Assembly (NCBI GenBank): GCA_902602415.1
Contig: CACKQW010000012.1
Location: 1 to 38,762, forward strand
Length of the DNA stretch: 38,762 nucleotides
Source: an uncultured Bacteroidota bacterium
Lineage (GTDB): Bacteria > Bacteroidota > Bacteroidia > Flavobacteriales > Flavobacteriaceae
Direction of reading: 5' to 3'
Position 1 is the first letter of the stretch, and each line of letters starts with the position of its first letter. Under the pieces are notes generated by a model. It searched no databases. It was not told where the DNA came from and saw nothing but the letters and a program-made list of their open reading frames with translations. Shown here one piece after another: positions 1 through 38,762 of the stretch. Position numbers and translations under genes: made by a program.

Positions 1-437
1 TCGTCCGATAGATTATTCAAGTCTGTATGAATCCAAATTTCAGCAACGACTCCTATTTTATCCAGACCTACAAGTCTGTGTCTTTCTTGAGCTTTAAAAT
101 GGATAATTTCACCTTCCTTTTTTAAAATCATATCATTTTCAAAATTTGTTAAGGATCTAATAACACCTATATTATTTCTATGTACCTTCCAAATTTCTTT
201 TCTTCTGTTATGAAATTGCCAAGACAACCTTTGATTTGGTTCTACAATTAAAATTTTTGGACTTATTTTTAATTGGTTTACATTAATTTCTTTGGAGATT
301 AGCGTGTGTACAAATTTTTGAGATTGTCTTTCATCAATTTTAAAAAAACCACCCCAAGGCCTATCAAAATCTTCATCAATGATTGAAAAACCGAGATCTT
401 TAACTTCATTTTTAATATTTTCGTAGGAGCTCAACAC
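1..437 (-). CDS. Cupin of mannose-6-phosphate isomerase type, C-terminus beyond the window
   Basis: The gene is open to the left edge, giving about 145 residues with no stop. It contains a RPWGGF motif near residue 25, then a single cupin with IVEPNQRLSWQFHNRR and a later ERHRL segment. These match the C-terminal cupin of type II phosphomannose isomerases (the ManC partner domain), but no nucleotidyltransferase domain precedes it, so it is a stand-alone cupin. The likely start is GTG at 437, overlapping the stop of the upstream pterin gene by one base (TAGTG); a TTG at 434 is the alternative. It is the last gene seen in the idi-pterin synthase-cupin run and is probably co-transcribed. The substrate is not evident from sequence; sugar-phosphate isomerisation is an inference from the family. 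Confidence 0.75.
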   Translation of the reverse strand, partial: MLSSYENIKNEVKDLGFSIIDEDFDRPWGGFFKIDERQSQKFVHTLISKEINVNQLKISPKILIVEPNQRLSWQFHNRRKEIWKVHRNNIGVIRSLTNFENDMILKKEGEIIHFKAQERHRLVGLDKIGVVAEIWIHTDLNNLSD

Positions 438-847
438 TAATCAGCTGGATATTTTACAAAATTCCGTGGTGTTTCAAATAAAATTACAGAAATTTTAAAA
501 TCATCTTCAATTTTTTTTCGAAGAAGATTATAGATATAAACACATATATTTTCAGCAGTTGGATTAATTTCAGAAAAATACTTAACATCTAAATTTAAAT
601 TTTTATGATCTAGTCTATCCTCAATCTCAACCTTAATTAAATTCTTAAGTTTTCCTAAATCATAAACGTAACCAGTTACATCATTGATTTTTCCTGTGAT
701 ATTTACAATTAATTCATAATTATGACCATGATAATTTGGGTTACTGCATTTACCAAATTCACTGCTATTTTCTTGATCCGACCAATTTTTATTGTAAAGC
801 CTGTGCGCAGCATTAAAGTGTGCTTTTCTACTTACTGTGACATCCAT
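437..847 (-). CDS. 6-pyruvoyl-tetrahydropterin synthase / QueD family protein
   Basis: This 136-residue protein is a full-length member of the COG0720 T-fold family, which acts on dihydroneopterin triphosphate. The zinc ligands are visible as H15 in the AAHR motif and H40/H42 in HGH. The presumed catalytic cysteine is C34. Cys and HGH are separated by five residues (C-SNPNY-HGH), the spacing of the pyruvoyl-tetrahydropterin synthase (PTPS-II) subgroup; QueD enzymes of queuosine synthesis usually show three. The RLDHKNLN segment (about residues 78-85) and the ETPRN segment near the C-terminus are also family-typical. Its ATG lies inside the last 16 bases of idi, indicating translational coupling. 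Either a biopterin-like or a queuosine role is possible; no other queuosine gene is in the window. Confidence 0.85.
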   Translation of the reverse strand: MDVTVSRKAHFNAAHRLYNKNWSDQENSSEFGKCSNPNYHGHNYELIVNITGKINDVTGYVYDLGKLKNLIKVEIEDRLDHKNLNLDVKYFSEINPTAENICVYIYNLLRKKIEDDFKISVILFETPRNFVKYPAD

Positions 848-1359
848 TTCTTTAAAGATAATTTATATTTTTTAAAAATAATTCTAAACCAAATTGTATA
901 ATTTTCAGGTACTGTATTGATCTCTTTCTGTAATTTATCTAATGTTATCCATTTATAATCATTAACTTCATTTTTATTTATTGATGGATTACCCTGAAAT
1001 CTCCCGACTAAGACATGGTCAAATTCGTGCTCAATTAATCCATTTTCAAAAAATGCGTTGTATATGAAGGAGTCAAAATTAAATAACTCTACTTCAAATC
1101 CCATTTCTTCATACAGTCTTCTCTTTCCCGCTTCAATATTTGTTTCACCATCCATCTGATGGCTGCAACAAGTATTAGACCAAAGACCAGGGGTATGATA
1201 TTTATTAAGTGCTCTTTGTTGAATTAATAATTCACCTTTTTTGTTAAAAATTAAAACCGAAAATGCACGATGAAGAACTCCACGAACGTGTGCCTCTAAC
1301 TTGTGCATTAGTCCTATCTTCTGATCTTTAGAATTTACTAGAATAACTTTGTTTTGCAT
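832..1359 (-). CDS. idi: Isopentenyl-diphosphate delta-isomerase, type I (Nudix)
   Basis: Interconverts isopentenyl diphosphate and dimethylallyl diphosphate in the cytoplasm, supplying precursors for quinones, carotenoids and undecaprenol. At 175 residues it has the normal type I length. Key residues can be placed: metal-binding His near 24 and 30 (EAHVRGVLHR), the active-site Cys at 65 in NTCCSHQ, the Nudix-like RRLYEEMGF at about 80-88, and an acidic EHEFDH segment near 110. The start is ATG. A TATTTTTG sequence resembling a Bacteroidota -7 element lies just upstream, so the gene may have its own promoter with a very short leader; otherwise it follows the DUF3467 gene. It overlaps the pterin synthase gene downstream by 16 bases. 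Confidence 0.95.
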   Translation of the reverse strand: MQNKVILVNSKDQKIGLMHKLEAHVRGVLHRAFSVLIFNKKGELLIQQRALNKYHTPGLWSNTCCSHQMDGETNIEAGKRRLYEEMGFEVELFNFDSFIYNAFFENGLIEHEFDHVLVGRFQGNPSINKNEVNDYKWITLDKLQKEINTVPENYTIWFRIIFKKYKLSLKKWMSQ

Positions 1360-1406
1360 TAAGCCAAAAATAATAATGGATAATTTATAAACCTAATATA
1401 TTTAGA

Positions 1407-1712
1407 TTATGCTTTTGCAGTTGGCCCAAAATTTAACTGAAATTTTGGGTTTTCATAATCTTTGATAGATCCAAAGTTCTGTTCAAACCTATCAATATTA
1501 TCATTTAATGCTTTTCTAAGTTTTTTAGCATGTTGTGGAGTAATTATAATTCTTGATTTTACCTTATTCTTAGATGAACCTGGCATTATTGATATAAAAT
1601 CCATAACAAATTCTGAAGCGGAGTGATTGATAATTGCTAAGTTAGAGTAAATTCCTTCAGAGGTTTTTTCATCAATTTCAATATTAATTTTCCTACTTTT
1701 TTCTTTAGACAT
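1407..1712 (-). CDS. DUF3467 family protein
   Basis: A small soluble protein of 101 residues with no signal peptide or membrane segment. It matches the DUF3467 family, recognisable by the SEFVMDFISIMPG stretch followed by SRIIITPQHAKKLRKAL and a C-terminal helix. The function of the family is not known. It begins 11 bases after the rpoC stop and is presumably on the same transcript; in Bacteroidota a DUF3467 gene directly after rpoC is a recurring arrangement, which hints at a housekeeping role tied to transcription or translation, though this is inference from position only. Confidence 0.88.
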   Translation of the reverse strand: MSKEKSRKINIEIDEKTSEGIYSNLAIINHSASEFVMDFISIMPGSSKNKVKSRIIITPQHAKKLRKALNDNIDRFEQNFGSIKDYENPKFQLNFGPTAKA

Positions 1713-1723
1713 TTAAATATTTA

Positions 1724-4700
1724 TTAGTTAATATTTACTTCATCATCATTTGTAGATGATTGAATTAAATCATCGTATACTTCTTTTGAACCAACTAAGA
1801 TATCATTATACTTTCGCAATCCAGTTCCTGCAGGAATTTTATGACCAACAATTACGTTTTCTTTTAAACCATCAAGGTAGTCTACCCTAGCGTTGACAGC
1901 GGATTCATTTAAAACTTTTGTTGTTTCTTGAAATGAAGCAGCAGAAATAAATGATTTCGTTTGTAGAGAAGCCTTAGTTATCCCTTGTAAAATCGGTGTA
2001 GCGGTAGCAGGGTTAGCATCACGAGCAATCAATAATTTTTTATCTTCTCTTTTCAAGATTGAATTTTCATCTCTGTAATCTCTTGATGTTATTATCTGCC
2101 CAACTTTATAATTTTGAGAGTCACCTGATTCTTCAACTATTTTTTTTCCGAATATATTGTCATTTTCATCAATAAAATCAGATTTATGAACTAGCTGATC
2201 TTCCAAAAATATTGTATCACCTGAATCTTTAATTTTAACTTTTCTCATCATTTGTCTAACCACAACTTCAAAATGCTTATCGTTAATTTTCACACCTTGA
2301 AGCCTGTAAACTTCTTGAACTTCATTAACTAAATATTGCTGAACAGCCGATGGACCCTTAATGTTCAGAATATCATTTGGTGTAATTGAACCCTCAGACA
2401 TAGGTGTTCCAGCTTTCACAAAATCGTTTTCCTGAACTAAAATTTGATTTGAAAGTTTTATAAGATATTTCCTTACTTCACCAGTTTTTGCCTCAATTAT
2501 AATTTCTCTATTTCCCCTCTTGATTTTACCAAATGAAACAACACCATCAATTTCACTAACAACAGCTGGATTTGAAGGATTTCTAGCTTCAAATAACTCT
2601 GTTACTCGCGGTAAACCACCAGTTATATCACCTGTTTTTGCTGATTTCCTAGGTATCTTAACCAAAATTTTTCCAATACCAATTTTTTCATTATCATCAA
2701 CAACTAAATGAGCACCAACAGGGAGGTTATAGGATCTAATAATTTCATCCTTAGAATTAACAATATGCAATGTTGGAATTAATTTTTTATTTCTAGATTC
2801 AATTATTACTTTTTCTTGAAATCCTGTTTGCTCATCAATTTCAACTTCAAAAGTGATTCCTTGTTGAATATTTTCGAATTTTACTTTTCCTGAGAAATCA
2901 GAAATTATAACTCCATTGTATGGGTCCCATTCACATACTAGTGTTCCCTTTTTAATTTTTTTCTTGCCTTTTATATGTAGCTGAGCACCATAGGGAATAT
3001 TGTTATTACTCAAGGTCAGCCCTGTATTAGGATCGGATATTTTTATTTCAGCAGTTCTTGAAATTACTATATCAACATCTTCACCATTATTATTCTTTCC
3101 TTTTACTGTTTTTAAGTCATCAATTTCAATATTTCCGTCAAATTTGGCGATGACACTACTTTCCTCAGAAATATTACCAGCAATACCACCAACATGAAAA
3201 GTCCTTAATGTTAGCTGAGTTCCTGGTTCACCAATTGACTGAGCAGCAACAACTCCAACAGCTTCACCCATTTGAACATCATTACCAGTAGCTAAATTAC
3301 GTCCATAACATTTTGCACATATACCTCTTTTAGATTCACAAGTTAACGCGGATCTAACTTCAACTGACTCAACAGACGATAATTCTATTGTGTGAGAAAT
3401 ATTATCATCAATGAGTTCACCTGATTTTACCAAAAGATCACCAGTTATTGGGTCATATACATCATGTAAAGATGTTCTTCCTACAATCCTGTCTTTTAAA
3501 TTTTCAACAACTTCTTCATTTTTCTTTAGAGATGATACAGATATTCCTCTCAAGGTACCACAATCATGTTCTGTAATAATAACATCTTGTGAAACATCAA
3601 CAAGTCTTCTGGTTAAATATCCTGCATCAGCAGTTTTCAATGCTGTATCTGCTAGTCCTTTTCTCGCACCATGTGTTGAAATAAAATATTCTAAAATAGA
3701 AAGCCCTTCCTTAAAATTTGATAGAATTGGATTTTCAATAATTTCACCTCCACCAGCTGTTGACTTTTTAGGCTTTGCCATCAAACCTCTCATACCTGTT
3801 AATTGTCTAATTTGTTCTTTGGATCCTCGTGCACCAGAATCTAGCATCATATAAACTGAATTAAAGCCCTGCTGATCTTCCCGAATTCTTTTCATTGAGA
3901 GCTCAGTCAATTCAGCATTAGTTGAAGTCCATATATCAATAACTTGATTGTATCTTTCATTGTTTGTAATTAACCCCATATTGTAATTTGATCTAATCAC
4001 GTCAACTTTTTTATTTGCATCGTCTATCATAACAAATTTTTCATTTGGTATAATAATGTCACCCAAACTAAATGACAAACCACCTTGAAATGCAAATTGA
4101 TAGCCCAAAGTTTTAATTTCATCTAAAAATATAGCTGTTTCAGGCACACTCGTGACCTTTAAAATTTTTCCAATTATATCTCTAAGTGATTTTTTTGTTA
4201 AAACCTCATTTATGAAACCAGCCTCTTTTGGAACTTTTTCATTAAACAAAACCCTTCCAACAGTTGTTTCAATAATTACATCATGCAGTTTATTTTTTTC
4301 ATCAAGATCAGTTGTTTTAACTTTAATAGTAGTGTTAAGCTCAACCTTTTTGTCATTGTAAGCAATAATAACCTCCTCAGGGGAATAAAACGTGAGGCCT
4401 TCACCAATTACTTTTTCTGTTTCTGTTGATAATTTTTGTTTTGTCATGTAATATAAACCTAAAACCATGTCTTGCGATGGAACAGTAATTGGAGATCCAT
4501 TTGCTGGATTTAGTATATTGTGAGAAGCTAACATTAACAATTGAGCTTCAAGAATAGCTTCAGGTCCAAGCGGTAAATGTACGGCCATTTGATCACCATC
4601 AAAGTCAGCGTTAAAGGCAGTACAAACTAATGGGTGTAATTGAATTGCTTTTCCTTCAATAAGTTTTGGCTGAAATGCTTGTATTCCCAATCTATGTAAA

Positions 4701-6031
4701 GTAGGTGCTCTATTTAATAGGACTGGGTGGCCTCTTAAAACATTTTCAAGAATATCCCAAACAACTGGCTCTCTTCTGTCAATAATTTTTCTTGCAGACT
4801 TTACGGTTTTAACGATACCTCTCTCCATTAGTTTTCTAATTATAAATGGCTTGTATAATTCTGCTGCCATATTTTTAGGTAAACCACATTCAAATAATTT
4901 TAGGTCAGGACCTACGACAATTACAGATCTAGCAGAGTAATCTACTCTTTTACCCAGTAGATTTTGCCTAAATCTACCCTGTTTTCCCTTTAAAGAATCC
5001 GAAAGAGACTTCAATGGTCTGTTAGACTCAGTTTTAACTGCAGATGATTTTCTGGTGTTGTCAAACAAAGAATCAACTGACTCCTGTAACATTCTTTTTT
5101 CATTTCTTAGAATTACTTCAGGTGCTTTAATTTCAATTAACCTTTTAAGCCTATTATTTCGTATGATAACTCTTCTATATAAATCATTTAAATCAGAAGT
5201 AGCAAATCTACCACCATCTAGTGGAACTAATGGCCTTAGCTCAGGTGGAATTACAGGAATTGCTTTCATAATCATCCATTCTGGTAAATTTTGTCTATTT
5301 AAATTACCTTCACGAAAAGATTCTACTACTTGTAGTCTTTTAAGGGCTTCTGTTTTTCTTTGTTTTGAAGTTTCATTATTTGCCTTGTCTCTAAGCTCGT
5401 ATGATAAATCATCAAGATTTATTCTTGAAAGTAACTCAATTAGACATTCAGCACCCATTTTTGCAATAAACTTTTCAGGATCACTATCCTCCAAATACAT
5501 ATTTTCATTAGGGATTGAGTCAAGAACATTTAAATATTCTTCCTCTGTTAAAAAATCCATTTTATTTAGACCATTTCCTTCTGAATCCTTGGCAATACCT
5601 GGCTGAATAACAACATACCTCTCATAATAAATGATCATGTCAAGTTTTTTTGAGGGTAATCCAAGTAAATATCCAATTTTGTTTGGAAGAGATCTGAAAT
5701 ACCATATGTGTGCAACAGGAACAACAAGATTAATATGTCCAATTCTGTCTCTTCTAACTTTCTTTTCGGTAACTTCAACCCCGCATCTGTCACAAACTAT
5801 TCCCTTATATCTAATCCTTTTATATTTACCACAAGCGCACTCATAGTCTCTGACAGGACCAAAAATTCTTTCGCAAAATAGCCCATCTCTTTCAGGTTTG
5901 TGTGTTCTGTAATTTATTGTTTCAGGTTTTAAAACTTCACCTCTCGATTTAGATAATATTGATTCTGGAGAACCAAGTCCAATCGATATTTTATTAAATT
6001 TTTTTGCAGTATTTTCTTTTATTCTACGCAT
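1724..6031 (-). CDS. rpoC: DNA-directed RNA polymerase subunit beta'
   Basis: The catalytic beta' subunit, 1435 residues, complete. The N-terminal zinc-binding domain has C65, C67, C80 and C83. The active-site Mg-binding loop NADFDGD spans residues 474-480, with D476, D478 and D480 coordinating the catalytic magnesium. The second zinc site uses the Cys of EHDCGTLRG and the [11 protein letters not shown] cluster near residues 820-905. Bridge helix and trigger loop regions follow ([19 protein letters not shown], then [16 protein letters not shown]). It lies 18 bases downstream of rpoB and is co-transcribed with it. No inserted or missing block is obvious. Confidence 0.99.
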
Positions 6032-6049
6032 TTTTAATATTTAAATAGT

Positions 6050-9000
6050 TTATTCCTCTAATCTAATGTCAAGACCAAGTCCTTTCAGCTCATGCATCAA
6101 CACATTAAACGACTCTGGTAATCCTGGAGTTGGCATAGTATCACCTTTGACAATTGCCTCATAAGTTTTTGCCCGACCAACAACATCATCAGACTTTACC
6201 GTTAAAATTTCTCTAAGAGTACTTGATGCGCCATATGCTTCCAATGCCCACACCTCCATCTCTCCAAATCTTTGACCTCCAAACTGAGCTTTACCACCCA
6301 AAGGTTGCTGCGTGATAAGTGAGTATGGACCAATAGATCTAGAGTGCATTTTATCATCAACCATATGGCCTAATTTTAGCATGTAAATAACACCAACAGT
6401 TGCAGGTTGATCAAATTTTTCACCTGTACCACCGTCATAAAGATACGTATGACCGAATCTAGGTAAGCCAGCTTCGTCGGTGATTGAATTTATCTGATCA
6501 AGCGTGGCACCGTCAAAAATGGGGGTTGAATATTTTTTGTCAAGTTTAAGGCCAGCCCAACCCAAAACAGTCTCATATATTTGACCAATATTCATTCTTG
6601 AGGGTACACCTAAAGGATTTAAGACGATATCAACCGGCCTTCCGTCTTCTAAAAATGGCATATCTTCCTCCCTTACAATCTTTGCAACTATCCCCTTATT
6701 TCCGTGTCTACCAGCCATTTTATCACCAACTTTCAGTTTTCTTTTTTTGGCAATGTAAACCTTAGCTAATTTTAATATTCCAGAAGGCAATTCATCACCA
6801 ACTGAAATAGTAAATTTTTCTCTTCTTAAAGATCCCCGAAGATCATTTTCCTTTATTTTGTAGTTGTGTAATATCTGAGAGACAATATGATTGCTATTTT
6901 TGTCAGTGACCCACTTAGTAGAAACAAGATGTGCAAAATCGTCAGCTGAATTTAACATTTTCAAGCTAAATTTCTTTCCTTTGGGAAAAACTTCTTCGCC
7001 AAGATCATTAAAAATACCTTGTGATGTTTTTCCATTTAAAACTGAATAAAGCTTATTTACTAAGATTTCTTTCAACTCAAGAAACTTTTTGTCATAGACT
7101 TCATCTAGCAAGGCTAAATCTTCTTTATCTTGTATTCTTTTTCTTTTATCCTTTACAGATCTTTCAAACAACTTCTTATCAATAACAATCCCGTTTAATG
7201 ATGGTGGGGCTTTTAGGGATGCATCCTTAACATCACCAGCCTTATCACCAAAAATTGCACGAAGCAATTTTTCTTCTGGGGTGGGATCGCTCTCGCCCTT
7301 TGGTGTAATTTTACCAATTAATATATCACCCGCATTAACCTCCGCACCAATTCGTATCATCCCGTTTTCATCAAGATCCTTAGTAGCCTCTTCAGAAACA
7401 TTAGGAATGTCATTTGTTAATTCTTCATTGCCAAGTTTTGTGTCTCTGACTTCTATTGAGTATTCATCAATGTGAATTGAAGTAAAAACATCATCTCTAA
7501 CTACCTTTTCGGAAATTACGATCGCATCCTCAAAGTTATATCCTTTCCAAGGCATGAAAGCAACTTGTATATTTCTACCGAGAGCTAACTCCCCATTGTT
7601 AGTCGCATAACCTTCACAAAGTACTTGACCAAGAGAAACATTATCACCTTTTGAAACGATAGCCTTTAAATTGACGCAAGTTCCCTGATTTGTTTTTTTA
7701 AATTTAGTAAGATTATATGTAACGATCTCCGAGTCAAAACTTACTAACGATTGATTTTTATTTCTTGAATATTTTATAACAATTTTATCTGCATCAACAT
7801 ATTGAACAACCCCGTCGCCCTGAGCATTGATTAAGACCCTAGAATCCGATGCAACTTGTTTTTCCAAACCAGTTCCAACAATTGGAGACTGTGGCAACAT
7901 TAATGGTACTGCTTGACGCATCATATTAGACCCCATTAGTGCTCTATTTGCATCATCGTGCTCTAAAAAGGGAATTAAAGAAGCTGAAATTGAGGCAATT
8001 TGGTTCGGAGCAACATCAGTGTAATCAACATTTTCTGGCTCAATTAAAGGGAAATCACCCTCTTGTCTAGCAATAACCTTACTATCTAAAATCTTTCCAT
8101 TTTTATCAACATTAATATTTGATTGAGCAATTAATTTATTTTCCTCCTCCTCAGCACTCAAATAAATAGGCTCAGAGCTTAAATCAACTTTTCCTTGTTT
8201 GACTTTTCTATATGGGGTCTCAATAAATCCCATATTGTTAATTTTTGCAAATACACTCAAAGACGAAATTAGACCAATATTAGGACCCTCGGGAGTCTCG
8301 ATTGGACAAAGTCTGCCGTAATGTGTGTAGTGAACATCTCTTACTTCAAATCCAGCCCTTTCTCTAGAAAGACCACCCGGACCTAAAGCTGACAAACGTC
8401 TTTTGTGAGTAATTTCTGCCAATGGATTGGTTTGATCCATAAATTGAGACAATTGGTTGGTTCCAAAAAATGTATTAATTACAGATGATAAAGTTTTAGC
8501 ATTGATTAGGTCAATTGGAGTAAAAACTTCATTGTCACGAACATTCATTCTCTCACGAATTGTTCTGGCCATTCTAGCCAATCCAACACCAAACTGAGAC
8601 GATAATTGTTCGCCAACCGTCCTTACTCTTCTGTTGGATAAATGATCAATATCATCAATTTCAGCTTTAGAATTTATTAACTCGATTAAATATTTAATAA
8701 TTGTAATTATATCCTCTGTCGTTAGGACTTGCTTTTCCATTCCAATATCTAACCCTAATTTTTTATTCATCCTATATCTTCCAACATCTCCAAGATTATA
8801 TCTCTGATCACTGAAGAATAATTTATCGATAATCCCTCTTGCGGTTTCCTCATCAGGTGGCTCAGCATTTCTTAACTGACGATATATATGTTCAACAGCT
8901 TCTTTTTCGGAATTAGTGGGATCTTTTTGTAGTGTATTGTGAATTATAGCATACTCCCCTTGTTGAGAAATCTCCTTGTGTATTAAAACTGTCTTTACGC

Positions 9001-9862
9001 CAGAATCAATTATTTCGTTAACATTTTCTTTATCTATTTCAGTATCTCTGTCTAAAACAATTTCATTTCTTTCTATTGAAACAACTTCACCAGTGTCCTC
9101 ATCAACAAAATCTTCATGCCAAGTATTTAGGACACGTGCAGCTAATTTTCTTCCATAAAACTTTTTAAGATTTGATTTAGAAACCTTAATTTCCTCAGCA
9201 AGATCAAATATTTCGAGGATGTCCTTGTCTCTCTCGTAACCAATAGCTCTAAATAGTGTAGTTACAGGAAGTTTTTTCTTTCTGTCAATGTAAGCGTACA
9301 TTACGCTATTTATATCTGTAGCAAACTCAATCCATGATCCTTTAAACGGGATCACCCTTGCAGAATATAACTTTGTACCATTTGCATGAAATGATTGACC
9401 AAAAAATACGCCAGGGGAACGATGCAACTGGGAGACAACGACTCTTTCAGCTCCATTTATACAAAAAGTTCCACTAGGGGTCATGTATGGAATTGTACCA
9501 AGATATACATCTTGAACAATAGTTTCAAAATCTTCATGTTCAGGATCAGTACAATACAATTTTAGCCTAGCTTTTAAGGGAACGCTGTAAGTTAGTCCTC
9601 TTTCGATACATTCTTGGATAGAATATCTTGGTGGATCAACAAAATAGTCAAGGAATTCTAATACAAATTGATTTCTTGCATCCGAAATTGGAAAATTATC
9701 CTGAAAAGTATTGAACAACCCCTCACTCTCTCTTTCATCAGATTTGGTTTCTAGCTGAAAAAAATCTTTAAAGGATTTAATTTGTATGTCTAGAAAATCA
9801 GGATATTTACTAGCATTTTTAATAGATGAAAAATTTATTCTACTTTCTAAATTATTGGACAT
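6050..9862 (-). CDS. rpoB: DNA-directed RNA polymerase subunit beta
   Basis: The beta subunit, 1270 residues, complete. The rifampicin-pocket region starts at about residue 465 ([17 protein letters not shown]) and continues through [20 protein letters not shown]; the positions equal to E. coli D516, H526 and S531 carry the sensitive-type residues D, H and S. Further landmarks are [41 protein letters not shown] and the C-terminal [18 protein letters not shown] clamp anchor. The gene is preceded by a 92-base gap containing a stable hairpin that separates it from rplL, and is followed closely by rpoC. Confidence 0.99.
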
Positions 9863-9904
9863 GTGAATTATTTAAATGAATATTAAAACCTATTTAATTA
9901 AGCA

Positions 9905-9939
9905 TAGATACCCTGCAAAATAAATTTACAGGATATCTA
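9905..9939 (-). promoter_or_regulatory. Hairpin in the rplL-rpoB intergenic region
   Basis: Arms 9905-9915 and 9929-9939 pair over 11 positions in the minus-strand RNA, with a single G-U pair, around a 13-base loop. No U-tract follows, so it is not a standard terminator. In E. coli the rplL-rpoB gap holds an attenuator and an RNase III site that lower rpoBC expression relative to the ribosomal proteins; a similar role here is inference. Confidence 0.55.
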
Positions 9940-9954
9940 AATTTTTATAAAGAC

Positions 9955-10335
9955 TTACTTCAGTTCTACTTCAGCTCCAGCCTCCTCCAAGGATTTTTTA
10001 AATCCTTCAGCTTCATCTTTACTTACTGCTTCTTTAATGGTTTTAGGGGCGCCATCAACTAATTCTTTTGCGTCTTTAAGACCAAGCCCAGTTAGTTCTT
10101 TTACTAACTTAACCACAGCCAATTTAGACCCACCTGCTGCCTTTAAGACAACATCGAACTCTGATTTTTCTTCCCCAGCATCTCCACCACCAGCTGCTCC
10201 AGATGCAGCGGGAGCTGCAACAGCGGCGACTGCTGGTTCAATACCATACTCATTTTTTAATATATCAGCCAACTCACTTACTTCTTTGACTGAGAGGTTT
10301 ACTAATTGTTCTGCGAACGTTTTTAAATCTGCCAT
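9955..10335 (-). CDS. rplL: 50S ribosomal protein bL12 (L7/L12)
   Basis: The 126-residue stalk protein recruits translational GTPases such as EF-Tu to the ribosome. An N-terminal helical dimerisation domain (about 1-35) leads into a hinge rich in alanine and glycine (about 36-55), then the C-terminal factor-binding domain with [28 protein letters not shown]. The length is standard. It follows rplJ by 37 bases, the usual pair encoding the L10-(L12)n stalk. The Ala-rich hinge is locally more GC-rich than its surroundings, which reflects composition of the protein rather than transfer. Confidence 0.99.
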
Positions 10336-10372
10336 TTTTCTGTTTTTATTTACTTATTAATATTATTCTAAA

Positions 10373-10888
10373 TTATTTTTTTGAAAGGGTTTCTAAAATT
10401 CCTGAAAGCTTTCCTCCACTGGATTTCAGTGCAGAAATAACATTCTTAGCGGGTGATTGTAGTAATGAGATAACATCTGCTATCAATTCTTCTTTAGATT
10501 TTATTGCAAAGAGAATTTCTAATTGATCATCTCCCAAATAAATATCCTCCTCAATCATAGCGCCCTTGAGAATTGGTTTTTCAGATTTTTTTCTGAAATT
10601 TATAATAACCTTTGCAGGAGCACTACTAGATTCAGCAATCATGATAGATGTGTTCCCTTTAAGTGTATCCTTGAGTTCTCCAAAATCTTTATTTGAGCTA
10701 ACCATTGCCTTTTCCAATAATGTGTTTTTAACTACCGAAAGTTTAACACCAGCCTTAAAACACATCCTTCTCAAGCTTGAGCTTTGTAGCGCATTCAAAC
10801 CAGAAATATCAGCCAAATAAATATTTTGATTTGACTTTAAGATATCACTGATTTTTTCTATAGCTATCGATTTTTCTTCTTTTGTCAT
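10373..10888 (-). CDS. rplJ: 50S ribosomal protein uL10
   Basis: 171 residues, matching the bacterial uL10 stalk-base protein that binds 23S rRNA and anchors bL12 dimers. The N-terminal RNA-binding domain includes LADISGLNALQSSSLRRMCFKAGVKLSVVKNTLLEKAM-like sequence (residues about 24-65); the C-terminal helix (about 140-170) is the bL12 docking segment. It begins only 5 bases after rplA, so there is no room for the long L10 leader that E. coli uses for autogenous control; any control must lie elsewhere. Confidence 0.98.
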   Translation of the reverse strand: MTKEEKSIAIEKISDILKSNQNIYLADISGLNALQSSSLRRMCFKAGVKLSVVKNTLLEKAMVSSNKDFGELKDTLKGNTSIMIAESSSAPAKVIINFRKKSEKPILKGAMIEEDIYLGDDQLEILFAIKSKEELIADVISLLQSPAKNVISALKSSGGKLSGILETLSKK

Positions 10889-10893
10889 TTTGA

Positions 10894-11580
10894 TTAAAAT
10901 TTTGTGTCAATAGCTAAACTGGGGCTCATTGTTGAGGACATAAAAATACTTTTAATATAAGTACCCTTTGATGATGTTGGCTTAAGCTTAATTAATGTTT
11001 GAATCAGCTCATTGGCATTACCCGATATTTTATCAGGACTAAATGAAACTTTACCAATTGGAGCATGTACAATTCCGGTCTTGTCAACTTTAAAATCAAT
11101 TTTTCCAGCTTTTACATCACTTACTGCCTTTCCAACATCCATAGTGACAGTTCCTGTTTTGGGATTAGGCATCAAACCTCTTGGTCCTAAAATTCTACCT
11201 AGAGGCCCAAGCTTTCCCATAACACTTGGCATAGTAACTATTACATCGACATCAGTCCAACCTGATTTAATCTTTTCAATAAACTCATCTAGTCCAACAA
11301 AATCAGCTCCCGCACTTTTAGCCTCCTCCTCTTTATCAGGTGAAACTAAAGCTAAAACTTTCATATTTTTTCCAGTCCCGTTCGGAAGGGATACAACACC
11401 CCTAACCATTTCATTTGCTTTTTTTGGATCAACACCTAATCTTACAGCCAAATCAACTGAAGCATCAAACTTGGTAGTTGAAATCTCCTTTATCAAAGTA
11501 CTTGCCTCATCTAAGGAATACAACTTAGTTTTATCAATCTTTGATTCAGAAACCTTTCTATTTTTTGAAATTTTTCCCAT
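10894..11580 (-). CDS. rplA: 50S ribosomal protein uL1
   Basis: 228 residues, the L1-stalk protein. Recognisable segments are [35 protein letters not shown] near the N-terminus, the domain II portion with [21 protein letters not shown] (about 125-145), and a C-terminal return to domain I ending in [12 protein letters not shown]. In many bacteria uL1 represses its own operon by binding a site in the rplK leader; a hairpin is present upstream of rplK here. It begins 6 bases after rplK. Confidence 0.98.
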
Positions 11581-11586
11581 TATTAA

Positions 11587-12027
11587 CTATTTGGGTGGAT
11601 TACCACCTTTTACATTTATACCCATAGATCTTGCAGTTCCAGCAACCATTTTCATTGCTGAATCGATAGTAAATGCATTTAAATCTACCATCTTATCTTC
11701 AGCTATTGCCTTTACCTGATCCCAAGAAACATTTGAAACCTTATTAATGTTTGGTTCACCTGATCCTTTTTTAATTTTAGCAGCCTCAAGTAATTGAACT
11801 GCAGCAGGTGGTGTTTTTATAACAAAATCAAAAGATTTATCCTTGTAAACAGAAATAACCACAGGAAGAACTTTACCTGGTTTATCTTGTGTTCTTGCGT
11901 TAAATTGTTTGCAGAAATCCATTATGTTAACACCTGCAGCACCTAAAGCTGGTCCTACGGGTGGAGATGGATTTGCTGCCCCTCCTCTAACTTGCAATTT
12001 TAATATCTTATCTAATTCTTTTGCCAT
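11587..12027 (-). CDS. rplK: 50S ribosomal protein uL11
   Basis: 146 residues, the GTPase-centre protein that binds helices 43/44 of 23S rRNA. The proline-rich N-terminal motif [25 protein letters not shown] (split here over residues about 20-44) and the C-terminal RNA-binding domain with AARSMGI-like sequence ([11 protein letters not shown]) are diagnostic. It is preceded by a 63-base gap after nusG that contains an imperfect hairpin and is followed tightly by rplA. Confidence 0.98.
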
Positions 12028-12045
12028 ACTATTAATTTAGGTTTC

Positions 12046-12078
12046 GATGGTTTTATTAATGGAAGCAATAAAATCATC
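12046..12078 (-). promoter_or_regulatory. Hairpin in the rplK leader, candidate ribosomal-protein control site
   Basis: Arms 12046-12057 and 12067-12078 pair at 11 of 12 positions in the minus-strand RNA (one A-C mismatch) around a 9-base loop. It lies in the short nusG-rplK gap, 18 bases upstream of the rplK start. In other bacteria uL1 binds a leader structure at this location, but I cannot show that this hairpin has the uL1 recognition geometry. No U-tract follows it, so a terminator is unlikely. Confidence 0.45.
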
Positions 12079-12090
12079 AATTTGTAACAT

Positions 12091-12648
12091 TTATAGTTTT
12101 TCTACTTGCATATAGCTAAGTTCTAGCGGTGTTTTTCGACCAAAAATCTTAACCATAACTTCAAGTTTTCTTTTTTCTTCATTAATTTTTTCAATTGTTC
12201 CATCAAATCCATTAAAAGGACCATCAATAACTTTGACATTCTCCCCATGAATAAACGGAATAATTACATTTGAGTCTTCTTGTAAAGCTAATTCATCAAC
12301 TCTACCTAACATTCTATTAACCTCACTTTGACGAAGTGGTATTGGATCACCCCCTTTTGTTTCACCAAGGAACCCAATAACATTAGTAACAGATTTAATG
12401 ATATGAGGTACCTCACCAGTTAAATTTGCCTTGATCATTATATACCCAGGGAAATAAGTTTTATCCTTGGTTACCTTTTTACCATTTCTAATTTGAACAA
12501 CTTTTTCTTGTGGAACTAAAATATCTTCAATGAAAGATTGCATTCCAACACGAGAAATTTCATTTTCAATATAAGTTTTGATCTTATTTTCTTGACCACT
12601 AACAGCCCTAACTACATACCACTTAAAATTTGAATTATCGTTTGACAT
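12091..12648 (-). CDS. nusG: Transcription elongation/termination factor NusG
   Basis: 185 residues. The N-terminal NGN domain starts with WYVVRAVSGQENKIKTYIENEI (residues about 10-31) and includes VPQEKVVQIRNGKKV and the FPGYIMIKANL segment that contacts RNA polymerase. The C-terminal KOW domain (about 125-185) includes VKVIDGPFNGFDGTIEKINEEKRKL. It couples RNA polymerase to ribosomal protein uS10 or Rho. It begins 2 bases after the secE stop, the conserved secE-nusG pair. Confidence 0.98.
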   Translation of the reverse strand: MSNDNSNFKWYVVRAVSGQENKIKTYIENEISRVGMQSFIEDILVPQEKVVQIRNGKKVTKDKTYFPGYIMIKANLTGEVPHIIKSVTNVIGFLGETKGGDPIPLRQSEVNRMLGRVDELALQEDSNVIIPFIHGENVKVIDGPFNGFDGTIEKINEEKRKLEVMVKIFGRKTPLELSYMQVEKL

Positions 12649-12650
12649 AA

Positions 12651-12845
12651 TTAATTCATAAGATTAAAAAACTCCTTTATAAGTCTGCTAAAAACAGAGT
12701 CTAGACCCCAAATAATTAATGAAAATATTATTGAAAAAATTGCTACCAAAATTGTTAAATTAATACCCTCATTGAAACTTGGCCAACTAACAAAGTTCCT
12801 TAGTTCGTTGTAAGAATCTTTAAAGTATTTAACTATTTCTGACAT
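12651..12845 (-). CDS. secE: Preprotein translocase subunit SecE
   Basis: 64 residues, short single-span SecE typical of Bacteroidota. It has an amphipathic N-terminal part (YFKDSYNELRNFVSWPSFNEG) followed by one transmembrane helix at about residues 33-55. It holds SecY in the Sec translocon of the inner membrane. I place the start at the ATG at 12845 because a longer open frame to 12890 would run into the 3' half of tRNA-Trp and has no family counterpart. Its own leader is only the 15 bases after the tRNA, so it must be translated from an RNA processed out of, or continuing from, the tRNA precursor. Confidence 0.95.
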   Translation of the reverse strand: MSEIVKYFKDSYNELRNFVSWPSFNEGINLTILVAIFSIIFSLIIWGLDSVFSRLIKEFFNLMN

Positions 12846-12860
12846 TTTAATAATATTTTG

Positions 12861-12933
12861 CACGGGTTGAGAGACTCGAACTCCCGACACCTGGTTTTGG
12901 AGACCAGTGCTCTACCAACTGAGCTAAACCCGT
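12861..12933 (-). tRNA. tRNA-Trp (anticodon CCA)
   Basis: 73-nt cloverleaf. The acceptor stem ACGGGTT/AACCCGT is closed by seven pairs, with discriminator G. The anticodon stem CTGGT/ACCAG encloses loop CTCCAAA, and the T-loop is of the normal GTTCGAG type. CCA is not encoded. Placement between tuf and secE is the common Bacteroidota arrangement. Confidence 0.97.
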
Positions 12934-12941
12934 AAACATAA

Positions 12942-12977
12942 GCGAAGGTATTTTGTACATTAACAAAATACCTTTGC
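12942..12977 (-). promoter_or_regulatory. Long perfect hairpin between tuf and tRNA-Trp
   Basis: Arms 12945-12956 (AAGGTATTTTGT) and 12963-12974 pair perfectly over 12 bp around a 6-base loop, and two more pairs form outside one mismatch. It lies 20 bases after the tuf stop codon and 9 bases before tRNA-Trp. No U-tract follows on either strand. It could be a 3'-end stabiliser or weak terminator of tuf mRNA, or a processing signal that frees the tRNA from the tuf transcript. Confidence 0.65.
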
Positions 12978-12996
12978 ATTATATTTGGGTTTTATA

Positions 12997-14184
12997 CTAG
13001 TCTAAAATTTCCGTTACTTGTCCAGCTCCAACTGTTCTACCACCTTCACGGATAGCAAAACGTAAACCAACATTCATCGCAATCGGCTGAATCAATTCAA
13101 CAGTAATTGTAAGGTTGTCACCAGGCATTACCATTTCAACTCCAGATGGCAGAGAAATTGTTCCCGTAACATCAGTAGTTCTTACATAGAACTGTGGCCT
13201 GTAGTTGTTATGAAATGGCGTATGACGTCCACCCTCTTCTTTTTTAAGAATATAAACTTCAGCTTTAAACTTTTGGTGAGGTGTAACTGATCCTTGTTTA
13301 CAAATTACCATACCTCTGCTTATATCTGTCTTTTCAATACCTCTGAGAAGTATTCCAACATTATCACCAGCTTCTCCTCTATCTAAAATTTTTCTAAACA
13401 TCTCAACACCTGTGACAGTAGATGTTAGTTTTTCAGCTCCCATTCCAATGATATCTACAGCATCTCCTGTATTGGCAACACCAGTTTCGATTCTTCCAGT
13501 TGCAACTGTTCCTCTACCAGTAATAGAGAATACATCTTCAATTGGCATTAGAAAATCTTTATCGATATCTCTTTTGGGAAGCTCAATCCAAGAATCGACA
13601 TTTTTCATTAATTCCATAACTGAATCAACCCATTTTTGTTCACCATTCAAAGCGCCTAATGCAGAACCCGCAATTACAGGACTATTGTCTCCATCATATT
13701 CGTAAAATGAAAGTAGTTCTCTGATTTCCATCTCAACAAGCTCCAATAGTTCTTCATCATCAACCATATCAACTTTATTCATAAAAACTACAATTCTAGG
13801 AATACCAACTTGTCTTCCTAAAAGAATGTGCTCACGAGTTTGTGGCATTGGGCCATCAGTTGCAGCTACAACAAGAATAGCTCCATCCATTTGAGCAGCA
13901 CCAGTAACCATATTTTTAACATAATCAGCGTGACCAGGACAGTCAACATGAGCGTAGTGGCGATTTTCAGTTGCATATTCTACGTGCGATGTGTTAATTG
14001 TAATACCTCTCTCCTTTTCTTCAGGAGCATTGTCAATAGTATCAAAGTCTCTCTTTTCAGAAAGTCCAGCTTCAGCGAGCACCGTTGTGATAGCTGCTGT
14101 AAGTGTTGTTTTACCGTGATCCACATGTCCGATAGTACCAATATTTAAGTGTGGTTTCGAACGATCAAAATTTTCCTTTGCCAT
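12997..14184 (-). CDS. tuf: Elongation factor Tu
   Basis: 395 residues, complete. The GTPase domain shows the P-loop GHVDHGKT (residues 19-26), DCPGHADY (switch II), NKVDM for guanine specificity and the SALGALNG segment; beta-barrel domains 2 and 3 follow, ending in [15 protein letters not shown]. It delivers aminoacyl-tRNA to the ribosome. In most Flavobacteriia the gene follows a tRNA Thr-Tyr-Gly-Thr cluster; here its upstream neighbour is an alkA-like gene and it has a strong-looking promoter of its own at 14,218-14,248. It is followed by tRNA-Trp and secE. Confidence 0.99.
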
Positions 14185-14217
14185 AATTATTTTATTTAGT
14201 TGCTTTTAAAATGAGCG

Positions 14218-14270
14218 CAAATATAATTTTTTAAGTGTAAATAACCAATTTATTTATCTTTTTTTTTTTT
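14218..14270 (-). promoter_or_regulatory. Promoter of tuf with upstream A-tract
   Basis: On the minus strand TTG (14248-14246), a 20-base spacer, and TATATTTG (14225-14218) match the Bacteroidota -33/-7 pattern exactly. A run of 12 A (14270-14259) lies about 11 bases upstream of the -33 element, where an UP-like element would act. The predicted transcript start is near 14211, about 27 bases before the ATG. Confidence 0.75.
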
Positions 14271-14280
14271 GAGAGTCATA

Positions 14281-14946
14281 TCAGACAGTTTTTTTTGAAT
14301 TTTTTAGCTTTTTTTTAAAAAAAACACCTCTTTCCACTGACTCCCAAAGAAGTAAACTCGCTATTGAATTAAAAGGCTTCCATTTGTTGATAAAATAATC
14401 CAGTCTTTTTGAAGTTAAATCTTCAATAAAATAATTTTTTTTTATGCTATTTAAAAGAGCTAGGTCCTTTTTTGAAAATATGTCTTGACGAAAAAAATTA
14501 AAAATTAAAAACATCTGAACTGTCCATTCACCAATTCCCTTGATTTTTGTTAATTCATTATTTACCTCATCATTGCTTAGGTTCTCAAATTTAATCGAAT
14601 TTTTCAAAAAGAATTTATAAGTATTTTTGATGTATTCAACTTTTCTAAATGACAAGCCAATTTTTTGAATTTTATCATTTTCAAGATTCAAAATTTGATT
14701 GTAGTCTAAATTTTTAACAAGATTCTGGTAACGTTTTTTTATTGTAATGGCCGCTCTGAAACTTATTTGCTGCTCAATTATTAAATTTGAAATGGACAAA
14801 GCATAATCATCACTATACCTGTTTGACCAATCTAATTTAGATCCTAAATTTTTTATTAAATAGTCCATGACTTCATCATTTTTTAAATGATGAAAAGCAT
14901 TTCTAATTGTTTTTTGAAGTTGTTCGTTAATACGCTTTTTCTGCAA
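14281..14946 (-). CDS. DNA-3-methyladenine glycosylase, AlkA-like (HhH-GPD)
   Basis: 221 residues of the HhH-GPD superfamily, which excises alkylated bases. The early conserved QQ (EQQIS, about 58-62), the helix-hairpin-helix LTKIKGIGEWTVQM (132-145) and the following catalytic aspartate D161 in SKKDLAL are all present. The N-terminal AlkA beta domain is lacking, as in the shorter MAG-like members. The first codon is TTG at 14946, inside the last 20 bases of the upstream membrane-protein gene; the next ATG would remove conserved residues, so TTG is preferred. It is separated from tuf by about 96 bases. The C-terminal tail is Lys-rich. Confidence 0.88.
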   Translation of the reverse strand: MQKKRINEQLQKTIRNAFHHLKNDEVMDYLIKNLGSKLDWSNRYSDDYALSISNLIIEQQISFRAAITIKKRYQNLVKNLDYNQILNLENDKIQKIGLSFRKVEYIKNTYKFFLKNSIKFENLSNDEVNNELTKIKGIGEWTVQMFLIFNFFRQDIFSKKDLALLNSIKKNYFIEDLTSKRLDYFINKWKPFNSIASLLLWESVERGVFFKKKLKNSKKTV

Positions 14947-15790
14947 GTTTGTAAATTCTGAGAATAATTAAACCAAAAACTACTCCAAGTAAAAGAAGAA
15001 CAATACTCAATAAACCCTCAACTCCAAAGGAAAGTCTCAGGAGAATAGTTGAAATAATAAAACCTGTGTTTCTTATAAGCTGCGAATATCTTTCGGTGTA
15101 TTGAAGTGATAAAAGTAATATTAAAACATCTACAAGGATTAAAATCGTAAAGAAATCTTTAAAAAACACTCCGTCTAAATTACCAGAGTATGGGTCAGTG
15201 GAATAAAAAACTGAATTAAACCAATCAGTAAAATTATAAATACATAATATGATTAGTGTCGGTAAAAGGAGAACACTCAATAGTTTTTTATAAGAAATGA
15301 ACTTTTCGAGATTTTTTTTAGTTTCCTTTTTGGGAATATCATGCCAAGTTTTTTTGAATAAATAAATCAAGTAAAAAATTATGATTACTGCAGAAAGATC
15401 ATAAAGGAGCTGAATGTTATTGGAATTTAATAAATCATTATTATTAAGATCTAAATTTGGAATATCTTTAAATATTTTTCTAATCAATACTAATGAAATA
15501 ATTTCATACTCTTTGGCAACAGATGTAGTGAAAGATCTTGGCAGATAATAAATTAACAAAAAAGCTTCATAAACTAGAATGAAAGTGAATGGTGTATAAA
15601 GGGCAGAAATGGGATTTGATGATAAATTTGTTTTTCCTGAGAAAATTTCAACTCCTAATTGGGTTTCTAATAATATTAGTATCAGGTGGATAATGAACCC
15701 ACCAATGGCTAAGAACATTATATTTTTTTCAAAAAGCCTGACGTTGAGCTCTGAAAATATCTTTTCATGAATTGAAATCAACCATTTCAT
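14927..15790 (-). CDS. Polytopic inner-membrane protein of unknown function
   Basis: 287 residues from ATG 15790; an in-frame TTG at 15808 would add six residues. Hydrophobic stretches suggest about six or seven transmembrane helices: roughly residues 23-42, 65-85, 130-145, 170-188, 205-225, 235-250 and 255-277. Between them are a loop with LPRSFTTSVAKEYE and a second cytosolic-type basic segment KKTWHDIPKKETKKNL. I do not recognise a named family with confidence. It overlaps the AlkA-like gene by 20 bases, implying one transcript. Its ATG lies only 100 bases from the TTG I prefer for the divergent oxidoreductase gene. Confidence 0.8.
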   Translation of the reverse strand: MKWLISIHEKIFSELNVRLFEKNIMFLAIGGFIIHLILILLETQLGVEIFSGKTNLSSNPISALYTPFTFILVYEAFLLIYYLPRSFTTSVAKEYEIISLVLIRKIFKDIPNLDLNNNDLLNSNNIQLLYDLSAVIIIFYLIYLFKKTWHDIPKKETKKNLEKFISYKKLLSVLLLPTLIILCIYNFTDWFNSVFYSTDPYSGNLDGVFFKDFFTILILVDVLILLLSLQYTERYSQLIRNTGFIISTILLRLSFGVEGLLSIVLLLLGVVFGLIILRIYKLAEKAY

Positions 15791-15890
15791 AATGTGATTA
15801 ATGATCAATTTTTGTGCCGTTGTTCAGAATAGGATCAACATTAGCGCATTTAGTGGCATAGGATTTGTTAAATTTAAAATAAATTATTTT

Positions 15891-16466
15891 TTGAAAAATT
15901 TAATTGTTGTAGGACACCCCGATGTAAATTCATTTTGTTATAATGGTATATTTCAGACCATAAAAGACCTTATTGAAAACTCTGGACAAGAATTAGAAAT
16001 AATAGATTTATACAGAGACAGCTTTACTAGACCCCGTGATAAGGTGATTGCTAATTATCAAAATCTTGTAACCTGGTGTGAAAGAATGTATATTATTTCA
16101 CCCGTATGGTGGTTTCGTTTAACTCCAAGGACCGAAATTTTCTTTGATGAAGTTCTTACACCTGGTTTTGCTTATAAGTTTGTTAATATAACTAAAACTT
16201 ATGCTTACCCAAAACCATTTTTAAAAGATAAAATTGTCAGAACTTACATTACTCATGGTGCTCCTGCCCTACCAGTCAAAACATTGTACCTAAATTCCGT
16301 AAAACTAAGACTAGTTATGGGCGTTTATACCTTTGTATTTGGCTGGAAACCTTCATTGTGGTTTAAAACTAAACAATTTTGGTCTGTTCCATTCATTTCA
16401 GAAAATAAAAGAAAAAAATACTTGAGAACCGTTCATAAAGATATTATCTCAGATCTTAAAAAATAA
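15891..16466 (+). CDS. Flavodoxin-fold NAD(P)H oxidoreductase (KefF/MdaB-like)
   Basis: 191 residues from TTG 15891. The protein starts MKNLIVVGHPDVNSF, the flavin-phosphate loop of the NAD(P)H dehydrogenase (quinone) family, then has ISPVWWFRLTPRTEIFFDEVLTPGFAYKF, the conserved substrate/flavin segment (about 76-105). Such enzymes reduce quinones or regulate potassium efflux systems. An upstream in-frame ATG at 15801 would add 30 residues that do not resemble the family and would leave just 10 bases between divergent start codons, so I prefer TTG; this is uncertain. Downstream genes (DoxX-like and two small membrane proteins) follow within a few bases, suggesting one operon. Confidence 0.8.
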   Translation: MKNLIVVGHPDVNSFCYNGIFQTIKDLIENSGQELEIIDLYRDSFTRPRDKVIANYQNLVTWCERMYIISPVWWFRLTPRTEIFFDEVLTPGFAYKFVNITKTYAYPKPFLKDKIVRTYITHGAPALPVKTLYLNSVKLRLVMGVYTFVFGWKPSLWFKTKQFWSVPFISENKRKKYLRTVHKDIISDLKK

Positions 16467-16471
16467 AATAT

Positions 16472-16882
16472 ATGCTTTACAAGTTTAACACTAACGACTA
16501 TTTGGTAAGAATTCCATTATTCATAATATTTTTTTGGTTTGGTATATTAAAAGTTTTAGACTTATCACCTGCTTCCGAACTAATCATTGACACTGTATTT
16601 TGGATGCCATTTCTTAGTCCAGAAAATTGGACTATCGTTATTGGGTATTGGGAAATGTTAATCGGAATTTGTTTTTTGAGTAAAAAAACCACACTAATAG
16701 CAATGGTTTTAATGTTTTTACAGATGACTGGGACTTTTATGCCCTTGGTTATTTTACCTGAAATCACTTTTCAGAACTCAAATCCAATGCTACCAACTCT
16801 GGAGGGTCAGTACATAATTAAAAATATAATTATAATAACAGCTGCTTTGATTATCGGAAGAAGCTATTTAAAACTAAATTAA
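16472..16882 (+). CDS. DoxX/DUF417-like membrane protein
   Basis: 136 residues with about four transmembrane helices (residues near 12-30, 52-70, 74-94 and 112-130). The pattern FWFGILKVLDLSPA followed by WTIVIGYWEMLIGICFL is typical of the DoxX-like/DUF417 group, whose members are integral membrane proteins often linked to redox or envelope stress functions. It starts 5 bases after the oxidoreductase gene and ends one base before the next gene, so it belongs to the same operon. The exact biochemical role is not known. Confidence 0.75.
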   Translation: MLYKFNTNDYLVRIPLFIIFFWFGILKVLDLSPASELIIDTVFWMPFLSPENWTIVIGYWEMLIGICFLSKKTTLIAMVLMFLQMTGTFMPLVILPEITFQNSNPMLPTLEGQYIIKNIIIITAALIIGRSYLKLN

Positions 16883-16883
16883 A

Positions 16884-17072
16884 ATGAAAAAAATACTTGA
16901 AGTTTATTATCCTATTATAATAGCATTTATATGCATGATTTATTCTATCTCACTAGGCCTATCGGGAAATATTGCCGAGGCTCAATATTCAGCTCATTGG
17001 CCTGGAACAATTTTATTATTTGCAATTGCTATTCGTCAGAGAAGAAAAGATTTTAATAACAAAGAAAAATAA
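16884..17072 (+). CDS. Small membrane protein
   Basis: 62 residues with two hydrophobic stretches (about 9-28 and 39-52) and a basic C-terminal tail (RQRRKDFNNKEK). It starts with ATG one base after the DoxX-like gene stop. I do not recognise a family. The tight packing between two other small membrane genes supports it being a real gene rather than a chance frame. Confidence 0.65.
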   Translation: MKKILEVYYPIIIAFICMIYSISLGLSGNIAEAQYSAHWPGTILLFAIAIRQRRKDFNNKEK

Positions 17073-17073
17073 C

Positions 17074-17265
17074 ATGCTTAGTCCATTAATGTTTATAGTA
17101 GGCTTTGTCATCTTTTTGTTGTATATGAGTGGATTATTATATATGATTAAAAAATCACATGATGATCAAAAAAGGAAAAGAATGAAGAACCCTGAAACAA
17201 AAAACTATGATCAAAATGATTATGATGGTGGAGGGAATTGGGGAAGGTTTGAAAATGATAGATAA
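17074..17265 (+). CDS. Small single-span membrane protein
   Basis: 63 residues from ATG 17074. One transmembrane helix near the N-terminus (about 4-24) is followed by a very polar tail with KKSHDDQKRKRMK and an Asn/Asp/Gly-rich end. A longer frame to 16972 exists but would overlap most of the previous gene, so the ATG right after the previous stop is chosen. No family recognised. It is the last gene of the oxidoreductase operon; 168 bases then separate it from torF. Confidence 0.6.
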   Translation: MLSPLMFIVGFVIFLLYMSGLLYMIKKSHDDQKRKRMKNPETKNYDQNDYDGGGNWGRFENDR

Positions 17266-17396
17266 TATGAGTAAAAATGCTGTTTATAAAGTTTTTTTTC
17301 ATAAATCCATAATTTTAACCCCTTAATTTTATCATATCTTCAAAAATTTACTCATTCTTAAATTATTGAATGCCCCATCTGAAGTTTTTTTTTAAT

Positions 17397-17406
17397 TTGG
17401 CGCCAA
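17397..17406. promoter_or_regulatory. Perfect palindrome upstream of torF, possible operator
   Basis: TTGGCGCCAA is a perfect 10-bp palindrome 27 bases upstream of the torF start, in an otherwise very AT-rich spacer. Its GC-rich centre stands out against the background. Operator function is inference; a ten-base palindrome can also occur by chance. Confidence 0.3.
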
Positions 17407-17433
17407 TTAATAATTTTAACTAAAACAAATAAA

Positions 17434-18051
17434 ATGAAAAAAATAACTACATTATTTATTTTACTATTTAGTGCTGCTTCGATCGCTCAATCAATTAGTG
17501 TTGACATGACAAATAAGTACATATGGAGAGGTGCTGACTTAGGAGGTTTTTCTATACAACCATCAATGTCAACTGAAGTTGGTCCTGTTGAAGTTGGGGT
17601 ATGGTCTAGCTATGCTTTAAATGACAACTCTTTATCTGAACTAGATCTTTATGTTTCTGGTTCAATTGGGTCTTTTGATTTAGCAGTAACAAACTATTAT
17701 TTTCCTGGAGCTACAACTGATGGAGCGCTTGATTTTGCTGGAGGATCATTAACTGGTCTTGAAGGTTCGATCGGAACAACGCTTGGAAGCTTTTCAATTA
17801 TGGGAGCTTACTTTTTTGATGGTGAAGACACCTATGTTGAAGTAGGTTATCCATTGGGTGGTTTTGACGTTGCAATTGGTGCTGGTGATGCAGGATATTC
17901 CGTAGATGGTGAATTTGCTCTTGTAAATGTATCTTTATCAACTGGTAAAGATATTAAGATTACTGAAGACTTTAGTCTACCTCTTTCTGGAAGCTTAATT
18001 TACAACCCTGACACTGATATTATGTATGTAGCTGTCGGAGTTAGTCTATAA
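17434..18051 (+). CDS. TorF-type outer-membrane beta-barrel protein
   Basis: 205 residues with a cleavable signal peptide ending near residue 18 (FSAASIAQ). The mature start, SISVDMTNKYIWRGADLGGFSIQPSMS, is the signature of the TorF/putative porin family, followed by alternating beta strands (VEVGVWSSYAL, ELDLYVSGSIGSFDLAVTNYYFP) and a C-terminal strand ending in aromatic/hydrophobic MYVAVGVSL. It should be an outer-membrane barrel. In Bacteroidota members are often found beside ammonium transport or glutamate synthase genes, as here with gltBD, suggesting a role in uptake of nitrogen compounds; the substrate is unknown. Confidence 0.82.
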   Translation: MKKITTLFILLFSAASIAQSISVDMTNKYIWRGADLGGFSIQPSMSTEVGPVEVGVWSSYALNDNSLSELDLYVSGSIGSFDLAVTNYYFPGATTDGALDFAGGSLTGLEGSIGTTLGSFSIMGAYFFDGEDTYVEVGYPLGGFDVAIGAGDAGYSVDGEFALVNVSLSTGKDIKITEDFSLPLSGSLIYNPDTDIMYVAVGVSL

Positions 18052-18070
18052 AACAATTATATTATATGAA

Positions 18071-18098
18071 AAAAAGCGCCTTTTGGCGCTTTTTTTTT
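18071..18098 (+). terminator. Rho-independent terminator between torF and gltB
   Basis: AGCGCC (18075-18080) and GGCGCT (18085-18090) pair around a TTTT loop, with A-T pairs extending the stem, and a run of T continues to 18098. It lies just 20 bases before the gltB start codon. It is nearly symmetric, but there is no gene close by on the minus strand for it to serve. Confidence 0.88.
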
Positions 18099-18117
18099 CC
18101 AAATTACTAATAATCAC

Positions 18118-21100
18118 ATGTTAAAAAAAGGGCTTTACAATCCAATATTTGAACACGAAAATTGTGGTGCTGGTTTCATTTGTAGTCTGAATGGAATCAA
18201 ATCAAATGACATAATAAATAAAGCTCTTAATATTTTGACAAGATTAGAGCACAGAGGTGCTGTTAGTTCTGATGGAAGAACCGGAGATGGTGCTGGAATC
18301 CTGATAGATATTCCTCATGATTTTTTCAAGAAAGTTTGTGAATTTAAAATTCCTAATGAAGGTGACTATGCTGTAGGAATGGTCTTTTTACCACAAAGAG
18401 CGCAACAAAATAAAATTTGCAGACAGACTTTTGAAAATGAAATTGAAAAACAAAACTTAGAAATTTTAGGCTGGAGAGATGTGCCAGTTGATAGTAGGGC
18501 TGTCGGAAGAGTTGCAAGTACTTGCCAACCAGTGATTAAGCAGGTATTTATCAAAAAAATTGATGATGCCAATTTATTTAGAGCCAAACTATATACTGCA
18601 AGAAAAATTGCAGAAAATAAAATTTATAAGTCTGAACTTTCTCAAAAACAATATTTTTATTTTTCAAGCTTAAGTACAAAGACTATCATATATAAAGGTC
18701 TATTAATTCCAGAGGATATTGATAGATTCTATTTAGATTTAAAAAACCCATTGTTCGTAACTAAATTAGCACTTGTTCATCAACGTTTCTCAACAAACAC
18801 ATTTCCAACATGGGATCTTGCCCAACCTTTTAGATACATGTGTCACAATGGTGAGATCAATACATTAAAAGGCAATATAAGCAGGATGAAAGCACGTGAG
18901 GAGCTGTTAAGTTCTCCTTTGATCAGCAAGGATGATCTAAATAAAGTCTTACCTATCATTTTACCAGGAAAATCTGATTCAGCATCCATGGATATGGTTG
19001 TTGAACTTTTATTGATTTCAGGTAGGTCTTTACCTGAAATTATGATGATGCTAGTTCCTGAAGCATGGGAAAAGCATAATTCCATGTCTAATGTGAAAAA
19101 GGCATTTTACAAATACAATAGTAATATTATGGAACCATGGGATGGCCCAGCATCAATACCTTTCACTGATGGTGATTATATTGGAGCTGTTTTAGACCGA
19201 AACGGCCTAAGACCGTCTAGATATACGGTAACCAATGATGGATATGTTATCATGTCCTCTGAAACTGGTGTTGTGGACATTGAACCTAAAAATATTAAGT
19301 ACCATGGTAGACTTGAACCAGGTAAAATGTTTCTTGTTGATATGGTTAACGGAGAAATCGTTAATGATACAGAAATAAAAAATAAAATTTGTTCAAAACT
19401 ACCTTACAAAAAGTGGAATAATGAAAATACTTTGAATCTTTCTGAAATTCCCTACAAAAAAAGCCTTCAAAATAATGAAGCAACGGATTTTGAAACAAGA
19501 TTAAAAGTATTTGGATACACGCAAGAAGACATAAAAAAAATCATTCTTCCCATGTGTATAAAAGGTAAAGAACCTATTGGATCTATGGGAACTGATACCC
19601 CCTTGGCAGTACTATCAAAAAAACCACAATTATTATATAATTATTTTAAGCAATTATTTGCACAAGTAACCAACCCCCCACTAGATGGAATTAGAGAAGA
19701 AATAGTCACTGATACTAGTATGTCCATAGGAAGTGACGAAAATATTTTTGAGTTAATTCCAAATCATGCAAAAAAATTAACTATTAAAAATCCTATAATT
19801 TCAAATCAGGATCTATACAAAATTAAATCTATTGAACATAAGGACTTTAAGTCAAGATCAATAAGCGCATTATATGAAATAAAGAAGGGGCACAACGGAT
19901 TAGAAGAAGCTCTTGAAAATATAGTAAACGAAGTAGAATATTCTGTTGACTCAGGTTGTAATATTATAATTATTAGCGATAGGAATATTAATGACCTAAA
20001 AGCACCAATTCCTGTTTTACTGGTTTGTTCGTATGTTCACCAGTCTATGATCAGAAGAAACAAAAGATCAAAATTTGGTATTATCATTGAATCAGCAGAA
20101 CCAAGAGAGCCACATCATTTTTCAATGCTATTCGGATATGGTGCCAGTGCAATTAATCCATATTTGGTTAACGAAGTTATCTCTTATCACCACAGTGAGG
20201 GAAAGTTTGGAAATAATACTATTGAAAAGTCAATCTTGAATTACAACAAGGCTATTGCAAATGGTGTGTTGAAAATCATGAATAAGATTGGTATTTCAAC
20301 GTTAAATTCTTACAGAGGATCACAAATTTTTGAAGCACTTGGACTTCGATCAAAGTTTGTGGATAAATACTTTAAAAACACTCCAACTAGAATAGAAGGA
20401 ATTGGACTTTACATAGTTGAAAAAGAAATATCAGATCGATTCAATTTTGCATTTTCTTCAAATAATTTATCATTAAATGTTGGTGGTGATTACAGATGGA
20501 GAAGAAATGGTGAGGCCCATCTGTTTAATCCTTCTACAATTTCTAATTTACAAAATGCAGTTCGACTAGAGAATTACGAAGCCTACAAGAAATATGCATC
20601 CTTAATTAATGATCAAAATGAGCAACTGATGACAATTAGAGGAATGTTGAAATTTGTGAATCATGACCCAATTTCAATTGATGAAGTAGAACCATGGACC
20701 GAAATTGTTAAAAGGTTTAAAACCGGTGCAATGTCTTATGGTTCGATAAGCAAGGAAGCACACGAAAACTTAGCTATCGCAATGAATACTATTGGCGGTA
20801 AAAGTAATTCAGGTGAAGGTGGTGAAGATAGTATCAGGTTTCAAAGCGAGAAAAATAGCTCAATAAAACAAGTCGCATCAGGAAGGTTTGGTGTTAGCTC
20901 TAATTACTTGACCAATTCTGATGAAATCCAAATTAAAATGGCACAAGGTGCAAAACCTGGAGAAGGAGGACACCTTCCCGGTCCTAAGGTAAACCCTTTG
21001 ATTGCAAAAGTCAGAAATTCTACTCCCTACGTTGGATTAATTTCTCCTCCCCCACATCACGATATTTATTCTATTGAAGATTTAGCTCAACTAATTTTTG

Positions 21101-22587
21101 ATCTCAAAAACGCCAATAGAAATGCAAAAATCAATGTAAAATTAGTTTCAAAAGCTGGAGTGGGAACAATTGCAGCAGGAGTTGCGAAAGCCAAAGCAGA
21201 TATCATATTGATCTCTGGATATGATGGAGGAACTGGTGCCTCTCCACTGACTTCTTTAAGACACGCAGGACTCCCATGGGAGTTGGGTATTGCTGAAGCA
21301 CAACAAACTTTAGTTTTGAATGATTTAAGATCTAGAGTCAAAATAGAATGTGATGGTCAATTAAAAACAGGTAGGGATGTTGCTGTTGCATGCTTATTGG
21401 GTGCTGAAGAATTTGGTTTTTCAACAGCTCCTCTGGTAGCTTCAGGTTGTATTATGATGAGAGCATGTCATCTAAACACCTGTCCAGTAGGAATAGCTAC
21501 GCAAGACCCTGAACTAAGAAAAAACTTCAAAGGTAAACCTGAACACGTGATAAATTTTATGTATTTCGTTGCTAGTGAACTAAGAGAAATAATGGCAAAA
21601 CTAGGTTTTAGAACAATTGACGAAATGATTGGTAAAAGTCAATTTCTTAAAATGAAAGAGGATATCCAGGAATATAAATTCAGAGGCATTAATCTTGATA
21701 AAATTTTATATAAACCAGATCTTAATGAAAAAATTGCCATCAGAAATACAGAAAAACAAAACCATAATTTAGAAAATGTACTTGATTTTAAAATTTTAAA
21801 AAAATCAAGACTATCAATTGAAAAGAAAATCAAATTACAACTAGATTACAAAATCAAAAATACGGATAGAGCTGTTGGGGCGATCATTAGTAACGAAATT
21901 TCAAAACTGTATGGTGAAAAAGGTCTCCCAAAAAATACACTTAATATTGATTTCTATGGATCAGCTGGACAGAGTTTTGGTGCATTTACAACTAAAGGAA
22001 TAAAATTCTCATTATACGGAAATACAAATGACTACCTTGGTAAAGGACTTTCTGGTGCAACTTTAGTTGTTAAAAAACCCAAAAATGCAACCTTCAAGTC
22101 TCATAAAAATATTATTACAGGAAATGTTGCTTTGTATGGTGCTATCAATGGTGAGGCTTACATTAATGGTATAGCTGGAGAAAGGTTTTGTGTTAGGAAT
22201 TCCGGAGCAACTGCAGTTGTTGAGGGGGTTGGGGACCATGGATGTGAATATATGACAGGTGGAAAGGTGGTTATTCTAGGGTCTATTGGAAGAAATTTTG
22301 GGGCTGGTATGAGCGGTGGTATCGCATACATTTATAAAAAATCTCTTTCGGAAAAAAATTTTAATATGAACATGATTGAAATTGAATCATTAGATGATCA
22401 CGATTACATTGAATTACTAAATATGATTAAAAATCATTATTCAAACACAAATAGTGAAATTGCAGAAAAAATATTATCTGATTGGGATGTAGCAAGAAAG
22501 TTATTTGTTAAAGTAATGCCTACTGAGTATAAGAATGCACTGAAAAAAATTGAGGAACTGAAAATTGCTGAATTGATGAATAAATAA
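18118..22587 (+). CDS. gltB: Glutamate synthase (NADPH) large subunit
   Basis: 1489 residues, the alpha subunit that converts glutamine and 2-oxoglutarate to two glutamates. The N-terminal amidotransferase domain shows ENCGAGF, where Cys16 should become the N-terminal nucleophile after removal of a 15-residue propeptide, then LEHRGAVSSDGRTGDGAG. The FMN-binding synthase domain includes GGEDSIRF, KPGEGGHLPG and SGYDGGTGASP. The [3Fe-4S] ligands are C1111, C1117 and C1122 (C-x5-C-x4-C). The C-terminal beta-helix has repeated G-x-x-G segments. It overlaps gltD by one base. Its transcription must either pass the terminator upstream or begin within the last 20 bases before the ATG. Confidence 0.98.
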   Translation: MLKKGLYNPIFEHENCGAGFICSLNGIKSNDIINKALNILTRLEHRGAVSSDGRTGDGAGILIDIPHDFFKKVCEFKIPNEGDYAVGMVFLPQRAQQNKICRQTFENEIEKQNLEILGWRDVPVDSRAVGRVASTCQPVIKQVFIKKIDDANLFRAKLYTARKIAENKIYKSELSQKQYFYFSSLSTKTIIYKGLLIPEDIDRFYLDLKNPLFVTKLALVHQRFSTNTFPTWDLAQPFRYMCHNGEINTLKGNISRMKAREELLSSPLISKDDLNKVLPIILPGKSDSASMDMVVELLLISGRSLPEIMMMLVPEAWEKHNSMSNVKKAFYKYNSNIMEPWDGPASIPFTDGDYIGAVLDRNGLRPSRYTVTNDGYVIMSSETGVVDIEPKNIKYHGRLEPGKMFLVDMVNGEIVNDTEIKNKICSKLPYKKWNNENTLNLSEIPYKKSLQNNEATDFETRLKVFGYTQEDIKKIILPMCIKGKEPIGSMGTDTPLAVLSKKPQLLYNYFKQLFAQVTNPPLDGIREEIVTDTSMSIGSDENIFELIPNHAKKLTIKNPIISNQDLYKIKSIEHKDFKSRSISALYEIKKGHNGLEEALENIVNEVEYSVDSGCNIIIISDRNINDLKAPIPVLLVCSYVHQSMIRRNKRSKFGIIIESAEPREPHHFSMLFGYGASAINPYLVNEVISYHHSEGKFGNNTIEKSILNYNKAIANGVLKIMNKIGISTLNSYRGSQIFEALGLRSKFVDKYFKNTPTRIEGIGLYIVEKEISDRFNFAFSSNNLSLNVGGDYRWRRNGEAHLFNPSTISNLQNAVRLENYEAYKKYASLINDQNEQLMTIRGMLKFVNHDPISIDEVEPWTEIVKRFKTGAMSYGSISKEAHENLAIAMNTIGGKSNSGEGGEDSIRFQSEKNSSIKQVASGRFGVSSNYLTNSDEIQIKMAQGAKPGEGGHLPGPKVNPLIAKVRNSTPYVGLISPPPHHDIYSIEDLAQLIFDLKNANRNAKINVKLVSKAGVGTIAAGVAKAKADIILISGYDGGTGASPLTSLRHAGLPWELGIAEAQQTLVLNDLRSRVKIECDGQLKTGRDVAVACLLGAEEFGFSTAPLVASGCIMMRACHLNTCPVGIATQDPELRKNFKGKPEHVINFMYFVASELREIMAKLGFRTIDEMIGKSQFLKMKEDIQEYKFRGINLDKILYKPDLNEKIAIRNTEKQNHNLENVLDFKILKKSRLSIEKKIKLQLDYKIKNTDRAVGAIISNEISKLYGEKGLPKNTLNIDFYGSAGQSFGAFTTKGIKFSLYGNTNDYLGKGLSGATLVVKKPKNATFKSHKNIITGNVALYGAINGEAYINGIAGERFCVRNSGATAVVEGVGDHGCEYMTGGKVVILGSIGRNFGAGMSGGIAYIYKKSLSEKNFNMNMIEIESLDDHDYIELLNMIKNHYSNTNSEIAEKILSDWDVARKLFVKVMPTEYKNALKKIEELKIAELMNK

Positions 22588-24044
22588 TGGGAAAACTGAA
22601 AGGATTTAGCGAATTTGACAGATTAGATGAAAAATATATTTCTGTCAAATCTAGAATTAAAAACTTTAGAGAGTTTACCGTAAAACCCTCTGATAAAAAA
22701 ATTCAAGAACAAGGAAGTAGGTGCATGGATTGCGGCGTTCCATTTTGTCATAGCGGGTGCCCCTTAGGAAACCTGATCCCGGACTTTAATGATGCAGTTC
22801 ACGAAGGGAAATGGGAAGAAGCGTTATCAATTTTACATACAACTAATAATTTCCCTGAATTTACTGGCAGGTTGTGCCCTGCCCCTTGTGAGGCTGCATG
22901 TGTTCTAGGTATTATCAATCCGCCCGTTTCCATTGAGTTAATTGAAAAAAATATTGTTGAAAAAGGATTTGAGAATGGCTGGATTCAGCCAAATCCACCT
23001 GAAAAACGCACAGGAAAAAAGATTGCTATAATAGGTTCTGGACCAGCAGGTCTTGCTGCTGCACAACAATTAAATTTTGCTGGTCATCTAGTTGAAGTTT
23101 ATGAGAGAGATTCAAAAATAGGAGGATTACTTAGGTATGGTATTCCTGATTTTAAACTTGAAAAAAATGTCATTGATAGAAGAATTGACATCATGCAAAA
23201 AGAAGGGGTAATTTTTAAAACAAATATTGAAATTGGCAAACAAATTACAATTGAGCAATTGAAAAAAGAATTTGATATTGTTTTGTTATGTACGGGAGCA
23301 ACAATTAAAAGAAATTTACCTATTAAAGGCCAAGAACTTTCTGGTGTTATTCAAGCTATGGATTTTTTAAAAAAACAAAACCTAGTTGTTGACTCACTTG
23401 GAACTAAAGAAGAGCATCTTAATGCAAAAAATAAAAATGTGATTGTTATAGGTGGTGGTGATACAGGATCTGATTGTATTGGCACAAGCGTAAGACAAGG
23501 AGCCAAATCCATAACAAATTTTGAAATTATGCCTAAGCCCTCTAAAACAAGGACAAAAGATAACCCATGGCCATACTGGCCATTTACCCTAAAATCAAGC
23601 TCATCTCATGATGAAGGAAGCAACAGGAAATGGTCCATAATGACTAAAGAGTTTATTGGCAATAAAGAAGGTAAGCTTACTGGATTAAAAACAGTAGAAG
23701 TTGAGTGGATTACCAATCCTGAAGGAGAAAAAGAGCTTGTTGAAAAACAAAATAGCGAGAAAATTTGGGACTGTGATCTCGTTTTGCTTGCTCTTGGCTT
23801 CACTGGTCCAGAAGACAAAGTACTTGCAGGATCTGATATTAAAATAGACTCTTTCAATAAGCCTATTACCTCTAAATATATGACTTCGGACAATCAAATT
23901 TTTGCAGCTGGTGATAACAGAAGGGGCCAATCTTTAATTGTATGGGCAATTTCTGAAGGAAGAGAAGCTGCCTATGAAATTGATAAATTATTAATGGGTG
24001 CTACCTCACTCAGAACTAAACTCAAAGGTGATCTTGTAAAATAA
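22587..24044 (+). CDS. gltD: Glutamate synthase (NADPH) small subunit
   Basis: 485 residues, the beta subunit that passes electrons from NADPH through FAD and two [4Fe-4S] clusters to GltB. Cluster cysteines are visible as C46, C49, C54, C58 and C97, C101, C105. The FAD-binding motif IIGSGPAGLAAAQQL lies near residues 148-162 and the NADPH-binding motif VIVIGGGDTGSDC near 284-296; the C-terminal FAD motif FAAGDNRRGQSLIVWAISEGR is also present. Start ATG overlaps the gltB stop (TAATG), so the two subunits are translationally coupled. Confidence 0.98.
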   Translation: MGKLKGFSEFDRLDEKYISVKSRIKNFREFTVKPSDKKIQEQGSRCMDCGVPFCHSGCPLGNLIPDFNDAVHEGKWEEALSILHTTNNFPEFTGRLCPAPCEAACVLGIINPPVSIELIEKNIVEKGFENGWIQPNPPEKRTGKKIAIIGSGPAGLAAAQQLNFAGHLVEVYERDSKIGGLLRYGIPDFKLEKNVIDRRIDIMQKEGVIFKTNIEIGKQITIEQLKKEFDIVLLCTGATIKRNLPIKGQELSGVIQAMDFLKKQNLVVDSLGTKEEHLNAKNKNVIVIGGGDTGSDCIGTSVRQGAKSITNFEIMPKPSKTRTKDNPWPYWPFTLKSSSSHDEGSNRKWSIMTKEFIGNKEGKLTGLKTVEVEWITNPEGEKELVEKQNSEKIWDCDLVLLALGFTGPEDKVLAGSDIKIDSFNKPITSKYMTSDNQIFAAGDNRRGQSLIVWAISEGREAAYEIDKLLMGATSLRTKLKGDLVK

Positions 24045-24076
24045 TCCGTTTTAAGACATAAATTTCAATTCACTTA

Positions 24077-24107
24077 TTGTATTTAGAGAAAAAAAAATTT
24101 ATTTTCG
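24077..24107 (+). promoter_or_regulatory. Putative promoter of the MerC-domain gene
   Basis: TTG (24077-24079), a 20-base spacer and TATTTTCG (24100-24107) match the Bacteroidota pattern with one deviation in the -7 element. The predicted transcript start is within about 5 bases of the ATG, so the mRNA would have almost no leader. Confidence 0.5.
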
Positions 24108-24116
24108 CACATCATT

Positions 24117-24524
24117 ATGAATTTATCCATTAAATATTCTGATAAAGTTGGAGTTGTATCAAATATACTTTGCATGCTGCACTGCTTTGCGACTCCATTT
24201 ATTTTCTTTTCCCAAACTCAAACTGTGCATGTTGGTCATGATGTGCCTTTTGCCTGGCAAATAATTAATTATTTTTTTATCACCGTTTCTGGAATTGCAG
24301 TGTATTATTCAGCAAAAAACTCAACAAATAACACTGTTAAGTTGTTAATAGTTATTTCTTGGTCAATACTTTCTTTTTTAATTATTAGTGAAGGATTACA
24401 TTTAATGCACTTACCAGAAATATTGACCTATTTATCAGCTTCTTTTTTATCTTTTTTACACATTTACAATTTAAAGTATTGCACGTGTAATGATGAAGAA
24501 TGCTGTATCCATGAAAAGAAGTAA
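24117..24524 (+). CDS. MerC-domain membrane protein
   Basis: 135 residues with about four transmembrane helices (near 10-30, 45-63, 72-92 and 97-115). The first helix contains the MerC metal-binding motif C19-M-L-H22-C23. The C-terminal tail adds YCTCNDEECC, a cysteine cluster that could bind a metal. MerC proteins were described as mercury transporters, but in Bacteroidota single MerC-domain genes occur without mer operons, so metal uptake or handling of unknown specificity is the safest call. It has its own putative promoter and converges on the T9SS gene with an 11-base gap. Confidence 0.8.
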   Translation: MNLSIKYSDKVGVVSNILCMLHCFATPFIFFSQTQTVHVGHDVPFAWQIINYFFITVSGIAVYYSAKNSTNNTVKLLIVISWSILSFLIISEGLHLMHLPEILTYLSASFLSFLHIYNLKYCTCNDEECCIHEKK

Positions 24525-24535
24525 GGTTCTCCCTA

Positions 24536-25816
24536 TTAGTCTTTTACTATTTTATGTATAGAATTATTTGCCCCATCAAAAAGGTGCAGAAAATAAATCC
24601 CTTTTTCCAGCTTACTAATGTCCATATCTTTCTTTACTTTCTTTTTAAATACTTGCTCACCAATTGAATTAAAAATAATAGCATCAAATTCAATATCACT
24701 ATTTAAAAAAATATTTCCAGATGAAGGAATGGGATATATCAAATTACTCAATAGTACATTTTCTTGAATACTTAAAGGAGATCCAAAAAAAACATTATCA
24801 AAATAAAATATAGTGTTTTGATTTCCTGGATTACCAAAATTGAAAAAAATTGATGCTTTATTAAAATAGAAATTTGTATTAAGCTCCTGTGTTCCATCCA
24901 CATGATTGGAAAAATCAAATTCCATTGTTTCCCACTCCCCACTTAAAGTAGTAAAACTATCTGTTTCTACAGATTGGGTTGGATCATTAGAATTTTCAAT
25001 TTTTAGTCTAATGGGAATCCCTATCTGATCAGTTCCAGAAACATAAATATCAGCGTAAATCTTGGTATCTGTATTGCTAACTGGAATTTGATTTAAAAAT
25101 CCAGCTCCAGACCCAATTGTTAATCCAGCCCAGCTTTCGGCACCTGGATTTTTCTCAACTCTAGCGTAATTACCATCAACTGTTTCTAGAATTGTAGACG
25201 GACCATTCCCTCCAAAATCTGTTAAAACATAATACACACTAGGATCATCAAATGTTACAGGTAAATCCATTTGAACAAGTCCTTCACTAGGATCGGACTG
25301 AAAAATATTATCAAAATAAAAAGTTGAATCTAAGGATCCGTCACCAATATTTCCAAAATCGAACATCAATACAAGTTTTCTATATGTGTTTGATGCTTCT
25401 CCAGAGAAATCCCATGATAATGTTTCCCATTGATTTGAAGAAGTAGTGTAAGCATCCCTTTCAGTGGCTGGTTCAGAGGGAAAATCTCCCTGATCACCTT
25501 CAATTTTAAATTTTACTAACAAACCAGGGTAAGGAGATAAAATTTGCATATTCAAGGTTGTATTTTCAGAAAAATCGAGGTAATCATCCAGTTCTAAATA
25601 ACTACCTGCCCAAATATCCCCTCCATCACGGATTATAACACCAACCTTTTCACTTGGGTTATTATCATCAACCTGAGGATTAAAGACAACATAACCTGAA
25701 CCACCATTAAAAAAAATAAAATCCTGATTAATTATTTGATTATTTTCAAAATCTATAGGTAAATTAATTTGAGAAAAAGAAAGTAAGGGTATAAGTAAAA
25801 TTAATATTTTTTTCAT
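24536..25816 (-). CDS. T9SS-secreted protein with two tandem beta-sandwich-like modules
   Basis: 426 residues. A signal peptide (about 1-16, ILLIPLLSFS) is followed by two similar modules of about 160 residues, roughly 17-178 and 186-345. Each begins LP-DF/TFD, contains a WAG-S/T-like strand, a QWETLSWDFSG / EWETMEFDFSN strand, and ends with FYFDNIF / FYFDNVF. The C-terminal 75 residues (LSNLIYPIPSSGNIFLN to KIVKD) are a type A sorting domain, so the protein is exported across the outer membrane by the type IX system and attached or released. The modules resemble carbohydrate-binding folds seen beside glycoside hydrolases, but no catalytic domain is present; glycan binding is inference. Confidence 0.8.
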   Translation of the reverse strand: MKKILILLIPLLSFSQINLPIDFENNQIINQDFIFFNGGSGYVVFNPQVDDNNPSEKVGVIIRDGGDIWAGSYLELDDYLDFSENTTLNMQILSPYPGLLVKFKIEGDQGDFPSEPATERDAYTTSSNQWETLSWDFSGEASNTYRKLVLMFDFGNIGDGSLDSTFYFDNIFQSDPSEGLVQMDLPVTFDDPSVYYVLTDFGGNGPSTILETVDGNYARVEKNPGAESWAGLTIGSGAGFLNQIPVSNTDTKIYADIYVSGTDQIGIPIRLKIENSNDPTQSVETDSFTTLSGEWETMEFDFSNHVDGTQELNTNFYFNKASIFFNFGNPGNQNTIFYFDNVFFGSPLSIQENVLLSNLIYPIPSSGNIFLNSDIEFDAIIFNSIGEQVFKKKVKKDMDISKLEKGIYFLHLFDGANNSIHKIVKD

Positions 25817-25978
25817 GAGATAAAATTAATATTTAGGTAAAAAAAATAAATCAGATTTATAAAAAAAAACTAATATTGATAATTTCTCAATTAAAATTAA
25901 ATCAAATAATAATATTTTTAAAAAATTTAGAAATTTCTTAAAGTTTTAACATCAATAAACTTTCAATAACGAAATCGA

Positions 25979-26011
25979 TTGAGAAAATATTATTTATTAG
26001 TTTTACATTTA
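25979..26011 (+). promoter_or_regulatory. Putative promoter of the lipoprotein gene
   Basis: TTG (25979-25981), a 22-base spacer and TACATTTA (26004-26011) resemble a Bacteroidota promoter, with one mismatch in the -7 element. It fits a start codon at 26035 rather than an in-frame ATG at 26011. Confidence 0.35.
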
Positions 26012-26034
26012 TGCAATATCAAAAATCTTATAAC

Positions 26035-26526
26035 ATGAACAAATTTTTTTACTTTATTTTAATTTTTGTGCTTTTAGCGTGTAATTCAGAAACTAATAAT
26101 GAAGTTTACACTGATTGTAACAACACATCTGAACCAATTATTGGATCTTGGCAATATTTTTATGATGAATATTATAATGAAGCTGATAATGAATGGACTG
26201 GAGAGAGTGATATACAATGTTGTATTATATTTAACTCAGACGGCACTTTTGAAGACTTAAATGGTGCTAGTGGTGATGATAGTACTATTGGTACTTGGGA
26301 AAATTTAGGAAATGGAACATATAGACTAAATGTTACTTCTGGTGTTCCTAATGTTCCTTTTGAGGTAGAATTTGGTATGGAATTCTTTTGCTGTGACAGT
26401 GTTATGAGATACTCTACAATAGCTGGTCAGAATTCTGACAATGCAGGATTAGCAGGATTTCAATATTTACACAGAGAGAATTATAACTGGCAATCTTGTG
26501 ATGATATACCCTTCAATTCTTTGTAA
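26035..26526 (+). CDS. Lipocalin-like lipoprotein
   Basis: 163 residues from ATG 26035. The N-terminus MNKFFYFILIFVLLAC is a lipoprotein signal with the modified cysteine at residue 16. The body has the pattern of small lipocalin-like proteins of Bacteroidota: IIGSWQY, then a IIFNSDGTFED strand and GTWENLGNGTYRLN. Two vicinal cysteine pairs (QCCIIF and FFCCDS) and two other cysteines (TDCNN and SCDD) could form disulfides in the periplasm or on the surface. A longer frame from 26011 would put eight residues before the signal peptide and is rejected. It is convergent with the next gene. Function unknown. Confidence 0.72.
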   Translation: MNKFFYFILIFVLLACNSETNNEVYTDCNNTSEPIIGSWQYFYDEYYNEADNEWTGESDIQCCIIFNSDGTFEDLNGASGDDSTIGTWENLGNGTYRLNVTSGVPNVPFEVEFGMEFFCCDSVMRYSTIAGQNSDNAGLAGFQYLHRENYNWQSCDDIPFNSL

Positions 26527-26556
26527 ATATTTGAGATAATTATATTGGATAGTATT

Positions 26557-26600
26557 TGAGCCAATGCCGAGAATTGAACTCGGGACCTCTTCCTTACCAA
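26557..26600 (-). repeat. Displaced tRNA-Thr 3' fragment (att-like repeat, distal copy)
   Basis: 44 bases identical to 27691-27734. It contains the anticodon loop, the 3' strand of the anticodon stem, the variable loop, the T arm and the 3' acceptor strand of tRNA-Thr(GGT), plus two bases beyond the tRNA end. After one mismatch four more bases match (GAAG), then similarity stops. The 5' half of a tRNA is absent, so this copy cannot make a functional tRNA. Confidence 0.92.
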
Positions 26601-26692
26601 AGAAGATATAAGGATATAAATCAAGATATTTTAAAGGAAAAGGTCAGCTGACACTCATTTGTTAATCTAAACTTTTTAATATGGTATGTTGA

Positions 26693-27565
26693 TTAAAAGT
26701 CAATTCCTTTATATTTAATTCTTCTTGGGTCATTCTCAAATTTATTTAACCAGTTTCTTTTCATCATATAACCGACTATTTTAAACTTAATTTTATCGGC
26801 AGATTTTACGTCTTTTTTTATTTTTTTCCACCAACTTTGTTTTTTATACCATTTTAACTCATATTTTGCCTTGATTTTTCTTTGGTATTCTAACTCGGAT
26901 TGCCAATTTTTGGGATCCGGATATTTTTGCATTGCTTCATACATTGCTCGACCTTCAATGTTAATTATATCAATAAAAGCTTGAATTTTATAATCTACAT
27001 CAAATGTATTGTATACTTCGAAAATTAATGGGTTTTCATCTTTTTTAGATTCCTCCTCAATCTCAATGTCAACTAAATCATTTTCCTCAATAGGTTCAGT
27101 AAAAAACTCATTTATTACAAATTGTGTTATTTTTCCAGTTTTATCCAATTCAACAATTGAGTAAGGTCGATTTGTAGTATCCATATTGTTGAGGAAAATA
27201 TAAATAGTTAGCTCATCATACATTTTATATGAATTAACTTTCCAATGCTTAAGAGCGGTTTGTTTTAAAATTTCTTCCGATTGTTTCTCACTTGATTTAA
27301 CTATTATTTTTTGTGTTGCCCTATTTTGTGTTTTTAAACCAATTTTTTCAATTGGCAATACACTGTAGTCTAAAGTTAGTATAGTGGAGGCATTACTTTT
27401 TGTCTGTTTTTTTTGTGTTGGTATTTCTTTTTGAATTTCCTTTTTTGGCTCATTAGTAATAGTTTCATCTGTTTCAAATTCATCTGTAAAAAAAGAAAAA
27501 ATTATTCCTAAGATTATCGGAATAACAAAAAAAATTATACAACCCCATTTCAGAATTTTTTTCAT
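26693..27565 (-). CDS. Membrane-anchored protein of unknown function
   Basis: 290 residues. One N-terminal transmembrane helix (about 8-27, following MKKILKWGC) is followed by an acidic and Lys/Gln-rich linker (about 30-62), then a predicted soluble domain and a strongly basic, Trp- and Lys-rich C-terminus (KWYKKQSWWKKIKKDVKSADK, 20 of which lie near residues 238-257). The Cys at residue 9 is not in a good lipobox, so a lipoprotein is less likely. I do not recognise a family. It is the only gene between the two tRNA-Thr repeats and is transcribed in the same direction as the tRNA cluster. Its start is an ATG at 27565. Confidence 0.65.
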   Translation of the reverse strand: MKKILKWGCIIFFVIPIILGIIFSFFTDEFETDETITNEPKKEIQKEIPTQKKQTKSNASTILTLDYSVLPIEKIGLKTQNRATQKIIVKSSEKQSEEILKQTALKHWKVNSYKMYDELTIYIFLNNMDTTNRPYSIVELDKTGKITQFVINEFFTEPIEENDLVDIEIEEESKKDENPLIFEVYNTFDVDYKIQAFIDIINIEGRAMYEAMQKYPDPKNWQSELEYQRKIKAKYELKWYKKQSWWKKIKKDVKSADKIKFKIVGYMMKRNWLNKFENDPRRIKYKGIDF

Positions 27566-27628
27566 ATTAATTAGTTTATTCTATTATCTTTTTGGTTCAA
27601 GCAAAATACAAAAAAAACGCCACTTTAC

Positions 27629-27648
27629 ATTTGACCTAAATTTGACCT
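27629..27648. repeat. Two ATTTGACCT direct repeats near the tRNA-Thr end
   Basis: ATTTGACCT occurs at 27629-27637 and 27640-27648, an 11-base spacing, about one helical turn. The reverse-complement core AGGTCA occurs at 26641-26646 near the other repeat, overlapping the palindrome GTCAGCTGAC (26643-26652). Both lie about 40 bases inside the 44-bp repeats. They could be arm-type recombinase sites or regulator sites; chance is possible. Confidence 0.35.
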
Positions 27649-27690
27649 TTAATTAAGAAAAAAAGATAGTTGAAAATGGCTTTTAACAGA

Positions 27691-27734
27691 TGAGCCAATG
27701 CCGAGAATTGAACTCGGGACCTCTTCCTTACCAA
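27691..27734 (-). repeat. tRNA-Thr 3' end copy of the 44-bp direct repeat
   Basis: The proximal copy lies inside the intact tRNA-Thr(GGT) and runs from two bases beyond its 3' end to the 5' edge of the anticodon loop. That extent is typical of tyrosine-integrase attachment sites in tRNA genes. Confidence 0.92.
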
Positions 27735-27764
27735 GGAAGCGCTCTACCACTGAGCTACACCGGC
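27693..27764 (-). tRNA. tRNA-Thr (anticodon GGT)
   Basis: 72-nt cloverleaf. Acceptor GCCGGTG pairs with CATTGGC (two G-U pairs). The anticodon stem CTTCC/GGAAG holds loop TTGGTAA, and the discriminator is T. It is the last gene of the Thr-Tyr-Gly-Thr cluster, and its 3' part is duplicated at 26557-26600. Confidence 0.97.
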
Positions 27765-27777
27765 TAGTGATTTAAAG

Positions 27778-27850
27778 AGCGGGAGACCGGGTTCGAACCG
27801 GCGACATTCAGCTTGGAAGGCTGACGCTCTACCAACTGAGCTACTCCCGC
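27778..27850 (-). tRNA. tRNA-Gly (anticodon TCC)
   Basis: 73-nt cloverleaf. Acceptor GCGGGAG/CTCCCGC is fully paired. The anticodon stem TCAGC/GCTGA holds loop CTTCCAA, and the discriminator is T. It lies 13 bases upstream of tRNA-Thr(GGT). Confidence 0.97.
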
Positions 27851-27857
27851 ATTTTGG

Positions 27858-27940
27858 TGGGGAGAGCAGGATTCGAACCTGCGAAGGTAAAAACCAACAG
27901 ATTTACAGTCTGTCCTCGTTGGCCGCTTGAGTATCTCCCC
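27858..27940 (-). tRNA. tRNA-Tyr (anticodon GTA)
   Basis: 83 nt with a long variable arm, as expected of bacterial tRNA-Tyr. Acceptor GGGGAGA/TCTCCCC is fully paired. The anticodon stem ACAGA/TCTGT holds loop CTGTAAA, and the discriminator is A. The three bases after it (27857-27855) read CCA, which the other tRNAs in this window lack. Confidence 0.97.
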
Positions 27941-27963
27941 GAACTAAATATTTTAAAGAACTG

Positions 27964-28037
27964 AGCCGATGGAGGGACTCGAACCCACGACCTGCTGATT
28001 ACAAATCAGCTGCTCTAGCCAGCTGAGCTACATCGGC
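27964..28037 (-). tRNA. tRNA-Thr (anticodon TGT)
   Basis: 74-nt cloverleaf. Acceptor GCCGATG/CATCGGC is fully paired. The anticodon stem GCTGA/TCAGC holds loop TTTGTAA, and the discriminator is T. It is the first gene of the cluster and lies directly after a terminator-like hairpin. Confidence 0.97.
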
Positions 28038-28045
28038 TTTTATTT

Positions 28046-28068
28046 AAAAAAAACCCCGCATTTTGCGG
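28046..28068 (-). terminator. Terminator-like hairpin between xerC and the tRNA cluster
   Basis: In the minus-strand RNA, CCGCA (28068-28064) pairs with TGCGG (28060-28056) around AAA, followed by GG and a run of eight U (28053-28046). The stem is short. It can end xerC transcription, but it also lies just after a -7 element that could drive the tRNAs. Confidence 0.6.
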
Positions 28069-28072
28069 AATG

Positions 28073-28080
28073 CAAATGTA
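28073..28080 (-). promoter_or_regulatory. Candidate -7 element of the tRNA cluster promoter
   Basis: TACATTTG on the minus strand matches TAnnTTTG exactly, about 36 bases upstream of tRNA-Thr(TGT). No good -33 TTG is seen at the usual distance. The predicted start would fall inside the terminator-like hairpin. Confidence 0.35.
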
Positions 28081-28142
28081 AATATTTATTTCTTCAATAA
28101 AAATAAATTATATTTTTTTTTACCTGAAAGAAAAACTAAATT

Positions 28143-29024
28143 TTACTTATTTCTTGGATGTGTTTTTTTAAAAACTTTTTTGATTTCTTCTATTGATCTA
28201 TTTGTATAAATTTGAGTTGCCGCAAGACTTGTGTGCCCAAGAAGGTCCTTAACCGAATTTAAATCAGCGCCATTATCCAATAAATGCGTTGCAAAACTAT
28301 GACGTAATATATGTGGACTTTTTTTTAATTTTGAAGAATATTTAGAGAAATACTTTTTGGTAACCCTATTGACTAAATTTTCATATATTTTTTTACCTCT
28401 TTTTGTTATTAACAGAAAATCTACATCCTTGATGTAATTAAGTTTATTTCTTTCCTCTAAATAAGTATTTAATAATTGAACCATACTATTTAAAATTGGT
28501 ATATATCTTTCCTTATTCCTCTTCCCTAAAACTTTAATCCTCCTATTTGATAAGTCAATATTATTTAGCTTTAAATTTATTAATTCTTGCCTTCTAACTC
28601 CGGTACAATAAAGAATTTCTAAAATTAAATTATCTCTGATACCTTCAAAATCTTTTCCGAAATTTTCAGAAGCTAATACATTTGAAACCTCTAATTTTGA
28701 AAATGGAATCTGAACAATTGATTTTGTCTTTAATGACTTGTGCTGATCTAACGGATTATTTTTATTGATTCCAACCTTTTTTAAAAATTTATATAAACTA
28801 TTCAGAGAGGATATTTTTCTGTTGATTGTCTTGTTTGAGATTCCTTTATTAACTAGTAAAACAATCCAGGATCTGATTTGAGAATAATTAACTTTTTTTA
28901 AAGATGACTGCTGAAATTCATCATTAATAAATTTTTTAAATGAGTTAATGTCGTTTTGATACGCAACAATGGTTTTTTGAGAATAGTTTTTCTCAATTTT
29001 TAAATATTCGAAGAATTTATCCAA
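28143..29024 (-). CDS. Tyrosine recombinase, XerC-like
   Basis: 293 residues. The SAM-like core-binding domain (about 1-85) is followed by a catalytic domain with the full set of residues: R144 in CTGVRRQE, K168 in VLGKRNKER, H238 and R241 in HILRH, H264 in LLGHTS and the nucleophile Y273 in QIYT. It fits the Xer family that resolves chromosome dimers at dif; the position next to rpsU matches a conserved Flavobacteriia locus. The frame has no ATG at its start; TTG at 29024 (LDKFFEYLKIEKNYSQKT read as Met first) gives the normal N-terminus. I see no dif-like site in the window. Confidence 0.9.
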   Translation of the reverse strand: MDKFFEYLKIEKNYSQKTIVAYQNDINSFKKFINDEFQQSSLKKVNYSQIRSWIVLLVNKGISNKTINRKISSLNSLYKFLKKVGINKNNPLDQHKSLKTKSIVQIPFSKLEVSNVLASENFGKDFEGIRDNLILEILYCTGVRRQELINLKLNNIDLSNRRIKVLGKRNKERYIPILNSMVQLLNTYLEERNKLNYIKDVDFLLITKRGKKIYENLVNRVTKKYFSKYSSKLKKSPHILRHSFATHLLDNGADLNSVKDLLGHTSLAATQIYTNRSIEEIKKVFKKTHPRNK

Positions 29025-29081
29025 ATCAATATTATCTAATATAAATTTAGAACAAGTATGTGAAAGAAAAAAAGGAATTAA

Positions 29082-29276
29082 TTAGATTTCTTCTTGGTCT
29101 CGCAGTCTTTGAATATGTTGAGCTTTTTGAATTGTAGCTCTTCTTTTAACGGATGACTTGATAAACTCTTTACGGGTTTGTAATGATTTCTTGAGGCCAG
29201 TTTTATCGAACTTTCTCTTAAATCTTTTTAATGCCCTATCAATGTTCTCTCCGTCTTTAATTGGAATTATTAGCAT
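29082..29276 (-). CDS. rpsU: 30S ribosomal protein bS21
   Basis: 64 residues, starting MLIIPIKDGENIDRALKRFK and ending in a basic helix, standard for Bacteroidota bS21. In this phylum bS21, with bS18 and bS6, is reported to hold the anti-Shine-Dalgarno end of 16S rRNA so that most mRNAs are read without it. The rpsU mRNA itself has a strong Shine-Dalgarno sequence here, in keeping with autoregulation by bS21 level. Residue 54, Tyr in the well-studied Flavobacterium protein as I recall it, is His here (KAQHIQ). xerC follows 57 bases downstream. Confidence 0.97.
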   Translation of the reverse strand: MLIIPIKDGENIDRALKRFKRKFDKTGLKKSLQTRKEFIKSSVKRRATIQKAQHIQRLRDQEEI

Positions 29277-29284
29277 ATTACAAA

Positions 29285-29290
29285 CCTCCT
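29285..29290 (-). promoter_or_regulatory. Strong Shine-Dalgarno sequence of rpsU
   Basis: AGGAGG on the minus strand, 8 bases before the ATG. None of the other gene starts I inspected has a comparable site, which is normal for Bacteroidota and makes this one stand out. Confidence 0.85.
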
Positions 29291-29307
29291 TTCTTTAAAA
29301 TTCATGG

Positions 29308-29315
29308 CAAATATA
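29308..29315 (-). promoter_or_regulatory. -7 element of the rpsU promoter
   Basis: TATATTTG on the minus strand matches the Bacteroidota -7 consensus; the same octamer is used by tuf. No clear TTG lies about 20 bases upstream, so the -33 element is weak or absent. Confidence 0.5.
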
Positions 29316-29353
29316 AACTAAAAATATATTTATTGTATGAAAAGAAAATAAAT

Positions 29354-30895
29354 TTATTTTTTTATTGCTTGTAAATATTTTTTTAATTCTTGCTTTACAA
29401 TAGGAAATAAGAAATATAGACCAATCATATTTGGAAATACCATAGCAAAAATCATTGCATCGGAAAAAGCCCAAATTGAGTTCATACTTGCAGCTGCACC
29501 AATCACAACAAACACTAAAAATAAAATTTTATAAGTTAAATCTGCTGCTTTACCTCTACCAAACAAAAATTTCCAAGACTGTAATCCATAATAAGACCAT
29601 GATATCATAGTTGAAACAGCAAATAGTACCACGGCTATTGTAAGAAATATATCAGATCCCGGAATATATTGAGCAAATGCTTTTTGAGTAATTCCTGCAC
29701 CCTCGTAAACAACACCATCGATCAAAACTCCTCCCATTCCATCACCTCCATAAACAAATGCACCAGTAGAATTAAAAGTAATAATTACAAGTGCTGTCAT
29801 GGTACAAATAACAACTGTATCTATAAATGGTTCAAGTAATGCTACTAAGCCCTCAGATGCAGCATATTTAGTTTTTACAGCAGAATGTGCTATTGAAGCA
29901 GAACCTGCACCAGCCTCGTTTGAAAAAGCAGCTCTTTGAAAACCAATCATTAACACTCCGATTATACCACCAGCTCCAACAGCGCTAGGGTTGAAAGCTT
30001 CTTTTATTATTAATGCAATAGCATCATCAATAAATGAAAAATTTACCAATAAAATATAAATACATGCTAAAATGTAAAAAAGTGCCATAATGGGAACGAT
30101 TCTTTCTGTTACGGATGCAATCCTTTTAATTCCACCAATTATTATAATCCCGACTAAAATTGCCAAAATAATTCCAATTACTGCACCAGCGAATGTTGAC
30201 TCAAAGCCCAATAGGTTCTTAATTACAATTGTTGCTTGATTAGATTGTGCAGCATTACCTCCTCCGAAGGAACCTCCAATACAAAAAATTGCAAAGAAAG
30301 ACGCAGCAATTGTACCAAAAGTTTTAAATCCTTTGGATTTTAATCCTTTACTGATATAATACATAGGTCCACCATAAACAACTCCGTCTTCATCAACATC
30401 TCTGTAGTAAACACCAAGCGTACACTCTACAAATTTTGTAGACATTCCAAGTAAACCACAAATAATCATCCAAAAGGTTGCGCCAGGTCCTCCCAACGCA
30501 ATAGCCAGTGCAACACCAGCAATATTTCCATTTCCCACAGTACCTGAAACTGCTGTTGCTAATGCTTGAAAATGAGAAACTTCGCCATCATTTTCATTGG
30601 AGCTGGTCTTTTCAATTTTATCATATTTACCTCTTACTACATTGATAGCTGTCATCAAATACCTAATATTTGGGAAAACAAAATATATGGTGAAAAATAA
30701 AGCACTACCAACAAGAAAATAAATTACAAACGGATAATCTCCAAATGGTAGTGAAACTGGATAAAAGACATATTTACTAAAAATATCAGAAATTGGCTGG
30801 AAAGCTTCATCAATTCTTTGATCTAATCCAATCTCTTGGGCATTTGAGTTTAAAGAATTTAAAAGAATAATAATTAACAAAAGATATCTTTTCAT
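29354..30895 (-). CDS. Sodium:alanine symporter, AGCS family
   Basis: 513 residues from ATG 30895; an in-frame codon at 30919 would add eight residues before the hydrophobic leader. The N-terminus carries a signal-like segment and a periplasmic stretch, then about 11-12 transmembrane helices. The AGCS signatures are visible: GTVGNGNIAGVALAIALGGPGA, the FWMIICGLLGMSTKFVECTLG helix, GGPMYYI, and AFSNEAGAGSASIAHS in the middle of the protein. Members import alanine or glycine with sodium in the inner membrane. It stands between CBS and rpsU on the same strand, 77 bases from rpsU. Confidence 0.92.
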   Translation of the reverse strand: MKRYLLLIIILLNSLNSNAQEIGLDQRIDEAFQPISDIFSKYVFYPVSLPFGDYPFVIYFLVGSALFFTIYFVFPNIRYLMTAINVVRGKYDKIEKTSSNENDGEVSHFQALATAVSGTVGNGNIAGVALAIALGGPGATFWMIICGLLGMSTKFVECTLGVYYRDVDEDGVVYGGPMYYISKGLKSKGFKTFGTIAASFFAIFCIGGSFGGGNAAQSNQATIVIKNLLGFESTFAGAVIGIILAILVGIIIIGGIKRIASVTERIVPIMALFYILACIYILLVNFSFIDDAIALIIKEAFNPSAVGAGGIIGVLMIGFQRAAFSNEAGAGSASIAHSAVKTKYAASEGLVALLEPFIDTVVICTMTALVIITFNSTGAFVYGGDGMGGVLIDGVVYEGAGITQKAFAQYIPGSDIFLTIAVVLFAVSTMISWSYYGLQSWKFLFGRGKAADLTYKILFLVFVVIGAAASMNSIWAFSDAMIFAMVFPNMIGLYFLFPIVKQELKKYLQAIKK

Positions 30896-30952
30896 AGTAA
30901 GTAATTTAATAGAAGACAATATGAGGAAAAAAATAGATTTATGAAAATTAAA

Positions 30953-31930
30953 TTACATGTAACCCATCTCACGCATCCAATTATCATTATAAATTTTTTT
31001 TAAATATCTGCTGCCATGATCATGAAATAAAACCACAACCAGATCATTTGAATTAAACTCGTCGGCTAACTGTAATACCCCTTTTATAGCTGCACCAGCA
31101 GAATTTCCAAGAAACATGCCCTCATACTTTAATAATTTTCTACAATATAAAGCAGCATCTTTATCAGTCACTTTAGTGAATCCGTCTATTACATCAAAAT
31201 CAATATTCAGAGGAATCATGTCTTCACCAATGCCTTCTGTAACATATGGATAAATTTCATTTTTATCAAAAATTCCAGTTTCATGATATTTTTTAAGAAC
31301 AGAGCCATATGCGTCAACACCCCAAATCTTTATTTTATTATTTTTTTCTTTCAAGAATTTTCCAACACCTGAAATTGTGCCTCCTGTACCTACCCCAACA
31401 ACAAAGTGTGTTACCTTACCCTCTGTTTGATCCCAAATTTCAGGGCCTGTAGATTCATAATGTCCCATTGGATTGCTCGGATTATCATATTGATTTACGT
31501 ACCACGAATTAGGAGTTTTTTCTGCAAGTTTCTTAGAGACAGAATAATAAGATCTTGGATCATCAGCTTCTACATTAGTTGGGCAAACAACAACTTTGGC
31601 TCCATGAAGCTTAAGAATATCAATTTTTTCTTGAGATTGCTTGTCAGATGTTACAAAAATACATTTATACCCTCTTGTAATAGCAACAATTGCCAAACCC
31701 AAGCCCGTGTTTCCCGAGGTTCCCTCAATGATAGTTCCGCCCGGTTTCAACAAACCTTTGTTTTCAGCATCAATAATCATTTTCAACCCAATTCTATCTT
31801 TTACAGAGTTTCCAGGATTAAAAGTTTCGTACTTTGCATAAACTTTACATGGCAGCTTATTGGTAATTTTATTTAAAACTACCATTGGAGTGTTTCCAAT
31901 TAATTCAGTAAGGTTATCAAAGTATTTCAT
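30953..31930 (-). CDS. Cystathionine beta-synthase-like PLP enzyme
   Basis: 325 residues, a fold-type II PLP enzyme. The Schiff-base lysine is K44 in NSVKDR, the TSGNTG loop at 71-76 binds the substrate carboxylate, and GVGTGGTISG near 185 binds the phosphate. QYDNPSNPMGHYESTGPEIWDQTEGKV and the C-terminal GSRYLKKIYNDNWMREMGY are closer to eukaryotic-type cystathionine beta-synthase cores than to CysK/CysM. The C-terminal regulatory CBS (Bateman) domain is absent. The likely reaction is condensation of serine with homocysteine; cysteine synthase activity is the alternative. No cystathionine lyase gene is adjacent. Confidence 0.85.
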   Translation of the reverse strand: MKYFDNLTELIGNTPMVVLNKITNKLPCKVYAKYETFNPGNSVKDRIGLKMIIDAENKGLLKPGGTIIEGTSGNTGLGLAIVAITRGYKCIFVTSDKQSQEKIDILKLHGAKVVVCPTNVEADDPRSYYSVSKKLAEKTPNSWYVNQYDNPSNPMGHYESTGPEIWDQTEGKVTHFVVGVGTGGTISGVGKFLKEKNNKIKIWGVDAYGSVLKKYHETGIFDKNEIYPYVTEGIGEDMIPLNIDFDVIDGFTKVTDKDAALYCRKLLKYEGMFLGNSAGAAIKGVLQLADEFNSNDLVVVLFHDHGSRYLKKIYNDNWMREMGYM

Positions 31931-31972
31931 TTAGTAACAAATATAAATTATAAGAATTATATTTTACTTCGA

Positions 31973-33208
31973 TTAATCAAATTTAATTGTACTTCTTGGA
32001 ACTATTTTTGAAATTGCATTAACTGGGAAAAAAATTGAAATTAAGCAAATAATAAACACTAAAAAATTAGCAAAAACAAAATCCATAAAACTAATTTCAA
32101 GTGGTAAAAAATCAACATAGTAAATACTAGGATCTAATTTAATTATTTTGAATTTTTTTTGAAAAAAGATAACTAGTACAGAAAATAAATTGCCAAAAAT
32201 TAACCCTTTTGAGATTAAAAAAGAAGCGATGAATAAATAATATTTTCTAATTGAATTATCGGTAGCACCAAGCGCTTTCATAAGTCCTATTAAATTAACT
32301 TTTTCTAAAATTAAAATAATAATTATTGAAATAATGTTGATCACTCCAATGAAACTCATTATGAAAATTATGATTAAATTATTTTTGTCAAATAATTTAA
32401 TCCACTCAAATACAGAAAAAAATTTATCAGAAGTTGTTACAATATCGTAATCTGAGCTAGTTTCATCATATATTTCATTAGAAAAATTTTCATTATTGAA
32501 GAGACTTGTTAAATGAACTTCCAAAGATCCAACTTCATTTTCTTCCCAATTGTTTATTCTTTGAATATGAGTATAATCCCCAAGTAAATACGTTTCATCC
32601 ATTTCTTTGAACCCAGTCTCGAAAATACCAGAGATGGTAAAGACTGAAATAAAAGGTTTTTTTTGTGATTCTCTTGAAAATAAAATTTCGATTTTCTGAT
32701 CCAAATCAACATTAAGTCTATTTGCTGTACTTTTTGAAATTAAAATCTCTTTTGAATATTTATTACTGATCTTTGGAGCAGTTCCCCGGATTATATATTT
32801 TTTTATTCTTGAAAAATCATAATTTGAATTAACACCCTTGAAAATTATTGCATCAAATTCAGTTAATGTTCTTACAATACAAAACTCCTCAATAATTTTT
32901 TCAACTTTCTGAACCTCTGGTTTTTGAATAATTTTTGAAAGTAATATACTATCGGGAGATATAGGCATTGGCTTCGATCCTAATTCAAAGTTTCCATAAC
33001 TCTGAATTTTTAAAAACCCGTTTAATGAATATATTTTATCCTTGATTTCATTTTGCATTCCATTAGTAACCGCCATTGAAAAAACAATTATAATTAGACT
33101 CAAAGAAATTGCGGAAATTCCTATTTTTATTATTGGAACTGAAATAGTATTTTTATTGGGAATACTCTTAATTATTCGTTTCGCTAAAAAATGCTCAAGA
33201 TTCAACAT
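31973..33208 (-). CDS. LolC/E-type ABC transporter permease (FtsX domain)
   Basis: 411 residues. Transmembrane helix 1 lies at about 27-50, a large periplasmic MacB-like domain spans about 51-265, and three helices at about 275-300, 320-345 and 380-400 form the FtsX domain. The N-terminus LEHFLAKRI and the cytoplasmic LILEKVNLIGLMKALGATDNSIRKYY loop that contacts the ATPase are typical of permeases that release lipoproteins from the inner membrane. No matching ATPase gene is adjacent on this strand. The first 18 bases overlap the divergent namZ gene head to head. Confidence 0.88.
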   Translation of the reverse strand: MLNLEHFLAKRIIKSIPNKNTISVPIIKIGISAISLSLIIIVFSMAVTNGMQNEIKDKIYSLNGFLKIQSYGNFELGSKPMPISPDSILLSKIIQKPEVQKVEKIIEEFCIVRTLTEFDAIIFKGVNSNYDFSRIKKYIIRGTAPKISNKYSKEILISKSTANRLNVDLDQKIEILFSRESQKKPFISVFTISGIFETGFKEMDETYLLGDYTHIQRINNWEENEVGSLEVHLTSLFNNENFSNEIYDETSSDYDIVTTSDKFFSVFEWIKLFDKNNLIIIFIMSFIGVINIISIIIILILEKVNLIGLMKALGATDNSIRKYYLFIASFLISKGLIFGNLFSVLVIFFQKKFKIIKLDPSIYYVDFLPLEISFMDFVFANFLVFIICLISIFFPVNAISKIVPRSTIKFD

Positions 33209-34384
33209 CTTATTATTTATGCTTTGTCAATTTCCGTTTTTTCTTTCGGCAGTGATCATAAAAGAAATAAATCTAATGTTATTGTTGGCGCAAACCAAAT
33301 ATTAGAATATCAAAATATTATCAAAAATAAAAGAATTGGTATCATTGCTAATCATACATCAGTAATTTTTAAAGATAATGGTGAATATACCCACCTAGTT
33401 GATAGTTTGATAAGTTTAAATTATCACATCAAAAAAATATTTGCACCAGAGCATGGATTTGGAGGCACCAAACCAAATGGTGAAAATATAAATGACGAGA
33501 TTGATGAGGATTCTGGATTACAAATTATTTCATTGCATGGAAAACAAAGAAATTATGGTGAAATTAAATCCGAAGACCTAAAGGATATTGATATTTTAAT
33601 TTTTGATCTTCAAGATGTAGGAGTTAGGTTTTACACACATCTTTCAATACTACACTATGCGATGTTAGCATCTTCCGTCAACGATATTCCAATTATAGTA
33701 TTTGACAGGCCAAATCCAAATTCACATTATGTTGATGGGCCAATATTAGATCTCAAAAATAAAAGTTTTGTAGGATTACACCCTGTGCCTATTGTATATG
33801 GCTTGACAATTGGTGAATACGCAAAAATGATTAATGGAGAAGATTGGTTGGGTCTTAATACAAAAGCAGACTTAAGTGTAATTAAATTAAAAAATTACAA
33901 TCGTAATGAAATATATGAACTACCCATAGCTCCATCACCAAATTTACCTAATTCTAAAGCAATTAACCTGTATCCCTCTCTGTGCCTTTTTGAAGGCACA
34001 AATGTTAGTGTTGGTAGGGGAACTAATCTACAATTTCAGATTTATGGTAGCCCTAATCTTAATAAAAAAACAAATGAATTCTATTTTACACCAAAAAAAA
34101 ATATTGGATCTAAATATCCGAAAAATGAAAATATTCTATGCTTTGGAAAAGATTTAAGATCAGAAAAAGTTTTGAATGAAATTAATCTTAACTATATTAT
34201 TGATGCCTATAATAGTTCAAATAATAAAACTAACTTTTTTAATAGTTATTTTGTTAAACTTTCTGGTAATGAGAATCTTAAAAAGAATATTGTTTTAGGT
34301 AAAAGCAGTGATGATATCAAAAAGGAATGGAAGGAAGGAATTGATACATTTAAAAAATTAAGAAAAAAATACTTTTTATATTAA
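33191..34384 (+). CDS. namZ: Exo-beta-N-acetylmuramidase NamZ family (DUF1343)
   Basis: 397 residues. A signal peptide (about 1-20) is followed by a DUF1343 domain. Motifs include RIGIIANHTS (about 48-57), FAPEHGFGG (84-92) with the glutamate at 87, DIDILIFDLQDVGVRFYTH and PSPNLPNSKAINLYPSLCLFEGTNVSVGRGT. NamZ enzymes remove terminal N-acetylmuramic acid from peptidoglycan fragments for recycling. The start ATG lies inside the 5' end of the opposite permease gene, so its promoter must lie within that gene. It is followed after 3 bases by ftsE. Confidence 0.9.
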   Translation: MLKIQHLIIYALSISVFSFGSDHKRNKSNVIVGANQILEYQNIIKNKRIGIIANHTSVIFKDNGEYTHLVDSLISLNYHIKKIFAPEHGFGGTKPNGENINDEIDEDSGLQIISLHGKQRNYGEIKSEDLKDIDILIFDLQDVGVRFYTHLSILHYAMLASSVNDIPIIVFDRPNPNSHYVDGPILDLKNKSFVGLHPVPIVYGLTIGEYAKMINGEDWLGLNTKADLSVIKLKNYNRNEIYELPIAPSPNLPNSKAINLYPSLCLFEGTNVSVGRGTNLQFQIYGSPNLNKKTNEFYFTPKKNIGSKYPKNENILCFGKDLRSEKVLNEINLNYIIDAYNSSNNKTNFFNSYFVKLSGNENLKKNIVLGKSSDDIKKEWKEGIDTFKKLRKKYFLY

Positions 34385-34387
34385 AAA

Positions 34388-35092
34388 ATGCAAAGACAAT
34401 TAGTTGATTTTAAAAACGTGACTATTCAAATTGATAGCCAAAAGTATTTTAATGATGTTAATATGTCCATTGAAAAGGGAGAATTTGTATTTCTAATAGG
34501 GAAAACTGGTTCTGGAAAATCATCTTTATTAAAGTCAATATATGGAGAAAAAAAAATAATTGAAGGTGATGCATTTATATCTGATTTTAATTTATGTAAG
34601 TTAAAAAATGATAAAATACCCGTTTTAAGACGAAAAATCGGAATAATTTTCCAAGATTTTAAGTTATTAAATGACAGAAATGTGTTCAATAATCTCGTAT
34701 TTGTATTAAAGTCAACTGGCTGGAAAAAGAAAGAATTAATAGAAGAAAGAATTATGGAATGTTTAGAAAAAGTCCATATAACCAAATTGAAAAATAAACT
34801 AACTAGCCAATTATCTGGTGGCGAAACCCAAAAAGTTGCTATTTGTAGAGCTTTACTTAATAATCCCGAAATTATTATTGCTGATGAACCTACTGGAAAT
34901 TTAGATCCTGTGAGCAGTATTGAAATAATGGAAATTTTAAAAGAAATTAATAAAAATGGTAATACAATATTAGTTGCAACGCATGATTTTGAGTTATTAA
35001 AAAAGTATGGAAACAGATTCATGAAATGTACAAATGGTAACATTGAACTTATTGAAAAGAAAAATTTAAAATTGGAAAATATATACAAATGA
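34388..35092 (+). CDS. ftsE: FtsE-like ABC transporter ATPase
   Basis: 234 residues. Walker A GKTGSGKSS at 38-46, Q-loop IIFQDF near 87-91, signature LSGGETQ at 142-148, Walker B IIIADEP at 162-168 and H-loop THD near 196 are all intact. FtsE works with FtsX at the division septum to activate peptidoglycan hydrolases. No ftsX-like gene is adjacent in the same orientation; the LolC/E-type permease lies across namZ on the other strand. Pairing with a different permease is possible. It overlaps the next gene (ATGA). Confidence 0.85.
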   Translation: MQRQLVDFKNVTIQIDSQKYFNDVNMSIEKGEFVFLIGKTGSGKSSLLKSIYGEKKIIEGDAFISDFNLCKLKNDKIPVLRRKIGIIFQDFKLLNDRNVFNNLVFVLKSTGWKKKELIEERIMECLEKVHITKLKNKLTSQLSGGETQKVAICRALLNNPEIIIADEPTGNLDPVSSIEIMEILKEINKNGNTILVATHDFELLKKYGNRFMKCTNGNIELIEKKNLKLENIYK

Positions 35093-35970
35093 TTTCTGTC
35101 CTAATTCCATGTTATAATTTTAATGCATACCCACTTGCTTTAAAATTAGAAAAACAAGCTCTTTTACTCGATGTTAGTTTTGAAATAATATGTTCTGATG
35201 ATGGATCATTTTCTTTAAAAAATGAGGAAAATCAAAAAATAAATCTACTAACCAATTCAAAATTTATAGAACTAAAAAAAAATATAGGCAGAATTCAAAA
35301 TAGGATTTTTCTCGCTGAAAAAGCTCAATACGAATGGCTTATTTTTCTTGATGTTGATTCTGAGCCAAAAAAAAATGATTATTTAAAAAAATATATATCC
35401 AAAATTGGTAGCTCAGATTTTGTTTTTGGGGGAAATGAGTTTAAATATAATGAGAACAAAAAATTTTCTCTTAAAAATAAATTTGCTAAACATAGAGAAA
35501 CCAAAAGTTCCCCTGTTCGAAAAAAAAAGCCCTATAAATATATAATTTCAACAAACTTCATGGCTAAAAAATCTAGTTTTTTAAGTTGCTATTCAAAGAT
35601 TAAATATAAATCATATGGAAATGATTATATCATTGGTTCTATTCTTCAAAATGATAATATTTCAATTTGTCATATTGATAATTTCACTATAGTTTCTATT
35701 AATGATGATAATGAACAATTTATTCTAAAATCCAAAGACGCGTTAAAAAATCTATATAAAAATTACTCAGATGGGAACTTAAGAAAAAATAGTATATCCA
35801 TACTTAGAGCATTCTCCATATTGGATAAACTTAAAATGTGCAAAGTCTTTTTAACAATTACTAATCCACTTGAAAAATTCATTTTCAAAAAAATAAATAC
35901 CAAAAATCCTAACCTTATTTTATTTGATATATTTCGATTGAGATATTTATGTTCTATTAAATATGCTTAA
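35089..35970 (+). CDS. Glycosyltransferase family 2
   Basis: 293 residues. The GT-A fold begins with ISVLIPCYNF; the nucleotide-binding aspartates include D37/D38 in CSDDGS and the metal-binding D-x-D is LDVDSEP (D88, D90). The rest is Lys- and Asn-rich with no membrane span. It probably transfers a sugar to a growing surface glycan or lipid carrier. It overlaps ftsE by 4 bases and converges with the cupin gene with a 14-base overlap at the 3' ends. Confidence 0.85.
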   Translation: MISVLIPCYNFNAYPLALKLEKQALLLDVSFEIICSDDGSFSLKNEENQKINLLTNSKFIELKKNIGRIQNRIFLAEKAQYEWLIFLDVDSEPKKNDYLKKYISKIGSSDFVFGGNEFKYNENKKFSLKNKFAKHRETKSSPVRKKKPYKYIISTNFMAKKSSFLSCYSKIKYKSYGNDYIIGSILQNDNISICHIDNFTIVSINDDNEQFILKSKDALKNLYKNYSDGNLRKNSISILRAFSILDKLKMCKVFLTITNPLEKFIFKKINTKNPNLILFDIFRLRYLCSIKYA

Positions 35971-36370
35971 ACTGAATAAATCTTTTATAATCTCTAAAAT
36001 AGTCAGATTCGTCAAAATAATCAGAAGCCAAAACAAGACATATCGCTCCAGCAGAGAAATTTTCCATTTCTCTCCAAATTCCATTGGGTATAAATAACCC
36101 CTTGTTTGGCTTATTTAATGTAAATGTTTTTTTTGAAGATCCATCATCAACTATAACATCAAAACTACCACTCAAAGCGATTAAAAATTGATTTAGCTTT
36201 TTATGAGCATGGCCTCCTCTTGAGCCATCACTTGGAACATCATATAAATAGTAAACTCTTTTAATTTTGAATGGAATTATATTTTTTTCAACGAATGAAA
36301 GATTTCCTCTACCCTCAGGATCAGAGATTTTCGGAATACTAATTATTTTTAAATTTTTAATATTACTCAT
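35957..36370 (-). CDS. QdtA/FdtA-type dTDP-sugar ketoisomerase cupin
   Basis: 137 residues, a single cupin domain. The signature PEGRGNLSFVE (18-28), YYLYDVPSDGSRGGHAHK with H54 and H56, IPNGIWREM and the C-terminal DYFDESDYFRDYKRF are typical of WxcM-like enzymes that isomerise dTDP-4-keto-6-deoxyglucose to the 3-keto form, leading to 3-amino-3,6-dideoxysugars. The partner aminotransferase and acetyltransferase are not in the window and may lie to the right. It overlaps the upstream glycosyltransferase gene by 8 bases. Confidence 0.88.
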   Translation of the reverse strand: MSNIKNLKIISIPKISDPEGRGNLSFVEKNIIPFKIKRVYYLYDVPSDGSRGGHAHKKLNQFLIALSGSFDVIVDDGSSKKTFTLNKPNKGLFIPNGIWREMENFSAGAICLVLASDYFDESDYFRDYKRFIQFKHI

Positions 36371-37190
36371 TAATAATTTTATACTTTTTTATTCCATTTA
36401 ATCCAGCTATAAACTTAACAATAATTTCATGAAATTTAATCTTACCATTAATTAAAAGTAGAGATATATGATGTATCAATTTTAAATATGCAATATTCCC
36501 ATAATATTTGCTAAAAACTGCAGATCTTGCAAATATTATTTTGTCACTTCCAGCATTTTGACCAGAACTAAGTTCTTTATGTGTTAAGATAATCTTTTTT
36601 GAAGCTACCAGATTTAATTTTTTATCTAATGCCTCTCTTAAAAAAATATATTCATCAGCAGTTTGAAATACAGATCCAAGACCAAATAATGGATCAAAAA
36701 AAACTTTTTGATCTATTATCTTAACTCTTTTAAATGCAATTAAAAATGAATTTATATAAGCAATTGTGTTATAATTATGAATGGTTTTATCTGGGTATTT
36801 TTTAAATAGTTTGTTAAATTTATTATTTGCTCTAAAAGTGATTATGTCAGCATTTTTTTCAGTTTGAAATGATTTGATAATAATATTTGCAAAATTTTTT
36901 TCAAAAACTACATCATCATCACAAATTAAACATATCTCAGCATCAGATTTATTTATTGCGAAATTTCTACTATTTGATAAACCATTGGATGGAATATTGT
37001 AATAAACAAACGAATATTTTTTGTGTAAAGGTTTGAAATTTATTTCTCTTTTGGTCTGATCAACTAATAAAATACTAAATTGATCAGCATCACATTTATG
37101 AAACATCTCATCTAAAAAATTAAAATTTTTCTTACCTTTTGAAGAAATCAGTAATTGTAATATTGGTTTTTTTTTGCTTTGATTTAACAT
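36363..37190 (-). CDS. Glycosyltransferase family 2
   Basis: 275 residues from ATG 37190. A longer frame to 37271 would overlap the start of the divergent gene and adds a non-family N-terminus. GT-A landmarks are LQLLISSKGK near the N-terminus, GLSNSRNFAI (70-79), and the acidic LICDDDVVF motif (D91-D93). HKELSSGQNAGSDKIIFARSAVF near the C-terminus resembles the acceptor-side region of O-antigen transferases. It is co-transcribed with the ketoisomerase cupin, fitting a role in adding a deoxyamino sugar. Confidence 0.85.
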   Translation of the reverse strand: MLNQSKKKPILQLLISSKGKKNFNFLDEMFHKCDADQFSILLVDQTKREINFKPLHKKYSFVYYNIPSNGLSNSRNFAINKSDAEICLICDDDVVFEKNFANIIIKSFQTEKNADIITFRANNKFNKLFKKYPDKTIHNYNTIAYINSFLIAFKRVKIIDQKVFFDPLFGLGSVFQTADEYIFLREALDKKLNLVASKKIILTHKELSSGQNAGSDKIIFARSAVFSKYYGNIAYLKLIHHISLLLINGKIKFHEIIVKFIAGLNGIKKYKIINE

Positions 37191-37225
37191 CAAAATTTTA
37201 ATTAAATAGGATACTATACAATATA

Positions 37226-38365
37226 ATGAAAATCTTACTCTTAGGAGAATATAGCAATTTACATAATTCACTAAAGCAAGCTCTTCTCAATATGGGACAT
37301 GAAGTTTTACTGGTTGGTAATGGAGATGGTTTTAAAAAATATGAAACTGATATCTTAATTAAATCTCACTTAGCAGATTACTCATTATTTAACCTGATAG
37401 CAAGGATATTCATGAAAATATTTAAAATTAATATGTTTGATATTGAAATTTATTTTAGAGCCAAAAAAATATTAAGAAAGTTACGTGGTTTTGATGTTGT
37501 TCAACTAATTAATGAAAACTCATTTAAAACATCACCTTTATTAGAGATCAAACTTCTGAAACAAATATTTCAAAATAATAACAATATTTTTTTGCTTAGT
37601 TGTGGTGTTGACAGCGTAAGTGTAAAACATGCTATGTCCAAAAAATTAAAGTATTCAATTTTAACCCCTTTATTTGAGGACGCAAGCTTGAAAAAGAAGT
37701 ATGAACCAATTTTAAAATATGACAAAGAAAATTATTTAGCTTTAGGAAAGTTTGTACAGAAAAATATCAAAGGAATTATAAGCTCAGACTTAGATTATCA
37801 TATTCCTTATTTAAATAAAAAAAAGTATTTAGGAATGATTCCAAATCCAATAAATACTCAAAAAATTAAATATTATGGAATTAATAAATCTAAAAAAATA
37901 TCGATTTTACATGCGATTAATTCAAGTAATAAAATAAAAAAAGGAAACAGTTTTTTTGAAGAAGCTCTAAAAATTATTGATGAGAAATTCAAAGATAAAA
38001 TTAGTATTATTACAACATATGATCTTCCATATATAGAACACCTAGAAAATTTAAAAAAATGTGATATCCTACTGGATATGGTCTATGCATATGATCAGGG
38101 GTACAACGCATTAGAGGCAATGGCAATGGGTAAAATTGTTTTTACTGGTGCAGAAGAAGAATGGCTAAAGCTATATAATATAAAAGAGGATACAGTCGTT
38201 ATTAACGCAGTACCTAATAGCATCAGAATTGTTGAAAAACTAGTTTGGCTAATAGAAAATCCAAAAATGCTAAAAAATATTTCAGTAAACGCAAGAAAAT
38301 TTATTGAAAAAAACCATGACTTTGAAAAAATTGCTACAAAATATATTAAAACTTGGGAAGACTAG
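37226..38365 (+). CDS. Glycosyltransferase, GT-B fold (family 1/4-like)
   Basis: 379 residues. The N-terminal half begins MKILLLGEYSNLHNSLKQAL with a GHEV strand, as in GT-B transferases. The C-terminal half includes ISILHAINSSNKIKKG, CDILLDMVYAYDQGYNALEAMAMGKIVFTGAEEEW, which is the donor-nucleotide binding E-x7-E-like region, and a final KKNHDFEKIATKYI helix. The gene is divergent from the previous one with 35 bases between the start codons, which must hold both promoters. A sulfotransferase gene starts inside its 3' end. Confidence 0.85.
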   Translation: MKILLLGEYSNLHNSLKQALLNMGHEVLLVGNGDGFKKYETDILIKSHLADYSLFNLIARIFMKIFKINMFDIEIYFRAKKILRKLRGFDVVQLINENSFKTSPLLEIKLLKQIFQNNNNIFLLSCGVDSVSVKHAMSKKLKYSILTPLFEDASLKKKYEPILKYDKENYLALGKFVQKNIKGIISSDLDYHIPYLNKKKYLGMIPNPINTQKIKYYGINKSKKISILHAINSSNKIKKGNSFFEEALKIIDEKFKDKISIITTYDLPYIEHLENLKKCDILLDMVYAYDQGYNALEAMAMGKIVFTGAEEEWLKLYNIKEDTVVINAVPNSIRIVEKLVWLIENPKMLKNISVNARKFIEKNHDFEKIATKYIKTWED

Positions 38366-38762
38366 ATAAACATTTTTTGCCTGATTTCTTTATCCCCGGT
38401 GCAGCTAAATGCGGAACAACAACTCTACATGATTTGTTCGAAAAACACCCGCAAATTTCTATGTCAAAAATCAAAGAACCAGGGTATTGGAAAAGTAAAA
38501 AACATAATGATTTTTCAGAATTGGAAATATCAAATTATAAGAATTTATTTACAAATAAATCTGTTTTGAACGGCGAATCAAGTACAGCATATATGTTTCA
38601 TGATTCATTTATCAAAAACATCAAAAAACATTATAAAACTTATCCAAAATTTATTTTTATTCTTAGAAATCCAATTGATAGATATGAATCCCATTTTAAT
38701 TGGATGAAGGGGCTAGGTTTAGAAAAAAATAATATTGATAATAATATTTCAAATGGATGTAT
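38353..38762 (+). CDS. Sulfotransferase (PAPS-dependent), C-terminus beyond the window
   Basis: About 136 residues are present and the frame is open at the right edge. The 5'-phosphosulfate loop FIPGAAKCGTTTLHDLF lies close to the N-terminus, and IFILRNPIDRYESHFNW is the 3'-phosphate-binding motif with the conserved Arg, Pro, Arg and Ser. The family transfers sulfate from PAPS to a hydroxyl or amine of a carbohydrate. The start is probably TTG 38353, 13 bases inside the upstream glycosyltransferase; TTG 38377 is an alternative, and no ATG is suitably placed. The context suggests sulfation of a surface polysaccharide. Confidence 0.85.
   Translation, partial: MGRLDKHFLPDFFIPGAAKCGTTTLHDLFEKHPQISMSKIKEPGYWKSKKHNDFSELEISNYKNLFTNKSVLNGESSTAYMFHDSFIKNIKKHYKTYPKFIFILRNPIDRYESHFNWMKGLGLEKNNIDNNISNGC

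Follow-up and report, generated by a model that had tools for sequence, protein, structure and literature searches.

Single-gene cassettes beside tRNA-Thr(GGT) in a genus of small-genome Flavobacteriaceae, most likely added by integrases acting in trans

In the genome of an uncultured member of the Flavobacteriaceae the 3' end of a tRNA-Thr(GGT) gene occurs twice, once in the intact tRNA and once on the far side of a single gene. A sequence-only reading of the locus had proposed three explanations, a satellite moved in trans, a collapsed island or a scar, and the question is which of them applies. Comparison with relatives favours the trans satellite over the collapsed island, and the repeat marks an inserted cassette, not a scar. 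We put at about 0.78 the probability that the segment represents a small gene cassette, present here in one integrated copy, that is mobilised in trans and bears its own attachment site. The window analysed is the whole stretch of 38,762 nucleotides, contig C12 of a host genome of 1.27 Mb (28 contigs, 74% complete). Genomes and loci of relatives are given by G and L numbers.

The repeated tRNA half and its cargo gene

The two copies of the 44-bp repeat, at 26557-26600 and 27691-27734, agree with 0 mismatches, which bears out the perfect bracketing copy noticed in the sequence; the chance expectation for the 44-mer at up to 3 mismatches is 0.00 (100 shuffles). Similarity extends to 48 of 49 bases (26557-26605 and 27691-27739), the single mismatch lying in the 5' arm of the anticodon stem, which reads CTTCT in the orphan copy and CTTCC in the tRNA. 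The repeat runs from the opening base of the 7-nt anticodon loop (TTGGTAA) to a point 1-2 bases beyond the 3' end of tRNA-Thr(GGT), and these limits, also read from the sequence, agree with the tRNA positions of ARAGORN and Rfam. The features of the locus are as follows.

26557..26605, minus strand: displaced 3' half of the tRNA, or distal core, matching the intact copy at 48 of 49 bases
26601..26646, minus strand: 46-bp distal module, 45 of 46 bases identical to G307
26693-27565, minus strand: cargo gene for a 290-aa protein, the only ORF between the copies, in the same orientation as the tRNA
27597..27690, minus strand: tRNA-proximal arm, type A, 81 of 82 bp identical to G305
27629..27648, minus strand: tandem direct repeat of 11-bp period, AGGTCAAAT twice, putative integrase arm sites
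27691..27734, minus strand: tRNA-proximal copy of the 44-bp core, from the repeat comparison
27692-27764, minus strand: intact tRNA-Thr(ggt) by ARAGORN (27693-27764 in Rfam)
28143-29024, minus strand: xerC, given for context, the nearest recombinase gene to the cassette

Joined to the 5' half of the tRNA, the displaced half 26557..26605 still scores as tRNA-Thr(ggt). A scan of about 1.5 kb around 30 of the 31 tRNA genes of the same genome revealed a displaced 3' half only at tRNA-Thr(GGT). We infer that the intact tRNA-Thr(GGT) was the integration target and that its 3' half came with the cassette. The intact tRNA at one end and the identical 44-bp 3' fragment at the other are the arrangement of a tRNA-integrated element. 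An integrase gene inside the unit is lacking, as the sequence-only reading stated, and one 290-aa gene is all that lies between the copies; by its gene content the unit would be filed as mobilised in trans rather than as an autonomous element. The nearest recombinase gene, xerC, lies outside and probably does not belong to the cassette; it also adjoins the same tRNA cluster in all 16 loci of the genus that were compared.

The 290-aa protein has no match above cut-off in Pfam and none in NCBIfam or PADLOC, and its match to PHROG is confined to residues 1-46. The AlphaFold model (mean pLDDT 37.7) suggests, at low confidence, that a probable N-terminal helix serves as a membrane anchor. Elsewhere in 296 genomes the gene was found only in G308 (97% aa and 98.2% nt identity), the closest relative of the window genome. 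The two copies differ by 7 synonymous and 9 non-synonymous codons, xerC of the same genomes (91.3% nt identity) by 52 synonymous and 17 non-synonymous codons. Because the cargo is closer than xerC, the cassette may be younger, in the window species or in G308, than the split between them.

Cassette arrays in the genus

The hosts are small-genome, marine-type bacteria, and the genus was sampled with 21 genomes, one per species. The core (up to 3 mismatches) is present in 17 of them; it was not found in G275, G301, G302 and G304, all four of which are incomplete. Sequence downstream of the tRNA covers 16 of the 17, the contig of G300 ending at the tRNA. The usual gene order is xerC, tRNA-Thr(TGT), tRNA-Tyr, tRNA-Gly, tRNA-Thr(GGT) and two small native genes, continued in most loci by doxX-like and flavodoxin-like genes, tuf and tRNA-Trp. 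In the window and in G308 a gltBD/merC-like block separates the arrays from the native genes. In the window this block (17256-26556: gltB, gltD, a merC-like gene and a gene with a T9SS tail) is flanked by the small native genes (16884-17256) and by the displaced half; it is common to G308, partly shared by G314 and unmatched in the other loci of the genus that reach that far, and may have been inserted there at an earlier time.

Displaced halves occur in 8 of the 16 genomes, namely the window genome (G000), G305, G307, G308, G309, G313, G314 and G316; the search for further segments with the same 44-mer that the earlier reading called for yielded units with varied cargo. The other eight (G055, G299, G303, G306, G310, G311, G312 and G315) are without a displaced half, and empty sites, likewise called for, exist at the level of the genus, for instance in G055, G306 and G312. 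The second core of G299 belongs to an overlapping contig with native sequence; strain variation was considered for the contig ends of G299 and G300 at the tRNA and was dropped. G311 carries a type A arm without a displaced half and is probably a cassette that has lost its distal half.

In these 8 genomes the one tRNA is accompanied by 11 variable units, each ending in a tRNA fragment. Measured from loop to loop they are 1134 bp long in the window, 1121 bp in G308, 771 bp in G307, 4519 and 647 bp in G309, 1827 and 1444 bp in G314, 1344 bp in G313, 1363 bp in G316, and 1122 and 100 bp in G305. Nine hold one main gene (647-1,827 bp), one is the large element of G309 and one is a relic. Cargo and tRNA have the same orientation in 8 of the 9 single-gene units, the exception being an AIPR gene.

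Among the cargo of the other cassettes, G308 and G305 share an esterase-like protein whose best hit in Pfam, Abhydrolase_2 (E 0.0022), stays below the cut-off. Further cargo proteins are a DUF285 protein (3e-28), a TPR protein, a kelch protein with a T9SS tail, and a protein of 179 aa that matches no family. Among 296 relatives the esterase is otherwise met at 42-48% identity in 4 genomes and as weak partial matches in 5. Two further proteins are candidates by their resemblance to anti-phage defence proteins. These are the AIPR protein of G314 (L086 8056-9258; 6e-22; AbiU in PADLOC, 1.1e-14) and the PDC-S26 candidate of G316 (L088 10114-10692; 4.1e-37 over the 192-aa C-terminal part), whose frame stays open about 200 codons further upstream with a possible TTG start. 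The signal peptide shared by several cargo genes (MKKLILLLFIPL) was considered as a part of the shell and rejected, a gene elsewhere in the genus (G275) matching it over residues 1-24.

Around these genes the same ends recur. CATCT stands directly after the tRNA half in 11 units or remnants. The arms are of type A in the window, G305, G314, G311 and the second cassette of G308, of type B in the first cassette of G308, in G307, G313, G316 and the second unit of G309, and of a third type in the 4.5-kb element of G309. Strong matches to the type A and B arms in the 21 genomes lie only directly after tRNA-Thr halves; the next matches elsewhere are short, with E values of 3e-4 and weaker. At an offset of 42-46 bases the arm contains a direct repeat of 11-bp period. 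It agrees at 9/9 bases in 4 of 11 arms, three of them with AGGTCAAAT and the G309 element with GAACTTATA, and at 8/9 in three and 7/9 in two type B arms, and is absent, among the 11 arms scanned, from the second cassette of G308 and from G311. None of 11 controls (6 empty sites, 5 distal flanks) reaches 9/9, and four of them reach 7-8/9, at offsets 1-20 in T-rich stretches near the tRNA end; the arm-repeat counts are those of a scan without composition filter. Direct repeats of this kind resemble the arm-type sites of lambda-type integrases, and by this analogy they may be integrase sites here.

At the far end, the 46-bp distal module is common to 5 of the 10 distal ends compared (85-100% identical), and its carriers hold 4 different genes and both arm types. 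The ends without it are those of the G309 element, the second unit of G309 (L085), the second unit of G314 (L086), G313 and G316. The distance from the end of the ORF to the core is 16 bp in G316, 22 bp in G313 and 24 bp in the second unit of G309.

Insertion at the tRNA and transfer between species

In G308 an esterase cassette of 1,121 bp lies between the 290-aa gene and the tRNA. Its removal in silico, from loop to loop, leaves an intact tRNA and a sequence that agrees with the window in 196 of 199 aligned bases, so that the window represents the empty site for the esterase cassette. The alignment contains 13 gap columns, 11 of which are one copy of the arm repeat missing in G308. G308 has also lost the distal half of its window-type cassette, apparently by a small deletion, and the empty sites available for the window's own cassette are those at the level of the genus. 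The relatives thus provide empty sites within the genus and a clean boundary in the one-cassette difference between G308 and the window. The order in G308, with the cassette shared with G305 at the tRNA and behind it the one that lacks an arm repeat and the distal half, fits a succession from young to old starting at the tRNA.

Beyond the last displaced half, G307, G309, G313 and G316 continue with GGCTCT and the sequence of the native neighbour. An intact tRNA beside a cassette reads GGCTCATCTGT where native sites read GGCTCT, and with GGCTCATCTGT at the tRNA and GGCTCT at the far half, the tRNA 3' end now in use arrived with the cassette. The incoming half in G309 has another T-stem, AGGGA/TCCCT in place of CCGAG/CTCGG, with the pairing kept. 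Combined with the tRNA 5' half, 9 of the 11 displaced halves score as tRNA-Thr(ggt), 1 as tRNA-Ser and 1 as no tRNA. An unclean boundary and an ancestral tRNA pseudogene, named beforehand as what would speak against insertion, were both looked for in the relatives and neither was found. The reading as a satellite moved in trans is favoured by the empty sites, the clean insertion of one cassette in the sister species, the GGCTCT boundaries and the unrelated genes between the same ends.

The esterase cassettes of G308 and G305 are identical at 977 of 979 bp (99.8%) over the stretch that begins with the start codon and ends at the distal core, whereas xerC of these species is 71.2% identical. This match between distant species indicates that one gene moved recently between them. 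The arms of the two cassettes are of different types (71 of 93 aligned bases), so cargo and arms have been exchanged separately, and the presence of the same esterase behind different arm types points to reshuffling beyond simple integration. Between the window and G305 the noncoding arms are 98.8% identical (81 of 82 bp), compared with 71.4% for xerC and 79.0% for rpsU.

Cassettes are most likely added beside tRNA-Thr by integrases acting in trans, and single genes appear to travel individually by means of borrowed machinery. The attachment site of a cassette would consist of the tRNA-Thr 3' half from the anticodon loop, the arm with its repeats spaced 11 bp apart and the 46-bp distal module. 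Another element would supply the tyrosine integrase, which would join a circular form of the cassette to the tRNA by recombination in the anticodon loop; the copy brought by the cassette would replace the 3' half of the tRNA, and the old half would be displaced to the far end. Repeated events would add cassettes beside the tRNA, the array growing from the tRNA side while the older distal units decay. Against this explanation stand the negative search for a helper of the type A and B cassettes, the different arm type of the G309 element and the missing Pfam and PHROG match of its protein, the 5 of 10 distal ends without the module, the five arms in which the repeat is inexact and the two without it, the controls that reach 7-8/9, the esterase found behind different arm types, and the lack of a full displaced half at the loci examined outside the genus.

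The units could alternatively be collapsed islands, remnants of larger integrative elements after internal loss of the integrase and most genes, an explanation that we consider unlikely. It would account for the integrase-like element of 4.5 kb at the same tRNA in G309 and for the deletion-like appearance of the G313, G316 and G309 units, which are without the distal module and have ORFs ending 16-24 bp before the core; one esterase gene with two arm types also indicates that ends and cargo recombine. Collapse does not agree with the same two ends around different single genes, nor with one single-gene unit that two species carry at 99.8% identity beside different neighbours, both of which argue that the small unit itself moved, and neither intermediates nor remnants of phage genes were seen in the nine single-gene units. 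Homologous recombination, by which the halves would have arisen once and the cargo been swapped later between common flanks without an integrase, is less probable still. The arms and the distal module are conserved enough for such exchange, and the occurrence of one esterase with two arm types implies that recombination took place within the cassette, but the addition of units that bring a new 3' half to the tRNA (G308 compared with the window; the T-stem of G309) and the attachment-site-like arms would stay unexplained. An assembly artefact joining unrelated contigs at the repeat is very improbable: two G299 contigs do overlap at the tRNA, and the relatives are presumably single-cell genomes of marine plankton, whose amplification makes chimeras, but the same cargo stands beside the same tRNA in the independent genome of another species (G308) and displaced halves recur in 8 genomes.

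Candidate mobilisers, known systems and range

An integrase for the type A or B arms was not found; in the window genome, 74% complete, PF00589 gives XerC and XerD only, and this XerC scores 104 bits against the integron-integrase model, with a cut-off of 265. PF00589 also detects one further integrase elsewhere in each of the genomes G311 and G309, and two fragments with a stop in G305. The 4.5-kb element of G309 (L085 9383-13858) occupies the same tRNA-Thr site as the cassettes, with an arm type that differs from A and B, and encodes a protein of 597 aa that is unmatched by any Pfam or PHROG model. Matches to this protein in 8 other genomes cover about its residues 377-507, with E values from 8e-6 to 7e-4. 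The tyrosine-recombinase pattern ARHTFATT...LGH...Y is present at four of these loci (L098, L100, L101, L102) and absent from the last 150 residues at L099, and tblastn gave no match at the other three. With motifs in the G309 protein itself read by eye, it is a candidate for a divergent tyrosine-recombinase-like protein. Viral relatives of the core, the arms and the 597-aa protein were not found in IMG/VR (patterns and protein search) or in a phage collection, and viruses as carriers of the cassettes were dropped on these empty searches.

Published examples of tandem units targeted to tRNA or tmRNA genes come from Actinomarinales, Methylopumilus and Dehalococcoides, and the following comparisons draw on extracts of the papers cited. 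'Candidatus Actinomarinales' (PMC7771536) and fGI-2 of Methylopumilus (PMC10872708) have tRNA-targeted gene cassettes in additive flexible genomic islands. As here, the hosts are aquatic and streamlined, small cassettes stand at tRNA genes and a displaced piece of the tRNA marks the far end; units in Methylopumilus start from 330 bp and 1 CDS (PMC10872708), and transfer between genera at about 75% similarity is reported for Actinomarinales (PMC7771536). The present system differs in its Bacteroidota host and its defined shells, and the extracts of both accounts contain no shared arms, distal module, arm types or near-identical single-gene transfer. The tandem islands at ssrA in Dehalococcoides (PMC3146451) likewise stack at one RNA gene with 3' repeat ends, and some of their units are without an integrase and possibly cis-mobilizable; as extracted, they differ in their tmRNA target, serine recombinase and multi-gene content.

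Integron cassettes and CALINs (PMC11389934) are similar in that units of one gene accumulate at a single site, move in trans and are added next to the anchor. Unlike these, the attachment site here is a tRNA half, the genes stand in an armed shell and an integron integrase was not found. Tycheposons (extracts of PMC10872708 and PMC11389934) share marine hosts, tRNA sites and tyrosine recombinases, but measure 4-200 kb and carry a recombinase; the window cassette, with 1,134 bp and no recombinase, falls outside this class, and the 4.5-kb element of G309 comes closer in size. Cis-mobilizable elements (CIMEs; PMC3146451, in extract) are att-flanked DNA without recombinase that is mobilised by a relative at the same site, and the window cassette has the same build, attL/attR flanks with neither recombinase nor transfer genes. 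In the known cases of CIMEs and of ICE-IME tandem accretion, as far as the extracts describe them, the helpers are conjugative; the units here are of a single gene. The open-licence literature, from which subscription papers are largely missing, yielded no recognised account of such shells in Bacteroidota. Compared with the systems above, the new features are shells that can be exchanged, distinct types of arm, and the transfer of a single gene in near-identical form.

Movement of single genes among streamlined ocean bacteria is poorly known, and the locus offers a testable route: its attachment site is defined, its shell can be used again, and one gene has moved between distant species with two differences over 979 bp. 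Hydrolase-like and secreted proteins and two defence-like proteins (AIPR/AbiU-like and PDC-S26) are among the cargo. If the arm repeats decide which helper pairs with which cassette, sequence alone, through the arm types, would suffice to predict exchange networks. Tentatively, and at somewhat under even odds, the system could be a tRNA-anchored counterpart of integrons, in which a standard shell with exchangeable single-gene cargo, anti-phage defence genes included, is moved between species by arm-reading integrases of separate elements and the arm types act as compatibility groups.

Beyond the genus, a 41-base core (up to 3 mismatches) is present in 89 of 299 genomes of the family, a sample with only 3 genomes of the genus, and is doubled only in the window genome. 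The arm pattern occurs in 3 of 397 family genomes, namely in the window and at two places without a tRNA (ARAGORN; L106 alone was read). A full displaced half was found at none of 43 tRNA-Thr(ggt) loci from 38 genomes, one of them of the genus (G055), 30 of the 43 loci reaching at most 1.5 kb downstream. In other genera a 24-nt partial copy of the tRNA-Thr 3' end lies about 110 bp downstream of the tRNA (L024 1391), an insertion of 1.2 kb separates tRNA-Gly from tRNA-Thr (L035 8651-9878), and one of 6.4 kb separates tRNA-Tyr from tRNA-Gly (L036 10139-16529).
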